Shown piece by piece: positions 1-64,000 of a stretch of DNA of 64,000 bases. The position numbers were made by a program, and so were the translations under genes. The stretch's first letter is position 1. The number at the start of each line of letters is the position of its first letter. The stretch spans positions 1,922,001-1,986,000 of the forward strand of contig NC_017455.1 of the NCBI RefSeq assembly GCF_000165465.1, read 5' to 3'. The notes beneath the pieces are model-generated. The model saw only the letters and a list, made by a program, of their open reading frames with translations, had not been told where the DNA came from and did not search any database. Source of the stretch: Halanaerobium praevalens DSM 2228. GTDB lineage: Bacteria > Bacillota > Halanaerobiia > Halanaerobiales > Halanaerobiaceae.

Positions 1-2006
1 CTTGCCAAAGCAGCTTTAAATGCAGCTCTAATTGCAACTTCAGTTTTTCCATAACCAACATCACCACATAATAATCTATCCATTGGCTTAATTGATTCCA
101 TATCAGATTTCAAAGCAGAAATCGCTTTTTTCTGATCAGGCGTTTCTTCAAAGGGAAAAGAATCTTCAAATTCTTTTTGCCAAACATCATCTTTTGGAAA
201 TTGATATCCAGTTAAAGTTTCTCTTTCAGCATATAATTCTAAAAGGCCGACTGCCATTTTTTCTACAGATTGCTGCACTTTTTCTTTAACTTTTTTCCAG
301 TCACTACTACCTAATTTATATAATTTAGGATTACCAGCATCTGAACCAATATACTTTTGAACAAGATCAATTTTTTCAGTTGGAACATAAAGCTTATCTT
401 CTCCAGCATATTTCAAAACTAAATAATCTTTATGCTTATTTTGTATTTCTAGAGTTTTAACTCCTAAATATTTACCAATACCATGGTTTTCATGAACAAC
501 ATAATCACCAGATTTTAAATCATTGACATTAGAAATAGCAACTCCATCTTCAAAATCACCGATTTTTCTTTTTCTTTTCTGTTCATTACCAAAAACTTCT
601 TTATCACTGAAAACAGCAAGTTTGATATCTTCAAAAATAAAACCTTCAGCTAAACTATTAGCTAAGATAATTATTCTACTTTCTTCAAAATCCTCACCTA
701 TAATTAAATTTTTTTCTTCCAGAAACATTTTTAAACGTCTTTTTTTACTAGCTGAATTTAAAGTAATAGCTATTTTATATTTCTTTTTTAAAAGTTGAAT
801 CACTTTTTCACTAAATAATTCTAACTGACCATGAAATGGCTCTAAAGCACTTGTCTTAAAATGAATATCACTTTTTTTAGATTCTTTTTCGTCAAAATCA
901 GAATTAATAGTAATTATTTGATTTTTTTCAAGTTCAGTTTTCAATTCAGCTTCAGAAATAAAATTGTCTATATATTGGGGAAAAACTATCCCTTGTTCTA
1001 AAAGCCGGTTATATGTTTCTAAAATTTCTTGGTAATAAGAATGAGTTAATTGCTCTATTTTTTTAGGTCTAACTGCAAAAACTATACTTTCTGATAAATA
1101 ATCAAAAAAATTATTAGTCTCTTGATAATAAAAAGGTAAAAATTGTTCAAAACCAGGAAAACGATGTTTTTCTTTTAGATCTTCTAACATTTTTTTTGCT
1201 TTTTCTCTTAAATAACTAGCTTCTTTTTGGCAATTATTTTCTGCAAGCTTTTTGACAGCAGCAGCATAAGCAGCTTCTAGTTTAGGATAAGCTCTTTTAA
1301 TCACCTTTTGATCAATAACTAAATTGGCAAAAGGAGGAATAGTTAGCTTTTCTACTTCTTTTTTAGAACGTTGAGCAGTTAAGTCTATTTTTCTAATTGA
1401 ATCAACTTCATCTCCAAACAGCTCAATTCTAAATGGTTGTTCATCTAAAAGAGTAAAAATATCAATAATTCCACCCCGAATACTATATTGACCTGGAGCT
1501 TCTACCATTTCTTCTCTTTGGTAACCTAAGGCAAACAGTCTTTCTCTTAATTTTTCAATCTTAACTTCATTATTTTTGCTCAGGTTGATACTTTGTTGAT
1601 TATAAATGGCTTTTGGAGGTAATTTTTTGAAAACAGCAGCTGGAGTTGTCAAAATTATTTTCTTTTTTTGGTCAATAGAAAATACAAGCTCTGTTAATAC
1701 CTGAGTTCTTTCACTCATTGTAGTTAAATCAGGCATTAATTGCTCATGTGGCAATATTTCTTCTTCTGGAAAAACCAAAAATTCATCCTTACCAATCAAT
1801 CTAATTAAATCTTCTTGCATCTGCTGTAAATAATAATTATCAGGCAAAAAGAAAACAATATCTTTTGCTGCTTCTTTTAAAAAATTAACTGCAAAATACG
1901 CAAGTCTACTTCCACTTAAACCACTAATAGATTGACTAGAATTATTTATGTTTTTTGCAATCTTCTTAAATTTTTTGTTTTTTAATAATAAATCTTTAAA
2001 CTTCAT
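1..2006 (-). CDS. mfd: Transcription-repair coupling factor Mfd, N-terminal part (runs off window)
   Basis: This is the 5' part, about 668 codons, of the ATP-dependent translocase that removes stalled RNA polymerase from DNA lesions and recruits UvrA. The frame is open from ATG (2004-2006) to the window edge, and AAAGGAG precedes the start. The last visible residues carry the helicase Walker A motif GDVGYGKT followed by EVAIRAAFKA, at the position expected for Mfd after the UvrB-like module and the RNA-polymerase interaction domain. The remaining translocase motifs lie outside the window. It follows pth at a gap of about 120 bp, a common arrangement in Firmicutes. The Walker A context makes the family call firm; only the truncation by the window is unusual. 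Confidence 0.93.
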   Translation of the reverse strand, partial: MKFKDLLLKNKKFKKIAKNINNSSQSISGLSGSRLAYFAVNFLKEAAKDIVFFLPDNYYLQQMQEDLIRLIGKDEFLVFPEEEILPHEQLMPDLTTMSERTQVLTELVFSIDQKKKIILTTPAAVFKKLPPKAIYNQQSINLSKNNEVKIEKLRERLFALGYQREEMVEAPGQYSIRGGIIDIFTLLDEQPFRIELFGDEVDSIRKIDLTAQRSKKEVEKLTIPPFANLVIDQKVIKRAYPKLEAAYAAAVKKLAENNCQKEASYLREKAKKMLEDLKEKHRFPGFEQFLPFYYQETNNFFDYLSESIVFAVRPKKIEQLTHSYYQEILETYNRLLEQGIVFPQYIDNFISEAELKTELEKNQIITINSDFDEKESKKSDIHFKTSALEPFHGQLELFSEKVIQLLKKKYKIAITLNSASKKRRLKMFLEEKNLIIGEDFEESRIIILANSLAEGFIFEDIKLAVFSDKEVFGNEQKRKRKIGDFEDGVAISNVNDLKSGDYVVHENHGIGKYLGVKTLEIQNKHKDYLVLKYAGEDKLYVPTEKIDLVQKYIGSDAGNPKLYKLGSSDWKKVKEKVQQSVEKMAVGLLELYAERETLTGYQFPKDDVWQKEFEDSFPFEETPDQKKAISALKSDMESIKPMDRLLCGDVGYGKTEVAIRAAFKAALA

Positions 2007-2124
2007 TTAAATACTACTCCTTTAAAAAGCCATCATAGACTAAACAAAAATATCAACCCAACATAAAAACTAGCCTTAAAAAAATGCCAAAATAGCCCCT
2101 ACATAAAATGTACGGGCCTAACAA

Positions 2125-2682
2125 TTATCCATTATATTTATTCATTGCCTTCATAATATCTTCTTTTAACATCAATTCAACTGCAGAGGCTGCTTTAGCA
2201 ACTGTTTGCTCTGCTATTTTTTTAGATTCACTTTTAAAAGTAGTTAATACAAAATCAGGAACTGGTACATTTTCAGGTGGTCTTCCAATTCCAATTTTAA
2301 GTCTTTTAAATTCTTTAGTACCTAAATTATTAATAATGGATTTAATTCCATTATGACCGCCACTACTTCCATTTTGTTTAAATTTAATTTTACCTAAATC
2401 TAAATCTAAATCATCATGAATAACTAATAGATTTTCACTTTCAATATTGAAGTAGTCAAGCAATTTATAAATAGGCTGGCCACTTTTGTTCATATATTGC
2501 AAAGGTTGAAAAATAATTACTTTTTCTGAACCTAAAAAAAAGTCGCCAATCAATCCATCAAATTTATAACTACTATTTATCTTAAATCTTTTGGCTAATT
2601 CATTAATAACCATAAATCCTATATTATGTCTTGTCTGAGCATATTTTTGACCTGGATTACCGAGGCCAGCAATTACTTTCAA
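2125..2682 (-). CDS. pth: Peptidyl-tRNA hydrolase
   Basis: This enzyme releases tRNA from peptidyl-tRNAs that drop off the ribosome, in the cytoplasm. The 185 residues match the family length. The N-terminus reads GLGNPG (6-11) with catalytic-type Asn9, followed by TRHNIGF holding the catalytic His19. HDDLDLDLGK near residue 93 supplies the conserved Asp, and SGGHNGIKSI near 108 is the family glycine-rich motif. It lies about 70 bp downstream of the L25 gene and upstream of mfd, the usual rplY-pth-mfd order of Firmicutes, so co-transcription is likely. Nothing is missing or unusual. Confidence 0.97.
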   Translation of the reverse strand: MKVIAGLGNPGQKYAQTRHNIGFMVINELAKRFKINSSYKFDGLIGDFFLGSEKVIIFQPLQYMNKSGQPIYKLLDYFNIESENLLVIHDDLDLDLGKIKFKQNGSSGGHNGIKSIINNLGTKEFKRLKIGIGRPPENVPVPDFVLTTFKSESKKIAEQTVAKAASAVELMLKEDIMKAMNKYNG

Positions 2683-2708
2683 GCTTTAAACCTCCAATAA
2701 CAAATTAA

Positions 2709-2732
2709 GCGCAGCTCTAAATTTGAGCTACG
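2709..2732 (-). other. Intercistronic hairpin between L25 gene and pth
   Basis: GCGCAGCTC and GAGCTACGC form a stem around a 6-base AT loop in the 69-bp gap between the two genes. No U-tract follows in the direction of transcription, so this looks like a processing or mRNA-stability hairpin and not a full terminator. Its role is inferred from position only. Confidence 0.45.
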
Positions 2733-2751
2733 CCCAATATTATTTCTTTAA

Positions 2752-3420
2752 TTATTCTGCTGGTTCTTCTTCTACTTCTTCCTCTTCTTCATCATCTTCA
2801 CCAATTACTTCTGGTTCTAAGAATTCATCTTCAGCTTCTGTTTCTTCGTCTTCCTCTACTAGCTCAGTAGGTGTAACAACAGTTACAATAACTTCATCAC
2901 TTTCTGTAACTAGATCTAAGCCCTCAGAAAGTTCAAGATCAGCAACAGCTAGAGATTCTCCTACTTCGAGTTCAGAAATATCAATGGTAATTTCTTCTGG
3001 GATCTCAGCTGGTAAAGCATCAATCTCAATTTCGCGTAATAAGTGCTGAAGCACTCCACCATTACGAACACCAAGTGCATCTCCTTCTAAACGCATTGGT
3101 ACAGAAACAGTAATCTTCTCATCCATAGAAATAAATTGAAAATCTACATGAAGCAAGTTCTGCTTAATTACATCTTTTTGATAATCTTTAATAATAACAG
3201 TTGCTTCATCTTCTCCTCCATCTTCTCCGACAAAAGTCAGATCAAAGATAGCATTTGAATGGAGAAGCTTTTCAATGTCCAGTGGATCTACCTTGATAGA
3301 TCTTGGATCATTTCCTCTTCCATAAACAACACCAGGAATTAGTCCGTCCCTTCTTATAGTACGGGCTGCTCCCTTTCCAGTTTCAGTTCTTAGTTCAGCT
3401 TCAATAGAATGTCTCTCCAT
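2752..3420 (-). CDS. rplY: 50S ribosomal protein L25, Ctc type
   Basis: This is a 5S-rRNA-binding protein of the large subunit in its long, two-domain (Ctc/TL5) form. Residues 1 to about 92 form the L25 domain, with the family stretch RRDGLIPGVVYG near 24-35. Residues about 95-185 form the TL5-type beta domain. The last 35 residues are an almost pure Asp/Glu tail ending EEEPAE. Such acidic tails are common in this family and would suit a salt-in or halophilic cytoplasm, which is inference. RBS AAGGAGAGG precedes ATG. It has its own promoter (3509-3537) and leads into pth. Confidence 0.95.
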   Translation of the reverse strand: MERHSIEAELRTETGKGAARTIRRDGLIPGVVYGRGNDPRSIKVDPLDIEKLLHSNAIFDLTFVGEDGGEDEATVIIKDYQKDVIKQNLLHVDFQFISMDEKITVSVPMRLEGDALGVRNGGVLQHLLREIEIDALPAEIPEEITIDISELEVGESLAVADLELSEGLDLVTESDEVIVTVVTPTELVEEDEETEAEDEFLEPEVIGEDDEEEEEVEEEPAE

Positions 3421-3452
3421 GACTATCCTCTCCTTGCATAAATTAAATTTAA

Positions 3453-3484
3453 GCCAGATTACTTTATAATACTGGCAGATCTGC
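3453..3484 (-). other. Hairpins in the L25 mRNA leader
   Basis: Between promoter and start codon lie a perfect 10-base palindrome, GCAGATCTGC (3475-3484), and an overlapping stem, GCCAG (3453-3457) with CTGGC (3472-3476). Both would be in the 5' leader of the L25 mRNA. They are mutually exclusive because they share bases 3475-3476. A regulatory switch is possible but unproven. Confidence 0.35.
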
Positions 3485-3508
3485 TATAAATAAGACATAA
3501 CAAATTTT

Positions 3509-3537
3509 ATTATAACATCAAAGCTCTGTTTGAGCAA
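3509..3537 (-). promoter_or_regulatory. Sigma-A-type promoter of the L25 gene
   Basis: On the minus strand TTGCTC (3532-3537) and TATAAT (3509-3514) are separated by exactly 17 bases, upstream of the L25 start. It lies in the intergenic gap after prs and so gives the L25-pth-mfd group its own transcription start. Confidence 0.7.
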
Positions 3538-3555
3538 GCATTTTAGAAAAATTAT

Positions 3556-4497
3556 TTAAAATAATACACTTACAGATAAATCCTTAAAAATTCTATCAAT
3601 TGCTTCTCCTACTAATGGAGCTATAGAAAGAACCTCCAAATTGTCGAGCTTATACTGTTTTTGAGCTATTGTATTAGTAACTACTATTTTAGTTATTGGT
3701 GCTTTTTTTAAGCGTTCAATTGCTGGGCCTGAAAAAAGAGCATGAGTTCCACAGGCATAAACATCTTTAGCACCTTTTTCTTTTAAAATTTTAGCGGCAG
3801 CAGTAATTGTGCCAGCAGTATCAATAATATCATCTAATAAAATAACATTTTTATTGTCAACTTCACCAATTACATTCATTACTTCAGCTATATTTGGTTT
3901 AGGTCTTCTTTTATCAATAATTGCCATTGGAATATTTAAACTTTCTGCAAAAGAACGAACTCTTTTAACTGAACCAACATCAGGTGCAACAGCAATTAAA
4001 TCTGACCTTTTAAAATCTTTAAAGTAATCAATCATAATTGGAGAAGCATATAAATGATCAACAGGGATATCAAAAAAACCCTGGATTTGAGGAGCATGAA
4101 AATCAATTGCTAGTACCCTTCTCGCCCCTGCTTGAGTTAATAAATTAGCCACTAGTTTGGAAGTGATAGGGTCTCTAGGCCTTGCTTTTCTATCCTGTCT
4201 AGCATAACCATAATAAGGAATAACAGCTGTTATTCTTCTAGCAGATGCTCTTCTTAAAGCATCTATTATCACTAATAATTCCATTAAATTTTCATTGACA
4301 GGAGGTGAAGTAGGTTGTACTACAAAAACATCTGCTCCTCTTACAGTTTCATGAATTCTAACACTTATTTCACCATCTTCAAATCTTTTTATGTCAGCAT
4401 CAACCAATTCAGTACCCAAATAATCACAAAGATCTTGGGCCAATTTAGGATGTGAACTACCAGCAAAGATTTTTAATTGTTCACTATAACTTGACAT
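3556..4497 (-). CDS. prs: Ribose-phosphate pyrophosphokinase (PRPP synthase)
   Basis: It makes PRPP from ribose 5-phosphate and ATP for purine, pyrimidine, NAD, His and Trp synthesis. The 313 residues fit the class I enzyme. The N-terminal block has the flexible-loop sequence YARQDRKARPRDPITSK near residues 97-113 and the divalent-metal region DFHAPQIQGFF near 130. The PRPP-binding loop is VILLDDIIDTAGT near 216-230. It starts 33 bp after glmU, so the two form an operon, the conserved glmU-prs pair of Firmicutes. A spoVG gene lies just upstream of that pair, as in Bacillus. Confidence 0.97.
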   Translation of the reverse strand: MSSYSEQLKIFAGSSHPKLAQDLCDYLGTELVDADIKRFEDGEISVRIHETVRGADVFVVQPTSPPVNENLMELLVIIDALRRASARRITAVIPYYGYARQDRKARPRDPITSKLVANLLTQAGARRVLAIDFHAPQIQGFFDIPVDHLYASPIMIDYFKDFKRSDLIAVAPDVGSVKRVRSFAESLNIPMAIIDKRRPKPNIAEVMNVIGEVDNKNVILLDDIIDTAGTITAAAKILKEKGAKDVYACGTHALFSGPAIERLKKAPITKIVVTNTIAQKQYKLDNLEVLSIAPLVGEAIDRIFKDLSVSVLF

Positions 4498-4530
4498 TTT
4501 TTAACCCCCTGCTCTATTTTATGAGTCAGC

Positions 4531-5907
4531 TTATGTATTATCTTTTTTAGATTTAAATATTTTAGCTGGAACTCCCATAACAGAATGATCTGATTCAATA
4601 TCTTTAGTTACTACAGAACCAGCTGCTGTCTTAACTCTCTCTCCAATTTTTAAAGGAGCAATCAAAATAGAATCACTACCAATAAAAGAGTCTTTACCTA
4701 TTTTAGTCTGAAACTTATTTTTTCCATCATAATTAGCAAAAATTGTTCCAGCTCCAATATTAGTTCTTTCTCCTATATCAGCATCACCAGCATAACATAA
4801 ATGTGGAACTTTGGCACCTTTTCGAACTGTAGTCTTTTTTAATTCCACAAAATCTCCTATCTTACAATTAGATTCCACTTTAGAACCAGGCCTTAAATAA
4901 GCAAAGGGGCCTAGTTGAACATTATTTTCAACCTCACTATCTCTTATTATTGTATTTGCTAATACTTCTACATCGCTTCCAATTAAAGCATTTTTTAATC
5001 TACAGTGAGGATTGATAATGGTATTTTTAGCTATCTTAGTTTTCCCTTCTAGATAATTAAAAGGATAAATAGTCACATCTTGTGCAATTTCAACTTCAGC
5101 ATCTATATAAGTTGTAGCTGGATCAATTATTGTAACTCCATTTTCTAAATGTTTTTCAATAATTCTTTGCCTTAATATTTTTTCAGCTGCAGCTTGCTGT
5201 TTTCTGGTGTTAATTCCGATTATTTCATTTTCATCTTCTACTACATAAGTAGCTATTTTTTTATTTTGTTGTACAGAATAATCTATAATATCTGTTAAAT
5301 AATATTCAGATTGAGAATTATTATTATTCATTTTAGTTAAAAAATTAGACAAAAGTTTACTTTCTATACAGTAAACTCCACTGTTAATTTCTTTAATTTC
5401 TTTAACTTTTGACTCTGCATCTTTTTCTTCTACAATCGCAATTAATTTACCAGTTTTATCTTTAACTATCCGACCATAACCAGTTGGATCTTCTAAAATA
5501 GAAGTCATCACAGTTAAATCATTATCATTATTTTTATGTTCTGTTACAAATTGTTCTATACTCTCTTTGCTTAATAAAGGAGTATCTCCATAAAGAATTA
5601 AAACTGCTCCCTTATGATTTATTATATAATCTCTTGCTTGTTTAACTGCATGACCTGTTCCTAATTGTTCAGCCTGAATAACATAGTTTAAATCAGTTTC
5701 AGCAATAGTTTCTAATTCTGCTTTAACTTTTTTTCTTTGATGTCCGATTACATTTACAACTTTACTATTTAGACCGTCTAAACTGCTTAAAACATGTTTA
5801 ATTATTGATTTTCCAGCAACTGGGTGCAGTACTTTGATTAAGTCAGAATTCATTCTACTACCTTTACCAGCAGCTAAAATAATACTCAAAAGATTCTCAG
5901 TTTCCAT
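4531..5907 (-). CDS. glmU: Bifunctional N-acetylglucosamine-1-phosphate uridyltransferase / glucosamine-1-phosphate acetyltransferase
   Basis: It catalyses the last two steps to UDP-GlcNAc for peptidoglycan and, in a diderm, lipopolysaccharide. At 458 residues it has normal GlmU length. The nucleotidyltransferase signature LAAGKGSRM is at residues 11-19 with the conserved Lys in LIKVLHPVAGK. The Asp-containing ILYGDTPLL follows near 100. From about residue 250 the sequence becomes hexapeptide repeats (left-handed beta helix), ending in the acetyl-CoA-binding region with NIGAGTIFANYDGKNK. A sigma-A promoter lies upstream, and prs follows 33 bp downstream. Confidence 0.97.
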   Translation of the reverse strand: METENLLSIILAAGKGSRMNSDLIKVLHPVAGKSIIKHVLSSLDGLNSKVVNVIGHQRKKVKAELETIAETDLNYVIQAEQLGTGHAVKQARDYIINHKGAVLILYGDTPLLSKESIEQFVTEHKNNDNDLTVMTSILEDPTGYGRIVKDKTGKLIAIVEEKDAESKVKEIKEINSGVYCIESKLLSNFLTKMNNNNSQSEYYLTDIIDYSVQQNKKIATYVVEDENEIIGINTRKQQAAAEKILRQRIIEKHLENGVTIIDPATTYIDAEVEIAQDVTIYPFNYLEGKTKIAKNTIINPHCRLKNALIGSDVEVLANTIIRDSEVENNVQLGPFAYLRPGSKVESNCKIGDFVELKKTTVRKGAKVPHLCYAGDADIGERTNIGAGTIFANYDGKNKFQTKIGKDSFIGSDSILIAPLKIGERVKTAAGSVVTKDIESDHSVMGVPAKIFKSKKDNT

Positions 5908-6002
5908 CTAAATAATCCTCCCCAAACAGGAATAAGATTTACATAAAAAATCATTTTCTAAATTAGACATTATTATTCCATTCTTATACTTTAACCGCTT
6001 GA

Positions 6003-6031
6003 AGTATAACAGAAAATTTAGTTTTTGTCAA
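6003..6031 (-). promoter_or_regulatory. Sigma-A-type promoter of glmU-prs
   Basis: TTGACA (6026-6031, read on the minus strand) and TATACT (6003-6008) are 17 bases apart, about 100 bp upstream of the glmU start and just after the spoVG terminator. Confidence 0.75.
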
Positions 6032-6035
6032 GATT

Positions 6036-6072
6036 GAAAAAACAACACTGCCTTATTTGACAGTGTTGTTTT
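6036..6072 (-). terminator. Rho-independent terminator of spoVG
   Basis: An 11-bp stem (AACAACACTG with CAGTGTTGTT) is closed by a short loop and followed on the minus strand by a run of six T. It sits about 80 bp past the spoVG stop and immediately before the glmU promoter. Confidence 0.8.
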
Positions 6073-6150
6073 AAAACTTAATCTTAATTATTTATCAACT
6101 ATTTACTTTATTTAAATTAAACTTTTTTAATAAAAACAAAACACTAAAAT

Positions 6151-6417
6151 TTAAGCACTAGCTAATAACTCATCAAACTTTGCTAAAACTTGGTTCTCCA
6201 TCAAATCTCTAAACTTAGCTGAAATTGGAAAACAAATATCTTGGTAATCCCCATTTCTTTTTCTTCTAGCAGGCATTGAAAGAAAAACTCCATTCTTACC
6301 TTCAACAACTCTTAAATCTCGAACTACAAAAGAATCATCAAAAGTAATTGTCGCATAAGCCTTGACCATACTTCCATTAATCTCAACTGGAAAAACTCTG
6401 ACATCTGTAATTTTCAT
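6151..6417 (-). CDS. spoVG: SpoVG RNA-binding regulator
   Basis: An 88-residue SpoVG protein, a small nucleic-acid-binding regulator of cell division, envelope and virulence-type genes in Firmicutes. The start is the ATG at 6415-6417, giving MKITDVRVFP, preceded by AAAGGTGG. A longer in-frame extension to 6513 would overlap the previous gene and the promoter and is not credible. The family block GKNGVFLSMPARR and the ending FPISAKFRDLMENQVL are present. It is monocistronic by the terminator downstream. The promoter is of the housekeeping type, not the sigma-H type known for Bacillus subtilis. Confidence 0.95.
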   Translation of the reverse strand: MKITDVRVFPVEINGSMVKAYATITFDDSFVVRDLRVVEGKNGVFLSMPARRKRNGDYQDICFPISAKFRDLMENQVLAKFDELLASA

Positions 6418-6451
6418 AAATGCACCACCTTTGGAATTATTTGTTAATTTA

Positions 6452-6480
6452 ATTATAATTCCAATAATTGTAAATGTCAA
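6452..6480 (-). promoter_or_regulatory. Sigma-A-type promoter of spoVG
   Basis: TTGACA (6475-6480) and TATAAT (6452-6457) on the minus strand have a 17-base spacer, a full consensus match. The -35 hexamer abuts the stop codon of the upstream PurM-like gene (6483). Confidence 0.8.
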
Positions 6481-6482
6481 GG

Positions 6483-7487
6483 CTATTCTGAATATTTTTC
6501 TATAAATTTCCACAACTCATCTTTATCTGGTTTGATAAAATCATTTTTCTTACCCTTTTCTTCTATGTAAGTACCACTTTCTATTAATCTACCTACTCTA
6601 ATCAATTCAATCTTATTTTCTTTAAAAATTTCTTCCAAATTATTATCAGGAGCAGCAGACATTAACATTGAGCCAGAAGAAATTAAAGCTGCAGGATCTA
6701 ATTTAAGTTTTTTAGATATTTCTGAAATAGCTTTTGTGGTTTTGAAATTATCTTTTTCAATTATATATCCTAAACCAGAAGCAGCTGCCATTTCTGAAAT
6801 AGCTCCATAAACCCCACCTTCAGTTACATCGTGCATTGCTTTAACTCCATTTTTGCGTGCTAATCTACTTTCAGGTAACACACTCAACAATTTTAAATAA
6901 GAAGCCGCCTCAGCTATACTTTCTGCACTAACACCTTTTTTAATTAAATGCTCTTGATAATCATTTGCTAAAATATAACTTCCTTCAATCCCCATGCCTT
7001 TAGAAACATATAAAATATCTCCTGCTTCAGCTGCCGAACTAGAACTAAGTTCATCTGCTTCTGCTTTTCCAAGTGAAGTGATTGAAATTATCGGCTTTTG
7101 AACTAAATCAGTAATTTCTGTATGACCACCTAAAACTTCAACCTCAATTTTTTTAGCTGTTTTAACTATTTCTTGCATTAATAAACTTGCTTTTTTTTCA
7201 GTCAAACTAGAAGGTAATAATAAAACCACTTGAATACCAAAAGGTTCAGCTCCAGCTGCAGCAATATCATTACAAGCCACATTTACTGCTAATTCTCCCG
7301 CGTTTTTTTCAGCTCCTGTAATTGGATCAGATGATACAACCAACAAATAATCACCTAAATCAATAACTGTACTATCTTCACCTAAACCAGCAGGAACCAA
7401 AACCTCGGGTCTAAAATGATCAATTTGAGTTAAAATATTTTCTTTTAATTTATTCCCATCTAACTTACCAATTTTCAAAATTATCAC
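6483..7487 (-). CDS. AIR-synthase-related (PurM/HypE/ThiL-like) protein
   Basis: A 334-residue member of the PurM-like ATP-using superfamily that also holds PurM, ThiL, SelD and HypE. The N-terminal domain shows AGLGEDSTVIDLGDYLLVVSSDP (metal and nucleotide binding, about 33-55) and NVACNDIAAAGAEP near 87-100. The C-terminal half has the family stretch MHDVTEGGVYGAISEMA near 222-238. No hyp genes are nearby and it lacks the HypE C-terminal Cys tail, so a maturation role is unlikely. It overlaps the S-component gene by 4 bp (ATGA), so translation is coupled. A phosphorylating role on the transported vitamin is a reasonable guess only. Substrate unknown. Confidence 0.8.
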   Translation of the reverse strand: MIILKIGKLDGNKLKENILTQIDHFRPEVLVPAGLGEDSTVIDLGDYLLVVSSDPITGAEKNAGELAVNVACNDIAAAGAEPFGIQVVLLLPSSLTEKKASLLMQEIVKTAKKIEVEVLGGHTEITDLVQKPIISITSLGKAEADELSSSSAAEAGDILYVSKGMGIEGSYILANDYQEHLIKKGVSAESIAEAASYLKLLSVLPESRLARKNGVKAMHDVTEGGVYGAISEMAAASGLGYIIEKDNFKTTKAISEISKKLKLDPAALISSGSMLMSAAPDNNLEEIFKENKIELIRVGRLIESGTYIEEKGKKNDFIKPDKDELWKFIEKYSE

Positions 7488-8020
7488 TTCCTAAAATAAT
7501 TATCTAAATGATGTGATAAAGGAATTGCTAGAACTCCTCCAATTAACATCTGAGCAAAATCAATACCAATTTCAGGTAGTACAACTGCCCAGCTTAATAA
7601 AAAAGCTTTAGCAAGTGCATAACCCAAAATCATAATATTACCACCAACAATTATAGCAAATATTTTTCTGTCCATTTTTTGTTCTGAATTTTGATTAGCA
7701 ATTTTACCAACTAAAAAACCTTCTAAACCTTTAATAACTAAAGTAAAAGGTGCCCAAATAGAATAACCCAAAATTAAATCTATCATTGCAGAACCTATTC
7801 CGCCAGCTATCCAACCAGCTTTTGCTCCAAAAGTTAAAGCAATTGTATAAATTGCAACTTCTCCTAAATTAAAATAAGAAGTGCTCGGCCCAGGAATATG
7901 TAAATAAGTAGCAACAGCTGTAAAAGCAATAAATAAAGCTAAAAAGGATAAAGACCTTGTATCAAGCTGTTTCAATTTTAGTTTTTTTAAATGTTCCTGA
8001 ATATTTTCTCTGCCATCCAT
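7484..8020 (-). CDS. ECF-transporter S component (vitamin-binding membrane protein)
   Basis: A 178-residue integral membrane protein with five to six hydrophobic segments after a charged N-terminus of about 23 residues. It has the typical pattern of the ECF riboflavin/HMP-type substrate-binding subunits, including FNLGEVAIYTIALTFGAKAGWIAGGIGSAMIDL and GLEGFLVGKIA. Such subunits bind a vitamin or precursor and share an energizing ECF module encoded elsewhere; no EcfA or EcfT gene is in the window. It is translationally coupled to the PurM-like gene. No TPP, FMN or preQ1 riboswitch could be recognised upstream, so the ligand stays unassigned. Confidence 0.8.
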   Translation of the reverse strand: MDGRENIQEHLKKLKLKQLDTRSLSFLALFIAFTAVATYLHIPGPSTSYFNLGEVAIYTIALTFGAKAGWIAGGIGSAMIDLILGYSIWAPFTLVIKGLEGFLVGKIANQNSEQKMDRKIFAIIVGGNIMILGYALAKAFLLSWAVVLPEIGIDFAQMLIGGVLAIPLSHHLDNYFRK

Positions 8021-8049
8021 AACTAATCCCCCTTTAAATTAAATTGTAT

Positions 8050-8138
8050 AAATAAAAATCAGCTGCGAGAAGTATTAGCAAAATAATTACAAGCTATTTA
8101 ATCTACCTTAATTTTTTTCAAAATCACTTTTCGCAGCC
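8050..8138 (-). terminator. Long closed hairpin with U-tract after glnA
   Basis: Read on the minus strand, GCTGCGA (8131-8137) pairs with TCGCAGC (8062-8068), enclosing about 60 AT-rich bases, and is followed by TTTTTATTT. It directly follows the glnA stop (8146) and precedes the S-component gene, so it can act as the glnRA terminator. The unusually long enclosed loop also fits a leader-type regulatory RNA for the next gene. Confidence 0.55.
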
Positions 8139-8145
8139 AAAACAT

Positions 8146-9477
8146 TTAATAAGTAGTTAAATATTGATCAATTTCCCACTGATGAACCTGTTTTTTATAA
8201 ACTGAGCATTCAATCTTTTTAGCTTCAACTAAGTGATTAAAGGTATGTTCTCCTAAAGTTTCCCGCATAAATTGGCTTTCTTGGAAATACTTAATAGCCT
8301 CTTCCATAGAACTAGGCAAACTACTTATACCTCTATTTTTTCTTTCTTGATAACTCATTTCATAAATATTATCAGTTGTTTGTTCTCCTGGATCAATTTT
8401 GTTTTTAATACCTGAAAGACCAGCTTTCAGCATAACTGCTGCCGCCAAATAAGGATTTGCAGTTGGATCAGGATTTCTTAATTCTAATCTAGTTCCATTT
8501 TCTCTAGCTGAAGGAACTCGTACTAAAGCACTTCTGTTTTGAGTTGACCAAGAAATATAAACAGGTGCTTCATAACCTGGGACCAAACGCTTATAAGAGT
8601 TAATAGTTGGATTTAAAATAGCTGTAGTTTCCTTAGCATGCTTTAATAAACCACCTATATAATAATAAGCAATTTTACTTAAACCATTTTTATCACTTGG
8701 ATCATAAAAAGCATTTTCTCCATTTTGATATAAAGACTGGTGAACATGCATCCCCGAACCACTTTCTCCATAAATAGGTTTGGGCATAAAAGTAGCATGT
8801 AAATTATGCTGCATTGCCACAACTTTAGTTACAAACTTAAAAGTTGCAATATTATCAGCTGTTCTTAAGACAGGAGTATATTTAAAATCGATTTCATGCT
8901 GACCAGGAGCAACTTCATGGTGAGCTGCTTCTACTTCAAAGCCCATCTTTTTCAGTGCTAAAACAGTGTCTCTTCTCGCTTCTCCACCTAAATCTACTGG
9001 TGATAAATCAAAATAGCCACCACTATCATGAGTATTTGTAGTTGGATTTCCATTTTCATCTTTTTCAAAAAGGAAAAACTCTGGTTCTGGACCGGCAAAC
9101 ATCTCATAACCCATTGCTTTAGCTTCTGCAATAGCTTTTTTTAAGATTCCTCTGGGACAACCAACAAAAGGACTTCCATCGGGTAAATAAATATCACACA
9201 TCATTCTGGCTGTACAACTACCATTATTTGCCCAAGGGAAAATTGTAAAAGTATCATAATCTGGTTTTAAATACATATCAGACTCATGAATTCTGGTATA
9301 ACCCTCAATTGATGAACCATCAAACATAATTTTTCCATCAAGTGCAGCTGGTAATTGTTCAATTGTGATTGCAACATTCTTAATAATACCTAAAATATCA
9401 ACAAACTGAAGCCTTATAAATTCTACATTCTTTTCTTCAGCAATCCTTAAAATCTTCTCTCTACTAATTTTTTCCAT
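8146..9477 (-). CDS. glnA: Glutamine synthetase, type I-alpha
   Basis: It forms glutamine from glutamate, ammonia and ATP and acts as a cytosolic dodecamer. At 443 residues it has the length of the Firmicute I-alpha class. Visible motifs: MFDGSSIEGYTRIHESDM near 50-67, the metal and ATP motifs AGPEPEFFLFE near 132 and SGSGMHVHQSL near 238, NPTINSYKRLVPG near 295-307 and the cation site REN...LELRNPDPTANPYLAAAVML. The insertion and adenylylation Tyr region of the beta class are absent, consistent with control by feedback and GlnR. Its ATG abuts glnR (9478), making a glnRA operon. Confidence 0.97.
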   Translation of the reverse strand: MEKISREKILRIAEEKNVEFIRLQFVDILGIIKNVAITIEQLPAALDGKIMFDGSSIEGYTRIHESDMYLKPDYDTFTIFPWANNGSCTARMMCDIYLPDGSPFVGCPRGILKKAIAEAKAMGYEMFAGPEPEFFLFEKDENGNPTTNTHDSGGYFDLSPVDLGGEARRDTVLALKKMGFEVEAAHHEVAPGQHEIDFKYTPVLRTADNIATFKFVTKVVAMQHNLHATFMPKPIYGESGSGMHVHQSLYQNGENAFYDPSDKNGLSKIAYYYIGGLLKHAKETTAILNPTINSYKRLVPGYEAPVYISWSTQNRSALVRVPSARENGTRLELRNPDPTANPYLAAAVMLKAGLSGIKNKIDPGEQTTDNIYEMSYQERKNRGISSLPSSMEEAIKYFQESQFMRETLGEHTFNHLVEAKKIECSVYKKQVHQWEIDQYLTTY

Positions 9478-9867
9478 CTATTCTTTCTCCTCCTCCTGGG
9501 AATAATGCTTACTACTTTGAGAAAGTCTTTTAATCAAGGCAGAACGATTAGAAACAGGATAAAGTGAATCTAAATCCAGATCTGAATAATCATTAATTTG
9601 TCCTTCATAGTCAGCTTCAATGTCAAAATCAGCAGCTGTAGTTGGTGACTGTAATTTAGAATGTATAATTTCTATACTATCACCTGCTGCCAGCAATTTT
9701 TTAATTTTAAGTAATCTCTGAATATCATTTTCAGAAAAAAGACGCTGATTACCTTTACTTCTAGCAGGGAAAATTAATTCTTGTTGATCATAATAACGGA
9801 TTTGTCTGGAGCTTAAACCTGTTCTTTTTTTAGTTTCCTTCATCGTAATATTTTTTTCTTGATTCAT
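9478..9867 (-). CDS. glnR: GlnR, MerR-family repressor of nitrogen assimilation
   Basis: A 129-residue MerR-family protein. The winged helix covers residues about 8-75 ([20 protein letters not shown], then [12 protein letters not shown]). The C-terminus is short and lacks a metal or drug ligand domain, as in Bacillus GlnR, where that tail senses feedback-inhibited glutamine synthetase. It sits directly before glnA with no gap. A consensus promoter lies upstream, overlapped by an imperfect TGT/ACA dyad that may be its own operator. Confidence 0.9.
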
Positions 9868-9906
9868 AATATCACTACTCCCAAAATTATAATAAATATT
9901 GTAGAA

Positions 9907-9935
9907 ATTATAACACTCTCAAAAACCTATGTCAA
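9907..9935 (-). promoter_or_regulatory. Sigma-A promoter of glnRA with a possible GlnR dyad
   Basis: TTGACA (9930-9935) and TATAAT (9907-9912) on the minus strand are 17 bases apart. Over the -10 lies TGTTATAATTTCTACA, an inverted TGT/ACA pair resembling the GlnR box, but one base shorter than the TGTNA-N7-TNACA consensus. The promoter is convincing; the operator is tentative. Confidence 0.75.
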
Positions 9936-9963
9936 CCTCATGTGAGCTTTTTCAGCGGTTTTT

Positions 9964-10827
9964 TTAATATTTAGGAATAGTTTTTACTGCAGTCACAAAG
10001 TCATTTTTTCGAGGCCAAGCTGCCGCAACTTTTTCAGCTTGTTTTCTATTTTCATAAATTGAAAATACTGTTGGTCCACTACCAGAAACTAATGTGAATT
10101 CTGCAGCTGTATTTTTAAAGATATCTTTTACTTCTTTTATTTCTGGACAAATTTGCTCAGCTGCTTGAGTTAAGTCATTTTTATAATCAAGTGACCAGTT
10201 AACTTTTTCTTCTTTTTTTAAATTAGCTAAGACTGAATCAAAATCAAATTTTTGCTGGCCCTTTATTTCATCATATAATTTATAAACTTTTGGAGTCGAA
10301 ATTCTAAAGTTTGGAGTAACAACAACTAAATATTTTTCCCCTAAAAAAGGCAATTTTTCTAAAATTTCACCTTTGCCAGCTGCAAAAACAGTTCCACCCT
10401 CTAAACAATAAGGAACATCACTACCAATTTCAACTAAATTTTGTCTTAAAAAATCCAAATTAATTTCTAAATCAAATAATTGATATAGTCCTCTTAAAAC
10501 AGCTGCAGCATCTGTACTACCACCAGCCATTCCAGCTGCTATAGGGATGTTTTTTTCTATATATATTTCCACTCCTTTATTTATTTGTGGATTATTAGCA
10601 AAGAAAATTTCAGCTGCTTGATAAGCCAAATTCTCAGAACCTGTTGGCAAATCAGCTTGGGAGTTTTTAATAATAATTCCCCCACTCTTTTTTTTCAATT
10701 TAATTCTATCTGCTAAGCTGATACTTTGCATAATCATTTCTAGCTCATGAAAACCATCTTCTCTTAAATTTTTAACATGTAGAGCTAAATTTATTTTAGC
10801 AGGTGCTTTTAAATATAATTCTTTCAT
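9964..10827 (-). CDS. ispE: 4-diphosphocytidyl-2-C-methyl-D-erythritol kinase
   Basis: A GHMP kinase of the non-mevalonate isoprenoid pathway, 287 residues as expected. The N-terminal AKINLALHV (about 10-18) and the ATP-binding glycine loop IPIAAGMAGGSTDAAAVLRGL near 93-113 are diagnostic, with VSGSGPTVFSIYE in the third GHMP motif near 246. It is transcribed away from bioY and has a small intergenic gap to glnR. No odd features. Confidence 0.95.
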   Translation of the reverse strand: MKELYLKAPAKINLALHVKNLREDGFHELEMIMQSISLADRIKLKKKSGGIIIKNSQADLPTGSENLAYQAAEIFFANNPQINKGVEIYIEKNIPIAAGMAGGSTDAAAVLRGLYQLFDLEINLDFLRQNLVEIGSDVPYCLEGGTVFAAGKGEILEKLPFLGEKYLVVVTPNFRISTPKVYKLYDEIKGQQKFDFDSVLANLKKEEKVNWSLDYKNDLTQAAEQICPEIKEVKDIFKNTAAEFTLVSGSGPTVFSIYENRKQAEKVAAAWPRKNDFVTAVKTIPKY

Positions 10828-10906
10828 AATTATCCCCCCAAATTTTATTTTTTCAAATATACTATTTAAATATACTTCAGCTTATGATAAACTAAATTAA
10901 GATAAA

Positions 10907-10920
10907 TTGACTAATAGTCA
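10907..10920 (+). promoter_or_regulatory. Palindromic operator-like site in the bioY promoter
   Basis: TTGACTAATAGTCA contains the perfect 13-base palindrome TGACT-AAT-AGTCA (10908-10920). TTGACT can serve as a -35 element, with TATTTA 17 bases on; a TATAAT also lies at 10925-10930. The same arms, TGACT-N3-AGTCA, recur in the promoters of the carboxyltransferase operon (47676-47688) and the CofE-like gene (50680-50692). This suggests one shared transcription factor. Confidence 0.6.
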
Positions 10921-10946
10921 TATTTATAATATTTAAGCAAAAAGGA

Positions 10947-11465
10947 GTGTTAAAAATTAATACTAAAAAAATGATTCAAGCTGCTTTAATGGCAGCTTTA
11001 ACTGCTGTTGGAGCTTATATTTTAATTCCAGTGGGACCTGTTCCAATTACTCTCCAAACTTTTTTTGTTCTACTTTCAGGAAGATTATTAGGTCAAAAAT
11101 ATGGAGTTTTAGCTCAAATTACATATCTTTTATTAGGAGCATTTGGTTTACCAATTTTCTCAGGTGGTCAGGCTGGATTAGGAGTGCTTTTAGGACCAAC
11201 TGGAGGTTTTTTAATTAGTTTTATAGTAGCTAGTTGGATTGCAGGCCACTATAGTGGCCAACGTGAAAAAGATCTTTTTATATTAGCTACTGCTGTTTTA
11301 AGTAATTATCTTTTAGGTAGTCTGTATTTCAGCTTCATAACGGGAAGCAATTTAATTGAAGCCTTTAGTTTAACAGTAATCCCATTTATTCCTGGAGATT
11401 TGTTAAAAATAATTTTAGTTTTAACTATTGCTCCCTTAATCGAGAAAAAACTAGAATTTAATTAA
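10947..11465 (+). CDS. bioY: BioY biotin transporter S component
   Basis: An ECF-type biotin-binding membrane protein with six hydrophobic segments. It shows the family core AALTAVGAYILIPVGPVPITLQTFFVLLSG and, later, GGFLISFIVASWIAG. About 167-172 residues. The start is unresolved: the outer GTG (10947) overlaps the ribosome-binding site AAAGGAG (10941-10947). ATT at 10956 has ideal 8-base spacing and family-like N-terminal length, while the first ATG (10971) is 23 bases away. The window has no ecfAA'T genes, so it must use a shared module or act alone. A palindrome in the promoter suggests regulation; a strong terminator follows. Confidence 0.93.
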   Translation: MLKINTKKMIQAALMAALTAVGAYILIPVGPVPITLQTFFVLLSGRLLGQKYGVLAQITYLLLGAFGLPIFSGGQAGLGVLLGPTGGFLISFIVASWIAGHYSGQREKDLFILATAVLSNYLLGSLYFSFITGSNLIEAFSLTVIPFIPGDLLKIILVLTIAPLIEKKLEFN

Positions 11466-11489
11466 TACTTTTCAAAAAACTTAAACTTT

Positions 11490-11521
11490 AAATAAACCAC
11501 CTAAATTTAGGTGGTTTATTT
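11490..11521 (+). terminator. Terminator of bioY (bidirectional-capable)
   Basis: A perfect 32-base palindrome with arms AAATAAACCACCTAAA and TTTAGGTGGTTTATTT lies 25 bp past the bioY stop, flanked by T-rich sequence. It is placed between convergent genes and could serve both. Confidence 0.85.
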
Positions 11522-11555
11522 ATTTTAAAGGTTTATTAGTTATCTACTTTTAAAT

Positions 11556-11873
11556 TTATCTAAATCTAAAAGGGCCCTCCCTAAAATCTAAAAAAGGAAA
11601 TCTAGGCTGATGATAAATCTGAAAGGGACTTTGATTAACTAAGATGTAAATTAAATATAAAGCCAAAAAAACAATTATAAGCGGTACTAGAAACCATAAT
11701 CTAGTGTTTTGTAATAAAATATGAAAACCAAAAATTATAATTAAAACTGGCCAATATTTATTCAAAAAGTAAAATAGCTTAAATTGATACTGACCTAAAC
11801 TATCTCCTAAAAATATAATTCCACTAAAAATTAAAATTATAGCAATTAAAATTTTATCTTTATTTGCTGTCAT
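11556..11873 (-). CDS. Small membrane protein with LiaI/LiaF-like transmembrane region
   Basis: About 105 residues with three hydrophobic segments. KYWPVLIIIFGFHILLQ matches the W-P-[VL]-x-[IL]-x-G signature of the LiaF-like transmembrane domain (DUF5668 type). The ATG at 11871-11873 is chosen because AAAGGTG lies 6 bases before it; a GTG at 11882 overlaps that ribosome-binding site. The gene overlaps the end of the PspC-like gene by about 14 bp, so the two are translationally coupled. A role in sensing or responding to envelope stress is inferred from the pairing. It ends with an unusual aromatic and Arg-rich tail (PFRFR). Confidence 0.65.
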   Translation of the reverse strand: MTANKDKILIAIILIFSGIIFLGDSLGQYQFKLFYFLNKYWPVLIIIFGFHILLQNTRLWFLVPLIIVFLALYLIYILVNQSPFQIYHQPRFPFLDFREGPFRFR

Positions 11874-12387
11874 TTTGATCACCTTTAAGCAATAAAAAAC
11901 CTAGAATAATAAAAATCAAAGGCCAATATCTTTCCCAATAAAAATCTGGAATCCAAATATCAACTAAAAAAATAGATCCCAATAAAATCATAATCATAGC
12001 AAATAATTGACGTCTATTATTTTTATTTTGAGAACCAGAGTTTTTAGCTTCTTGATAGGCAATATTTTGAGCCTGAGCTTCTGCTTCTGCTTCACTTTCT
12101 CTTTTATTAAAATCATTTTCTGCTTCAAAATCAGAATCAGCTTGATTAGGATTTACATTTTTTTTGAAAGAATCTTTATTCTGGGCACTATATTGATTTT
12201 TAACAGGTTCTTCTGAGATTATGATCCAAGCAATAATATAAGCTATAAGTCCAATTCCTTGAAATAAAAAAATCAATAATACAGCTAATCTAATTAAAGA
12301 AGAATCAATATCAAAATAATCACCTAAGCCACCACAGACTCCAGCAATCATTCTATCATTTTTAGAACGATATAATCTTTTTTGCAA
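11860..12387 (-). CDS. PspC-domain envelope-stress protein
   Basis: The N-terminal 60 residues form a PspC domain (RLYRSKNDRMIAGVCGGLGDYFDIDSS plus a hydrophobic segment ending AYIIAWIIISEEP). An Ala/Glu/Asn-rich linker of about 60 residues follows, then two C-terminal membrane segments with RYWPLIFIILGFLLL, the same LiaF-like motif as the next gene. TTG at 12387 is preferred: AAAGG lies 9 bases before it, while the ATG at 12396 touches the ribosome-binding site and PspC proteins normally begin with xKRLYRS. A promoter lies just upstream. Confidence 0.8.
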   Translation of the reverse strand: MQKRLYRSKNDRMIAGVCGGLGDYFDIDSSLIRLAVLLIFLFQGIGLIAYIIAWIIISEEPVKNQYSAQNKDSFKKNVNPNQADSDFEAENDFNKRESEAEAEAQAQNIAYQEAKNSGSQNKNNRRQLFAMIMILLGSIFLVDIWIPDFYWERYWPLIFIILGFLLLKGDQNDSK

Positions 12388-12445
12388 AGTAACCATCCTT
12401 TCTTATTATATTAATAAACAAATAGTATCTATTTATTCTGATTAT

Positions 12446-12474
12446 AGTATCGCAGATTTTATTAAAGTTGTCAA
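12446..12474 (-). promoter_or_regulatory. Promoter of the PspC operon
   Basis: TTGACA (12469-12474) and GATACT (12446-12451) on the minus strand are 17 bases apart. The -35 begins right after the T-run of the upstream gene's terminator. Confidence 0.6.
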
Positions 12475-12497
12475 AAAAAGCCGGGCTCAGCCCGACT
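12475..12497 (-). terminator. Terminator of the ABC exporter gene
   Basis: GTCGGGC-TGA-GCCCGGC followed by seven T on the minus strand, 24 bp past the ABC gene stop at 12521. Confidence 0.88.
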
Positions 12498-12520
12498 CCA
12501 ATATTTCAACTTTTTTAAAA

Positions 12521-14251
12521 TTATTCTACTGTGAGAGTATTAGAAAATTGTTCATCATAAAGTTTAGAATATTCCCCTCCACTCTTAATTAATTGCGAAT
12601 GGGTACCTTTTTCAACTATCCCTTTTTCTGTCAGTACAATTATTTGATCAGCATTAACTACTGTGGATAAGCGGTGAGCAATAACTAAAGTTGTCCTGCC
12701 AGCAGCTAATTTTTCTAAGGACTGCTGAATAATTCTTTCGCTCCTATTATCAAGTGAAGATGTTGCTTCATCTAAAATTAAAATCGGAGGATTTTTTAAA
12801 AAAGAGCGTGCAATAGAAACTCTCTGTTTTTGTCCTCCAGAAAGTTTAACTCCTCTTTCTCCAATATCTGTTTCATAGCCTTCACTTAAATTTAAAATAA
12901 AATGATGAGCATTTGCTTTTTTAGCTGCTGCTATAATTTCTTCATCTGAGGGATTAGTAGTTCCATAAGCAATATTTTCTTTAACTGTACCATTAAAAAG
13001 AAAAACATCCTGCTGCACTATACCAATATTGCTTCTTAAAGATTTTAAGGTTACAGCTTGGATATCAATTTGATCAATAGAAAGACGACCACTATCAATT
13101 TCATAAAAGCGGGGTAATAATTTTGTCAAAGTTGATTTTCCAGCCCCTGAAGGTCCAACAAAAGCTACTGTGTTTCCAGGCTCAATTTCTATGTTAACAT
13201 TTGTTAATACTTTTTCCTGATTATCATAACTAAAACTAACAGCTTCATATTTAATTAAACCTTGAACATCTTTTAATACCTGTGCTTCAGGATCATCTTT
13301 AATTTCTGGATCAACTTCTAATAATTCTTGAAAACGACTAAAACCAGACATTCCTCGCTGCAATTGTTCATTAAAATTAACTAACCTTCTAATTGGATTC
13401 ATAAACATATTTACATAAAATAAAAAAGCAACCATCTGTCCAACTGAAAGTGAACCCTGATAAATAAAATATCCTCCTACTGAAAGAGTGCTCAATCGGA
13501 TTAAATTAATAAATAAATTCATTCCCGAATGAAACTGAGCCATATTTTTCATAGCCCATTCACGAGAACGTCGGTAATTATGGTTACCTTCACAAAATTT
13601 TTGATTTTCAAAATCTTCATTAGTAAAAGATTTTACTACTCTAATTCCACTTAAACTGTCTTCTATAATTGTATTAACTTCTGCCATTTTTTCTCTAATT
13701 AACTTAAAAGCATGATACATTTTTTCACCTAAGTGTAAAGAAAAGAAAAACATAATAGGTATTAAGGCAAAAGTAACCAAAGCCAATTGCAAATGCATTT
13801 TAATTAAAATAATAAAAGAACCAATTAACAACATAATAGAAATTAATATATCTTCTGGCCCATGGTGAGCAAGTTCAGATATATTATTTAAATCATTAAC
13901 GACTCTTGACATCAAATATCCAACTTTATTATTATCATAAAATTTAAAGGATAATTTTTGCAAATGGGTAAATAAATCAGAACGCATATCAGTTTCCATT
14001 CTAATTCCCACTACATGGCCCCAATAATGAACTATATATTGAAAAACAAAGCGTAAAGCATACAAAAGCAGGAGGATGATTCCAATTTTAATCATCATCT
14101 CTGCATTCTTCTGGGGAAAATAATCATCAATCAAACGCTGGACATAAACTGGATAAACTAAATCAATACCAGACATTAAAAGAGCACAACTAATATCTAC
14201 CAGAAAAAGCTGCCAGTGATTTTTATAATAACTAAAAAATTTCTTCAGCAA
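12521..14251 (-). CDS. ABC exporter, fused permease and ATPase (MsbA-like half transporter)
   Basis: A 576-residue half-transporter. Residues 1 to about 305 form the six-helix exporter membrane domain (ABC_membrane). The ATPase domain carries Walker A GPSGAGKST near 368, the Q-loop in IGIVQQDVFLF, signature LSGGQKQR near 476, Walker B ILILDEATSSLD and the H-loop IAHRLST. It works as a homodimer or with a partner; none is adjacent. Sequence type is the multidrug or lipid exporter group, and the substrate cannot be read. It has its own terminator. Confidence 0.9.
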   Translation of the reverse strand: MLKKFFSYYKNHWQLFLVDISCALLMSGIDLVYPVYVQRLIDDYFPQKNAEMMIKIGIILLLLYALRFVFQYIVHYWGHVVGIRMETDMRSDLFTHLQKLSFKFYDNNKVGYLMSRVVNDLNNISELAHHGPEDILISIMLLIGSFIILIKMHLQLALVTFALIPIMFFFSLHLGEKMYHAFKLIREKMAEVNTIIEDSLSGIRVVKSFTNEDFENQKFCEGNHNYRRSREWAMKNMAQFHSGMNLFINLIRLSTLSVGGYFIYQGSLSVGQMVAFLFYVNMFMNPIRRLVNFNEQLQRGMSGFSRFQELLEVDPEIKDDPEAQVLKDVQGLIKYEAVSFSYDNQEKVLTNVNIEIEPGNTVAFVGPSGAGKSTLTKLLPRFYEIDSGRLSIDQIDIQAVTLKSLRSNIGIVQQDVFLFNGTVKENIAYGTTNPSDEEIIAAAKKANAHHFILNLSEGYETDIGERGVKLSGGQKQRVSIARSFLKNPPILILDEATSSLDNRSERIIQQSLEKLAAGRTTLVIAHRLSTVVNADQIIVLTEKGIVEKGTHSQLIKSGGEYSKLYDEQFSNTLTVE

Positions 14252-14420
14252 ATTAAAGCCTCCTTTTTTATTTACTAATTAGAAATTTTATCACAGCTGT
14301 AAAATCATTGCAATCGGTTTTTTAACAAATGTTAGCCTAAACTTAACAGTAATTTAATATTACTGAAACATTCTTTTAGTAAAATAATAGTTAAATAAAT
14401 AAAATATTGGGAGGAATAGA

Positions 14421-14681
14421 ATGTTTAAACAAAAAAGTATTCAAAATAAACTGTTAATTGCAGTTTCAATGGTAATCTTAATAATAATTTTACTAAGTTC
14501 ATCTCTTTATTACAATAGCTCTAAAAATATATTAAAAAACATTTTAATTAAAGAAGCTGAAAAAATTGCAGCAAGCAGCAAAGAGCAGAGTTCAGTTACT
14601 TATGAAATAACAAAAGCAACAAGAAATTTAAATGCTATGGCCAAAGACTTACTGCAAAGTATTAAACATTTTCAAGTCTAA
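14421..14681 (+). pseudogene. Internally deleted methyl-accepting chemotaxis protein (mini remnant)
   Basis: An 86-residue reading frame. The first 30 residues look like the N-terminus of a chemotaxis receptor (MFKQKSIQNKLLIAVSM then a membrane segment). Residues about 46-86 look like the extreme C-terminus of a receptor signalling domain (IAASSKEQSSVTYEITKAT ... DLLQSIKHFQV). The whole sensor, HAMP and most of the signalling coiled coil are missing, yet the frame stays open and GGGAGG lies before ATG. Either an in-frame deletion product or a rare mini-protein. It cannot signal like a normal receptor because the CheA/CheW-binding tip is absent. Confidence 0.7.
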
Positions 14682-14736
14682 AATGAAATAATAATATGAG
14701 ACTATTTTTAGAACAAAATATATAAATAAAAACTAA

Positions 14737-14767
14737 AACCCCTGCCAGTAAATCTACTGCAGGGGCT
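14737..14767 (-). terminator. Terminator of the pst operon
   Basis: CCCCTGC pairs with GCAGGGG around a 12-base middle, and on the minus strand TTTTAGTTTTT follows. It is 37 bp past the phoU stop and also sits after the plus-strand receptor remnant. Confidence 0.82.
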
Positions 14768-14803
14768 TAATAATGATATATAATTTGAATTAAAATCTAT
14801 TTA

Positions 14804-15460
14804 TTAAAGTTCAGTCCATTTTCCTGTTTTCATATAAACAGTCCGCTCACAAATATTAGTTGCATGATCTCCTATTCTTTCTAAAAAACGACTAATGAAC
14901 ATTAAAGAAGTTACCTGCTCAATTGTAGTACAATCCTTTTCCATAATTTCTAATAATTCAGCTTTAATTTGTTTATCCAGTTGATTAACCTCTTTATCTT
15001 TTGCTGCAACTTCTTTGGCCTTTTCTATATCCATATCTACAAATGCTTTTAAACTATTTTTGAGCTGCTCTACAACTTTATCTTTCATTTTAGGTAAATC
15101 TTGCATTTCTTTAATTAATGACTTGTTTCCAATTTCTTTCACTCTATGGGCAATATTTGAGGCATTATCACCAACACGTTCTAAATCAGTTACTAATTTC
15201 GAAATTACTATAATTTTACGCAAATCTATTGCTACTGGCTGTTGGAGAGCTATTAAACGGGTACACTTTTCTTCTATTTCTAGTTCATAATTGTCTATAA
15301 TATCATCTTCTTTAATTATTTGATTTGCAAGTTGAAGCTCACTATTAACTAAAGCTTCAATACTTTTGCTTATACTTTCACCAACTAGACTTCCCATTTT
15401 CAGCATTTCTTTTTCTAAATCATTCAATTCTGTGTGAAAATTTTTGCGTGAATCTCTCAT
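14804..15460 (-). CDS. phoU: PhoU phosphate-transport regulator
   Basis: 218 residues, two tandem three-helix PhoU repeats, each with the E-x3-D-x3-D metal pattern: KEDDIIDNYELEIEE in the first half and AAKDKEVNQLDKQIK in the second. PhoU restrains the Pst transporter and phosphate signalling when phosphate is plentiful. It is the last gene of pstSCAB-phoU, which fits that role. The gap after pstB is 87 bp. Confidence 0.95.
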   Translation of the reverse strand: MRDSRKNFHTELNDLEKEMLKMGSLVGESISKSIEALVNSELQLANQIIKEDDIIDNYELEIEEKCTRLIALQQPVAIDLRKIIVISKLVTDLERVGDNASNIAHRVKEIGNKSLIKEMQDLPKMKDKVVEQLKNSLKAFVDMDIEKAKEVAAKDKEVNQLDKQIKAELLEIMEKDCTTIEQVTSLMFISRFLERIGDHATNICERTVYMKTGKWTEL

Positions 15461-15547
15461 TTGAAATTTCCTCCCTCTTTCATTTAGATATCTTAATCTT
15501 AACTTTTAAATTTACAGGAATTTGGCTTTGATTAATTTATAAGCTTT

Positions 15548-16309
15548 TTAACCAAAACGACCAGTTATATAATCTTCTGTTCTTTGATCAGCTGGATTTT
15601 CAAATATTTTATTTGTTTGATCATATTCTACTAGTTCTCCCATTAAGAAAAACCCAGTCATATCAGAAACACGAGCTGCCTGCTGCATACTGTGGGTTAC
15701 TATTACAATACTATATTCTTTTTTTAATTCTTCTATTAAATCTTCTATTTTAGCTGTAGCAACTGGATCTAGAGCTGAAGCCGGCTCATCCATTAACAAA
15801 ACTTCTGGTTTAACTGCTAAAGCTCGAGCAATACATAATCGCTGCTGCTGGCCTCCAGATAGGCTGAGAGCAGATGTATCAAGTCTATCTTTAACCTCAT
15901 CATATAAAGCAGCTCCCTTTAAACTTTTGATAACAATCTCTTCTAATTCATTTTTATCCTTTATTCCATGTATTTTAGGGCCATAAGCTACATTCTCAAA
16001 TATTGATTTAGGAAATGGATTAGGCTGTTGAAAAACCATTCCAATTCTTTTGCGGAGATTTACAACATCAACATTTGCTTGATAAATACTTTCTCCATCA
16101 AATAAGATATCCCCTTCCAGTCTTGCTCCTTCAATTAAATCATTCATCCTATTAATAGTTCTTAAAAAAGTTGATTTTCCACAACCAGATGGTCCAATTA
16201 GAGCCGTAACTTTATTTTTTTCTACATCCATAGTAATATTTTCTAAAGCTTGAAAATCATCATAGAAAAAATCTATATTTTTAATTTCTAATACATTTTG
16301 CTTTGACAT
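15548..16309 (-). CDS. pstB: Phosphate ABC transporter ATPase
   Basis: 253 residues. Walker [10 protein letters not shown] near 39-47, the Q-loop [19 protein letters not shown] typical for PstB, signature [15 protein letters not shown], Walker [14 protein letters not shown] and the switch His in VTHSMQQ. It energizes inward phosphate transport by PstC/PstA. It sits 14 bp after pstA in the operon. Confidence 0.97.
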
Positions 16310-16323
16310 TAATTATCCTCCCT

Positions 16324-17175
16324 TTATTTCCGACTATATTTATACCGAATAAATGTTGCTAAACCATTTAAAATAAATAATAAAATTAATAATAATAAAC
16401 TACCACTAGCAGCTACTAATTCAAATTCCACTTTAGGTAGTGAAGTCCAATTAAAAATCTGAATCGGAATCACTGTAAAACTATCCATAATTCCCTGAGG
16501 GGTAAACATTACAAAAGTTAAAGCTCCCATCATAATTAAAGGTGCAGTTTCTCCAATTGCCCTCGAAATAGCCAGAATAAAACCAGTTAAAATTGAAGGT
16601 AAAGCTGATGGCAAAACAACTCTATATACTGTGTGCCAATGATTTGCACCTAAAGCATAAGAAGCATTCCGCAGTGAATCAGGAACACTTTTTAAAGACT
16701 CTTGTGCTGAAACAATTACTACTGGCAGCACAAGTAGACTTAAAGTTAAAGCTCCTGCTAAAACACTTCTACCCATATTTAAATATCTTACAAAAACTCC
16801 CAGTCCTAACATTCCATAAATAATAGAAGGGATTCCAGCTAAATTAGCAATATTAAGTTTAATTAAATCTGTTAGCTTATTTTCAGGAGCATATTCTTCT
16901 AAATAAATTGCTGTTGCTGTTCCCACAGAAAAAGTAATCGGGATCATTAATCCTATTACATAAATAGTTCCAAATAAACCTGCCTTAATTCCTGCTTTAG
17001 CTGGAAAGCGAGAATCAAAACGAGTAAAGAATTCCCAATCAAGCATAATTATCCCCTTAGAAACAATGTCATAAATCAATGCCGCTAAAACAACTAAGCC
17101 TAAAGAAATAAAGATTAAAAATATAATCTTAAAAATTTTGTCGATCAACATTCTTTTTTGTTTAAGATTAGCCAT
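16324..17175 (-). CDS. pstA: Phosphate ABC transporter permease PstA
   Basis: 283 residues with six hydrophobic segments. The EAA-type loop ASYALGANHWHTVYRVVLPSALPSILTG and AISRAIGETAPLIMMGAL identify PstA. Its ATG overlaps the pstC stop in TAATG, so the two permeases are translationally coupled. Confidence 0.96.
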   Translation of the reverse strand: MANLKQKRMLIDKIFKIIFLIFISLGLVVLAALIYDIVSKGIIMLDWEFFTRFDSRFPAKAGIKAGLFGTIYVIGLMIPITFSVGTATAIYLEEYAPENKLTDLIKLNIANLAGIPSIIYGMLGLGVFVRYLNMGRSVLAGALTLSLLVLPVVIVSAQESLKSVPDSLRNASYALGANHWHTVYRVVLPSALPSILTGFILAISRAIGETAPLIMMGALTFVMFTPQGIMDSFTVIPIQIFNWTSLPKVEFELVAASGSLLLLILLFILNGLATFIRYKYSRK

Positions 17176-18134
17176 TATTGATATACCTCCCTATATTTCT
17201 TTAAAATTAAATGACTAATTATATTTAAAGTTAAAGTCATTAAAAATAATAAAAGGCCAACTGCAAAAATAGTATAATATGATAATGATCCAACTGGAGT
17301 ATCTCCCATACTAATTTGAACAATAAAACCAGTCATAGTTTGAATTGGTTTTAAAAAACTTGAAGTTAACTGAGGTCTCATCCCAGCAGCTACAGCTACA
17401 ATCATTGTTTCTCCTATCGCCCTTGAAATAGCGAGAATAAAAGATGATAAAATTCCTGATAAAGCTGAAGGGACCATTACTTTAGAAGCTACTTCAAAGC
17501 GAGTCGATCCCATAGCATAAGCACCTTGTCTTATACTTTCTGGCACTGCATTTAAAGCATCTTCACTTAAAGAAATTACCATTGGCAAAATCATAATACC
17601 TACTGCTATACTAGCACTTAAAGCATTAAAAGTTTGGATCTGAGGAAAAATCGGCTTCAAAATATTTGGAGTTATAAATGTTAAAGCAAAATATCCATAA
17701 ACAACAGTTGGCACTCCTGCTAAAATTTCCATTATCGGCTTAATAATTTTACTAAATCTAGTTGAAGCATATTCAGTTAAATAAATTGCACTTCCTAATC
17801 CAACTGGAATAGCTATTAAAGCAGAGCCTAAAGTAATCATCATAGTTCCTGCAACTAAGGGTAAGACTCCATAACTTTTATTCGGTTCAATTAAAGGATT
17901 CCACTTAATTCCAGTTAAAAAATCTAAAATTGCTACTTCTTCAAAAAAGTGAAATGAATCAGTCAATAAAATTAAAATAATGCCAATAGTTGTAACCAAA
18001 GAAATTAATGTGGTTAAAATTAAAACATAATTGACTAACTTATTCTTATTATTTTTGGAATTCATATAACGTATTTTGGGATCAAAAAATAGAGATGCCC
18101 AGCTTTTTTTATTTTCATTTTTTAAATCTGACAT
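17175..18134 (-). CDS. pstC: Phosphate ABC transporter permease PstC
   Basis: 319 residues with a charged cytoplasmic N-terminus of about 33 residues and six membrane segments. PstC markers are VYGYFALTFITP, the loop GAYAMGSTRFEVASKVMVPSALSGI and AISRAIGETMIVAVAAG. It is separated from pstS by a hairpin with U-tract that may lower expression of the membrane part. Confidence 0.96.
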   Translation of the reverse strand: MSDLKNENKKSWASLFFDPKIRYMNSKNNKNKLVNYVLILTTLISLVTTIGIILILLTDSFHFFEEVAILDFLTGIKWNPLIEPNKSYGVLPLVAGTMMITLGSALIAIPVGLGSAIYLTEYASTRFSKIIKPIMEILAGVPTVVYGYFALTFITPNILKPIFPQIQTFNALSASIAVGIMILPMVISLSEDALNAVPESIRQGAYAMGSTRFEVASKVMVPSALSGILSSFILAISRAIGETMIVAVAAGMRPQLTSSFLKPIQTMTGFIVQISMGDTPVGSLSYYTIFAVGLLLFLMTLTLNIISHLILKKYREVYQ

Positions 18135-18178
18135 TTAAAAACCACCTTTCTTAAAATTTATCTCAAATTAAACTGCCT

Positions 18179-18205
18179 AAAAAGGGGCCAGCAAAGCCCC
18201 TTTCT
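18179..18205 (-). terminator. Attenuator-type hairpin between pstS and pstC
   Basis: On the minus strand AAAGGGGC-TTTGCTG-GCCCCTTTTT forms an 8-bp GC-rich stem with a T-tract in the pstS-pstC gap. No promoter is evident after it, so partial termination is likely, giving more binding protein than permease. Confidence 0.75.
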
Positions 18206-18231
18206 TAACAGTTATCCTACTTTATTATTGT

Positions 18232-19134
18232 CTATTTTGCTAATTTTTCAACCTTAGCTAACACTTCATCATAAGAAGGAAGTGGAGCATATCCAGTCTG
18301 AGGTACTATTTCAGCTGCATTTTTAAAATAGAAATTTAAGAAAGCTTCAACTTCAGGACGCTCTACAGCTGAGTTTTTAGCATATACAAATAATGGTCTA
18401 GCAAGTGGCTTATATTCTTTAGCTGCAATAGTTTCAGGATTTGGTAAAACTCCATTTACTGCAACTGCTTTTAACTTTTCACTATTTTCTTCATAATAAG
18501 CATAACCAAAATATCCTAGTGCATATTTATTACCAGAAACTCCTCTGACTAAAACATTATCATCTTCACTAGCTGTAAAGTCTGAACGGCTAGCTCCACT
18601 TTTACCATTAATTGCTTCAGTAAAATAATCAAAAGTTCCAGAATCAGCACCAGGGCCATAAAGATCTATTTCTTCATCAGGCCATTCTGCTCTAAGATCA
18701 CTCCATTTTTCAACACTAGAGTTTGGTTCCCAAATCTGTTTTAATTCGCCAACAGTCATATCATTAGCCCAGTCGTTCTCAGGGTGAACAGCAACTGTTA
18801 TTCCATCATAACCAACAATAAATTGAGTAAATTCAATTCCATTTTCAGCTGCAATTTTTGCTTCAGAATCTTTGATTTCTCGCGAAGCATTACTCAAATC
18901 TGTTTCACCAACATTAAACTTAGCAAAACCACCACCTGAACCAGAAACTCCAACAGTAACTCTAACTCTCGGATTTACATAAGAAAATTCTTCTGCCATT
19001 GCTTGTGTTACTGGATAAACAGTACTAGAACCATCAATTTTAATTGTACCTTCAAGTTGTTCAGCAGCACTTACCGGAAGTACTAAGATAGCTAAAATTG
19101 TAATAACAAAAAATAATGTTGTAATTTTTCTCAT
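18232..19134 (-). CDS. pstS: Phosphate-binding protein PstS (periplasmic)
   Basis: 300 residues. A classical signal peptide covers residues 1 to about 23 (MRKITTLFF, hydrophobic core, then VSA-AE). There is no Cys at the cleavage site and so no lipobox. The mature protein begins with the phosphate-binding signature IKIDGSSTVYPVTQAMAEEF, followed by GVSGSGGGFAKF and DSGTFDYFTEAI. Free secretion suits a periplasm bounded by an outer membrane; monoderm Firmicutes normally lipidate PstS. A PhoP-type box lies upstream. Confidence 0.95.
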   Translation of the reverse strand: MRKITTLFFVITILAILVLPVSAAEQLEGTIKIDGSSTVYPVTQAMAEEFSYVNPRVRVTVGVSGSGGGFAKFNVGETDLSNASREIKDSEAKIAAENGIEFTQFIVGYDGITVAVHPENDWANDMTVGELKQIWEPNSSVEKWSDLRAEWPDEEIDLYGPGADSGTFDYFTEAINGKSGASRSDFTASEDDNVLVRGVSGNKYALGYFGYAYYEENSEKLKAVAVNGVLPNPETIAAKEYKPLARPLFVYAKNSAVERPEVEAFLNFYFKNAAEIVPQTGYAPLPSYDEVLAKVEKLAK

Positions 19135-19206
19135 TAATATGTTCCCCCTTAAGGAATTTTTGATTTTTTATTTAACTTGACTCTGATTAAAATAATAACA
19201 GGTAGA

Positions 19207-19245
19207 TGTTACAGAAATATTGCTACTATGTTAATAAAATGTAAA
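19207..19245 (-). promoter_or_regulatory. PhoP-type box upstream of pstS
   Basis: On the minus strand the direct repeats TTTACA (19240-19245), TTAACA (19229-19234) and GTAACA (19207-19212) lie in phase at 11-base intervals, with one weak step between the last two. This matches the Firmicute PhoP half-site TT(A/T/C)ACA with 5-base spacers. The sites are about 75-110 bp before the pstS start. A PhoP/PhoR-like pair is encoded at 23439-25893. Confidence 0.7.
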
Positions 19246-19249
19246 CAAA

Positions 19250-19276
19250 TAAAAAAACCGCCCCAAAAGGCGGTTT
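19250..19276 (-). terminator. Terminator of the first YlbF-family gene
   Basis: On the minus strand ACCGCC-TTTTGG-GGCGGT is followed by a run of seven T. It separates the YlbF-family gene from pstS. Confidence 0.85.
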
Positions 19277-19350
19277 GTTCTCTACTAATACTTTATTTTT
19301 AATAAAGACTAAACTTATTATTAATTGTATTTAAGTTAAATAAAATTTAA

Positions 19351-19710
19351 TTAATGATTATCTTGGTGCTCGTCAAACTGATCATGATTACCTGCTTGTG
19401 GATTTATTTTCTGACTAATTTTCTTATTAACACCTGCCATTAATTTGCTAAACGACTGCTGTTTTTGCATAAATGATTTGATTTTTTCATTTTCCCACAT
19501 TTTTTTCTGTAAAGAAGCCATTTCTTTTTTAAATTTTTCAGCGCTTTTGTTTTGGTCAATTTTAATTTGTAAGGCTTCAACTTTTTTAACTAATTCTGAT
19601 GCCTTCTTATCGGCATCCATAACCTTTTCCGCTTTTAACATTTTTTTGTATTCTTCTGATTCTAAAATTGCATCAGCTAATTTTTCTGCTTTAGTTACCA
19701 CTTTTGACAT
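19351..19710 (-). CDS. YlbF/YmcA-family protein with His/Asp-rich tail
   Basis: 119 residues, mostly charged amphipathic helix, matching the YlbF/YmcA (RicF/RicA) family: KLADAILESEEYKKMLKAEKVMDAD near 10-34 and FSKLMAGVNKKISQKINP near 86-103. In Bacillus such proteins form the Fe-S-carrying RicAFT complex that tunes RNA processing. Here the C-terminus is HDQFDEHQDNH, with three His and four acidic residues and no Cys, so a different metal may bind. A paralogue with a Cys tail lies at 22962. Function beyond family is unknown. Confidence 0.8.
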   Translation of the reverse strand: MSKVVTKAEKLADAILESEEYKKMLKAEKVMDADKKASELVKKVEALQIKIDQNKSAEKFKKEMASLQKKMWENEKIKSFMQKQQSFSKLMAGVNKKISQKINPQAGNHDQFDEHQDNH

Positions 19711-19825
19711 TAATAAAAACCTCCAGTTAATTGTAGAAATTATTTAAATTTTTAACTAATTTTAAATTACCATCCTTAGTATACTAAAAATATATACATA
19801 AATCAAAAAATGATATTTTTAAAAT

Positions 19826-19866
19826 AAAAAAGGATACCTGATCATTATAAATAATCCAGGTATCCT
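19826..19866 (-). terminator. Terminator of the ArsR-permease-thioredoxin operon
   Basis: AGGATACCTG and CAGGTATCCT form a perfect 10-bp stem, followed by six T on the minus strand, 31 bp past the thioredoxin-like gene. Confidence 0.88.
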
Positions 19867-19897
19867 AAATATTGATTTTAAATTATAAAAAAATGAA

Positions 19898-20128
19898 TTA
19901 AGAAATTAAATCTTTTATTTCTTCTACTGTTGCTACTTTACCTTTAATCTTAACTTCTCCATCAATTCCAATAGCAGGTGTACTCATAATGCCTGCTTTG
20001 GCAATTTCAGCCATATCTTCTTCTTTTATTATTTCTGCCTCTACCCCTGCTTCTGCAACAGCCTTTTTAGCATTATCAGCTAAGTTGACACAATTTTTAC
20101 ACCCTGGACCATAAATAGTAATTTTCAT
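19898..20128 (-). CDS. Small thioredoxin-like redox protein (MTH895/TM0996 type)
   Basis: 76 residues from the ATG at 20126-20128, with AAGGAG 8 bases upstream; an outer GTG at 20137 overlaps that ribosome-binding site. The fold pattern is KITIYGPGCKNC, with redox Cys10 and Cys13, and the cis-proline motif MSTPAIGIDG. This single-domain family is commonly linked to YraQ/ArsP permeases and ArsR regulators in Firmicutes and archaea, exactly as here. A role in delivering electrons or carrying the metal(loid) is inferred from that linkage. Confidence 0.87.
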   Translation of the reverse strand: MKITIYGPGCKNCVNLADNAKKAVAEAGVEAEIIKEEDMAEIAKAGIMSTPAIGIDGEVKIKGKVATVEEIKDLIS

Positions 20129-20174
20129 AATTAACACTCCTTTTAATTTTGTTTTGTGAATTTATTCTTTTTAA

Positions 20175-20187
20175 CCTGGTACAAGTG
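20175..20187. promoter_or_regulatory. Partial copy of the GTAC-centred motif
   Basis: CCTGGTACAAGTG lies between the permease and thioredoxin-like genes. On the other strand it reads CACTTGTACCAGG, matching 12 of 13 bases of CACTTGTACCGGG at 23398-23410. Both lie in gaps of the same metal-type island. Function unknown. Confidence 0.35.
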
Positions 20188-20192
20188 AAAAA

Positions 20193-21158
20193 TTAAACAA
20201 AATTCATAACAAAGTTAAACATATAACCAACACCAATAATTGAAACCCCAACAACAGTTACAAAAACTGTAATCAATTTAGGTTTTATCACCTTTCTCAA
20301 AATAATCATTGCTGGCAGTGATAAAGCTGTAGTTGCCATCATAAAACTCAAAGCTGTACCTAAAGCAACTCCTTTACCCATTAAAGCTTCTACAATTGGA
20401 ATTGTTCCAACAGCATTAGCATAAAGTGGAATACCAACAATAACTGCAGCAATTACAGATAAGGGATTATTAGCACCAGCATATTCTGCTAATAGTGCAG
20501 CTGGAGCATAACCATGAATTGCAGCTCCAATTCCAATCCCAATTATAACATATTTCCAGACTCTGCTCACAATTTCTTTAACTTCTGCTTTAGCAAAGTC
20601 AATTCTGTCACTCCAATCAAGCTCTTCAACTTCACTGTCAGCAGCACTAATCTGATAAACATATTCTTCTACATATTTTTCCATGCCCAGTGCTTCAATA
20701 ACAATTCCTCCAACTATACCAACTAAAATACCACTTACAAGATAAAGAGTTCCAATTTTCCAGCCAAATAAAGTATAGAGCATCACTAAAGCAACCTCAT
20801 TGACTATTGGTGAAGTAATTAAAAAGGAAAAAGTAACTCCAAGTGGAATTCCTGATTCTACAAAGCCAATAAAAATAGGCACTGAAGAACAAGAACAAAA
20901 TGGTGTTACAACTCCTAAAAGTGAAGCCATAACATGAGCAGTTATTTTCCGATAATTACTTAAAAGTTTTTTAGTCTTTTCAGGTGGAAAAAAGCTTCTT
21001 ACAATTGAAATAAAGAAAATCATTATTGCAAGTAAAAAAATTATCTTAGTAGTATCATAAAAGAAGAAACGAACTGATTCCCCCAATTTGCTGCCTACTT
21101 CTAAACCAAATAAATTATAAGTTATTAAATCTGCAAACTTTTCAAAAATTATAAACAC
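20193..21158 (-). CDS. Permease of the YraQ/ArsP (UPF0718) family
   Basis: About 321 residues with eight or more hydrophobic segments. The family signature TPFCSCSSVPIFIGFVESGIP near 84-104 is clear, with a matching glycine-rich repeat IVGIPLYANAVGTIPI in the second half. A long acidic cytoplasmic loop (SEVEELDWSDRIDFAKAEVKE) lies between halves. ArsP members export trivalent organoarsenicals. GTG at 21156-21158 is preferred, because ArsR codons ahead supply AGGAG at 9 bases and the ArsR stop overlaps it in TAGTG; the ATG at 21167 touches the ribosome-binding site. Substrate not readable. Confidence 0.88.
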   Translation of the reverse strand: MFIIFEKFADLITYNLFGLEVGSKLGESVRFFFYDTTKIIFLLAIMIFFISIVRSFFPPEKTKKLLSNYRKITAHVMASLLGVVTPFCSCSSVPIFIGFVESGIPLGVTFSFLITSPIVNEVALVMLYTLFGWKIGTLYLVSGILVGIVGGIVIEALGMEKYVEEYVYQISAADSEVEELDWSDRIDFAKAEVKEIVSRVWKYVIIGIGIGAAIHGYAPAALLAEYAGANNPLSVIAAVIVGIPLYANAVGTIPIVEALMGKGVALGTALSFMMATTALSLPAMIILRKVIKPKLITVFVTVVGVSIIGVGYMFNFVMNFV

Positions 21159-21511
21159 TAACAACATCTCCTTTCTTTTATTTCTGCTGCTGTATCTAAA
21201 TTATCTATTTCAGTCTCTAATTCAGCAAGATTTAATTCAGTTAATGTGTCTGCCTTTAATGAAATCAACTTAGCTAAATAACTATCATAGACAGCTCTAT
21301 CTATAGAATAATAAATCCACTTCCCACTTTTTTCTTCATGTAAAAGATTTAGTTCTTTAAAATAACTAAGATGCTGAGAAACACTAGACTGTGATTTATT
21401 TAATAATTCTTGCAGCTGACAAACACAATATTGACTATCTAAAAGCAATTTTAATATTTTAATTCTATTTTCATCAGCAATGCATTTTAGAAAAATAAGT
21501 AACTTCTCCAT
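21158..21511 (-). CDS. ArsR/SmtB-family metal-sensing repressor
   Basis: 117 residues, winged helix with CxC at Cys29/Cys31 in QYCVCQLQELL, the arsenic/metal site of the ArsR group, a further Cys10, and a C-terminal Cys116-Cys117 pair. The recognition helix region is SQSSVSQHLSYFKELNLL. It overlaps the permease start by one base (TAGTG). A palindromic operator sits on its promoter, so it likely autoregulates the three-gene operon arsR-permease-thioredoxin and releases DNA on metal(loid) binding. Confidence 0.92.
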   Translation of the reverse strand: MEKLLIFLKCIADENRIKILKLLLDSQYCVCQLQELLNKSQSSVSQHLSYFKELNLLHEEKSGKWIYYSIDRAVYDSYLAKLISLKADTLTELNLAELETEIDNLDTAAEIKERRCC

Positions 21512-21525
21512 AAAATCCCTCTTTT

Positions 21526-21576
21526 CATATTAATATTAACTAATATGATTATATAGAAATATTTTTTAAATGTCAA
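21526..21576 (-). promoter_or_regulatory. Promoter plus palindromic operator of the arsR operon
   Basis: TTGACA (21571-21576) and TATAAT (21548-21553) on the minus strand are 17 bases apart, a full consensus match. Directly downstream lies the inverted repeat CATATTA-N8-TAATATG (21526-21547), an ArsR/SmtB-like operator that would block the transcription start. Confidence 0.78.
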
Positions 21577-21814
21577 CTAAAAAAATATAATTTAATATTT
21601 AACTTTAAGATTACAAGGATAATAGCTATTTTTATTTAAATTTTCCAAATAAATCGAAATTATAAAGACAAATTATATATTTTGAATATCAATATATAGC
21701 AATATTAACAAGTTTTTTAAATCAAAAAATTAATTATTTGCCTTATAATTAATTTGACAAAGAGTATAATTTAGAATAACATATAAATAGATTTAAATAT
21801 ATTAATTTAAAGGA
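21577..21814. other. AT-rich intergenic region between divergent genes
   Basis: About 240 very AT-rich bases with no open frame of note. The only feature I recognise is a TTGACA at 21753-21758, with TAACAT 18 bases on, a candidate plus-strand promoter for the peptidase C26 gene. No riboswitch or repeat was recognised. Confidence 0.5.
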
Positions 21815-21823
21815 ATGATTATT

Positions 21824-22579
21824 ATGAAAAATCCTGTTGTAGGAATTACTTCTTTTTGTGACTGTGAGCATAGTAAAAAATATACTAAAATCCGGTGCAG
21901 CTATATTAATGCAGTTTATAGAGCTGGAGGAACTCCAATTATTATCCCCCCTTTTGATACTCAAAAGCATCTACAAGAATATATTGATTTAATTGATGCT
22001 TTAGTTTTAAGTGGTGGTGAAGATTTAGCTCCTGCAAGTTATGGAGAAACTAAAGTTTTTGAGCTCAAAAATATAAATCCTGATCGCGACAAATGGGAAA
22101 TTGCTTTATTTAAAGAAGCATATAAAGCTCAAATCCCTATTTTAGGAATTTGTAGAGGCATGCAGTTAATTAATGTCTCTTTAGGTGGTAGTTTATACCA
22201 AGATATTGATCATCAATTAGATTGTGGTTTTAGTCATCTACCTTTAGATTTAGAAAAAAGAGAAAATAGAGAATATGTAAATCATAAAATAAATATTATT
22301 AAAGATACCCAGCTTGATAAAATTTTAAGTGAAGATGATTTAACTGTAAATTCTCATCATCACCAAGCTATTAAAGAAATCGCTCAAAGTTTAAATATTT
22401 CAGCTAAATCAGAATGTGGATTAATTGAGGCAATAGAAAATAAAAAGGGTTCTTTTTTAATGGGTTTACAATGGCATCCTGAAGACCTAATAGATAACAG
22501 CAGATCTTTTATCAACTTATTTTCTGAGCTTATAAAAGTAGCTAAAACTAGAAAGGATAATTTTTGTGAAAAAAAATAA
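21824..22579 (+). CDS. Peptidase C26 / gamma-glutamyl-GABA hydrolase-like glutamine amidotransferase
   Basis: 251 residues, class I glutamine-amidotransferase fold. The nucleophile elbow is ILGICRGMQLINVSLGG near residue 108, with His and Glu supplied by LQWHPED near the C-terminus. LVLSGGEDLAPASYGE and NSHHHQAIKEI are typical of the PuuD/C26 group that cleaves gamma-glutamyl amides such as gamma-glutamyl-GABA or folylpolyglutamate. ATG at 21824 is used since AAAGGA is 9 bases before it; an ATG at 21815 touches the ribosome-binding site. It overlaps the following ArsR gene by 14 bp. Substrate unknown. Confidence 0.87.
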   Translation: MKNPVVGITSFCDCEHSKKYTKIRCSYINAVYRAGGTPIIIPPFDTQKHLQEYIDLIDALVLSGGEDLAPASYGETKVFELKNINPDRDKWEIALFKEAYKAQIPILGICRGMQLINVSLGGSLYQDIDHQLDCGFSHLPLDLEKRENREYVNHKINIIKDTQLDKILSEDDLTVNSHHHQAIKEIAQSLNISAKSECGLIEAIENKKGSFLMGLQWHPEDLIDNSRSFINLFSELIKVAKTRKDNFCEKK

Positions 22580-22868
22580 AAAAATAATTAAAATATTAAA
22601 AGCCATTGCTGATCAAAATAGACTGGAAATGCTTAAATTATTAAGCTCTGAGCAATTATGCAGCTGTCACTTTGTGGATATTTTAGAAATAAGTCAGCCT
22701 AATGTTTCTCATCATCTAAAAATATTAAAAGAAGCAGGACTAATTAAAGCTTCTAAAAGAGGTCGTTGGATTGATTATAGTTTGAACAAAGAAAATATTA
22801 AATTAGTTAAAAAAGAAATTGATAATATTTTAGAAAATAAAAAAATAATTAAGTCAAATCTTATATAA
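22566..22868 (+). CDS. Second ArsR-family repressor (CxC type)
   Basis: 100 residues from a GTG start, with AAAGG 9 bases upstream inside the preceding gene. Winged-helix repressor with Cys32-Ser-Cys34 in QLCSCHFVDIL and the recognition helix SQPNVSHHLKILKEAGLI. It shares the CxC site of the ArsR at 21158 but has no C-terminal Cys pair. Coupled to the C26 peptidase gene by overlap, which is an unusual partner for a metal sensor. Confidence 0.9.
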   Translation: MKKNKKIIKILKAIADQNRLEMLKLLSSEQLCSCHFVDILEISQPNVSHHLKILKEAGLIKASKRGRWIDYSLNKENIKLVKKEIDNILENKKIIKSNLI

Positions 22869-22961
22869 ATAATTTTTGAGCAAAACTATTTATATTTAAA
22901 CTATTAAATGGTATAATAAAAATAATAAAAGTATAAGACTATACTAACTGGAGGTTTATTA

Positions 22962-23315
22962 ATGTCTAAAATATCAGAAAAAGCACAAGAATTAGGTCAA
23001 TTATTAATCAATTCAGAAGAATATTTAAAAATGGAAAAGGCAGAAGAAAGTTTAGAAAATGATGAAAAAGCAGTAGAAATGTTAAATAATTTTGAAGAAA
23101 AACAGCAAGAATTTGCTAATGATAGATCAAATCAAGAATTAAGAACTGAGCTTCAATCTTTACAAAAAGAAATGCTAAAAAACGACAAAATAAATAATTA
23201 TTTTCAAACTCAACAACAATTTGGTAAATTAATGGATACTATTAATCATGAAATTTCACATATACTTAATCCTGACCAAGGTTGCTGCTCTTCAGATGAA
23301 GGCTGCTGCTCATAA
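22962..23315 (+). CDS. YlbF/YmcA-family protein with Cys-rich tail
   Basis: 117 residues, paralogue of the gene at 19351: QLLINSEEYLKMEKAEESLENDEKA near 13-37 and FGKLMDTINHEISHILNP near 87-104. It ends GCCSSDEGCCS, giving Cys108, 109, 115 and 116, a probable Fe-S or metal site. Bacillus RicA and RicF carry C-terminal cysteines that ligate 4Fe-4S clusters, so this tail fits the family better than the His tail of its paralogue. AGGAGG-type site (TGGAGG) 9 bases before ATG. Terminator follows. Confidence 0.82.
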   Translation: MSKISEKAQELGQLLINSEEYLKMEKAEESLENDEKAVEMLNNFEEKQQEFANDRSNQELRTELQSLQKEMLKNDKINNYFQTQQQFGKLMDTINHEISHILNPDQGCCSSDEGCCS

Positions 23316-23333
23316 ATTTAATTATTCAACTAA

Positions 23334-23374
23334 AAGAGCTTTGATTTTGGCTTATTCAAATCAAAGCTTCTTTT
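23334..23374 (+). terminator. Terminator of the second YlbF-family gene (bidirectional-capable)
   Basis: AAGAGCTTTGATTT pairs with AAATCAAAGCTTCTT and is followed by T6 on the plus strand. On the minus strand the hairpin is followed by TTTT, so it could also stop the sensor kinase transcript ending at 23439. Confidence 0.85.
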
Positions 23375-23400
23375 TTATCTCAATTTGTGTAATTATTCAC

Positions 23401-23415
23401 TTGTACCGGGTACAA
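23401..23415. promoter_or_regulatory. Perfect palindrome TTGTACC-G-GGTACAA
   Basis: A 15-base perfect inverted repeat between two convergent genes. A near copy of its left flank occurs at 20175-20187. It is GC-richer than the surrounding DNA and looks like a repressor site, but no promoter is evident beside it. Confidence 0.45.
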
Positions 23416-23438
23416 AAAAGTAGCAAGCAAAAGAGCTT

Positions 23439-25220
23439 TTATTCTGCTATTTTTAAATAAAAATAAAATTCACTACCTACTCCTTCTCTACTTTTAAGCT
23501 GAATTTCACTTCCATGCTGTTTTATTATATTTCTTACAATCGATAATCCAATTCCTGTTCCTCCCAAAGCCCTTGACCTAGCTTTATCAACTCGATAAAA
23601 TCTTTCAAAAATTCTCTCTTGATCAGCTTGAGGAATTCCCATACCATTATCTTGAACAGAAAAATAAATCTTATCTTTTTCCTGCTTAACTTTAACCTCA
23701 ACCTTCCCTCCTTCTGCAGTATATTTAATAGCATTATCAATCAGATTAATCAGTACTTGTTTAATTTGTTCTCGCACCATATAAACAAGAGGTAAATTAT
23801 TATCAATTTCTAAGTTAAGCTCAAGCTTTTGTTTTTTTGCTTTTTGACTTAAAAGATTAACAACTTTTTTTACTATTTTTTCAAAATTGTCTGCTTCTAG
23901 CTTAAATATTTGAGATTCAATTTTAGATAAGTTTAATAAATCATTAATTAAATTAGAAAGACGATCAGTTTCTTCTTTAATGATCTGCAAAAATCTTTCT
24001 CTTGTATCTTGGTCTTCAATGTCACTTTCTAAAAGAGTATCTAAATAACCTATAATTGAAGTCAATGGAGTTCTTAACTCATGTGAGACATTAGCAACAA
24101 AATCATTTCTAACTGTCTCTAGCTTTCTTAATTCAGTAATATCTGTTAAAACAATTACTCCCCCATTTAGCTTTTTATCAGCAGCTAAAAGTGGAATAAA
24201 AGTAGCTTGAATTATTTTTTGTTCTGGATTTTTATACTTAATTTCTCGACTAATAACTTCTTTTTTATCAAATGCTCGTTGTAAATACATATCTATCCGA
24301 TGGCTAAATAAAGAGCTAATTAATGTTTTACCTCTTATTTTTTCAGCTTCTATATTAAAAATTCTACGAGCAGCTGGATTAATAAGAGTAACTTCTCCCT
24401 CTGCATTAACTGCAATTACACCATCTAACATACTAGCTAAAATTGCCTCTATCCTATTTTTTTCCTGAGAAACTTCAGTAATCTTATCTTCTAACTCAGC
24501 TGCCATAAAATTAAACATTTTAGCTAATTTTTCAATTTCACTTGTATATCTTCTAACTGGAATTCGCTGACTTAAATCACCTTTGGAAATTTTAGCAGCA
24601 GTACTAGTCACAGTTTCTAAAGGTTTAACTATACTCTTAGTTAAGCGCCAGGCTAAGATAATAGTTATTAATGCTAAAATAAAAAAGAAAAAAAGATAAC
24701 TTTTAATATCTTCAAACAAAACACTTCTAATAAAATTAATTGGACGAGCAATCCTTAAAATCCCAATTAAAGCTCCCTCTTTTTTAATTGGCACAGCAAA
24801 ATAAAGCATTTGTTCTCCAATTGTTTCACTATAACGGATTTCACTACCAGGGCTAGGCCGATTAAGAGCCTGAATCACTTCTGGACGCTGAAGATGATTA
24901 TCCATTTTTTCTATATTATGATCAGAATCAGCAATTACTTGACCATCTGCCTGAATAATAGTCACTCTTGTTTGCGAAGCTTCTGCCCAATCTAATACTT
25001 TTTGACTCAAAGTTTGATTAGAACTTTTAATAGTTTGGCTTTCTAAATCATTTAAGATTAGCTTTGAATAATGATTTAAGCTAATTTTTTCTTGTTCTAA
25101 ATAAAAATGGCGGTGATTTGTACTAAAATAATAAAAACTTAAACCAATAATTGAAAGTTGAATAATAATAAAAATAATAATTATCCGATTTTTAATACTT
25201 AACTTATTCCATTTTAGCAA
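23439..25220 (-). CDS. Sensor histidine kinase, PhoR/WalK type
   Basis: 593 residues. Membrane segments at about 11-31 and 174-192 bracket an extracytoplasmic sensor domain of about 140 residues. HAMP follows at about 193-245 and a PAS domain at about 253-365. The phospho-acceptor His380 is in SHELRTPLTSIIGY; ATPase boxes are N (LIDNAIKY, 493-500), G1 (DNGMGIP, 524-530) and G2 (GGTGIGLS, 553-560). It begins with TTG, after GGTGGG, inside the end of the response-regulator gene. Architecture is that of PhoR, ResE and WalK. The nearby pst and Na/Pi genes favour PhoR; the stimulus is inferred. Confidence 0.9.
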   Translation of the reverse strand: MLKWNKLSIKNRIIIIFIIIQLSIIGLSFYYFSTNHRHFYLEQEKISLNHYSKLILNDLESQTIKSSNQTLSQKVLDWAEASQTRVTIIQADGQVIADSDHNIEKMDNHLQRPEVIQALNRPSPGSEIRYSETIGEQMLYFAVPIKKEGALIGILRIARPINFIRSVLFEDIKSYLFFFFILALITIILAWRLTKSIVKPLETVTSTAAKISKGDLSQRIPVRRYTSEIEKLAKMFNFMAAELEDKITEVSQEKNRIEAILASMLDGVIAVNAEGEVTLINPAARRIFNIEAEKIRGKTLISSLFSHRIDMYLQRAFDKKEVISREIKYKNPEQKIIQATFIPLLAADKKLNGGVIVLTDITELRKLETVRNDFVANVSHELRTPLTSIIGYLDTLLESDIEDQDTRERFLQIIKEETDRLSNLINDLLNLSKIESQIFKLEADNFEKIVKKVVNLLSQKAKKQKLELNLEIDNNLPLVYMVREQIKQVLINLIDNAIKYTAEGGKVEVKVKQEKDKIYFSVQDNGMGIPQADQERIFERFYRVDKARSRALGGTGIGLSIVRNIIKQHGSEIQLKSREGVGSEFYFYLKIAE

Positions 25221-25893
25221 ATTTATATCCCACCCCTCTCACTGTAACTATCTGATCAGCCTTTATTTTTTGACGCAGTCTTCTAATATGAACATCGACT
25301 GTTCTTGTATCACCTGCATATTCATAACCCCATATTTTTTCTAAAAGCAAATCTCGACTTAAAACTCGACCCTGATTAATAACTAAATACCGAAGTAATT
25401 CAAATTCTTTAGGAGTTAAAATTATTTTTTCAGTTCCCAAAAAAACTTCATGTCTGGGAATATCAAGTTTTAATTTCCCAGCCGAGATTATCTTATCTTT
25501 AATTTTTTCTTGATCTACTTTCAATTCTTTAATCCGACGAAAAATAGCTTTAATTCGCGCAACCAATTCTCTAGGGCTAAATGGTTTAGTCATATAATCA
25601 TCTGCTCCCATTTCAAGCCCTAAAATTCTTTCTATTTCTTCTCCTTTGGCAGTTAACATTATGATTGGAATCTGCCTCAGCTTCTTATTTGCTCTCATCT
25701 GCCGACAAACTTCCATCCCATCAACTTCTGGTAACATCAAGTCTAAAACTACTAAATCAATTTCAGCTTCTAAGCTATTAAGAGCTATTTTACCATTTTC
25801 AGCTGTCAAAACTTCATAACCTGCATTTTCTAAATTAAATTTAATTAACTCTCTAATATTTTTTTCATCTTCAACTACAAGAATTTTTGCCAT
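25204..25893 (-). CDS. OmpR/PhoB-family response regulator
   Basis: 229 residues. Receiver domain with acidic pocket Glu8-Asp9, phospho-acceptor Asp51 in VVLDLMLP, Thr in IIMLTAKG and Lys in DDYMTKPFSPREL. The winged-helix output domain includes GYEYAGDTRTVDVHIRRLRQKI and VRGVGYKF. It overlaps the kinase gene by 17 bp. Likely PhoP-like and the reader of the box before pstS, given neighbours; a WalR-like role cannot be excluded from sequence alone. Confidence 0.92.
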   Translation of the reverse strand: MAKILVVEDEKNIRELIKFNLENAGYEVLTAENGKIALNSLEAEIDLVVLDLMLPEVDGMEVCRQMRANKKLRQIPIIMLTAKGEEIERILGLEMGADDYMTKPFSPRELVARIKAIFRRIKELKVDQEKIKDKIISAGKLKLDIPRHEVFLGTEKIILTPKEFELLRYLVINQGRVLSRDLLLEKIWGYEYAGDTRTVDVHIRRLRQKIKADQIVTVRGVGYKFAKME

Positions 25894-25952
25894 TATAAAT
25901 CCTCCCGGATTTCTTTATTTTGGTTTTGATTATTTAAAAATATTATTAAATT

Positions 25953-26144
25953 TCATTTCGCGTCAGGTAAATATTTTTTTCTAAATTCCTTTCTGGCTTT
26001 AGTTGTATATTTTTTAATGAATTCAGTTTTAGCTTCAGTATAACCATTAAGATTATTTTTATATTCAGGATTATATTCCTTTAAAATAATTGGAAAAAGT
26101 TGCCACAATTCTTCCAGTGACATCTCAGAAAATGATTTAGACAT
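25953..26144 (-). pseudogene. Internally deleted GrpB-family protein (mini remnant)
   Basis: A 63-residue frame with GGAGG before ATG. Residues 1-30 (MSLEELWQLFPIILKEYNPEYK) resemble the N-terminal leader found on some Firmicute GrpB/UPF0157 nucleotidyltransferase-fold proteins. Residues 33-60 (GYTEAKTEFIKKYTTKARKEF) resemble their C-terminal end. The catalytic middle, over 100 residues, is absent, but the frame is intact. This is from memory of the family and needs a search. It may be a deletion product, or a short protein of unknown role. Confidence 0.5.
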
Positions 26145-26220
26145 TGGAACCTCCTCAATGTAACTATCATGAGAACAATTAATTAAATAAACATATAAAT
26201 CAGCACTCCAAGTATTTCCC

Positions 26221-26390
26221 AGAGAAAAGGTTTATCTGATTTTGCACTTCAGACGGAATAGCTTTGATTATAATTTATTTGGAAACAGACTGCCTTTTGT
26301 CTGACCGAAGGGAGTTAAGGCAGTCCCAAATAAATTATATATGAAAAGCGTCAATGAAGTCTGTGGCTAAATCAGATATCCCTTTTCTCC
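26221..26390. repeat. 170-bp imperfect inverted-repeat element (MITE-like or structured RNA)
   Basis: The ends form an inverted repeat: GAGAAAAGG-N2-TATCTGATTT near 26222-26242 against the same words read back from 26389. A second inverted pair, ATAATTTATTTGG, lies further in, and a central perfect stem GACTGCC/GGCAGTC encloses GTCTGACCGAAGGGAG. Arms differ in between by compensating indels. No open frame is present. Only one copy is in the window, and I could not define a target duplication. It fills most of the 322-bp gap between the Na/Pi transporter gene and the GrpB-like remnant. Confidence 0.7.
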
Positions 26391-26402
26391 ATTATAGCAA
26401 AA

Positions 26403-26428
26403 GAAGCCTCCTTTAAAAAGGAGGCTTC
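26403..26428 (-). terminator. Terminator of the Na/Pi cotransporter gene
   Basis: GAAGCCTCCTTT-TT-AAAGGAGGCTTC, a perfect 12-bp stem, followed by TTTT on the minus strand, 39 bp past the stop. Confidence 0.9.
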
Positions 26429-26466
26429 AACTAAATCAGCTATTTTAATGTTAAATTCTTGTAAAC

Positions 26467-28167
26467 TTATACCACTTTCACATCTGAATCATCTTTGCCA
26501 AGATTTTGATCTTGATAAATTTCCATAATACTATGAGCAATATCTGCCATCTGATCACTTATATGTTCCATATCATCTAAAATTTCTAATAATAAAATAC
26601 CAGAATTAGGATCACAAGCAGCTTTATTGGATCTTTTAATTCGACTAATATTTTCATCTCTAAACTGAATTTGCATTTCATCTAACTTTTCTTCAGCAGC
26701 TAAAATTTCAGTTGCAATTTCTAAATCATGTGTTTCAAGTAATTTTGCTGATTTATCTAAAACATTACAAATAATAGCATAAACCTCTTGAATAGTAGCC
26801 TGAGCATCAGGAGAAAACTTTAATTTATCTTCCAAGCGATCCTCAATTAAGTCTGTAATATCATTAGCATCATCTGCAATACTTTCTATATCATCAACAA
26901 CAGCAAAATATTTATCTAAAGTTCTAATATCAACATCATTTAACTGAGCTTGAGGGATTTTTTGAATAAAATGTAATAACTCTTCTTCTACTTCATTTAC
27001 AATATCTTCATGTCTTTTTACTTTTTTAATTACTTCTCCATCAGCCTCTAAAAAGGCTTTAACAGAATCACAAACCATATCAGCAGCAATTCCATGCATA
27101 TAAATAATTTCTTTTTTCACCTGATCAATGGCTACATAAGGAGTACTTAACATTCTTTCATCAATAAAAGTCGTTCCATGTTTTAAAGTAGTATCTTCAC
27201 CAGGAATTATTTTTTTAACTAAATAAACTAAAAAGGCAGTAAAAGGAAGCCAAATAAGAGTGTTTAAAACATTGAAAAAAGTATGAGTATTTGCCAGCAA
27301 ACGCTCTGTTGAAGGACCAGTTTGCCCAAAAAAGCTACTCATTTTAAGTAAAATTGTTTCTAACCCATTAGAAAAATCAGGGACTATATAAAGGAATAAA
27401 ATAATAATACCTGCTCCAAAAACATTAAACAAAAAGTGAGCTGCAGCTGCTCTTTTAGCAGTTAAATTAGCTCCAATAGCAGATAAAATAGCAGTAACTG
27501 TTGTTCCTATATTACTTCCTAATAAAACTGGAATAGCAGCCTCATAATTAATAGCACCAGCAGTAACTAAACCGAGTAAAATACCAAAAGATGCACTACT
27601 ACTTTGAACTGCTACAGTAACAACTATACCTGCTAAAACACCTAAAATTGGATATTGAGCAAAACTTTCCATCCAATCTAAAAATATTTGTGAGTCCCGT
27701 AAAGGTTCCATTGTATCTCCCATAGTTTCTAAACCCAAAAATAAAAGTCCAAAACCTAATAAAACTTGACCAATATATTGAAACTTTTTTCTCTTAGAAA
27801 ATAAATATGTAAAAGCACCAATTGCAATTGCATGAAAAGCATAATCCCCAAGTTTAAAGGCAATTAACTGGGCTGTAATAGTTGTACCAATATTGGCACC
27901 CATAATAACTCCCACAGATTGAAGTAAAGTCATTATACCTGCATTAACAAAACCAACTACCATTACAGTTGTAGCACTACTACTTTGAATAATTGAAGTA
28001 ACTAAGGCTCCTACTCCAACTCCCATAATTGGTTTAGAAGTCATAGCGGCTAAAAAATGTCTTAATTTTTTTCCAGCAGTTTTTTGAAGTCCTTCACTCA
28101 TTTGTTTCATTCCATAGATAAAAAGTCCAAGCCCACCCAATAAACCGATAATCATATTAGTTCCCAA
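26467..28167 (-). CDS. Na/Pi cotransporter with C-terminal PhoU-like domain (NptA/YjbB type)
   Basis: About 566 residues. Two inverted Na/Pi cotransport repeats, each with the QSSSA signature: SIIQSSSATTVMVVGFVNAG in the first and VAVQSSSASFGILLGLVTAG in the second, in eight or more membrane segments. From about residue 345 onward the sequence is a soluble helical PhoU-like domain rich in Asp/Glu. TTG at 28165-28167 is the preferred start, 8 bases after AAAGGAG. The next Met is MIIGLLGG, four codons on, while the outermost start lies before the ribosome-binding site. A low-affinity sodium-driven phosphate carrier is the likely role. Confidence 0.9.
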   Translation of the reverse strand: MGTNMIIGLLGGLGLFIYGMKQMSEGLQKTAGKKLRHFLAAMTSKPIMGVGVGALVTSIIQSSSATTVMVVGFVNAGIMTLLQSVGVIMGANIGTTITAQLIAFKLGDYAFHAIAIGAFTYLFSKRKKFQYIGQVLLGFGLLFLGLETMGDTMEPLRDSQIFLDWMESFAQYPILGVLAGIVVTVAVQSSSASFGILLGLVTAGAINYEAAIPVLLGSNIGTTVTAILSAIGANLTAKRAAAAHFLFNVFGAGIIILFLYIVPDFSNGLETILLKMSSFFGQTGPSTERLLANTHTFFNVLNTLIWLPFTAFLVYLVKKIIPGEDTTLKHGTTFIDERMLSTPYVAIDQVKKEIIYMHGIAADMVCDSVKAFLEADGEVIKKVKRHEDIVNEVEEELLHFIQKIPQAQLNDVDIRTLDKYFAVVDDIESIADDANDITDLIEDRLEDKLKFSPDAQATIQEVYAIICNVLDKSAKLLETHDLEIATEILAAEEKLDEMQIQFRDENISRIKRSNKAACDPNSGILLLEILDDMEHISDQMADIAHSIMEIYQDQNLGKDDSDVKVV

Positions 28168-28219
28168 ATTTTTCTCTCCTTTCAAATTTTGAGATTTCAA
28201 TTAGTAAAAAACAACAGTA

Positions 28220-28246
28220 AAAAAAGCAGCCCTTTAAGGCTGCCCT
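28220..28246 (-). terminator. Terminator of veg
   Basis: GCAGCC-TTAAA-GGGCTGC followed by TTTTTTT on the minus strand, 27 bp past the veg stop. Confidence 0.85.
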
Positions 28247-28272
28247 ATTAAATTTATTTACTCTAGCTAGAA

Positions 28273-28530
28273 TTACAGTCCTATCTTTGTCTCATTATCT
28301 TGAGACCTAACAACTACATCATCTGTCAATAGATCTGAATAAGTATAAGACAAACGTCTAATTTGATTATGATCTTTAATCCTCACTACAAAAACATTTT
28401 CATGAGTTTTTTCCAAAATACCCTCTTTTTCAATATCTTTTCGGCGGCCCCGATTTGCTTTGACACTAACTCGATGGCCAACATATAATTTAACTTCTTC
28501 TTTTATTTTATCTAAAACATTTTCTTTCAT
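28273..28530 (-). CDS. veg: Veg family protein
   Basis: 85 residues, full length for the Veg family (DUF1021): ending of helix LYVGHRVSVKANRGRRK followed by a small SH3-like beta fold (GILEKTHENVFVVRI ... RLSYTYSDLLT). In Bacillus subtilis veg is a very strongly expressed gene linked to biofilm matrix control. Here too it has its own good promoter and terminator. It lies near rsmA, as in many Firmicutes, though hydrogenase genes intervene. Confidence 0.94.
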   Translation of the reverse strand: MKENVLDKIKEEVKLYVGHRVSVKANRGRRKDIEKEGILEKTHENVFVVRIKDHNQIRRLSYTYSDLLTDDVVVRSQDNETKIGL

Positions 28531-28563
28531 TCAGATTCACCTCATTTAAAACAATTCAAATTA

Positions 28564-28592
28564 ATTATACCATAAGAAATCTTATAGAGCAA
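28564..28592 (-). promoter_or_regulatory. Sigma-A-type promoter of veg
   Basis: TTGCTC (28587-28592) and TATAAT (28564-28569) on the minus strand, 17-base spacer, about 35 bp before the veg start. Confidence 0.72.
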
Positions 28593-28617
28593 AAAGGGCC
28601 AGCAAAACTACTAACTT

Positions 28618-30123
28618 TTAGTCAGCTTCCCCCTTTAATTTTTCATTCTCAAAAGCATATTTATAGGGAGATTCATCAGCAAAATCACCAACATATTTGG
28701 CACCTCTTTGAGTTGTTAATAAAGTACCTGGGCCACCAACACAACCACCTTCACAGGCCATTCCTTCAATCAAATAGCCATCTAAAACTCCAGCTTTAGC
28801 CTTAGTCAAAGTTTTTTTACAATCTGCTAGACCATCAGCTTTAGCAATTGCAGGCTCAATCCCATATTTTTCTTTCAAATTTTGCTTAATTGCTTCTGCA
28901 ACTCCACCTGCTTTAGCATAAGCTCTACCATAATAAGAAGCATCATTAATTTCTTCTTCACTCTCAACTTTAGTCAACTCAATATCAGCTGCCACAAAAA
29001 TAGCTGCTAATTCTTCAAAAGTAATTACATAGTCAACTTCATCCTTGACTTTAGGACTTAATGCCTCTAATTTTTTAGAAACACAGGGACCAATAAATAC
29101 CACTTTACTATCCTTGTTATTTTCTTTTACTGAACGAGCAGCAAAAATCATAGGAGAACTTGAAGCAGAAATATTTTCTTTTACCTCAGGCACATGTTTT
29201 TCTGCTACATAAGTCCAAGATGGACAACAAGAGGTACCAAGGTAAGGCTGCTCTTCTGGCACATCTTCAGCAAAAAGATCTGCTTCATGTAAAGAAGCAA
29301 AATCAGCTCCCAGACTTACTTCTCTAATTTCTTTAATACCAAGCTTTGCCAAAGCAGCTACAATTTGTTCAGCTTTAACTAAAGGACCAAATTGGCCAAC
29401 AAAAGAAGGGGCTATAATTGCCCTAATATCTTCTCCTTTTTTAATAGCTTTTAAAAGCTGAAAAATCATTGATTTATCTGCAATTGCTCCAAAAGGACAA
29501 GCTATAATACATTGACCACAACTTACACAATTATTCTGATTAATTTTTGCTCTTTGATACTCATCACTTTCAATAGCATCAACACCACAAGCTTCAGCAC
29601 AAGGACGCTCATAATTAACAATGGCTTCATAAGGACATGCTTTTTTGCATTTCCCACAGTTAATACATTTTTCTTGATCAATTACTGCTGCTTTTTCTTC
29701 TATAGTAATCGCATCAACTGGACAAACTATACTACAAGGATGAGCTAAACATTTGCGGCAATTATTAGTTACAAAATGAGCATTAGTTGGGCATTTTTCA
29801 CAGGCAAAACGAATAACATTTACAAGTGGTTTATCTAATTGATTTTCATTTTCTAAAAAATCTTTTACCCCTTCAGATAACAATTTGTGTTCTTGGTTAG
29901 TCTCATAATCCATTCCTAAACCAAGCCGAACCCTAGCTGCTACAATTGCTCTTTCTTTAAAAATACTTGAACGATATGTAGATTCTTCAGTATCAATAAT
30001 TCTATAAGGGATTTTATCAAACTCTTCTGAGGCTGCATCTTTAAGAGCCAATCTAGCTAGCTCTGCAAAAACCATCCGTCGAATTTTAACTATATCAGTA
30101 TAAATTCCTTTTAATTTACTCAT
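28618..30123 (-). CDS. Monomeric [FeFe] hydrogenase with ferredoxin domains
   Basis: 501 residues. The N-terminal 105 residues lack a clear domain. Three clusters of CxxC-type ferredoxin cysteines occupy 108-210 (CINCGKCKKACP at 153-163 and CVSCGQCIIACP at 199-209 are clean 4Fe-4S sets). The H-cluster motifs follow: L1 TSCCPSW (297-303), L2 GPCVSKKLE (345-353) and L3 EGMACEGGCVGG (453-464). L2 has Gly before Pro-Cys where the classical motif has Met, as in the divergent group B enzymes. It probably evolves or senses hydrogen. It overlaps the ferredoxin-like gene by 4 bp. No maturation genes (hydEFG) are in the window. Confidence 0.88.
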   Translation of the reverse strand: MSKLKGIYTDIVKIRRMVFAELARLALKDAASEEFDKIPYRIIDTEESTYRSSIFKERAIVAARVRLGLGMDYETNQEHKLLSEGVKDFLENENQLDKPLVNVIRFACEKCPTNAHFVTNNCRKCLAHPCSIVCPVDAITIEEKAAVIDQEKCINCGKCKKACPYEAIVNYERPCAEACGVDAIESDEYQRAKINQNNCVSCGQCIIACPFGAIADKSMIFQLLKAIKKGEDIRAIIAPSFVGQFGPLVKAEQIVAALAKLGIKEIREVSLGADFASLHEADLFAEDVPEEQPYLGTSCCPSWTYVAEKHVPEVKENISASSSPMIFAARSVKENNKDSKVVFIGPCVSKKLEALSPKVKDEVDYVITFEELAAIFVAADIELTKVESEEEINDASYYGRAYAKAGGVAEAIKQNLKEKYGIEPAIAKADGLADCKKTLTKAKAGVLDGYLIEGMACEGGCVGGPGTLLTTQRGAKYVGDFADESPYKYAFENEKLKGEAD

Positions 30124-30359
30124 TCTACCCTCTCCATTACTTTACTAATTACTACCTGATTTTGAGCTGAAGTAAGGAGTTCATCATCAACTTTAACAAC
30201 AGGGGCATTTTTAATATCTCCACAGCGATCCATACATTTTACTCTTTCAATTTTAATTTGCTCTGGATAATCTTCTTTTAAATTTTCAAGTGTCTCTAAA
30301 ATATTTAAAGCTCCTACAAGTGAACAGTGGCTGCCGACACAAATTTGTACTTTAACCAT
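30120..30359 (-). CDS. Thioredoxin-like [2Fe-2S] ferredoxin (NuoE-type small protein)
   Basis: 79 residues from the ATG at 30357-30359, preceded by AAAGGAGG. The cysteine pattern VCxGSHCS ... VKCMDRCG fits the thioredoxin-like 2Fe-2S ferredoxins, as a single domain without the NuoE N-terminal helices. Fused start and stop with the hydrogenase gene (ATGA) shows coupled translation, so it is a likely electron partner or small subunit. Confidence 0.87.
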   Translation of the reverse strand: MVKVQICVGSHCSLVGALNILETLENLKEDYPEQIKIERVKCMDRCGDIKNAPVVKVDDELLTSAQNQVVISKVMERVE

Positions 30360-30413
30360 TTTGCTGCCTCCTTTCAAAGTCTCATTAAATATTTCAATAA
30401 TCAAATATTTTTT

Positions 30414-31322
30414 CTATTCTTCTTCTCTCATTTTATAAATTCGGTTACTAATTGAAATCATTTCTAAAATAGAAAGCTTTTCTCCTCTTTTTTTAATTCC
30501 AATTCCCTCATCATTTAAAGCCTGAGTTACTAAATCACGATCAAGATTTATAATAGCTGATCTACTCAAACTATTTCTGAGGGTTTTTCGACGCTGTTGG
30601 AAAATTGATTTAACAATTTGAAAGAAAAAATCTTGATTTAAAACTTCTTTTTGATAAATATTTTCTGGATAAGGAGCAAGTCCAACAATAACAGAATCTA
30701 CATTTGGTTGAGGAATAAAAACATTAGCTGGAACTTGGTGAATAATTTCAGGCTGCATGTAATATTGAACAGCTACACTCAAGGAACCAAATTTTTTGGT
30801 TTCTGGGCCAGCACAAATTCTTTCTCCAACCTCTTTCTGGACCATAAAAACCATATTCTCTAACTCTATTTCACTTTCTAAAACCCCCATAATAATTGGA
30901 GTAGTCACATAATAAGGCAAATTAGCCAATAATTTAACTTTTTTCTTTTCAGGATTATATTTTTCTAATATTTCTGGCCAATCAATTTTTAGAGCATCTT
31001 GATTAATTAAAGTTAATTTATTTTCTTCTGCAAAAATATCATTGAGTACTTCTACCATAGCTGCATCTTTTTCTACAGCCAATAAATTACCAGTTTTTAA
31101 TTTATTTAAAATAGATTGAGTTAAAGAGCCAATCCCTGGACCTATTTCAATGATAAATTCATCCCCTTTAATGGCTGCTGAAGAGCTAATAATTTCAATA
31201 ATATTTTGGTCAACCAAAAAATTTTGTCCCAAACTTTTTTTAAGATTTAAATTATATTTATTTAAAATTTTCTTTGTCACCGAAGGTGTTGCAATTTTAT
31301 TTTCCATATTGTTTAAAATCAT
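30414..31322 (-). CDS. rsmA: 16S rRNA dimethyladenosine transferase RsmA (KsgA)
   Basis: It dimethylates the two adjacent adenines of helix 45 near the 3' end of 16S rRNA. About 297-302 residues. SAM motif I is FIIEIGPGIGSLTQSIL near 56-72, the target-base motif NLPYYVTTPII near 134-144, and N-terminal KKSLGQNFL is the family hallmark. Two in-frame ATGs exist. The outer one (31322) touches AAGG; the inner one (31307), giving MENKIATPSV, is 15 bases away, so the exact start is unsettled. Confidence 0.95.
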   Translation of the reverse strand: MILNNMENKIATPSVTKKILNKYNLNLKKSLGQNFLVDQNIIEIISSSAAIKGDEFIIEIGPGIGSLTQSILNKLKTGNLLAVEKDAAMVEVLNDIFAEENKLTLINQDALKIDWPEILEKYNPEKKKVKLLANLPYYVTTPIIMGVLESEIELENMVFMVQKEVGERICAGPETKKFGSLSVAVQYYMQPEIIHQVPANVFIPQPNVDSVIVGLAPYPENIYQKEVLNQDFFFQIVKSIFQQRRKTLRNSLSRSAIINLDRDLVTQALNDEGIGIKKRGEKLSILEMISISNRIYKMREEE

Positions 31323-31332
31323 CCTTAATAAA

Positions 31333-32235
31333 TTATTTTGTTATAATCTTTTCTGCTATTTGATGAGTTAATAAATCAAAATTAACTTCTTTAGCCTTAT
31401 TTTGACCATTTTTAACTCTAATTAAAAATTCATCAATTAAATCTACAAAACCGCGATTATAACCCATCTTATTCCACGATGCTGTTTGAGAATATTTTTC
31501 CTGTTCATTATCATAATCAATAATTTGAGTTATATTTTTAATTTTTTTCTTTTTATTTAAAGCAATTACTTCCAGACTTTCTTCTGTAATTGGATTATCT
31601 CTATTCATAATTCCTAAAGCAGTATTTTCTCCATCTCTCAACATTAAATTAACTTGTAAAAGCTTATTCTTTCTTTCAACTTTTTTAAAATCTATTTGTT
31701 CTAAATTCAAAGTATCTCTACCCATTAAATAAACAATTGTATCAATAACATGGATAAAATCATCTAAAATAAAACTTCTAATTGCTCCTGGTTGATAAGT
31801 TCTATTTTTTTCCATAATTATTGTTTTGGGAGAATCAATTTCAAAAAGAGGAGTATAAGTTGGAACATAACGACGATTAAAACCAGTCATTAAAATTAAA
31901 TCTTTGCTTTGAGCTAATTGAATTAGTTCCTTAGTTTTTTGCAAATGATAAGTTATTGGTTTATCAACAAAAGTATTAATTCCTTTTTCTAATAATTTTT
32001 TAACTAAAATATAATGAGCCTCAGTTGCTGCATGAACAAAAGCAGCATCTAGATCTTCTTTTATAAGCTCATCAATTGAATTAAATAATCTATCAACTTT
32101 ATATTTTGCACCTAATTGTTTTAAAGTGCTTTCAGTTCGAGTACAAAAATATAGTTCTAAATCTTGGCGCTGAGTAATTAAAGGTAAATAAGCTTTTTGA
32201 GCAATATCTCCTAAACCAATAATTCCAACTTTCAT
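31333..32235 (-). CDS. Gfo/Idh/MocA-family oxidoreductase
   Basis: 300 residues. N-terminal Rossmann fold GIIGLGDIAQKAYLPL (3-18), then the family EKP-type motif as VDKPITYHL near 92-100 and FNRRYVPTY near 121. The family uses NAD(P) to oxidize or reduce sugars, inositols and related compounds. No sugar genes are adjacent and the substrate is not readable. It lies between tatD and rsmA on the same strand, an atypical insertion into that common neighbourhood. Confidence 0.87.
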   Translation of the reverse strand: MKVGIIGLGDIAQKAYLPLITQRQDLELYFCTRTESTLKQLGAKYKVDRLFNSIDELIKEDLDAAFVHAATEAHYILVKKLLEKGINTFVDKPITYHLQKTKELIQLAQSKDLILMTGFNRRYVPTYTPLFEIDSPKTIIMEKNRTYQPGAIRSFILDDFIHVIDTIVYLMGRDTLNLEQIDFKKVERKNKLLQVNLMLRDGENTALGIMNRDNPITEESLEVIALNKKKKIKNITQIIDYDNEQEKYSQTASWNKMGYNRGFVDLIDEFLIRVKNGQNKAKEVNFDLLTHQIAEKIITK

Positions 32236-32283
32236 TTTAATTACCTCCTTTAACTTAATGAAACTTTAACTTGAAGCTAAAAT

Positions 32284-33051
32284 TTAAAAGTTATAAATTC
32301 TTTCAGCATTTTCAGTTGTAATTTGAGCCATCTTTTCAGGACTGAGACCTTTAATTGCAGCTGCTTTTTTTAGTATATATTCTAGATTAGCAGGTTCATT
32401 TCTTTTGCCTCTATTAGGACTTGGAGTTAAATAAGGAGCATCAGTTTCTAATAAAATTTTATCTAATGGTACCTTTTTTAAAGCATCTCTAATCGGCTGA
32501 GTATTATTAAAAGTAATTAAACCCCCAAAAGCAACATAATAATCTCTCTTTATTACTTCTTCAATTTCCGCTGGACCATAAGCATAACAATGAAAAATTA
32601 ATTTATCAGCAAAATTAGCTGTTTGATCCAAAATTTCCAAGGTTTCTGCTGCTGCCTGACGTGAATGTAAAACAACAGGTAAATCTAATTCTAAAGCTAA
32701 ATTCAATTGTTTTTTAAAAGCTTCTTTTTGAATTTCACGGGGAGAATTATCATAATAAAAATCCAATCCACATTCTCCAATAGCCTTCACTTTTGGCTGA
32801 GCAGCTAATTTTTTTATTTCTGCTAATGTTTGAGCATTAACTGTATCTGCTTCATGTGGGTGAATCCCTACAGCAGCATAAAGTTTATCATATTTTTGGG
32901 CTAATTCTACAACTCTTTTGCTCCCAGCTAAATCAGCTCCAATATTAACTATTTTTTCAACTCCAAGTTGAAAAGCTCTCTCAAAAACTTTTTCTCTATC
33001 TTTATTATAGTGATCAAAATCTAAATGGGCATGTGTATCTATTAAACGCAC
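32284..33051 (-). CDS. TatD-family metal-dependent hydrolase (putative DNase)
   Basis: 255 residues, GTG start after AGGAGG. Metal ligands are visible in LIDTHAHLDF (3-12), GECGLDFYYD near 92-101, VLHSRQA near 126, FHCYAYG near 153 and LETDAPYLTP near 201. The family cleaves DNA or other phosphodiesters in repair and quality control. It is followed at 48 bp by the Gfo/Idh gene. Confidence 0.93.
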   Translation of the reverse strand: MRLIDTHAHLDFDHYNKDREKVFERAFQLGVEKIVNIGADLAGSKRVVELAQKYDKLYAAVGIHPHEADTVNAQTLAEIKKLAAQPKVKAIGECGLDFYYDNSPREIQKEAFKKQLNLALELDLPVVLHSRQAAAETLEILDQTANFADKLIFHCYAYGPAEIEEVIKRDYYVAFGGLITFNNTQPIRDALKKVPLDKILLETDAPYLTPSPNRGKRNEPANLEYILKKAAAIKGLSPEKMAQITTENAERIYNF

Positions 33052-33288
33052 TTTTCTTCCTCCTAAATAATTTTAAGTTATTCAAATTAAGTTATTTAAA
33101 CTAATTTTATTAAAAATAATTTTAACTAGCAACTTCTATTATATCACTTAGCCTCTAAAATTAAAATGTTTTAGCCAAAAAATTAAAATTTAACCTTTTT
33201 CTAAATTAGTTTTTAGCTTTTAGCTATTTATTTATCTATTATTTAATGATATAATAAAATTTAGTGTTTAAAATTAGGAGTGAGTTTA

Positions 33289-34437
33289 ATGAAAAAAGAA
33301 ATATATTTAGATAATGCAGCAACCACTAAAGTGCTGCCAGAAGTAACTAAAGCAGTTGTTGAGGCTCTAGAACAAAGTTATGCTAATCCCTCCTCTTTAC
33401 ACAGTTTTGGTTTAAAATCCGAAAACATTTTAGAGCAGAGTAGAAAAAAAATTGCTGCTTACCTGGGAGTAAATCCCAAAGAAATAATTTTTAGTTCTGG
33501 TGGTACAGAAAGCAATAATTTGGCCATTAGAGGAATTACTCAAAGCTATCAAAATAGAGGTAAACATTTAATAAGCTCTCCAATAGAACATGCTTCAGTA
33601 GCAAATCTTTTTCAGAATTTAGCTCAGGCAGGTTGGCAGATAGATCAAGTTAAAGTTGATAAAAAAGGAAAAGTAGATCTTCAGCATTTAAAATCTTTAA
33701 TTACAGATCAAACTGTTTTAGTTAGTATTATGCATGTCAATAATGAATTAGGTACAATTCAGCCAGTCAAAAAAATATCTGAATTAATTAAAAAAATAAA
33801 TCCACTCACTTTTTTTCATGTAGATGGAGTTCAGGCTTTTGGTAAAGTTTATAGTGATTTAAAAAACTGGCAAATAGATCTTTATTCAATTAGCGGCCAT
33901 AAAGTCCATGCTCCAATGGGGGTAGGTGCTTTATACTGCCAAAATGGAATTAATTTAACTCCCTTAGTTGCTGGAGGAAGCCAAGAAAAAGGTCTGAGAC
34001 CAGGAACCGAAAATATTCCTGCAATAGCTGGATTTAAAGTAGCTGTAGACAACTTAGCTCAGCTTAGTCCTAAATCTCAAGCTAAGCAAAGTCTAATTGA
34101 AAAAAACAACTACTTAAGGCAAAGGTTAAAGGAAATTAAAGCAATAGTACTTAATTCTCCTCAAACTGGTGCTCCCCATATAATTAATTTCTCTCTCCCT
34201 GGAATTAAGGGAGAAACAATGCTTCATGCTTTAGCCAATCAAGGGATTTATCTTTCTACAGGGTCAGCTTGTTCATCTAAAAAACCAGGCAATAGAATCC
34301 TTAATGCTTGTGGTTTAGAACCCAAAATAAGCGAAAGTGCTCTTAGAGTAAGTTTAGAAAGCAAAACAACTAAAACTGAATTAGATTTTTTTCTAAAAAT
34401 TTTAAAAGAACAAATTGATTTTCTTAAAATTCTTTAA
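33289..34437 (+). CDS. Cysteine desulfurase (IscS/NifS type)
   Basis: 382 residues from the ATG at 33289, with GGAG 8 bases ahead. PLP enzyme: YLDNAATTKV near residue 5, HVDGVQAFGK with the cofactor Asp, the Lys in SISGHKVHAPMG near 205, and the active-site Cys in STGSACSSK near 325. It removes sulfur from cysteine. The next gene, thiI, starts 13 bp later, so this desulfurase probably feeds ThiI for 4-thiouridine (and possibly thiazole) synthesis, as the NifZ-type desulfurase does in Bacillus. Confidence 0.94.
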   Translation: MKKEIYLDNAATTKVLPEVTKAVVEALEQSYANPSSLHSFGLKSENILEQSRKKIAAYLGVNPKEIIFSSGGTESNNLAIRGITQSYQNRGKHLISSPIEHASVANLFQNLAQAGWQIDQVKVDKKGKVDLQHLKSLITDQTVLVSIMHVNNELGTIQPVKKISELIKKINPLTFFHVDGVQAFGKVYSDLKNWQIDLYSISGHKVHAPMGVGALYCQNGINLTPLVAGGSQEKGLRPGTENIPAIAGFKVAVDNLAQLSPKSQAKQSLIEKNNYLRQRLKEIKAIVLNSPQTGAPHIINFSLPGIKGETMLHALANQGIYLSTGSACSSKKPGNRILNACGLEPKISESALRVSLESKTTKTELDFFLKILKEQIDFLKIL

Positions 34438-34450
34438 TGAGGTGAAAACT

Positions 34451-35668
34451 GTGTTTGATTTAATAATTATTCGTTATGGAGAAATTGCTCTTAAAGGTGA
34501 TAATATTAATGATTTTATTTCTCAATTAATCACTAATATTGAAAGAGCAACTAAAGACTTAGGTGATTTTGAAATTAGTACTGTTTATGGCAGGATTTTT
34601 CTTTATGCACCAAGTTCTAAAATTGAAAAAATTGTTAAAAGATTAGTTAATGTTCCCGGTATTATTTCCCTAAGTCCAGCTCAAAGATTTAGGATTGGCA
34701 AAAAAATAAAGAAATTTGACCAAGAAGATTTTGAAAAATTAAAAGCAAAAGTTGTTAAACTTTTTCAAACAGAGGTTCAAAATTATCCTACAACTTTTAA
34801 AGTAGAAACTACAAGAGCAGATAAATCTTTTCCAATTAAAAGTCCTAAATTAAATTCTGAACTTGGAGCAGAAATTTTAAAAAATATTGAAAGTCAAGCT
34901 ACTCCTCTTAGTGTTGATGTTCATCAGCCTGAACATCAGCTTGAAGTAGAAATTAGAAGGGGTAAAATTTATCTTTTTATTAGCAGAGAAACTGGCCCAG
35001 GTGGACTGCCTGTCCAATGTTCTGGTCGAGGTTTACTGCTTTTATCTGGTGGTCTTGATAGTCCAGTTGCAGGTTGGTTAGCTTTAAAACGAGGTTTAAC
35101 TCTCAATGCCGTTTATTTTAATTCACCACCTTATACTTCTGCTAGAGCAAAACAAAAAGTAATAGATTTAGCTAAAACTTTAAGCCTTTATGGCGGAACA
35201 ATAAAATTACAGATTCCATATTTTACTGAAATCCAGCAGCAAATTTTAAAAAAATGTCCCCAAAGATATACAGTAACTATTATGCGACGTATGATGATCA
35301 GAATTGCAAATAAGTTAGCTAAAATAAATAATGAGCAAGCTTTAATTACAGGAGAAAGCTTAGGCCAGGTTGCAAGTCAAACTATTGAAGGTTTACATTC
35401 TTCAAATGAAATCGCAGAATTACCTGTTTTAAGACCTTTAATTACAATGGACAAAAATGAAATTATTAAATTAGCTAAAAAAATTGATACTTATGAAATT
35501 TCAATTCGACCACATGAGGATTGTTGTACAATTTTTGTGCCTGATAATCCTGTAACTCAACCTAAACTTGAGATTGTTCATTTTGGAGAAGAAGATTTAG
35601 AAATAGAAGCTTTGGTAGAAAGAGCAATAGAGAAAATGACTGTACTTGATATTAAAGAAAACTTTTAG
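34451..35668 (+). CDS. thiI: ThiI tRNA 4-thiouridine sulfurtransferase
   Basis: 405 residues from GTG at 34451, placed 6 bases after GAGGTG; an upstream ATG at 34415 lies within the preceding gene. N-terminal ferredoxin-like and THUMP domains cover about 1-165, followed by the PP-loop LLLSGGLDSPVAGWLA near 188-203. The C-terminus ends without a rhodanese domain, as in Bacillus and archaea, so persulfide sulfur is delivered by the partner desulfurase. HEDCCTIFVP near the C-terminus is the conserved Cys-containing motif. Confidence 0.94.
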   Translation: MFDLIIIRYGEIALKGDNINDFISQLITNIERATKDLGDFEISTVYGRIFLYAPSSKIEKIVKRLVNVPGIISLSPAQRFRIGKKIKKFDQEDFEKLKAKVVKLFQTEVQNYPTTFKVETTRADKSFPIKSPKLNSELGAEILKNIESQATPLSVDVHQPEHQLEVEIRRGKIYLFISRETGPGGLPVQCSGRGLLLLSGGLDSPVAGWLALKRGLTLNAVYFNSPPYTSARAKQKVIDLAKTLSLYGGTIKLQIPYFTEIQQQILKKCPQRYTVTIMRRMMIRIANKLAKINNEQALITGESLGQVASQTIEGLHSSNEIAELPVLRPLITMDKNEIIKLAKKIDTYEISIRPHEDCCTIFVPDNPVTQPKLEIVHFGEEDLEIEALVERAIEKMTVLDIKENF

Positions 35669-35700
35669 GGTCAAGCTACTTTAGTTTGACTAAAAAATGA

Positions 35701-35736
35701 ATTCAAATGGAGTAGAATTTTCTACTCCATTTGAAT
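35701..35736 (+). terminator. Terminator of the desulfurase-thiI operon (bidirectional-capable)
   Basis: A perfect 17-bp stem (ATTCAAATGGAGTAGAA and its complement) around TT, followed by TTTTA. It sits between thiI and the convergent peroxidase gene and can stop both. Confidence 0.88.
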
Positions 35737-35746
35737 TTTAAGCTAC

Positions 35747-36220
35747 CTATAATATTTTTTCAAGCTCAGACTTAATTTTTAAAGGATCTGTTGTTGGGGC
35801 ATAGCGATTAACTACATTTCCTTCTCGATCAACTAAAAACTTAGTAAAATTCCACTTAATTATTCCTCCAAGCAGAGAAGCAGTTTCTTTTTTTAAATAC
35901 TTAAATAAAGGATGAGCATCACTTCCATTAACTTTTATTTTTGCAAACATTTTAAAAGAAACTCCATAGTTAAGCTGACAAAATTCTTTAATTTCTGCAT
36001 TAGTCCCTGAATCTTGATTACCAAATTGATTACAAGGAAAACCTAATATTTCTAAACCTTGATCTTTATATTCTTGATATAATTCTTCTAAACTTTCAAA
36101 TTGAGGAGTCAGACCACATTCACTAGCTGTATTAACAATTAATAAGGCTTTTCCTGCAAAATCTTTAAAATCAATTTTTTGACCTCTAATATCTTCTGCT
36201 TCAAAATCATAAATATTCAT
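35747..36220 (-). CDS. Glutathione peroxidase-family thiol peroxidase
   Basis: 157 residues. The peroxidatic residue is Cys35 in [11 protein letters not shown], with Gln65 in [10 protein letters not shown] and Trp123-Asn124 in [10 protein letters not shown] completing the catalytic tetrad. Cys63 (NQF-adjacent) and Cys81 are candidates for resolving Cys. Bacterial members with Cys usually reduce peroxides with thioredoxin, not glutathione. It is preceded by an OhrR-like gene and an OhrR-type site, so organic peroxide induction is likely. Confidence 0.93.
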
Positions 36221-36252
36221 TTCAATCTCTCCTTTTTTATTTTGCTAAATTA

Positions 36253-36266
36253 AATTGTGTACAATT
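36253..36266 (-). promoter_or_regulatory. OhrR-type operator before the peroxidase gene
   Basis: AATTG-TGTA-CAATT, an inverted repeat inside the AT-rich gap between ohrR and the peroxidase gene. It resembles the TACAATT/AATTGTA half-sites described for Bacillus OhrR. Candidate only. Confidence 0.5.
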
Positions 36267-36321
36267 AATCTTGTTAAAAACAGAAGCTAAATCCTAAAAT
36301 AGAATTTAACTTTTTTTAAAG

Positions 36322-36756
36322 CTAAAATTGAGTTAAAACTTGATTCAAATTTTCTTTTAGATTGTTTAAAGTCTCTGGTTGACCTTTAAATTTAGAAAAT
36401 AATTTTTCTGGGATTTTAACGGCTTCTTTTTTCATTTCTTTTCCTTGATTAGTTAATCTTAACTTAACAATTCTTTCATCAAGCTGAGAACGATACTTTT
36501 CTACTAATCCTTGTTTAACTAATTTTTTCACTACTGGAGAAAGAGTTCCCGAATCTAAATAAAGCTCTGCTCCTAATTCTTTTAAAGAAATATTTTCTTT
36601 TTCCCATAAAACTAACATAGTTATATATTGAGTATAAGTTAAATTAAATTTTTTAAGTAATGGCTTATATAATCTAATAACCTTCCGAGAAAGAGCATAA
36701 ATTGGAAAACAAATTTGATTTTCCAATTTTAGGTTCTCAAATTCTTCTGCTTCCAT
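36322..36756 (-). CDS. OhrR-like MarR-family peroxide sensor
   Basis: 144 residues. The N-terminal Cys16 in ENQICFPIYALSRKV matches the single redox Cys of one-Cys OhrR repressors, and KPLLKKFNLTYTQYITMLVLWE is the OhrR-type helix region holding the two Tyr that contact the Cys. Winged-helix region LSPVVKKLVKQGLVEK. Its neighbour is a glutathione-peroxidase-type gene instead of ohr. Likely autoregulated. Confidence 0.9.
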   Translation of the reverse strand: MEAEEFENLKLENQICFPIYALSRKVIRLYKPLLKKFNLTYTQYITMLVLWEKENISLKELGAELYLDSGTLSPVVKKLVKQGLVEKYRSQLDERIVKLRLTNQGKEMKKEAVKIPEKLFSKFKGQPETLNNLKENLNQVLTQF

Positions 36757-36777
36757 TTTTTCACCCCAATTTATATT

Positions 36778-36785
36778 TTGCGCAA
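36778..36785. promoter_or_regulatory. Palindrome TTGCGCAA before ohrR
   Basis: An 8-base perfect palindrome 22 bp before the ohrR start, in an AT-rich gap. Similar TTGC-containing dyads bind some MarR-family regulators. It differs from the AATTGTGTACAATT site, so one of the two is probably not OhrR's. Confidence 0.35.
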
Positions 36786-36816
36786 CTTAATTTATATAAT
36801 TTAGTTAAAACTAAGT

Positions 36817-37317
36817 TTAAGCAAAAAGTTCTAATACCTTATGATAATCACCTTTTGCTCTTAAAAGGTGAGTTAAAATCTCTCTTATTGCACCTGCTCC
36901 TCCTTTAAATTCAGAAACAAAATCTGATATTTTTCTAATTTCTTGAGCAGCATTAGCTGGACAGGCAGCAAATCTTGCTTTTTTCATAACTGCTAGATCA
37001 TTTAAATCATCTCCCAAATAGGCTAAATTTTGATAAGTAATCCCCTTTTTCTGCATTAATTTTTCTAGAGCTTTCTTTTTGTAACGAACACCTTGATAAT
37101 ATTCTTTAATTCCTAATTCAGCTGCTCTTCTAGCTACAACCTCTGATTTCCGTCCAGTCATAATAATAACTTCATAACCAAGCTCTATTGCAGCTACTAT
37201 TATTAATCCATCTTTAACATCAAAAGCTTTTAACTCATTTTTTTGATTATCTAAATAAACTTTCCCATCTGTCAAAGTTCCATCAACATCTAAAAAGATT
37301 GTATTAATTTCTTTCAT
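36817..37317 (-). CDS. kdsC: KdsC-like HAD phosphatase (3-deoxy-D-manno-octulosonate 8-phosphate phosphatase)
   Basis: 166 residues, the capless HAD size of KdsC. Motif I FLDVDGTLTDG with Asp10 and Asp12, motif II in IIMTGRKSEVVARRAAELGI, motif III Lys before a loop and motif IV YLGDDLNDLAVMKKA. YQGVRYKKKAL near 75-85 is typical for KdsC. Kdo synthesis implies lipopolysaccharide and an outer membrane, in line with the beta-barrel genes at the end of the window. No other kds gene is adjacent. Confidence 0.88.
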   Translation of the reverse strand: MKEINTIFLDVDGTLTDGKVYLDNQKNELKAFDVKDGLIIVAAIELGYEVIIMTGRKSEVVARRAAELGIKEYYQGVRYKKKALEKLMQKKGITYQNLAYLGDDLNDLAVMKKARFAACPANAAQEIRKISDFVSEFKGGAGAIREILTHLLRAKGDYHKVLELFA

Positions 37318-37373
37318 TTAATCTCCCCCAATATAAGTAAAATCTGTAAAATTAGTTTAATAAATAATTAAAT

Positions 37374-38261
37374 TTAACTTTTATTTTTTTGTTTTTTTAG
37401 TCTTAATTTCTCTGCATTTTCTTTTTCCTTGGCCCTATAATTTAAATAACCAGCAGAAATTATTAATAAAGCTCCAAAAATTGAAAATATATCTGGAATT
37501 TCTTGAAATATAACTAAGCCAAAAATAGTAGAGAAAACAATATTTGCATAAGTATAAATTGAAAGCTCTCCAGCTTCAGCATGACGATAAGCATTAGTCA
37601 TAAATAATTGAGCTGCAGCTGCAAATAAGCCTAAGGACAATAAAGCTATTGCCTGAGAAATACTTGGGATAACAAAACTACCTTTGAGCATAAAAGGAAT
37701 CATAGCTAAAGTTGAAAATAAACTGAAATAAAAAACAACAGTTGGAGCAGAGTCAGTTTTACGCAGCTGTCTAACTACTGTATAAGATACACCTGCTAAA
37801 ATACTAGAAGTTAAAGCAATTAGAGCAGGGAAAATATTTGAATCAAAACCCGGCCTAATTACTAATATAGCTCCAAATGCTGCTGTTATTAAAGCCATTA
37901 TTTGTTTTTTGGTAATATTTTCTTTTAAAAAAATAGAAGCAAAAATCATTACAAAAAATGGTGACATTTTATTTAAAATAACTGCATCAGATAATTTCAT
38001 ATTTGCTAAAGCATAAAAATAAGCTGCTATTCCTAAAAGACCAAATAAACTTCTTAAAACTAAAAGCTTTTTATTATTCCCAACTAAAGAACTACCAGTT
38101 TTTTTGACTAAAGTTAAAGCAATAAAAATTCCAATCAAGTTTCTAAAAAATATTTTTTCGGCTGTTGGCATATCTCCTAAAAATTTAACAGTAGCTGCCA
38201 TTAAAGCAAAAAAAAGTGAAGATAATAATATAAAAGTTATTCCTTTTTTTCTGTTTTCCAT
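37374..38261 (-). CDS. EamA/DMT-family membrane transporter
   Basis: 295 residues with ten hydrophobic segments in two EamA repeats (about 5-135 and 147-280), the second ending FQEIPDIFSIFGALLIISAGYLN. Such proteins usually export amino acids or metabolites. The tail is highly Lys-rich (KLRLKKQKNKS). Substrate not readable. It lies 56 bp before kdsC on the same strand. Confidence 0.9.
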   Translation of the reverse strand: MENRKKGITFILLSSLFFALMAATVKFLGDMPTAEKIFFRNLIGIFIALTLVKKTGSSLVGNNKKLLVLRSLFGLLGIAAYFYALANMKLSDAVILNKMSPFFVMIFASIFLKENITKKQIMALITAAFGAILVIRPGFDSNIFPALIALTSSILAGVSYTVVRQLRKTDSAPTVVFYFSLFSTLAMIPFMLKGSFVIPSISQAIALLSLGLFAAAAQLFMTNAYRHAEAGELSIYTYANIVFSTIFGLVIFQEIPDIFSIFGALLIISAGYLNYRAKEKENAEKLRLKKQKNKS

Positions 38262-38390
38262 TTTTCCACCTCATCTTATTATTTTATAATTTTATTGAGT
38301 TATCTAAAAATAAATTCTATTAAATAAATTAAATTTATGTTTGAGACTCATTATCATTAGTATATAAACAATACTTACTTATGTAAAGTA

Positions 38391-38416
38391 AAAACTTCAC
38401 CTTTTGGTGAAGTTTT
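38391..38416 (-). terminator. Terminator of the suf operon
   Basis: AAAACTTCACC-AAAA-GGTGAAGTTTTT on the minus strand, 20 bp past the sufU stop. Confidence 0.88.
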
Positions 38417-38435
38417 AGAAGATAAATTCTTAAAT

Positions 38436-38861
38436 TTACTTATTCAAGGCTTCTTTTAATGTATGCCAAGATAAAACAGCACATTTAACACGAGCGGGCA
38501 TATTAGAAATATTTTTTAAAGCCATTGCATCTTTTAGTTTTCTTAATTCTTTTTGTTCAGTTATATCTTTTTTGATCATAGCTATAAAAGTTTCTACTAA
38601 ATCTAAAGCTTCTGCAACAGATTTATTTTTAATTAAATCAATCATAATTGAAGTTGAAGCCTGAGAAATAGCACAACCACTACCTGTAAAAGCAGCTTCT
38701 TTGATTATTCCCTCTTCCAACTTTAATTCTAAAGTAATATCATCTCCACAACTTGGATTGTGTCCATGTTCACTCAAATCAGGGTTTTCTAAGGCATGCT
38801 TATTCCTACTATTTTTATTATGCTCCATTATTAATTCAGTATAAACAGAGTTAAGATCCAT
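38436..38861 (-). CDS. sufU: SufU zinc-dependent sulfur-transfer protein
   Basis: 141 residues from ATG 38861, 9 bases after GGGAGG. NifU/IscU fold with the three conserved Cys in NPSCGDD near 38, TGSGCAISQAS near 63 and RVKCAVLSWHTL near 125. The insertion before the third Cys and its place after sufS mark the Firmicute SufU, which relays sulfur from SufS. It overlaps sufS by 11 bp. Confidence 0.95.
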   Translation of the reverse strand: MDLNSVYTELIMEHNKNSRNKHALENPDLSEHGHNPSCGDDITLELKLEEGIIKEAAFTGSGCAISQASTSIMIDLIKNKSVAEALDLVETFIAMIKKDITEQKELRKLKDAMALKNISNMPARVKCAVLSWHTLKEALNK

Positions 38862-40113
38862 ATCCAAAAACCTCCCTTACTTTTTCTAGGGATGCTAGAA
38901 AACGATCAATTTCTTCTTTGGTATTATAAAGATAAAAACTAATCCGACCTGTAGAATTAAGCTGATAAAATTTCATTAAAGGTTGAGCACAATGGTGACC
39001 TGAGCGAATAGCAATTCCTGCACTATCAACTATAGTAGCCAAATCATGTGAGTGAATATCTTTAATATTAAAAGAAATAATACCACCTCTAGCTTCTAAA
39101 TCAAGAGGGCCAGCTATTTCAACATAATCAAGTTTCTTCATTTTTTCAAGGGCATAAGCTGTTAAATCTAACTCATGTTTTTTAATTTGATCAAGGCCCA
39201 CTTTTTCTAAATATTTAATAGCTGCTTCCAAACCAATTGCACCTTCAACATTAGGAGTTCCTGCTTCAAATTTTTCAGGCAAGGGAGCATAAGTTGAACT
39301 TTGTTCTTTAACATATTCTATCATGCCTCCACCTTTGAGAAAGGGAGGTAATTTTTCTAAAATTTCTTTTTTTCCATATAAAACTCCAATTCCCATTGGT
39401 CCTAACATTTTATGGCCAGAAAAAGCATAAAAATCTGCATCCAAATCTTGAACATCAGTTTTGATATGAGGAGCACCTTGAGCACCATCAACAACAACTA
39501 AAGCACCCTTTTGATGGGCTAATTCTGCCATTTCTTTAACTGGATTTATAGTTCCACTAACATTTGACATTTGAGAAATACTAAAAATCTTAGTTTTCTC
39601 ACTCAACTTAGACTTTAACTCTGCTAGAGAAATTCTATAATTTTCATCTGGGTATAAATATTTTAATTTCAAATTTTTCTTTTCTGCTAATTGCTGCCAG
39701 GGTAAAATATTACTGTGATGTTCTAAAAGTGAAATTAGAATTTCATCACCTTCACTGACTAAATCCTCCAAACTATTTGCTAATAAATTTAAAGACTCAG
39801 TTGTATTTCTGGTAAAAATAATTTCTTCTGCCTTTTCAGCATTTATAAAATCTTTTACTGTTTCTCTGGCTTTTTCATAAGCTTGAGTTGCTTTGACACT
39901 CAAAGTATGAGCTCCCCGATGAGGATTAGCATTTATGGTCCGATTATAATTATCTACAGCATCTAAAACAGAATTAGGCTTTTGAGTTGTTGCAGCATTA
40001 TCAAAATAAACTAATTTTTCACCATCAAATTCCTGGTCTAAAATGGGAAAATCAGTTTTATATTGAGCTCCAAAACTTTTAGTTTTAGCTGTGGATTCTT
40101 TTTTTGACATCAT
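38851..40113 (-). CDS. sufS: SufS cysteine desulfurase
   Basis: About 420 residues from ATG 40113, which lies 10 bases after AAAGGA; a second ATG follows immediately. PLP-binding Lys in DFYAFSGHKMLGPMGIG, the entry motif YFDNAATTQKP, and the active-site Cys in AIRSGHHCAQPLM. Group II desulfurase for Suf Fe-S assembly, paired with SufU. The start lies inside the end of sufD (stop at 40085). Confidence 0.96.
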   Translation of the reverse strand: MMSKKESTAKTKSFGAQYKTDFPILDQEFDGEKLVYFDNAATTQKPNSVLDAVDNYNRTINANPHRGAHTLSVKATQAYEKARETVKDFINAEKAEEIIFTRNTTESLNLLANSLEDLVSEGDEILISLLEHHSNILPWQQLAEKKNLKLKYLYPDENYRISLAELKSKLSEKTKIFSISQMSNVSGTINPVKEMAELAHQKGALVVVDGAQGAPHIKTDVQDLDADFYAFSGHKMLGPMGIGVLYGKKEILEKLPPFLKGGGMIEYVKEQSSTYAPLPEKFEAGTPNVEGAIGLEAAIKYLEKVGLDQIKKHELDLTAYALEKMKKLDYVEIAGPLDLEARGGIISFNIKDIHSHDLATIVDSAGIAIRSGHHCAQPLMKFYQLNSTGRISFYLYNTKEEIDRFLASLEKVREVFGYGS

Positions 40114-41275
40114 TAATAACACTTCCTTTGAGGTCATTAAGCGGTATTTTAGCAAAAATAGGATTAAAAGCTGCTTCAACCATTAGCTGTTTAGCTTCTG
40201 CTTTAGTCATCCCTCTGCTCATTAAATAAAATAATTGTTGTTCATCAATTTGACCTGCACTTACAGCATGTTCCCCTTCTACATTATCTTCTTCTGAAAA
40301 TAGAGCAGGGATAGAATCTGAATCAACAGTTTTATTTAAAAGTAAAACCTCTTCTTTTTCTGAACCCTTAGCCTGGCTTGCACCTTTTTGGAAATAAAGA
40401 TCTCCTCTAAATACTTTTTGGGCTGTATCTTTTAAAACACCCTTGCTTTCAATCTCGCTCTTACTATAGCGACCCTGATGATTCATTTTAAAGCCAAGAT
40501 CAAGCTTCCGCTGACCATCACCAAAGTAAACTGAGCTAATACTAGCCTCACTGCCCTCAGCTGCTAAAATATTTTCATTATTTGTAATTGAGTTTTTAGC
40601 ACCTAATTCAAGTGGAATCCAATTTAATTTTCCTTGATTTGAGATGATTGAAAAATTACTGTCAAAATTATAACTCTGATCATTAAATCTTTGGACTTTA
40701 ATAATATTTAAAACAGCATTATCCTTAACAATTACCCTTGTTAATCCATTATGAAAAGCCTCTAATTTTTTAGCTTGCATTCTATAATCAATTACAATTG
40801 TTAAATTAGAATTCTCTTCAGCTACAATGAAATTATTATCAATTAAAAAAGGATTTGCTTTGTCTAATTCATAAAATATTTCTAGAGGTAATTTAAAATC
40901 TGAATTTTTTGGTACTTTAATAAAAAGTCCTGTATTATAAAAGGCATCTGCTAAATGCATATATTTAGCTCCAAGCCCCTTATTACCTTTTTCTACTTTA
41001 TTTGTTTTAAACTCTTGCAGATAATTCAAAATTTCTTTTTCATTATCTAAGTTATCTGTCATTTTTTTTACTATCAATTTTTCCTGACCCTTTTTAGTTT
41101 TCAGATATTCTTTATTATAAGGACTATACTCGGGTAAATCATAGTCATTTAAATTAATTCTATTAAAATTGTTCTGCTCTAAATTTTCAAATTCTTTTAC
41201 AGCTTCTATTCTTTTTTTACTTAATAACTTTGATTGTCCAGTAGTTAATTTATCGACTAATTTTTTATTATACAT
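40085..41275 (-). CDS. sufD: SufD Fe-S assembly scaffold subunit
   Basis: 396 residues of the SufB/SufD beta-helix family. C-terminal markers are QKVFRGDLYFQKGASQAKGSEKEEVLLL, DSIPALFSEEDNVEGEHAVSAGQIDEQQLFYLMSRGM. Compared with SufB it lacks an equivalent cluster Cys set, as expected of SufD. N-terminal 120 residues are poorly conserved. It lies 10 bp after sufB. Confidence 0.93.
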   Translation of the reverse strand: MYNKKLVDKLTTGQSKLLSKKRIEAVKEFENLEQNNFNRINLNDYDLPEYSPYNKEYLKTKKGQEKLIVKKMTDNLDNEKEILNYLQEFKTNKVEKGNKGLGAKYMHLADAFYNTGLFIKVPKNSDFKLPLEIFYELDKANPFLIDNNFIVAEENSNLTIVIDYRMQAKKLEAFHNGLTRVIVKDNAVLNIIKVQRFNDQSYNFDSNFSIISNQGKLNWIPLELGAKNSITNNENILAAEGSEASISSVYFGDGQRKLDLGFKMNHQGRYSKSEIESKGVLKDTAQKVFRGDLYFQKGASQAKGSEKEEVLLLNKTVDSDSIPALFSEEDNVEGEHAVSAGQIDEQQLFYLMSRGMTKAEAKQLMVEAAFNPIFAKIPLNDLKGSVINDVKKRIHS

Positions 41276-41285
41276 TTCATATCAC

Positions 41286-42689
41286 CTATCCTATAGTACC
41301 TTCAAGTTCAAGGTTAATTAGATTATTTAATTCAACTGCATATTCTAATGGTAATTCACTGGCAATTGGTTCTACAAAGCCGCGAACGATCATTGCTTTT
41401 GCTTCTTCTTCACTAATACCTCTACTCATGAGATAGAAAATTGCCTCTTCACTAATTCTACCAACTTTTGCTTCATGACCAATATCAATATCATCAGTCT
41501 CTAATTTCATAATTGGTAAAGTATCAGATTTAGACTGATTATCTAACATTAAAGACTCACAAGAAACAGATGCTTTTGCACCCTGAGCATTCTCAGTCGC
41601 TTTTAAGAGTCCTCGATAATAAGCATGGCCACCATCTTTAGCAATTGAACGCGAGTTAACTGTAGAAGTAGTATTAGGAGCAGCATGAATAACTTGAGCT
41701 CCTGTATCAAGATACTGACCTTCAGCTGCAAAAGTAACACCTGTAAACTCAGCTCTAGCTCTAGCTCCTTTTAAAATACTCATTGGATATAACATTGAAA
41801 CTTTAGAGCCAAATGAACCAGAAACCCATTCAATTACTCCATCTTCTTCAACTAAGGCTCTTTTGGTATTTAAATTATACATATTACGAGACCAATTTTC
41901 TATTGTACTATAGCGTAATTTAGCCTTTTTATTTACAAATAATTCAACAGCTCCTGCATGTAAATTATTAACTGAATATTTAGGAGCAGAACAACCTTCA
42001 ATAAAATGGGCATTTGCTCCTTCTTCTAAAATAATTAGGGTATGCTCAAACTGGCCTGAACCTGGAGCATTCTGTCTAAAATATGACTGGAGTGGGATAT
42101 CAACATCTACTCCTGCAGGAATATAAACAAAAGATCCACCTGACCAAACAGCACCATGTAAAGCCGAAAATTTATGATCATTTGGTGTAATTAATTTCAT
42201 GAAATGTTCTTTAACTAAGTCTTCATGCTTTTTTACTGCACTTTCCATATCCATATAGATTACACCTTGCTCAACCATTTCTTCTTTTAGATTGTGATAA
42301 ACAACTTCAGAATCATATTGAGCACCAACTCCAGCTAATGATTCTTTTTCCGCTTCAGGAATTCCTAAAGCATCAAAAGTATCTTTAATTTCTTTTGGTA
42401 CCTGATCCCAATTATCTTGTAGATCAGCATCAGGCCTTACATAGGTAATAATGTTATCCATATCTAAATCAGAAATATCTGCTCCCCAAGTAGGTACTTC
42501 TTTTTCTTTATAAATTGCAAGTGACTTAAGTCTAAAATCTAACATCCATTCAGGCTCATCTTTTTCTTTCGAAATCTCTTTTATAACTGCTGGAGTTAAA
42601 CCTTTAGCAGCCTGATACCGATGTTTTTCTTTATTTTTTTGATCATGTAAACTGCGATCAATATCTTTAACTTCTGTTCTTTCACTCAT
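41286..42689 (-). CDS. sufB: SufB Fe-S cluster scaffold
   Basis: 467 residues, full SufB length. Typical segments are FSALHGAVWSGGSFVYIPAGVDV, HFIEGCSAPKYSVNNLHAGAVELFV, TGAQVIHAAPNTTSTVNSRSIAKDGG and RISEEAIFYLMSRGISEEEA. Cys in the ASVSCESLML region is the conserved site for cluster assembly. With SufC and SufD it builds 4Fe-4S clusters using SufS/SufU sulfur. Confidence 0.97.
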   Translation of the reverse strand: MSERTEVKDIDRSLHDQKNKEKHRYQAAKGLTPAVIKEISKEKDEPEWMLDFRLKSLAIYKEKEVPTWGADISDLDMDNIITYVRPDADLQDNWDQVPKEIKDTFDALGIPEAEKESLAGVGAQYDSEVVYHNLKEEMVEQGVIYMDMESAVKKHEDLVKEHFMKLITPNDHKFSALHGAVWSGGSFVYIPAGVDVDIPLQSYFRQNAPGSGQFEHTLIILEEGANAHFIEGCSAPKYSVNNLHAGAVELFVNKKAKLRYSTIENWSRNMYNLNTKRALVEEDGVIEWVSGSFGSKVSMLYPMSILKGARARAEFTGVTFAAEGQYLDTGAQVIHAAPNTTSTVNSRSIAKDGGHAYYRGLLKATENAQGAKASVSCESLMLDNQSKSDTLPIMKLETDDIDIGHEAKVGRISEEAIFYLMSRGISEEEAKAMIVRGFVEPIASELPLEYAVELNNLINLELEGTIG

Positions 42690-42773
42690 CTAAAAACCTC
42701 CCTGTTATCTAAAACTTAAAATTATAATAATTTTTTAAATCCCCCAAGAAAAAATTCATTCACTAAACTTTTT

Positions 42774-43538
42774 CTAACAGTTACTTTCATTTAAAATTTG
42801 TTCTTTATATTCTGCATAACCTTCTTTTTCAATTTTTTCAGCTAAAGACATATCTCCAGATTTAGCAATTTTACCATCAACTAAAACATGAACAAAATCT
42901 GGTTTTAGATAGTCTAAAATTTGGTTATGATGAGTAATTATAATCATTGCATTATCTGCAGAAGCAAGTTTTTTAATTCCCTCAGCAACTGTTTTAGTTG
43001 CATCAACATCTAAACCAGAATCAGTTTCATCTAAAATAGCTAACTTAGGTTCTAAAACTGCCATTTGCAAGATTTCGTTTTTCTTTTTTTCTCCTCCAGA
43101 AAAACCTTTATTTAAATAACGGTCTGCATATGACTGATCAATATTTAATAAATCCATTTTTTCCTCTAACAGAAATTTAAAATCAAAAATACTTTGCTGT
43201 TCACCTGTTGTTGCAGTTTTTGCAGTTCTCAAAAAATTTTCTACAGTGACACCTGGTATTTCTTGCGGATACTGGAATGATAAGAAAATACCTTTTTTAG
43301 CTCTTTTATCTACTGCTAAATCATTAATTTTTTCACCTTCAAATTCAATTTCACCTTTAGTAATTTGATGTTCTGGATGGCCCATTAAAACATTAGCTAA
43401 AGTAGATTTACCAGCTCCATTTGGCCCCATTATAACATGCAGCTCACCCTTATTAACTTCTAAATTAATTCCATTTAAAATTTCTTCCTCTTCAACTCTG
43501 GATTCTAAACCAGAAATTTTTAATAATTTTTTGTCCAT
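42774..43538 (-). CDS. sufC: SufC ATPase of Fe-S assembly
   Basis: 254 residues. Walker A MGPNGAGKSTLANVLMG near 37, signature GFSGGEKKKNEILQMAVLEP, Walker B LAILDETDSGLDVDA, and H-loop IITHHNQIL. First gene of sufCBDSU, about 85 bp before sufB. A weak promoter candidate (TTGACT at 43615-43620 with TAGGAT 17 bases on) lies upstream on the minus strand. The protein is soluble and works with SufB and SufD. Confidence 0.96.
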   Translation of the reverse strand: MDKKLLKISGLESRVEEEEILNGINLEVNKGELHVIMGPNGAGKSTLANVLMGHPEHQITKGEIEFEGEKINDLAVDKRAKKGIFLSFQYPQEIPGVTVENFLRTAKTATTGEQQSIFDFKFLLEEKMDLLNIDQSYADRYLNKGFSGGEKKKNEILQMAVLEPKLAILDETDSGLDVDATKTVAEGIKKLASADNAMIIITHHNQILDYLKPDFVHVLVDGKIAKSGDMSLAEKIEKEGYAEYKEQILNESNC

Positions 43539-43727
43539 AATCTATGTCATCTCCTTTGTTAAAGTTATTTACACCGCATTCTGTTATTTATATCCTACAA
43601 CATTACTCAACTTTAGTCAAGTTTTTAGCTGAAAAAGTAATTTATTTAACAAGAATCTTTTTTAAACTAAATATTGCTTAATTTATATTTAACTTAATTT
43701 GAAAATTTTACTATTTTAATTGCAAAT

Positions 43728-43762
43728 AAAAAAGGTTTTAGTTAAAAAAACCTAAAACCTAA
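43728..43762 (-). terminator. Terminator of the AI-2E-family permease gene
   Basis: AGGTTTTAG and CTAAAACCT form a 9-bp stem with T6 following on the minus strand, 18 bp past the stop at 43780. Confidence 0.82.
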
Positions 43763-43779
43763 ACTTAAAGTTTTAATTA

Positions 43780-44853
43780 TTATTTAGCTATATACTTTTT
43801 CAAAAAAAGCAGCCTTAAAACTACATATAAAGGTACAGAAGTTAAAGCTCCAATAAAACCAAATAAATAAACTCCTGATAAAACTACAAATAAAACTACC
43901 AAAGGATGAATCTCTAATCTTCTTCCCTGAACAAGAGGTCTAATTAAATTCCCTTCCAAATATTGAGCAATTAAAATAATTAAAGCTACTCCAATAAATA
44001 AAAATAAACTATTTGTAGCTGCTACAAAAATAGCTGGCAAACTACCAAAAAAGGGACCAATGATTGGAATTAAAGAAGTAATCATAGCAATAAAAGCAAG
44101 TACAGCTGCATTAGGAAGCTGAATAATTAAAAATCCAAAAAACATAACTAAACCAAGAAAAAAAGCAACTACAACTTGAGAACTTATAAAAGTTGAAAGT
44201 AATTGATCAATTTCACTAGCCACTTCTTCAAATTCTTCTTTTTTATTTTCAGGAATAATATGCAAAATGTTATTAAATAATTTTTGGTCATCTTTAAGTA
44301 AATAAAACAAAATAAAAGGAATTAGTAAGATTATTAAACCAAAATTAGTAATTGAACTAAAAATTCCCATATAATTATAGTTAGATATTTTTTGAGCTAA
44401 ATTATTAAGATAAGAAAATAATTTTTCTTGAATTTGTAATTCTTCTAAAAATGAATTATCTAAATCTATATATTGTTTTATACTTTCAATTATCTCTAAA
44501 ATATAATTATACAGATAGCTATAACTACCACTTAAGTTCTGACTTAATTCTTTACCCTGATTATAAATAATACTACCTCCAAAATAAAAAACAATAGTTA
44601 AAATAGCAACTATCACCAAAAATGAAATAATAATTGATAAACTTTTATTTTTGACTATTGGTTCTAAAAATCTAACTAAAGGTCGCATTAAATAATAGAG
44701 AAAAGAACTAAATAATAAAGGTAATAAAATAAAACTTAAAACTGAAGTTAGAGGAGTTATAAAATATGGTATTTGTCCTAATAACAAAATGATCAAAAGT
44801 ATCATAATTATTTTATAACTAAACTTAAAAAAAGGCTGCTCAAACATAGTCAT
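43780..44853 (-). CDS. AI-2E-family (UPF0118) membrane permease
   Basis: 357 residues with seven to eight hydrophobic segments and an extracytoplasmic helical stretch near 85-150 between the second and later segments. Family markers are the C-terminal IAMITSLIPIIGPFFGSLPA and a final EIHPLVVLFVVLSGVYLFGFIGAL. Members move small molecules or ions such as Na+(Li+)/H+. The AI-2 name does not prove a signalling role. It follows the ComFB-like gene at 24 bp. Confidence 0.87.
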   Translation of the reverse strand: MTMFEQPFFKFSYKIIMILLIILLLGQIPYFITPLTSVLSFILLPLLFSSFLYYLMRPLVRFLEPIVKNKSLSIIISFLVIVAILTIVFYFGGSIIYNQGKELSQNLSGSYSYLYNYILEIIESIKQYIDLDNSFLEELQIQEKLFSYLNNLAQKISNYNYMGIFSSITNFGLIILLIPFILFYLLKDDQKLFNNILHIIPENKKEEFEEVASEIDQLLSTFISSQVVVAFFLGLVMFFGFLIIQLPNAAVLAFIAMITSLIPIIGPFFGSLPAIFVAATNSLFLFIGVALIILIAQYLEGNLIRPLVQGRRLEIHPLVVLFVVLSGVYLFGFIGALTSVPLYVVLRLLFLKKYIAK

Positions 44854-44877
44854 CTCTCCTAAATTAATTTAATTCTT

Positions 44878-45219
44878 TTAACTCTGTTCTTGATTCTGGT
44901 GTTCACTCTTATGTTCAGCATGATGTTCATTTGCAGCTACAACTTTAATTGCCTGAGTAACTATTGCTAAAACATCTACAGAATGCTGTTGTTCGAGTTC
45001 ATCTGCTTTAGAAAAAGCTTCACCTCTAAAAGTAGCTACATACTTAGCAGGTAAGCGGTTTAAAGCATAAGTCGCCATATCTAAAAGACATTCTTGATCT
45101 TTACAAATATTATCAAATTCTTCTCTTTTGAGTAATTTTTCTAACATTTCTAAAACTATTTCTTCTGTAATATTATTTAACTCAGACTTTAGCTTCCTTA
45201 GTTTTTTATTTTTAATCAT
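44878..45219 (-). CDS. ComFB-family protein with His-rich tail
   Basis: 113 residues. Core ITEEIVLEMLEKLL ... CKDQECLLDMATYALNRLPAKYVAT matches the late-competence ComFB family, including the Cys pair that binds zinc (CKDQEC near 40-45). In cyanobacteria ComFB proteins bind cyclic di-nucleotides, while in most Firmicutes the role is unknown. The tail (EHHAEHKSEHQ) adds His and Glu residues, so metal binding is possible. Confidence 0.8.
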   Translation of the reverse strand: MIKNKKLRKLKSELNNITEEIVLEMLEKLLKREEFDNICKDQECLLDMATYALNRLPAKYVATFRGEAFSKADELEQQHSVDVLAIVTQAIKVVAANEHHAEHKSEHQNQEQS

Positions 45220-45290
45220 TTTTATCCCCCTATTAATTATTAAAATCGTTAATTAATAACCCTTAAACTAATAATTCTTTATAAAAGATA

Positions 45291-45317
45291 AAAACCCTGC
45301 CTCTAAGACAGAGTTTT
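45291..45317 (-). terminator. Terminator of the biotin-carrier operon
   Basis: On the minus strand AAAACTCTG...CAGGGTTTTT forms an imperfect stem with a U-tract 30 bp past the biotin-carrier gene. It suggests that no further subunit is co-transcribed. Confidence 0.65.
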
Positions 45318-45347
45318 AATGATTTTTATTATTAACTGTAATAATTT

Positions 45348-45761
45348 TTATTTAACTAAAACTAATATCTGATTAGCATCAACACTGTCTCCAACTTGCA
45401 CTTTAATTTCTTCTACAGTGCCAGCCTGAGTTGCGGTAATTTCATTTTCCATTTTCATTGCCTCTAAAACAACTAAAATATCACCCTGATTTACAGTATC
45501 ACCTTCACTAACTTTTATTTCTAAAATACTACCAGGCATCGGAGCAACTATATGTTCTTGACCTAAATCAGCAGGATCTATTTTTTCTTTAGTAGTTTTA
45601 GTTTCGGATTTAGAAACAGTTTTTTTCTCAAGTTTTACTGGCTCTTTTTCAGTTTTAGACTTTTTGGCTTCTTGTTTCTCCTCTACCTCAGCCTCAGCTT
45701 TTAACTCTTCAATTTTAACCATAAATTCTTCTCCATCAATTTCAACTCTAAATTTTTTCAT
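45348..45761 (-). CDS. Biotin carboxyl-carrier protein (decarboxylase gamma-type)
   Basis: 137 residues from ATG 45761, 10 bases after AGGAG that overlaps the previous stop. An N-terminal segment of about 25 residues is followed by a Lys/Glu-rich linker and a lipoyl/biotinyl domain with the biotin Lys in VVLEAMKMENEITA near 100-113. Length and linker match the gamma subunit of Na+-pumping methylmalonyl-CoA or oxaloacetate decarboxylases, and similar free carriers. Partners are the carboxyltransferase at 46044 and the 54-residue protein before it. Confidence 0.9.
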   Translation of the reverse strand: MKKFRVEIDGEEFMVKIEELKAEAEVEEKQEAKKSKTEKEPVKLEKKTVSKSETKTTKEKIDPADLGQEHIVAPMPGSILEIKVSEGDTVNQGDILVVLEAMKMENEITATQAGTVEEIKVQVGDSVDANQILVLVK

Positions 45762-45775
45762 TTTATTTTCAGCTC

Positions 45776-45940
45776 CTATCTTTTCCAAAGTGGATTAATT
45801 TTTTGAATAGAAATTATCTTATAATTTTGCTGCCCTTTAAGTACTTCTGATAAAGCAGCACTAATTATTGCTGCTTTCTTAGCAGAAATTTTTGGCTTAT
45901 CTTTTTTTACTTTTAAATTTTCTTTTTTATTTTTTTTCAT
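45776..45940 (-). CDS. 54-residue small subunit (epsilon-like) of the biotin enzyme
   Basis: ATG at 45938-45940 to TAG at 45776-45778. The sequence is basic at the N-terminus (MKKNKKENLKVKKDKPKISA), then has an amphipathic Ala helix (KKAAIISAALSEVLKG) and ends IISIQKINPLWKR. That ending matches the C-terminal signature of decarboxylase delta/OadG subunits (helix then IVSIKxxxxW). It lacks their membrane anchor and so resembles the small epsilon subunit known from Veillonella methylmalonyl-CoA decarboxylase. It sits between the carboxyltransferase and carrier genes. Confidence 0.68.
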   Translation of the reverse strand: MKKNKKENLKVKKDKPKISAKKAAIISAALSEVLKGQQNYKIISIQKINPLWKR

Positions 45941-46043
45941 AATTTCTCTTTAATTCCCCTTTATTTTTAACCTATTTATTAATATTTTTAACTGTTTTTC
46001 TAATTAGAGCTTCAAACTTAGTTCTACAGAATTTAAAAATATT

Positions 46044-47594
46044 TTATAAAGGAATATTACCATGTTTTTTATCTTGCTTGTTTTCTCGCTTATTAACCAT
46101 CATTTCTAAACCATTAATCAATTTAGCTCTAGTTGCTTCCATTTTAATTACATCATTAACCATTCCTCTTTTAGCTGCAATATAAGGGTTAGCAAAGTTT
46201 TCTTTATAATCATCAATTTTAGACTGCCTTAATTTTTCAGGCTCATTAGCAGCAGCAATTTCTTTTCTGTAAATAATATTAGCTGCTCCTTCAGGTCCCA
46301 TAACAGCAATTTCAGCTATCGGCCAAGCATAAACTAAATCAGCTCTAACTGAACGACTACCCATTGCAATATATGCTCCCCCATAAGCTTTGCGCATAAT
46401 GAGAGTTATTTTAGGCACTGTAGCCTCTGAATAAGCATAAAGCACTTTAGCCCCATGCCTAATTACTCCTCCATATTCCTGTTCAGTTCCAGGCATATAT
46501 CCAGGAACATCAACTAAAGAAACAATTGGGATATTAAAACTATCTAAAAAACGAATAAAACGAGCTATTTTAGTAGAAGCATCTATATTTAAACAGCCTG
46601 CTAAATGCTGAGGTTGGTTAGCTATAATTCCAACACTTCTCCCATTTAAACGGGCAAAACCAATTACAGCATTTTGAGCAAAATAAGGTTGAACTTCCAT
46701 AAAACTATCTTGATCTGCTAAAACATCGATTACATCACGCACATCATAAGCTTTTTGAGGATTTTCTTCTACAATTTCTTTTAATTCTGCAGTTCTACGG
46801 CCACCATGATCATCAGTCTCAATCCGAGCTGCTTCTTCTTTATAATTATTTGGTATGTAAGTTAATAACTTTCTAATATTATCTAAGGCTGACTCTTCAC
46901 TTGGCTCCATAAAATGAGCAACTCCACTAATTTTATTATGAGTCTGAGCTCCTCCTAATTCTTCAGCTGAAACTTTTTCTCCTGTTACAGATTTAATTAC
47001 ATTTGGCCCTGTAATAAACATTTTAGAAGTTTTATCAACCATAAAAATAAAGTCTGTAATTGCTGGTGAATAAACTGCTCCACCTGCACAAGGACCTAAA
47101 ATAGCTGTTATTTGAGGCACAACTCCAGATGCTTTAGTATTTCTATAAAAAATTTCTCCATAACCATTAAGTGAATCTATGCCTTCATTAATTCTAGCTC
47201 CTCCAGAATCATTAAGGCCAATTATTGGAGCACCATTTTGAATTGCCAAATCCATAACCTCAGAAATCTTATTTGCATGAGCTTCCCCAACTGAACCACC
47301 CATTACTGTAAAATCTTGAGCATAAACATAAACTAAACGATCTGCAATAGTTCCATAGCCAACAACAACACCTTCTCCAGGTGCTTCTTTTTCGTCCATA
47401 CCTAAAGAAGTGCTGCGATTTTCTACAAACATATTTAGTTCATTAAAAGTATTATCATCTAATAAATATTCAATCCGCTCTCTAGCAGTTTTTTTGTTTT
47501 TAGCATGCTGTTTTTTTATTCTAGCTTGACCGCCACCCTGACGAATTTTTTCTTTTTTATTTTCCAATATTTTTTTCTTGTCTTCTGCTGACAT
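46044..47594 (-). CDS. Acyl-CoA carboxyltransferase (methylmalonyl-CoA decarboxylase alpha / propionyl-CoA carboxylase beta)
   Basis: 516 residues. Crotonase-like carboxyltransferase with two halves: GYGTIADRLVYVYAQDFTVMGGSVGEAHANK and NDSGGARINEGIDSL in the first, VGIIANQPQHLAGCLNIDASTKIARFIRFLD and DVPGYMPGTEQEYGGVIRHGAK in the second. The oxyanion loops (GGA near 160 and the KAYGGAYIAMGS block) are intact. It moves CO2 between biotin and acyl-CoA. Two further genes (epsilon-like, carrier) follow, but no decarboxylase pump subunit and no biotin carboxylase, so the direction cannot be fixed here. Confidence 0.92.
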   Translation of the reverse strand: MSAEDKKKILENKKEKIRQGGGQARIKKQHAKNKKTARERIEYLLDDNTFNELNMFVENRSTSLGMDEKEAPGEGVVVGYGTIADRLVYVYAQDFTVMGGSVGEAHANKISEVMDLAIQNGAPIIGLNDSGGARINEGIDSLNGYGEIFYRNTKASGVVPQITAILGPCAGGAVYSPAITDFIFMVDKTSKMFITGPNVIKSVTGEKVSAEELGGAQTHNKISGVAHFMEPSEESALDNIRKLLTYIPNNYKEEAARIETDDHGGRRTAELKEIVEENPQKAYDVRDVIDVLADQDSFMEVQPYFAQNAVIGFARLNGRSVGIIANQPQHLAGCLNIDASTKIARFIRFLDSFNIPIVSLVDVPGYMPGTEQEYGGVIRHGAKVLYAYSEATVPKITLIMRKAYGGAYIAMGSRSVRADLVYAWPIAEIAVMGPEGAANIIYRKEIAAANEPEKLRQSKIDDYKENFANPYIAAKRGMVNDVIKMEATRAKLINGLEMMVNKRENKQDKKHGNIPL

Positions 47595-47660
47595 TATTTT
47601 CCTCCTTAAAAAAGCTTAATGTCTATTTTGATTATTAGTTTATTTTCACTAACATAATTA

Positions 47661-47689
47661 AGGATAGCAAAAAACTGACTACAAGTCAA
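47661..47689 (-). promoter_or_regulatory. Promoter with TGACT-N3-AGTCA palindrome before the carboxyltransferase operon
   Basis: On the minus strand TTGACT (47684-47689) and TATCCT (47661-47666) are 17 bases apart. The -35 is part of the palindrome TGACTTGTAGTCA (47676-47688), the same arms as at bioY (10908-10920) and before the CofE-like gene. A shared regulator is inferred. Confidence 0.6.
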
Positions 47690-47734
47690 CTGAGATTATC
47701 TTTTTCTGATTCTATTTAAACTCTTAATAATCCT

Positions 47735-48292
47735 TTAATCCTCCTTGACCAGCTCATTTATTTTACTTTTTATTATTTCAACTGTCTCTTTTATTGATTT
47801 TTCTCCTTCAATTTTTAAAACAGGACAATTTAAACTCTGCATCCATTCTTGGTGACTTCTTTTATTTCTTACTTCGCTCTGATCATAATCATACCTGGCA
47901 GCTGAATCTAAAAATTGCTGATGCCGCCTAAACATTTTACCACCTGGTAAAACAGCACTTCCAAAGCGCTTACGCTCTCTACTTTTTAAACGTTTTAACC
48001 TAGTATTAATTGGTGACCACAGATAAATTACTAGATCAAATTGATCCTTAAAAATATCTCCCCAACCACAAAATGAGCCACTAATTATCCAAGCTGATTT
48101 ATTTGCAAGATCTTTTTTTAACATAGTTTGTCTAGCTGCAATAGAACGTAAATTTTGATAAGGTGGTTCAGTTTTTTTCCAAAAATAATCATCTGCATCA
48201 AAATGGGCCAAATCATATTCTTGACTTAATTGATGGGCAATAGTTGTAGTTCCAGAACCTGAAGGCCCTAAAATATGTATCTTTTTAATCAT
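47735..48292 (-). CDS. P-loop kinase-like NTPase (topology-modulation/FlaR type)
   Basis: 185 residues resembling small adenylate-kinase-like P-loop proteins. The loop is ILGPSGSGTTTIAHQL, with Thr where the Walker A Lys is normal; this variant is known for this family. FDADDYFWKKTEPPYQNLRSIAARQ, an Arg-rich lid (RLKRLKSRERKRFG) and DLVIYLWSP (Walker B-like) follow. It probably phosphorylates or binds a nucleotide-like substrate; which one is unknown. No operon partner. Confidence 0.72.
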   Translation of the reverse strand: MIKKIHILGPSGSGTTTIAHQLSQEYDLAHFDADDYFWKKTEPPYQNLRSIAARQTMLKKDLANKSAWIISGSFCGWGDIFKDQFDLVIYLWSPINTRLKRLKSRERKRFGSAVLPGGKMFRRHQQFLDSAARYDYDQSEVRNKRSHQEWMQSLNCPVLKIEGEKSIKETVEIIKSKINELVKED

Positions 48293-48382
48293 TTATTTAC
48301 TCCTTTAATTTAAAACCCTAAATTTTTTAAGCTTAATACTAAATAATTTAAGTATAGAAAGAAAAATTCCTGCTTTTTAGCC

Positions 48383-48441
48383 AAAAATCCCCTTACTAAT
48401 AAACAGATTTGTATTCTATAATCTGCTTACTAGAAGGGGAT
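48383..48441 (-). terminator. Long terminator of degV
   Basis: On the minus strand ATCCCCTT...AAGGGGAT closes a second inner pairing (AGTAAGCAGAT with ATCTG...TTAGT), followed by TTTTT. It is 36 bp past the DegV-family gene. Confidence 0.78.
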
Positions 48442-48476
48442 ACTTTTTAACTCTTAGTTAAAATAGTCTTGATACT

Positions 48477-49334
48477 CTATTGATCAATCTCTGTTAAAAC
48501 AACACCGATTAAACCTGGGCCAGTATGGACTACCATAACTGGACTAATTTCACTAAAATAAGTTTCCTTAATTTGTGTTAATTTTTTAAACTTAGCTAAC
48601 AGAGTCTGAGCTTCTTCCTCAGCAGCTGCATTCATTACATCTACAACATATTCTTTTCCTTCTGTCATTTTATCTTTAATAATCGAATACATCTTTTTTA
48701 AAGAACGTTTTCGACCTCGAATTTTGTCAAAAGTAAAATACTCACCTTCAGCATCAATAGCAATTATCGGTTTAATATTTAAAAGCTCAGCAATTGTTCC
48801 TGATACTTTACCGATTCTACCACCTTTTTTAAGATACTTAAGCGTTTTGACAACAAAAAATACTTCAATTTTTTCTTTTTTGGCTTCAATTTTATTAACA
48901 ATTTCTGCAAAATTCAACTCTGTTTCTTTAACCAAAGAATTTGCATAAAGTACAAGTCTTCCTAAACCCTTAGATAACATCTTCGAATCTACCACTGCAA
49001 CTTCTATCCCCTCTATTTGCTCAGCAACCATCATACAATTACTATAAGTAGCTGATAAACCACTAGAAATATGGATAGAAATAATATGAGTATATCCTGC
49101 TGCTTTTAAATTATTATAAACATCCATAATTTCCTGGGGAGAGGGCATTGAAGTAGTAGGAATCTCATCTTCAAAACTTTGATAAACTTCTGCAGGAGTT
49201 ATATCAACCCGATCGTGAAATTGTTGTTCATTATAAATAACTTTTAAAGGAATAGACTCTATTCCATTTGCCTTTAAATCACTTTGAGTCAAATCAGAAG
49301 TACTATCAGTCACAATTGCAATTTTTTCTTCCAT
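48477..49334 (-). CDS. DegV-family fatty-acid-binding protein
   Basis: 285 residues, complete DegV fold: IAIVTDSTSDLTQ at the N-terminus, TTSMPSPQEIMDVY near 79, ISIHISSGLSATYSNCMM near 103 and VHTGPGLIGVVL at the end. DegV (FakB) proteins bind a fatty acid for phosphorylation by FakA; no FakA is nearby. The neighbouring CofE-like gene ends 38 bp upstream. Confidence 0.93.
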   Translation of the reverse strand: MEEKIAIVTDSTSDLTQSDLKANGIESIPLKVIYNEQQFHDRVDITPAEVYQSFEDEIPTTSMPSPQEIMDVYNNLKAAGYTHIISIHISSGLSATYSNCMMVAEQIEGIEVAVVDSKMLSKGLGRLVLYANSLVKETELNFAEIVNKIEAKKEKIEVFFVVKTLKYLKKGGRIGKVSGTIAELLNIKPIIAIDAEGEYFTFDKIRGRKRSLKKMYSIIKDKMTEGKEYVVDVMNAAAEEEAQTLLAKFKKLTQIKETYFSEISPVMVVHTGPGLIGVVLTEIDQ

Positions 49335-49372
49335 ATTTTTTTCTCCTTCATTCTTAAATAATTTAAAATAAT

Positions 49373-50563
49373 TTATTCATCAGCCAAATTATCAAAATAT
49401 CCCTGGATTAAAATTATTGGAGTACCTTTATCACCACTACCACTAACTAAATCACACAAACTACCTAATAAATCTGTCAACTGTCTAGGAGTAGTTCCTT
49501 GAGCTTTAAGATTAGCAGTTAAATCTGCTTCTTTATCTCTAATTTCAGCTTTCATAGCTGTTAAAAGTTCACTTCCTGCTAAATCTTTAAGTTCATTATC
49601 AGCTATGTACTTTAATTTAATCTCATTTGGAGTTCCAGCCAAACCTTGAGTATAAGCTGGGGAAACAACTGGATCAGCAAGTTCCCAAATTTTAGCTGCT
49701 GGATCTTTAAAAGCACCATCACCATAAATCATGACTTCTACTTCCTGACCACTAAAAGCCTTAATTTCTGCTTGTACTGCTTCTACAAATTGCTGGCCAT
49801 CTCTAGGAAAAAGTTTTAAACTTTCAGCTGAAGCTTTATTTGAACCTAAAAGTCCATAATCTGGATTATAGCCTTTATTTTCTGCTTGATTACATATTTG
49901 ATCTAAACTAATTACCTTTTGAGCACCATTTTCTTTTAAAATAGTCTTAGTTCTTTCTCGACTATGAATATCAGCTGCAATTACTTGATCTGTATAATCT
50001 AAAATTGTCTCTGGCTGATTTGCTGCTATAATTTCAATTTCAGTTTCTGCAGCTATTTCTTGGTATAATTCAACATAATTAACACCTGTAAAAGGATGCT
50101 TAAAGTCTGCAAATTTTTGCTTATATTCTGCTTCTTCAATTACATATTGATAAGGATCAATTCCAAGTTCATATATTTTTTTAGCATCTAAAAGTGGATT
50201 CCCTACTTCATCATTAGGATAACTTAACTGTAAATAAATTTTCTTACCACTGCGAGCAATACCTTTTAAAATCATTGAAAACCTATTACGACTTAAAATG
50301 GGAAAAACAATACCAATCGAATCACCACTAAAAGTATCATTAATAGCAGCAGCTATTTGATCTAAATTAACATAATTTCCTTGGGCTCTAGCTACTAGAG
50401 ATTCTGTGATTCCAACAACATCTTTATCTCTCAGCTTAATTGACTCTTGTTTAATGGCTTCTTTTAGAGATTCAACAACAATTTCAACTAACTGATCTCC
50501 TTCTTTAACTATCGGAGCTCTTATTCCTCTTACTTCTGTTCCAACCGTTCTCATTAATTTCAC
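49373..50563 (-). CDS. CofE-like protein (F420-0:gamma-glutamyl ligase family)
   Basis: 396 residues. The N-terminus MKLMRTVGTEVRGIRAPIVKEGD and DVVGITESLVARAQGNYV near 48-65 match the CofE fold. The protein is longer than archaeal CofE, about 250 residues, and carries a Firmicute-type C-terminal extension. There are no other F420 genes here, and Firmicutes of this kind do not normally use F420, so another amide-forming or regulatory role is likely. Its promoter holds a TGACT-N3-AGTCA palindrome. DegV follows at 38 bp. Confidence 0.75.
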   Translation of the reverse strand: MKLMRTVGTEVRGIRAPIVKEGDQLVEIVVESLKEAIKQESIKLRDKDVVGITESLVARAQGNYVNLDQIAAAINDTFSGDSIGIVFPILSRNRFSMILKGIARSGKKIYLQLSYPNDEVGNPLLDAKKIYELGIDPYQYVIEEAEYKQKFADFKHPFTGVNYVELYQEIAAETEIEIIAANQPETILDYTDQVIAADIHSRERTKTILKENGAQKVISLDQICNQAENKGYNPDYGLLGSNKASAESLKLFPRDGQQFVEAVQAEIKAFSGQEVEVMIYGDGAFKDPAAKIWELADPVVSPAYTQGLAGTPNEIKLKYIADNELKDLAGSELLTAMKAEIRDKEADLTANLKAQGTTPRQLTDLLGSLCDLVSGSGDKGTPIILIQGYFDNLADE

Positions 50564-50664
50564 CTCAAATTTTATTTTCTATCCAACAAAGTTTATTATA
50601 GCAGACTTTGAGGTTATTCAGCAAATTATTAGCTTTGCTTTTAATTTTTTAAAATATTAAATTA

Positions 50665-50693
50665 ATTATACTATTTTTTTGACTTCAAGTCAA
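50665..50693 (-). promoter_or_regulatory. Promoter with TGACT-N3-AGTCA palindrome before the CofE-like gene
   Basis: On the minus strand TTGACT (50688-50693) and TATAAT (50665-50670) are 17 bases apart. The -35 belongs to TTGACTTGAAGTCAA (50679-50693), a palindrome with the same arms as those before bioY and the carboxyltransferase operon. Confidence 0.65.
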
Positions 50694-50722
50694 TTTTGTC
50701 TTTAATTTAATTTCTTTTAACC

Positions 50723-50770
50723 AAAAAAGAGAAAAACTGGAGCAATTTAAGCTCAGTTTTCCTCTTTTGT
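50723..50770 (-). terminator. Terminator of the SHOCT-protein gene
   Basis: On the minus strand AAAGAGGAAAACTGAGC pairs with GCTCCAGTTTTTCTCTTT around a 7-base loop and ends in a T-run, 9 bp past the stop at 50779. Confidence 0.82.
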
Positions 50771-50778
50771 TTCAATTA

Positions 50779-51093
50779 TTATTTTCTTAAATTCTCAATT
50801 ATTTCTTCAAATTCTGCTTTAGTAATTTCACCTTGAGCATAACGCTGACGCGCTATTTCTTCTGCACTATCTTGGGGCTCAATTTTAAAATCATTTTTTT
50901 GAGAACTATAATTATTTCTTTGATGAGGCTCTTTATTTTCATTATTTTTTTGTACAATAAAATAGATAACCACAGCTAATAAAATAAACCAAAAAATCAT
51001 CATAAAAGCTCCTCCTCCAAAAAAGCCATTAAAACCCATATGACCAAATCTTCCCATATGACCAAATCTTCCCATATGACCAAATCTAAACAT
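50779..51093 (-). CDS. Small membrane protein with SHOCT domain and FGHMGR repeats
   Basis: 104 residues. Residues 3-20 are three tandem copies of FGHMGR (last copy FGHMGF), then a Gly-rich stretch, one membrane segment (FMMIFWFILLAVVIYFIV) and a hydrophilic linker. The C-terminal SHOCT domain is EEIARQRYAQGEITKAEFEEIIENLRK. SHOCT proteins mediate oligomerization in many envelope proteins. The repeats are encoded by an 18-bp tandem repeat. Function unknown. Confidence 0.85.
   Translation of the reverse strand: MFRFGHMGRFGHMGRFGHMGFNGFFGGGAFMMIFWFILLAVVIYFIVQKNNENKEPHQRNNYSSQKNDFKIEPQDSAEEIARQRYAQGEITKAEFEEIIENLRK
51035..51088. repeat. 18-bp tandem repeat, three copies, inside the SHOCT gene
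   Basis: Three head-to-tail units of CCCATATGACCAAATCTT, identical except for the final base of the third. They encode the FGHMGR repeat and allow slippage to change its copy number in frame. Confidence 0.9.
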
Positions 51094-51238
51094 AATTTCT
51101 TCACCCCTAATTTATATTCTAAGTCTAAACCTTAACTTTAATTATAGCATAAATTATAAATATGAAGAAAATATGAATTAATAATAGAGTTAGATAGCTT
51201 AATTAAAAATAAAGACTTTAATTGGAAAAGCTAAATAT

Positions 51239-54200
51239 TTATTTCCTAAAATAATCTACTCCAGCCTGAAAAATACCTTGATTTTTGAGACCACTAATAT
51301 TTTTAGCCACATTTTTTCCTATTCTTTCTGAATGTCCCATTTTACCCAAAATTCTACCATCAGGACTGCAAATAGCTTCTATAGCTGCTGCTGATCCATT
51401 AGGGTTAAAAGGCCTTTGCTTTGTTGGTTCTCCAGCTAAATCAACATATTGAGCAATAATTTGGCCCTGTTCTTCTAATTTCTTAATCAGCTCAGGTTGA
51501 GCTACAAAACGGCCTTCTCCATGTGAAACTGGAATGGTGTGGATATCTCCTACTTTTAAGTTACTAAGCCAGGGAGATTTATTTGAAATAATTTTGGTCT
51601 TTACCATCTGAGAAACATGTCTTCCAATCTTATTATAAGTTAAAGTTGGGGAATCTTTAGTTAAATCTTTAATTTCACCAGTAGGTAAAAGACCTAATTG
51701 GACTAAAGCCTGAAAACCATTACAAATTCCCAGCATTAAACCATCTCTTTGTTTTAAATGTTCTTTAACAGCTTGTTTAATTTGAGGATTTCTAAAAACA
51801 GCTGCAATAAATTTAGCTGAACCATCAGGCTCATCTCCAGCACTAAACCCACCAGGAATAGCTACAATTTGAGCTTCCTTAATTAAAGCTGCCATTTTAA
51901 TAATCGACTTTTCAACTAAAGTTGCTTTTAAATTTTTGAAAATAAAAGTTTCAACCTCAGCTCCAGCTTCTCTAAACTGACGTGCTGTATCATATTCACA
52001 GTTTGTACCAGGAAAGACAGGTATTAAGACTTTTGGTTTAGCAATTTTAATTTTGGCTTTATATATTTTTTCTGCTTTGGAACTTTCTAATTTAAGTAAT
52101 TCTTTTTTTTGAGTTTTCAAGGGCTGAGTATTTTTTTTAGAGTCTAAGGCTTCAGTTTTATATATTTTTTCTAAAGGTTCTTGCCAATGTTTTAAAGCCT
52201 GACTAAGTGGAATTTCAAGCTGCTTAATCTTAATCACTTCTGGCTTAATTGTTTTCCCCAAAATTTGATAATCCAAGCCAGAAAATAGTTCTTTTGCTTT
52301 TTCTGTACCAGCTAATTCCAAAATTAAAGCACCATATTCAGGAGAAAACAACTCTTCTTGCTTTAAATTGGCAGTAATTTCTACTCCAATCTGATTACCA
52401 AAACTCATTTTGCTAATTGCAGCTGCTAAACCACCTACTGTAATAGCAGCTGCAGATTTTATTTTTTTAGCTGCAATTAATTTTTCAACTCTACTATAAT
52501 TTTGCTGCAGCTTTTCTATATTTGGAATTTCAGCTTGATCTCTTTTAACAGGTAAATAAATCAATTTATTAGCTGCTGCTTTAAATTCAGGTGAAATAAC
52601 ATTATTGACATCAACTGTATCTACAGCAAAAGAAACTAAGGTTGGTGGTACATCAAGTTCTTTAAAAGTTCCTGACATACTATCTTTACCACCAATTGCA
52701 GGAATCCCAAACTCTTTTTGAGCTTTATAAGCTCCTAATAAGGCACTAAAAGGTTTACCCCAGCGTTCAGCTTCTTGGCCCAGTTTTTCAAAATATTCTT
52801 GTAAACTAAGTCTAATTTTAGAATAATCGCCACCAACAGCTACAATTTTAGCAACTGACTCAATAACTGCATATAAAGCTCCATGAAAAGGGCTCCAACA
52901 GGCTAAGTTCGGGTCATAACCATAGCTCATAATAGTTCCAGTCTTTGTTTGGCCTTGAACTAAGGGTATTTTAGCAGTCATTGCCTGAGTTGGAGTTAAC
53001 TGATATTTACCCCCAAAAGGCATTGTTACACTACCAGCTCCAATAGAACTATCAAATTTTTCAACTAATCCTTTTTGACTTGCTATATTGATATCTGCCA
53101 GATTCTGCAGCCATTTAGTTTTTAAAGTTTGCTTTCCCTGAAGCCTCTTAACTGCTGCAGTTTTAAAATAGTTTTTTTCTGCTTTTGGAGAACAGACTTT
53201 TATTTTTGTTTTTTGACTGGCTCCATTTGTAGCTAAAAAATCACGGCTTAAATCAACAATTTTTTCTCCCTGCCACTTCATAATTAAACGGTTATTTGCT
53301 TTGACTTCAGCTACTACAGTTGCTTCTAAGTTTTCTGCTGCTGCTAATTTGATAAACTCATTTACTGCATCTGCTTCAACAACTACTGCCATTCTTTCCT
53401 GAGATTCAGAAATTGCTAATTCTGTTCCATTTAAACCTTCATATTTTTTAGGTACAGCATCTAAATTAATTTCTAAAGCAGCTGCTAGTTCTCCGATTGC
53501 AACTGCAACTCCACCTGCTCCAAAGTCATTACAAACTTTAATTTTTTTAGTTACTTTTGGTTTTCTAAATAAGCGTTGAATTTTTCTTTCAGTTGGAGCA
53601 TTTCCCTTTTGCACTTCAGCACTACTTGCTTCTATAGAATCTTCATTATGGACTTTAGATGAACCAGTAGCTCCTCCACAACCATCACGGCCAGTTTTAC
53701 CACCTAAAAGAATTACTTTATCTGTTGGTAGAGCTTCTCCTCTAAACACATTTTCTTTAGGAGCAGCTGCAACCACAGCTCCTAATTCTAGATGTTTTGC
53801 CAAAAAACGCTGGTGATATAGTTCTCTAACCATCCCAGTTGCTAGGCCAATCTGATTTCCATAAGAACTATAACCATTAGCAGCCTCCTGCACTATTTTT
53901 TTTTGTGGTAATTTGCCAGCTAAAGTAGCCTCAATTGGAGTACGAGGATCTGCTGCTCCAGAAATACGCATCGCTTGATAAACATAAGCACGGCCAGAAA
54001 GAGGATCCCGAATAGCCCCTCCTAAACAAGTTGCTGCTCCACCAAAAGGCTCGATTTCTGTAGGATGATTATGAGTTTCATTTTTAAACATTAAAAGCCA
54101 AGCTTGCTCTTGACCATCAACATCAACATTAATTTCTATACTGGCTGCATTAACTTCATTTGAAATTTCTAAATCATCTAACTTACCTAAAGCTCTCAAT

Positions 54201-55054
54201 TCTTTCATTCCTAAAAGAGCAATATCCATCAAACAAATATCTTTTTTTTGATTTTGATAAATTTTTTGGCGCCCCTTTAAATACTCTTGATAAGCATTTT
54301 CTATGGCCTCTGTAAATTTATCTGCTTCTATGTCCACTTTTTCAATTTTTGTTAAAAAAGTTGTATGCCGACAGTGATCAGACCAATAAGTATCTAAAAC
54401 TCTCAGTTCAGTAATTGTTGGATTTCTCTTTTCTTCATTTTTAAAATATCTTTGACAGTGTTTTAAATCAGCCAAGTTCATAGCCAATCTCATTTCAGTT
54501 CTAATAGCAGCTAGCTGCTCAGTTTCTGCTTCAATAAACTCAGCTACAGTTTCTACTTTTGCTGGTTTTTGGTGTTTTCTGCTTAAAGTTTCTGGTTTTT
54601 TAAGTTCTGCTTCTCGTGAATCAATTGGATTTATATAATAATCTTTTATTTTCTCTATATCTTTTTTAGTTAAATCACCCTCTAAAATAAAAACTTGGGC
54701 CACCCTCACAGTCGGTTTTTGCTCTTCATTTAAAATCTGAATACATTGTTCAGCCCAATCAGCCCTTTGATCATACTGTCCAGGTAAATATTCAACTGCA
54801 AAAATTTCTGCTTCAGCTTTAACTCTTATTTCTTCTTGATAAATTAAATCAACTGGCAGCTCTGCTAAAATTCTTTTACAAGCTTCCTCATAAGCTGACT
54901 CTGAAATATTTGTTAGGTCATAGCGATTTAAAATCCGTAAAGAGCTTAAATTATCAAGTCCTAAACTTTCTTTAAAATCAGAAAAAATCTCTTCTGCCTC
55001 AACAGCAAAGCCTTCTTTTTTTTCAACAAAAATCCGCCTGATCTGAGCTCCCAT
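51239..55054 (-). CDS. purL: Phosphoribosylformylglycinamidine synthase, single-chain PurL
   Basis: 1271 residues in one chain that combine the N-terminal domain, two PurM-like ATP domains and a C-terminal glutaminase, the large form found in Clostridia and gamma-proteobacteria, in place of separate PurQ, PurL and PurS. YWSDHCRHTTF near 232 and NETHNHPTEIEPFGGAATCLGG near 330 mark the ATP half. IGICNGFQALVQLGLLP has the glutaminase Cys and VSHGEGRF the His region. It makes FGAM for purine synthesis. No other pur gene is nearby. Confidence 0.95.
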   Translation of the reverse strand: MGAQIRRIFVEKKEGFAVEAEEIFSDFKESLGLDNLSSLRILNRYDLTNISESAYEEACKRILAELPVDLIYQEEIRVKAEAEIFAVEYLPGQYDQRADWAEQCIQILNEEQKPTVRVAQVFILEGDLTKKDIEKIKDYYINPIDSREAELKKPETLSRKHQKPAKVETVAEFIEAETEQLAAIRTEMRLAMNLADLKHCQRYFKNEEKRNPTITELRVLDTYWSDHCRHTTFLTKIEKVDIEADKFTEAIENAYQEYLKGRQKIYQNQKKDICLMDIALLGMKELRALGKLDDLEISNEVNAASIEINVDVDGQEQAWLLMFKNETHNHPTEIEPFGGAATCLGGAIRDPLSGRAYVYQAMRISGAADPRTPIEATLAGKLPQKKIVQEAANGYSSYGNQIGLATGMVRELYHQRFLAKHLELGAVVAAAPKENVFRGEALPTDKVILLGGKTGRDGCGGATGSSKVHNEDSIEASSAEVQKGNAPTERKIQRLFRKPKVTKKIKVCNDFGAGGVAVAIGELAAALEINLDAVPKKYEGLNGTELAISESQERMAVVVEADAVNEFIKLAAAENLEATVVAEVKANNRLIMKWQGEKIVDLSRDFLATNGASQKTKIKVCSPKAEKNYFKTAAVKRLQGKQTLKTKWLQNLADINIASQKGLVEKFDSSIGAGSVTMPFGGKYQLTPTQAMTAKIPLVQGQTKTGTIMSYGYDPNLACWSPFHGALYAVIESVAKIVAVGGDYSKIRLSLQEYFEKLGQEAERWGKPFSALLGAYKAQKEFGIPAIGGKDSMSGTFKELDVPPTLVSFAVDTVDVNNVISPEFKAAANKLIYLPVKRDQAEIPNIEKLQQNYSRVEKLIAAKKIKSAAAITVGGLAAAISKMSFGNQIGVEITANLKQEELFSPEYGALILELAGTEKAKELFSGLDYQILGKTIKPEVIKIKQLEIPLSQALKHWQEPLEKIYKTEALDSKKNTQPLKTQKKELLKLESSKAEKIYKAKIKIAKPKVLIPVFPGTNCEYDTARQFREAGAEVETFIFKNLKATLVEKSIIKMAALIKEAQIVAIPGGFSAGDEPDGSAKFIAAVFRNPQIKQAVKEHLKQRDGLMLGICNGFQALVQLGLLPTGEIKDLTKDSPTLTYNKIGRHVSQMVKTKIISNKSPWLSNLKVGDIHTIPVSHGEGRFVAQPELIKKLEEQGQIIAQYVDLAGEPTKQRPFNPNGSAAAIEAICSPDGRILGKMGHSERIGKNVAKNISGLKNQGIFQAGVDYFRK

Positions 55055-55196
55055 TTTAAGCGCCCCTTTTTTGGTATATTTTCTTGTTTAAAATTAAATT
55101 TTATAGCTAAAAAATAGCTTGCAATTTAATTATAGAATGATACACTTAAGAAGTAAAATTAATATTACTAATACTTTAAATAAGGAGAGCTAATAA

Positions 55197-56087
55197 ATGC
55201 TTTTAAACTTTGAATTATACAAAGTGTTTTATCAAGTAGCTAGTAATTTAAGTTTTTCTAAGGCAGCAGAAAAACTATTTATTTCTCAATCTGCAGTTAG
55301 CCAAAATATTAAAAATCTGGAAAAAGAATTAAAAACTAAATTATTTATTCGCAGTACTAAAAATGTAGAATTAACTCAAGCAGGCAGCTTACTTTTAAAA
55401 CATATTGAACCAGCCTTTAATTTAATTGAAAACGGAGAAAAAAGTTTAAGAGAAATTAATGATCTCAAAAGAGGAGAAATTCATATTGGGGCTAATGATA
55501 CAATTGCTAAAGATTACTTACTTCCTTATCTCAAAAAATTTCATCAGCTTTATCCTGAAATCCAGATTCAAATAACTAATCGGACTTCAAGCACCTGTAT
55601 TGAACTCTTAAAACAAAATAAAGTTGATTTAATTATTAGTAATTTACCTAATTCAAAAATTACTAATAAAATGCAGATTAAGCCCATTTTTAGTTTTAAA
55701 GATATTTTCATTGCAGCTGATCAATTTAAAGAATTGAAAACGAAAAAGCTTAAATTAAAAGAATTAACAAACTATCCCTTTTTAAGCTTAGAAAGAAAAA
55801 CTACTAGTCAGCAATTTTTAGAAAAACATTTAAATAAACTAGGAATAGAAATTGAAGCTGCAGTTGAATTAGGAAGTGTTGATTTGCTAATAGAAATGAC
55901 CAAAATCGGTTTGGGAATTGCAGTTGTACCTGAATATTGTTTGAATCTCAAACAAGAAAAATTATTTGAAGTTAAATTTAAAGAGAAACTACCAGCTCGT
56001 AAGCTGGCAGTTATAAGTAACAAAAATATTCCTTTAACAAAAGCTGCTAAAAAATTAATTGAAATCCTTAATGAAAAATTTATTTAA
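55197..56087 (+). CDS. LysR-family transcriptional regulator
   Basis: 296 residues. N-terminal winged helix ASNLSFSKAAEKLFISQSAVSQNIKNLEKELKTKLFIRS (about 14-52), then a periplasmic-binding-fold effector domain beginning GEIHIGANDTIAKDYLLPYLKKF near 94. It is divergent from purL across a 142-bp gap, which makes purL or itself possible targets. The effector is not readable. Its stop overlaps the convergent DRTGG gene by 8 bp. Confidence 0.92.
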   Translation: MLLNFELYKVFYQVASNLSFSKAAEKLFISQSAVSQNIKNLEKELKTKLFIRSTKNVELTQAGSLLLKHIEPAFNLIENGEKSLREINDLKRGEIHIGANDTIAKDYLLPYLKKFHQLYPEIQIQITNRTSSTCIELLKQNKVDLIISNLPNSKITNKMQIKPIFSFKDIFIAADQFKELKTKKLKLKELTNYPFLSLERKTTSQQFLEKHLNKLGIEIEAAVELGSVDLLIEMTKIGLGIAVVPEYCLNLKQEKLFEVKFKEKLPARKLAVISNKNIPLTKAAKKLIEILNEKFI

Positions 56088-56409
56088 GATCTTGATAAAA
56101 TTGACCTGCTAAATCAAATTTTGAGCCATTATATTTAAGTAAATTAACTCCTTTAGCACAGGCCTTTTTCACAGCAGCTTGTTCATAATTGCGTCCTTCA
56201 ACTAAAATAACAGCTGAAATATCTGCCAAAAGTGCAACTCCTAAAGCAACTAAATCATCTAAAGTAGTCAGCCAAAGATTACCTTTTTGAGCCATTTTCA
56301 TGACATCATGCGGATCATCTCCAAAATAAGCACCCTCAATTTCTAATTCTAAATTATTTCCGGCAACTATTTCTAATTTGTATTTTTGAGCAAACTCTCG
56401 CACTGTCAT
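56080..56409 (-). CDS. Small DRTGG-domain protein
   Basis: 109 residues, essentially a lone DRTGG domain: EIVAGNNLELEIEGAYFGDDPHDVMKMAQKGNLWLTTLDDL and the conserved VALGVALLADISAVILVEGR. These domains occur in phosphotransacetylase-related, CBS-domain and hydrogenase-associated proteins and as stand-alone proteins of unknown function. It precedes no obvious partner, and the ATG follows AAGG-type sequence GGGGGC at a short distance. Role not assigned. Confidence 0.72.
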   Translation of the reverse strand: MTVREFAQKYKLEIVAGNNLELEIEGAYFGDDPHDVMKMAQKGNLWLTTLDDLVALGVALLADISAVILVEGRNYEQAAVKKACAKGVNLLKYNGSKFDLAGQFYQDLK

Positions 56410-56479
56410 TTTTGTTAAGCCCCCTTATATTTTTTGATCTTATTTAATATATTCTGCTTTTCCCAAAATTAACCTTCTT

Positions 56480-57649
56480 TTAAACTAAATTTAAACTCTG
56501 GCCTTCAATTTTAACATCTAAGTCAAAATAATCAGCAATTGAAGCAGCTATATCACTAAAACTAGCTCTTATCCCTAAATTAAAATCAGCTGGCACATTT
56601 TTTCCATAAGCTAAAATAGGAACATATTCTCTAGTATGATCAGTACCTTGATAAGTAGGGTCACAACCATGGTCAGCAGTAATTATTAATAAGTCATCTG
56701 CTTCCATCTTAGCTTTAATTTCAGGTAAGCGTTGATCAAATTGTTTCAGAGCCTCAGCATAACCTTCTACATTTCTGCGATGGCCATAATTTTGATCAAA
56801 ATCAACTAAATTAGTAAAAATCAAACCTTTTTTAGTTGTATCTAAATAATTTAAAGTTTGATCTACCCCTTCCATATTATTAGCAGTAGTTACTGAATCG
56901 GTAATTCCACTGTGATTAAAAATATAAGTTATCTTACCAACTGCATTAACTTCTAAATTGGCAGATTTTAGCTGATCTAAAATAGTTGGCTCTGGTGGAG
57001 TTAAAGAAAAATCCTTTCTTCTTTCTGTTCTCTCAAAATTACCAGGTTCTCCTACAAATGGACGGGCAATTACTCTAGCAACTGCATGTTCTCCCTGTAA
57101 GATTTCTCTTGCTTTTTTACAATAATCATAAAGTTCTGCAACTGGAATCACATCTTCATGAGCAGCTATTTGAAAAACACTATCAGCTGAAGTATAAACT
57201 ATAGGCTTAGCTGTTTTTAAATGTTCTGCTCCCAATTCTTCGATAATAACTGTGCCAGAAGCAGGTTTATTAGCTAAAGATTCTCTCCCTATTGCCTGGT
57301 GGAACTGCTCCATAATTTCAGCCGGAAATCCAGTTGGATAAGTAGGAAATGGAGTTTCAGAAATCAAGCCGGCAATTTCCCAGTGACCAGTTGTAGTATC
57401 TTTACCTTTAGATTTTTCAGCTGCTTTACCATAAGCACCTTCTGCTTTAATTTCAGCATTAAGTCCTTCAACTTCTTCAATTTTTCCTAATCCTAACTTC
57501 TCTAAATTAGGGAGTTTCAGACCACCAATTTCAGCTGCTATATGCTGTAAAGTGGCTGCTCCTTGATCACCATAATCAGCTGCATCTTCTAAGGCACCCA
57601 AACCAACACTATCCATGACCATTAAAATTATTCTTTTATTTTTTTTCAA
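56480..57649 (-). CDS. deoB: Phosphopentomutase
   Basis: 389 residues, full DeoB length, alkaline-phosphatase fold. [26 protein letters not shown] near the N-terminus holds the first metal Asp. [13 protein letters not shown] holds the phospho-acceptor Thr. The C-terminal [27 protein letters not shown] supplies the His/Asp metal ligands. It interconverts ribose/deoxyribose 1- and 5-phosphates in nucleoside salvage. It lies alone, without deoCD or pnp partners. Confidence 0.96.
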
Positions 57650-57751
57650 AATTACACTCCTTCATTAATTTAATTTTAAATTAGTTGTCGTTAGACGTCA
57701 GACATTTTTGGATATTAATATAATTCTTGCTTTAAATTAAAATACCTGCTT

Positions 57752-58678
57752 TTATTTAGTTTTAATTTGTTTTAATAAGTTATCTAAAGAATCTTTTTTT
57801 AATTCTGGAATTAAAATTCCCATAATCTGATATAAATATAAAAACTCATCTAAAAGTTCTTCTTGGTCTGCCTCTGGCAGTTTTCCTTCTTCTTCCATAA
57901 ATTCTTCTAAATTATCATTAATATTACTAAAAGAACGAAATAATTTACGGGCCAGATTATGAGAATATTTTTTATTATCTTCTGCCCAATAATCTTTCAG
58001 TTTCATTCTTTCTCTCTTTAGCAAAACAGCATCAACTGCTTCTGCCATTGGTAAATGTAGATATTTATAAAACAAATCAATTACTGCTTGAGTCTCTTTA
58101 CGACTTAAATTATGTTTAATAACTGCATCTAAAAGTTGATTAGCTTTATTTGGATTATCAGTCCTGGAAGCCAAGGCATGAGCTAAACTTAAATGTGATA
58201 AAGTTATAGGAGAATCAGCTTTAAGTACTTCTTTTTGATATTTCTCTTTCATATCTAAAATATTAAGCCACAGAGTTAAAGTTGTTCTTGCAACTCCCAA
58301 TTTCTGAGCTGCTTCTTTTTTAGTCAAATCATTAGCTTCAATGAATTTATTAATAGAAATTGCTCTTTCTAATGGGTTTAAATCCTGCCTCTGCAAATTT
58401 TCTATTAGCTGAATTTGTCTAAATTTTTCTGGGGAAACTTCTTCTTCTAAAATTACAGCAGCTATTTTTTCTTTCTTATCTTTTTTAACAGCCCTTAACC
58501 TTCTTTCTCCAGCAATTAGTAAATAACGATCTGATTTTTTCTGCACAACAATTGGCTGTAACTGTCCAACTTCTGCAATTGACTTGGCAAGACTATCTAT
58601 TCTTTTTTCAGAAAAATCAGTCCTTACCTGATCAGGGCGACTATCTATACTAGTAATTTTAATTTCCTTATATTTCAT
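57752..58678 (-). CDS. ParB/Spo0J/Noc-family DNA-binding CTPase
   Basis: 308 residues. ParB N-domain with GERRLRAVKKDKKEK near 58-72 and ENLQRQDLNPLE near 92-103, the CTP-binding motifs. A helix-turn-helix (KKEAAQKLGVARTTLTLWL near 118-136) and a C-terminal region rich in charged helices follow. No ParA gene is adjacent. In Firmicutes spo0J sits with soj, so this lone copy could be a Noc-like nucleoid-occlusion protein or a housekeeping ParB away from soj. No parS-like TGTTTCACGTGAAACA was seen in the window. Confidence 0.82.
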   Translation of the reverse strand: MKYKEIKITSIDSRPDQVRTDFSEKRIDSLAKSIAEVGQLQPIVVQKKSDRYLLIAGERRLRAVKKDKKEKIAAVILEEEVSPEKFRQIQLIENLQRQDLNPLERAISINKFIEANDLTKKEAAQKLGVARTTLTLWLNILDMKEKYQKEVLKADSPITLSHLSLAHALASRTDNPNKANQLLDAVIKHNLSRKETQAVIDLFYKYLHLPMAEAVDAVLLKRERMKLKDYWAEDNKKYSHNLARKLFRSFSNINDNLEEFMEEEGKLPEADQEELLDEFLYLYQIMGILIPELKKDSLDNLLKQIKTK

Positions 58679-58804
58679 TTAAATTCCCTCCAGCTTGGCA
58701 AAATAGATTTGCCCATTGATTTTCTATGTATTTTAGCATATTATATTAAATGTAGATTTAATTCTCAAAGCTAATTATTTAAGATAAAGGAGATATTAAC
58801 TAAG

Positions 58805-59731
58805 ATGAATTATCAAGCTCATATAAATAGTTTAACAAAAAAACTAAAAAATATAAACTCACTTCAAGTAGAAACAAAGGTAAAACTTGCCGATTACTGC
58901 AGTTTTAAAGTCGGAGGGCCAGCTGATCTCTTTCTAACTCCTAAAAACATTGCTTCTTTACAAAAAATAATGCCAGTAATCTATAAATCTCAGCTCCCCT
59001 ACTTTATTCTGGGTAAAGGAAGTAATTTAATTATTTCAGACAAAGGCTATCGCGGGATTATTATTTATACTGGTCAACTAAATAAATTTCAGGTTAAAGA
59101 AAATTTAATCACTGCTCAAACTGGAATTAAATTATCAGAGTTAGCAGATATTGCTTGTCAAAATAATTTAGGTGGTTTTGAATTTGCAGCTGGGATTCCT
59201 GGTACTTTAGGTGGTGCCCTCTATATGAATGCTGGTGCCTATGGTGGGGAAATAAAAGATATAATTAAAAAAGCTAATTTAATCAATAAAAAAGGGGAAA
59301 TAGAAACTTTAACTAAAAAAGATTTAGAACTTAGCTATAGAAATAGTCTTTTGCAAAAACAAAGCCAGAAACTTATAGCAGTCAGCTTAGAAATTAAATT
59401 AGAAATAACTGCTCAAGAACAAATAACTGCTAAAATGGAAGAACTACACCAAAAAAGATGGACTAAACAGCCAATGGAACTTCCAAGTGCTGGTAGTATT
59501 TTCAAAAGGCCACCTAATAACTATACTGGCCCCCTAATTGAGCAGGCAGAGCTTAAAGGTTATCAAATAGGTGGAGCTCAAGTTTCAACTAAACACGCCG
59601 GTTTTATCGTTAATAAGGGTAATGCAACTGCAGAAGACATAGTCAACTTAATTAATAAAGTAAAAAAAGAAGTATATAAAAAAAGCGGAATCCAACTTAA
59701 AGTTGAACCCCGCTTTTTAGGTGAATTTTAA
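58805..59731 (+). CDS. murB: UDP-N-acetylenolpyruvoylglucosamine reductase
   Basis: 308 residues. FAD domain with LGKGSNLIISDKGYRGIII near 74-92 and GFEFAAGIPGTLGGALYMNAGAYGGEI near 122-148. The C-terminal substrate domain has PSAGSIFKRP, with the proton-donating Ser, near 228 and the catalytic Glu in KVEPRFLG. This is the type II, Bacillus-like MurB. The last 50 bases of the gene double as a transcription-terminator stem. Its stop overlaps the stop of the convergent GIY-YIG gene. Confidence 0.96.
   Translation: MNYQAHINSLTKKLKNINSLQVETKVKLADYCSFKVGGPADLFLTPKNIASLQKIMPVIYKSQLPYFILGKGSNLIISDKGYRGIIIYTGQLNKFQVKENLITAQTGIKLSELADIACQNNLGGFEFAAGIPGTLGGALYMNAGAYGGEIKDIIKKANLINKKGEIETLTKKDLELSYRNSLLQKQSQKLIAVSLEIKLEITAQEQITAKMEELHQKRWTKQPMELPSAGSIFKRPPNNYTGPLIEQAELKGYQIGGAQVSTKHAGFIVNKGNATAEDIVNLINKVKKEVYKKSGIQLKVEPRFLGEF
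59680..59718 (+). terminator. Terminator stem embedded in the murB 3' end
   Basis: AAAAAGCGG pairs with CCGCTTTTT, with AACTT/AAGTT pairing inside. On the minus strand the stem is followed by seven T, so it can serve the convergent GIY-YIG transcript; on the plus strand it falls 11 bases before the murB stop. Confidence 0.72.
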
Positions 59732-59976
59732 TTAAATAGCTCCTCCTTTTTCTCTCGGGGGAGCTGTTTAATCTGATACTCTCTTTTTTGAGCTTGACTG
59801 CGAGAACTAAAAACTTCTTGGTGTCTCAATTTAACAGGATAGCGACCTCGGGTATACTTTGCCCCTACACCTGAATTATGTTCTTCTACTCTCCGCTTAA
59901 CATTAGTAGTATAACCTGTATAAAAAGTTCCATCTTTACATTCTACTATATAAATATAATGTTTACTTGCGTCCAT
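59728..59976 (-). CDS. GIY-YIG domain protein (YhbQ type)
   Basis: 82 residues, minimal GIY-YIG nuclease domain: YIYIVECKDGTFYTGYT at the N-terminus, the catalytic Arg in VKRRVEEHNSG and GRYPVKLRHQEVFSSRSQAQKREYQIK with the metal Glu. No DNA-binding domain is attached. Such lone domains are common, and their target is unknown. It overlaps the rubrerythrin-like gene by 14 bp. Confidence 0.88.
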   Translation of the reverse strand: MDASKHYIYIVECKDGTFYTGYTTNVKRRVEEHNSGVGAKYTRGRYPVKLRHQEVFSSRSQAQKREYQIKQLPREKKEELFN

Positions 59977-60451
59977 ATTCTTGGATATACTTACCTAAAG
60001 CTCTTAAGTGATCTTTTTCTTGCTCAATTAATTTGTCAACTGCATCTAAAGTTTTACCTTCATTATTCTCACACATTTCTTTATAAAATAAGATAGAATC
60101 TTTTTCAGCTTGAATTGCAAGTTTTAAAGCTTTTTCTACATCATTTAAAGCTTCCACTGATTCTGCACTATCTTCTTTAGGGAAAACTGAATATTCGACT
60201 AAATAGCTAAAATAAGCACTTACATCTTCTTCATAAAGATAATCTGCATCATCTTCACCATCTTTTAATTCTTTAGTTAACTCTACAAATTTATCATAAT
60301 GATCCTGCTCATCTGCAGCTAATTTTTTAAATAATTCTCTTAAATCTCTATTTTCTGTAGCCTCAGCATGTTTTAAATAAAACTTTTTTCCTCTTTTTTC
60401 AATATCTTTAGCCATTTCCATAACTTCTAAAGCATTAAATTTTTCCTTCAT
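59963..60451 (-). CDS. Rubrerythrin-like ferritin-fold protein
   Basis: 162 residues. Four-helix ferritin-like domain with the diiron ligands in MAKDIEKRGKKFYLKHAEA, LAADEQDHYDKFVEL, AIQAEKDSILFYKEMCE and LIEQEKDHLRALG. The C-terminal rubredoxin domain of classical rubrerythrin is absent. The family is linked to peroxide and iron stress in anaerobes, so it fits the OhrR/peroxidase genes as part of the stress defence. Stop is 28 bp past the TetR remnant's own end, on the same strand. Confidence 0.88.
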   Translation of the reverse strand: MKEKFNALEVMEMAKDIEKRGKKFYLKHAEATENRDLRELFKKLAADEQDHYDKFVELTKELKDGEDDADYLYEEDVSAYFSYLVEYSVFPKEDSAESVEALNDVEKALKLAIQAEKDSILFYKEMCENNEGKTLDAVDKLIEQEKDHLRALGKYIQEYGRK

Positions 60452-60478
60452 TTTTTACCCCTCCAAATTAATTTAAAT

Positions 60479-61059
60479 TTATTTTTTTACTGCTTTTTCT
60501 AAATAACAACTAATTTTAGCTGCTGCTTCTTCTACATCAAAACTTTTGTCAGTCAAAAGCAGCCTGCGCATTACTACACTTCCATAATCCCTAAAAACAC
60601 ACAAGCAAAATAATCAAAATCAATCTCTGAGCTCAGATAATTTCCAGCTACTAAAAATTGATAGAGATTTTTAAGCCTCTGCAGCCGCTTTGCTTCCATT
60701 GCTCTAAATTCATGACTAAATTTATGATTAACAGCAACTGCTTCCCTTAAAATAATTATAGAAAGATTTTCATTATTTTTGTATAAATTAAAAACTTTCT
60801 TCAAAATTTGAATAAAAACTGATTTTAGATCTTGATCTGCATAATTTAACATTTCAGAATCAAATAGAGCTGAAAATATAGTTTCAAATCTTTTTATTAG
60901 AGTTATAAAAAGATCTTTTTTACTATTAAAATATAAATAAAAAGTCCCCTTAGCAATCCCAACTACTTCAACTATATCTGAAATATGAGTGTTATAATAG
61001 CCTTTTGCTGCAAAGATTTCAATACCTGCCTCAATGATTTCTTGCTTGCGATCTGCCAC
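60479..61059 (-). pseudogene. TetR-family regulator broken by a one-base frameshift
   Basis: The frame from ATG 61059 encodes a normal TetR helix-turn-helix (ILEAGIEIFAAKGYYNTHISDIVEVVGIAKGTFYLYFNSKKDLF in its first 50 residues; DNA-binding motif intact) and stops at GIMEV near 60574. In the next frame the sequence continues without a break as SVVMRRLLLTDKSFDVEEAA ... CYLEKAVKK to a TAA at 60479-60481. Restoring one A near 60580 gives a 193-residue protein of normal TetR length. Either a real mutation or an assembly error in a short A-run. The truncated protein keeps the DNA-binding domain and could still act. Confidence 0.82.
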
Positions 61060-61137
61060 AACTTATCCCTCTTTTACTATTATTTACTTTCTTTTAAATT
61101 GTATCATATTTTAATTAAAATTTAAATAAAAGAAAGA

Positions 61138-61166
61138 AAAGCCCAGCTTAAAAAGCTGAGCTGATT
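61138..61166 (-). terminator. Terminator of the small beta-barrel gene
   Basis: AGCTCAGCTT-TTT-AAGCTGGGCT followed by TTTC on the minus strand, about 55 bp past the stop at 61219. Confidence 0.8.
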
Positions 61167-61218
61167 CTAATTATTTTTGAGTAAAAGCTGGCCTTAAACT
61201 CTTTTTAATTGTGATTAA

Positions 61219-61764
61219 TTAAAACTGGTAACCTAAAGAAACGGTTAGCTTAGAATATTCTACATCTTGATCAGTACCTTTAACTTCTGCTTCACCATTG
61301 TTAACTGAATACATAACTTCAGCACTCATATTAGAAGCTAAGTCCATACCTGCACCAACAGCATAATACATTCCACCTGATTCATCACTATAAGTATCAA
61401 TATCAAAAGTATTATAACCTAAGTGACCAAGTAAATAATAAGGGCTATTTTGCATATTATACTGAGCTAAACCATAAAAAGGAATAAAGTTAAAATCTTT
61501 TTTAGTATCATCTGTTTCTCTATCTAATTGATATCTCATTCCAGCTCCTAAAGTCCACTGACTAGTATAAGGAACCTTATATTCGCCAACTAAAGTAAAA
61601 CCACTATCAACATCTTCATCACTAGCACCATCAATATCAATTTCTCCACCAAAATCAATAGCTCCTTTAATGTCCCAATAACCTGGAACTTGAGCCATTG
61701 AGGCAGAAGAAAGTCCAATCACTAAAAACGCTGCTAAAAATAAAACTAAAATTTTGCTTTTCAT
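61219..61764 (-). CDS. Small outer-membrane beta-barrel protein
   Basis: 181 residues. Signal peptide 1 to about 24 (MKSKILVLFLAAFLVIGLSSASMA). The mature part has alternating polar/hydrophobic strands (YKVPYTSQWTLGAGMRYQL, FIPFYGLAQYNM, GGMYYAVGAGMDLA, KLTVSLGYQF) and ends in an aromatic Phe, the outer-membrane-barrel signature. It is acidic and Asp-rich in the loops. Eight strands would suit the length. Function unknown; OmpW- or OmpX-like small barrel is the nearest guess. Confidence 0.8.
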   Translation of the reverse strand: MKSKILVLFLAAFLVIGLSSASMAQVPGYWDIKGAIDFGGEIDIDGASDEDVDSGFTLVGEYKVPYTSQWTLGAGMRYQLDRETDDTKKDFNFIPFYGLAQYNMQNSPYYLLGHLGYNTFDIDTYSDESGGMYYAVGAGMDLASNMSAEVMYSVNNGEAEVKGTDQDVEYSKLTVSLGYQF

Positions 61765-61852
61765 AATTAAATTAATACCTCCAATTATTTTTTGATAATT
61801 TAAACTAAACCAGCTTTAGCCCAAATATAAATTCTATATTTATTTTATCATA

Positions 61853-62308
61853 TTAAATATTAATATCAACTAAAGCAGTTATTCCAACACCTTCTATTCT
61901 ATCTATGTTCTGGATATTCATTGGATTAGTAGTATTAATTGGAATTAAAGCTTTAATTCTAAAATCTCCATCCTTAAAATCTCCCTCAATTTGAGCAACT
62001 GCTTTTACCTTTTTTATTTTTTCCTTCGGACCTGAAACCTGAACAGCTCCCGCATAAGAATTAGAACCCACAGTTACAATTGGCACAACTTTAGTTTCTT
62101 CTTGAACCGCAACTCCTTTATTTAAAGTCATCGTATTAATAAAATCATTAATTGGGCCAGCAAACTGATCAACTACAACTCCGATTCCAACTGTTTTTAA
62201 AATAGATCCTAAAATATCAGAACTTGCTAAAACAGAAGTTGAGAGCAGAGGTAAAACTAAAAAACTGAGTATTAAAATAATAGAAATTAATATTTTAAAA
62301 TTATTCAT
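61853..62308 (-). CDS. Exported protein of unknown function beside the patatin gene
   Basis: 151 residues. Signal peptide 1 to about 28 (FKILISIILILSFLVLPLLSTSVLASS). The mature part starts with SDILGSILKTVGIGVVVDQFAGPINDFINTMTLNKG and includes a VTVGSNSYAGAVQVSGPKEKIKKVKAVAQIEGDF block. I do not recognise the family. It is the gene following the patatin gene at 48 bp, so it is probably exported with that envelope function. Prediction of location rests on the signal peptide only. Confidence 0.75.
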   Translation of the reverse strand: MNNFKILISIILILSFLVLPLLSTSVLASSDILGSILKTVGIGVVVDQFAGPINDFINTMTLNKGVAVQEETKVVPIVTVGSNSYAGAVQVSGPKEKIKKVKAVAQIEGDFKDGDFRIKALIPINTTNPMNIQNIDRIEGVGITALVDINI

Positions 62309-62356
62309 TCTATCACCTCCTTAACAAATATTAAATTTATCGTTCAGTAAAACAGT

Positions 62357-64000
62357 TTAAAATTCATAACCTATTTCTAAACCAATTCTATCAGATTCGT
62401 CATCAAAATCATAAGCAAAATACAAATCTACTTCCATTGGACTAAGGCCTAATAAATAAAGCTGAGAATTAAAACCAATCCCTGCTGCTTCTCCACTTGC
62501 TTCTTCATCTTGATAATAATCAGTAAATAAATAACCACCAATATCAGTAGTCTGAAAAAGCCCAGCAAAATAGAGTGGATCTAAAAAGCGATAAGTATAT
62601 TTAAAATCTAGGGTTGCCTGAAACTCTGTTCTATCAGCTAAAGACTGGCCCCGATATATAATCGGAGAATTTAAAACATCTGTATTATTAAAAACTATAT
62701 TGCTTTCTAAATCCCATTTATCACCCAAATCTAAATTAATTATGTTTGAAGAAAGAATAGCTAAATCAGATTGATCTACATCATAAATAATATCATTTTC
62801 TGATTGAATTCTAGTTAAATCGAATTTAGTATCAAATTTAGTCCCTAAAAGATAATATTTTCTGTCCTGCTGTCTACCAAAACCAATTGAATTTTGAAAA
62901 TGATCAGTAAAATATTTTAGCTCTAAACGATAATCATCTTTTGTTGCTGAATTATAGTCATTGCCATAAGCAAGAAGCAAATCAGTTTTTTTAGTCATTT
63001 TTTTAATTTCAAAACGAGCTTCATAACCCTGATCAAAAAATTCGTCTCCTTTAATATCTAAAGCAAAATTATCTTGCTTAAAATTAATACCTGTTTGAAA
63101 ATTATCAGCAAAAGGAATAATTAGATCTTGATCAAAATAAGATTTTTCCCGCCCATAATTCAAAAATAAATTTCTGGCTCTACCTTCAACTACAAAGCGA
63201 TCATATTCTAAATCAGAAAGAGTAGCTTGAATATCACTTTTTTCTCTAGCTTGATATTTTATTAATTCAATTCCATTTGCACTTAATCTTTTTTTCAAAG
63301 CTGGCATTTGTTTTTTTGTTTTTTGATATCCAAGTTCAACTAATTTAGCAGCTTGATTAAAGTCCATAAAATTATAATCACTAACATCAATATCTATCAC
63401 AAAATCTGCATAATTATCAATTATTTGCTGAGAATAATTATCCTGCAAAACATTTAAAAATCTATTAATTGAAGCACGAGCACTATTTAAATCTTGAGTA
63501 TTTTTTTCTGGAAAAGAAGTTGTAGCGATTACAAAATCAGCTCCTAAAACTGATACTGCTTTAGCAGGTGTTGCTTCTAAAATTCCAGCATCCATAAAAT
63601 ATTTATCATCTCGATGTTCAATTGGAAAATAAAGGGGGATAGAATAAGAACTCTGAATAACATCAGAAATTCTGCCCTGAGTAGTTAAATATTTTTTACC
63701 TGCTTTTAATTCAAAGCTTAAAAGAGCAGCTGGCACTTTAAAATTTTCCAGTCTTTTATTTGGCGATATTTCTTCCATAAAAAGATTAAGTTTTTTAGTA
63801 TCAATTAGAGAACCACTGCCACCAATCCCTAAGTCAATTAAGCGGCCAAAAGAAGTAGTAGTTACTACATCTAGCATCTGTTTAGTGTTTAAGCCACCAC
63901 CATAAAGGGTACTGACTATTGCTCCCATACTAGTTCCACTCATAAAATCAATTGGTATTCCTGCTTCTTCCAAGGCCTTAATCACTCCAAAATTAACCAT
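62357..64000 (-). CDS. Patatin-like phospholipase fused to an outer-membrane beta barrel (5' end outside window)
   Basis: 547 visible residues; the first Met shown is internal, and the missing N-terminus should hold the glycine-rich oxyanion loop. The patatin domain shows GTSMG with the nucleophile Ser at visible residue 24 and the second catalytic Asp in DAGILEATPA. From about residue 270 the sequence is a strand-rich region with aromatic ends (RNLFLNYGREKSYFDQDL ... FAYDFDDESDRIGLEIGYEF) ending in Phe, like D15/BamA-type barrels. This suits PlpD-like (type Vd) secreted lipases or outer-membrane patatins. Exported protein 61853 follows. Confidence 0.86.
   Translation of the reverse strand: MVNFGVIKALEEAGIPIDFMSGTSMGAIVSTLYGGGLNTKQMLDVVTTTSFGRLIDLGIGGSGSLIDTKKLNLFMEEISPNKRLENFKVPAALLSFELKAGKKYLTTQGRISDVIQSSYSIPLYFPIEHRDDKYFMDAGILEATPAKAVSVLGADFVIATTSFPEKNTQDLNSARASINRFLNVLQDNYSQQIIDNYADFVIDIDVSDYNFMDFNQAAKLVELGYQKTKKQMPALKKRLSANGIELIKYQAREKSDIQATLSDLEYDRFVVEGRARNLFLNYGREKSYFDQDLIIPFADNFQTGINFKQDNFALDIKGDEFFDQGYEARFEIKKMTKKTDLLLAYGNDYNSATKDDYRLELKYFTDHFQNSIGFGRQQDRKYYLLGTKFDTKFDLTRIQSENDIIYDVDQSDLAILSSNIINLDLGDKWDLESNIVFNNTDVLNSPIIYRGQSLADRTEFQATLDFKYTYRFLDPLYFAGLFQTTDIGGYLFTDYYQDEEASGEAAGIGFNSQLYLLGLSPMEVDLYFAYDFDDESDRIGLEIGYEF

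Follow-up and report, generated by a model that had tools for sequence, protein, structure and literature searches.

The stretch of DNA analysed here (the window; 64,000 nucleotides of Halanaerobium praevalens DSM 2228) holds an imperfect palindrome at positions 26222–26389, between a Na/Pi transporter gene and the grpB–phoB genes, which makes one rod when folded. Three features of the - strand surround it: the intrinsic terminator of the transporter gene (26403–26428), which is separate from the element; a -10-like hexamer, TATAAT (26391–26396), directly upstream of it and conserved at the orthologous Halanaerobium site in seven species; and a grpB remnant of 63 aa (25953–26144) with an in-frame internal deletion that has removed the PF04229 domain. 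We describe the element on the + strand, antisense to grpB–phoB, which is the strand we infer to fold and which carries CCGAAGG at its apex.

From the base upwards, a 24-nt outer arm (26222–26245) pairs at 88% with its partner (26366–26389) and covaries in orthologues; the ends of this copy read AGAGAAAAGG...CCCTTTTCTCC. Conserved motif A (CGGAATAGCTTTGA, 26254–26267) forms an internal loop with its partner, conserved motif C (ATGAAAAGCGTCAATGAAG, 26341–26359), including a GCTTT helix and GA facing GA. Inner stem I is variable and covarying: its 14-nt 5' strand (TATAATTTATTTGG, 26269–26282) is 100% complementary to the 3' strand (26326–26339). An unpaired bulge of 5 nt on the 5' side (26283–26287), conserved in position, leads to the 9 bp of stem II (GACTGCCTT, 26288–26296, with AAGGCAGTC, 26317–26325). 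The rod is closed by the apical motif TGTCTGACCGAAGGGAGTT (26298–26316), a C(GAA)G mini-hairpin (26305–26311) with GA/GA on its flanks that recurs across bacteria.

Folding of 26215–26432, terminator hairpin included, gives -88.9 kcal/mol for the + strand against -45.1 ± 4.3 for shuffles (z -10.3), and -82.3 kcal/mol for the - strand (z -9.0), none of 200 shuffles reaching the real energy; the fold energy of the element by itself is -69.9. The first-pass annotation had placed an inverted-repeat element at 26221–26390, with a second inverted block, a central hairpin and no reading frame, and all of this stands: no ORF of 40 aa or more lies over the element. It had also taken the adjoining gene for internally deleted, correctly, as most relatives have a grpB of about 200 aa. 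Its suggestion that the element marks an old rearrangement does not hold, because six sister species have the element beside a longer grpB (159–200 aa). Element and grpB occur together at this locus in seven species, and three sister species (G006, G007, G010) lack both. At three related loci (L053, L054, L060), a short separate hairpin lies just upstream of the grpB start, adjoining the ribosome-binding site, with the tip motif on the opposite strand (AACTCGCTGCGGTCCGAC...).

Conserved anatomy and copies in relatives

BLAST found no further copy of the element in the H. praevalens genome and matches in ten related genomes. What the relatives have in common is anatomy more than sequence: a variable outer stem, motif A (CGGAAYAGCTTTGA), a variable inner stem, a 5-nt bulge, a stem of 8–9 bp, the conserved tip and motif C (ATGAAAAGCGTY) follow in this order. 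The rod is thus a set of nested stems whose sequences vary yet stay complementary, while the internal-loop motifs and the tip are conserved. In an alignment of ten sequences, 95.8% of cells are paired, against 37–50% for slid control structures, and 18 of the 29 pairs have changed on both sides, with 0/500 shuffles as good. Double changes dominate, and one-sided intermediates are few.

The covariance model built on this alignment (R1) detected a second copy in the H. praevalens genome (E 4e-6) at C1:784616–784713 (L019 1501–1598), in the 23S–5S spacer of one rRNA operon; this copy would be co-transcribed with the rRNA. The same model found at least 15 copies in G038, which represents another family of the class, and relatives hold both orthologous and dispersed copies. 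The annotation would have been abandoned for a single, unconserved copy with no significant fold; the further copies, the conserved shape and the shuffles speak for it instead. With one or two copies, the element is not obviously active in its own genome now. At locus L008 (G002:C129), two tandem copies about 250 bp apart are flanked by one and the same spacer, as though element and spacer had been duplicated together.

Exchange of types and spread across phyla

H. praevalens has four rRNA operons: in three the 23S–5S spacer is short and empty, in one it is filled. Filled and empty spacers differ beyond the insert, and a clean target duplication is not readable. At the window locus itself, species share three types of element in a pattern that does not match their flanking genes: identity in the element and in the flanks, respectively, is 92.9% and 77% between G000 and G004, 92.9% and 75–80% between G001 and G011, and 95.9% and 76–84% between G009 and G005, while different element types are 60–71% identical. 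Arms of foreign type stand beside full elements. Those in G003 and G009 are 58 nt long and identical to the G000 type at 58/58 positions, remnants in G001 and G005 match that type at 95% and 94%, and G004 keeps a leftover arm of the G001 type. These arms and the mismatch in identity indicate repeated replacement of one type by another at this site, either by insertion or by recombination; interspecies homologous recombination could yield such swaps without transposition. Mobility of the element is probable, as judged from copy distribution and sequence comparison.

Five loci (L053, L054, L055, L056 and L057) have one-arm half-elements in tandem with the full element on its grpB side, followed by a conserved spacer of about 60 nt; their arm types are unlike that of the full element.

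Beyond Halanaerobium, similar rods capped by the apical motif TGTYTGA-NCGNAGN-GAGTT occur in Bacillota, Bacteroidota, Proteobacteria, Nitrospirota and candidate phyla. At least 118 genome-contig stretches from many phyla contain the exact tip CTGTYTGASCGAAGSGAGTT (hosts include Lachnospiraceae, Bacteroides, Parabacteroides, Flavobacterium, Variovorax, Ralstonia, Nitrospira and candidate phyla), mostly at the apex of a long rod. Arms of the same locus pair with a median score of 16, whereas arms from different loci do not pair (median 7, maximum 12). With a looser pattern, one Lachnospiraceae genome has 134 copies, Noviherbaspirillum 72, Ralstonia 59 and Arcicella 46; the reversed pattern, as control, gives 0–5. 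Occurrence is patchy: 16 of the 398 genomes sampled from the phylum have the element. Phages were considered as carriers and rejected, since only 14 stretches turned up among 2.9 million viral contigs.

Genome G311 holds two subfamilies of about 300 bp whose members end alike (CAGC...GCGTACCT) and frequently stand in (-,+) pairs, 260–440 nt apart. Some of its copies (L303, L317, L321) contain a different hairpin repeat of about 46 nt (GCCTTAGCGCACAG...CTGTGA-like) inside the right arm. Copies from Bacteroidota, e.g. L294 and L125, have a second conserved hairpin (TTTTTTGGTTCTTTTG...CAAAAGAAC) after the rod and a GCGTTAA/TAGC module repeated in the internal loops.

The tip motif and the overall anatomy are what links the Halanaerobium rods to those of other phyla, and such likeness of sequence and shape might also have arisen by convergence. 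Only the tip of about 20 nt is common to the phyla, and sequence searches miss repeats that are spread by structure. We found no description of the tip motif strings or of the Halanaerobium repeats in the open-licence literature; the family is apparently undescribed, with an earlier description elsewhere possible.

The probable folding strand and rival readings

Isolated stem mismatches are asymmetric. On the strand with a GCGAAGC-type tip, G.T, G.A and G.G are far commoner than A.C, C.T and C.C. Counted per element, 29 have more G.T than A.C and 6 the opposite (p=1e-4); for G.A and C.T the split is 35 to 4 (p=3e-7), although the G.A counts partly reflect conserved positions. This is the tolerance expected if the GCGAAGC-type strand folds, and it favours that strand. 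The DNA mini-hairpin d(GCGAAGC) is extraordinarily stable, and by analogy the C(GNA)G tips fit folding of the same strand. On the - strand, a UNCG tetraloop suits some Halanaerobium copies (CUUCGG, CUACGG, CUGCGG); as a general rule it was rejected, as it misfits the common GCGAAGC type. Replication-strand bias in G311 (25 vs 14) is a trend only.

It is rather unlikely that the element is a structured non-coding RNA or a cis-acting 5' leader, a stabiliser or attenuator, of the grpB–phoB operon. Such a reading would account for its start at the expected transcription start, directly after TATAAT: the element would form the first ~170 nt of any grpB–phoB transcript, and a leader function is possible. 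The - strand folds well too, the structure is kept in orthologues with both-sided changes in 23 of 56 pairs, and both copies in the H. praevalens genome, at the window locus and in the 23S–5S spacer, have the same strand transcribed. Yet no -35 was found for the hexamer, the three sister species without the element keep a promoter-like site directly before phoB, and the mismatch tolerance favours the other strand. Across phyla, orientation to neighbouring genes in co-directional gaps is random (13 vs 19), and copies lie in convergent gaps more often than in divergent ones (22 vs 9), which speaks for a DNA element over an RNA gene but is no proof. No Rfam 15 family matched above its gathering score, and whatever a permissive scan picked up was below threshold and lay mostly near the terminator. 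6S RNA (RF00013) was considered as well and set aside: that of this genome lies elsewhere (C1:773439–773613).

A REP/BIME-like repeat moved by a RAYT (TnpA-REP, Y1 HUH) transposase is also an unlikely identity for the element, despite being extragenic, palindromic, multicopy, often in inverted pairs and enriched between convergent genes. RAYT-type Y1 transposases are the obvious candidate partners (PMC2817692, PMC3733652, PMC6006769), RAYTs with flanking long inverted repeats have been described (PMC3733652, PMC6006769), and in G084 one copy has a RAYT gene at a distance of 0.3 kb. That gene, however, sits among other repeats, none of 30 other fetched Y1 loci has an element nearby, and 12 of the 29 element-bearing genomes lack a PF01797 match, including one with 72 motif copies; three of these 12 gave a divergent Y1-like tblastn match. 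We therefore rejected RAYT/IS200 as a general partner. Locus L212 of G084 (2311–11000) combines, within 13 kb, several copies with GTAG-like repeats and a single RAYT gene. No recurrent neighbouring gene emerged around the copies, where we met only ordinary gene families or ORFs running through the repeat itself, and no transposase with matching ends was found among the neighbouring genes. A dedicated enzyme might be rare, might have been lost or might come from a different family.

The least probable reading by far takes the rods for passive, immobile palindromes: long hairpins that template switching by the polymerase creates and keeps perfect. The mostly both-sided changes with few one-sided intermediates are what template switching predicts (PMC8794818). 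A conserved tip across phyla, the family ends, the copy numbers and the coexistence of filled and empty rRNA operons would all be left unexplained, and the dispersal of the element largely refutes this reading. Template switching between arms, which has been described for RNA hairpins (PMC8794818), probably does maintain the complementarity. As it would change both arms in one step, covariation alone does not establish that the fold is functional; better evidence comes from the loops, which are conserved, and from the asymmetry between the strands.

A probable family of mobile palindromes and its likeness to known systems

We consider it likely that the window element belongs to a widespread family of palindromic DNA elements, mobile but non-autonomous. 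This reading is supported by the dispersed, tandem and paired copies, the filled and empty rRNA operons and the element types out of step with their flanks. The annotation had offered a MITE or a rod-like RNA; what survives is a repeated, mobile-looking palindrome with conserved shape. It is no classical MITE: its stem sequences are not conserved, and neither a clear target duplication nor a transposase with matching ends was found. A stranded RNA gene is disfavoured by the Rfam result and the random gene orientation.

When one DNA strand is exposed, in replication, repair or transfer, the GCGAAGC-type strand would fold into the rod. An enzyme supplied in trans may then read the tip and the internal loops, not the stem sequence, and move or copy the unit. 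That it acts on single-strand DNA, like an HUH-type nuclease, would be a guess. The Halanaerobium copy, between TATAAT and grpB–phoB, is probably also transcribed as leader RNA.

More tentatively, and with some doubt, the rods may belong to a pan-bacterial superfamily of mobile DNA, not described before and read by its single-strand shape, with a C(GNA)G mini-hairpin between GA/GA flanks, drifting stems and an enzyme outside RAYT/IS200. If real, it adds a large, patchy class to bacterial mobile DNA and raises the question of which enzyme reads the tip. The family is also a natural test of how long palindromes are kept up, by template switching or by selection.

Several known systems resemble the rods in part. 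Integron attC sites function as a folded single strand in which the stem varies and unpaired positions are conserved. The rods are alike in this, but on inspection have no R-box GTT/AAC (GTTRRRY / RYYYAAC) ends, form no cassette arrays and have been linked to no integron integrase. The terminal inverted repeats of TIRYT/TIRtron elements are likewise long and in moderately abundant families, many with GGGGWSAS (PMC3733652); the rods differ in having the apical motif instead and were not found flanking transposase genes. Like MITEs (RUP, NEMIS, Bcr1, Nezha; 70–300 bp), they are short and non-coding, probably mobile, bounded by terminal inverted repeats and found repeatedly in genomes, whereas their arms pair over the whole length, their stems vary, and neither a parental transposon among the neighbouring genes nor a clear target duplication was found.

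The closest likeness in habit is to REP/BIME/REPIN with TnpA-REP (RAYT): in other genomes the rods are extragenic, many-copied and often in inverted pairs, with convergent-gene enrichment (the H. praevalens genome has 2 copies), and single-strand DNA shape is the likely signal in both. REPs, in contrast, measure 20–40 nt against 170–300 bp for the rods, whose stems are almost free in sequence, which have no consistent RAYT gene, and which conserve the tip instead of a GTAG/GTGG foot at the ends; a CGTC does occur, inside motif C (26349–26352) and not at the element end. Because the GTAG foot and the RAYT association were looked for and not found, and no parental transposon came to light beside the copies, we file the rods under neither heading but as a variant of the REP/MITE kind, the family being most likely non-autonomous mobile palindromic DNA.
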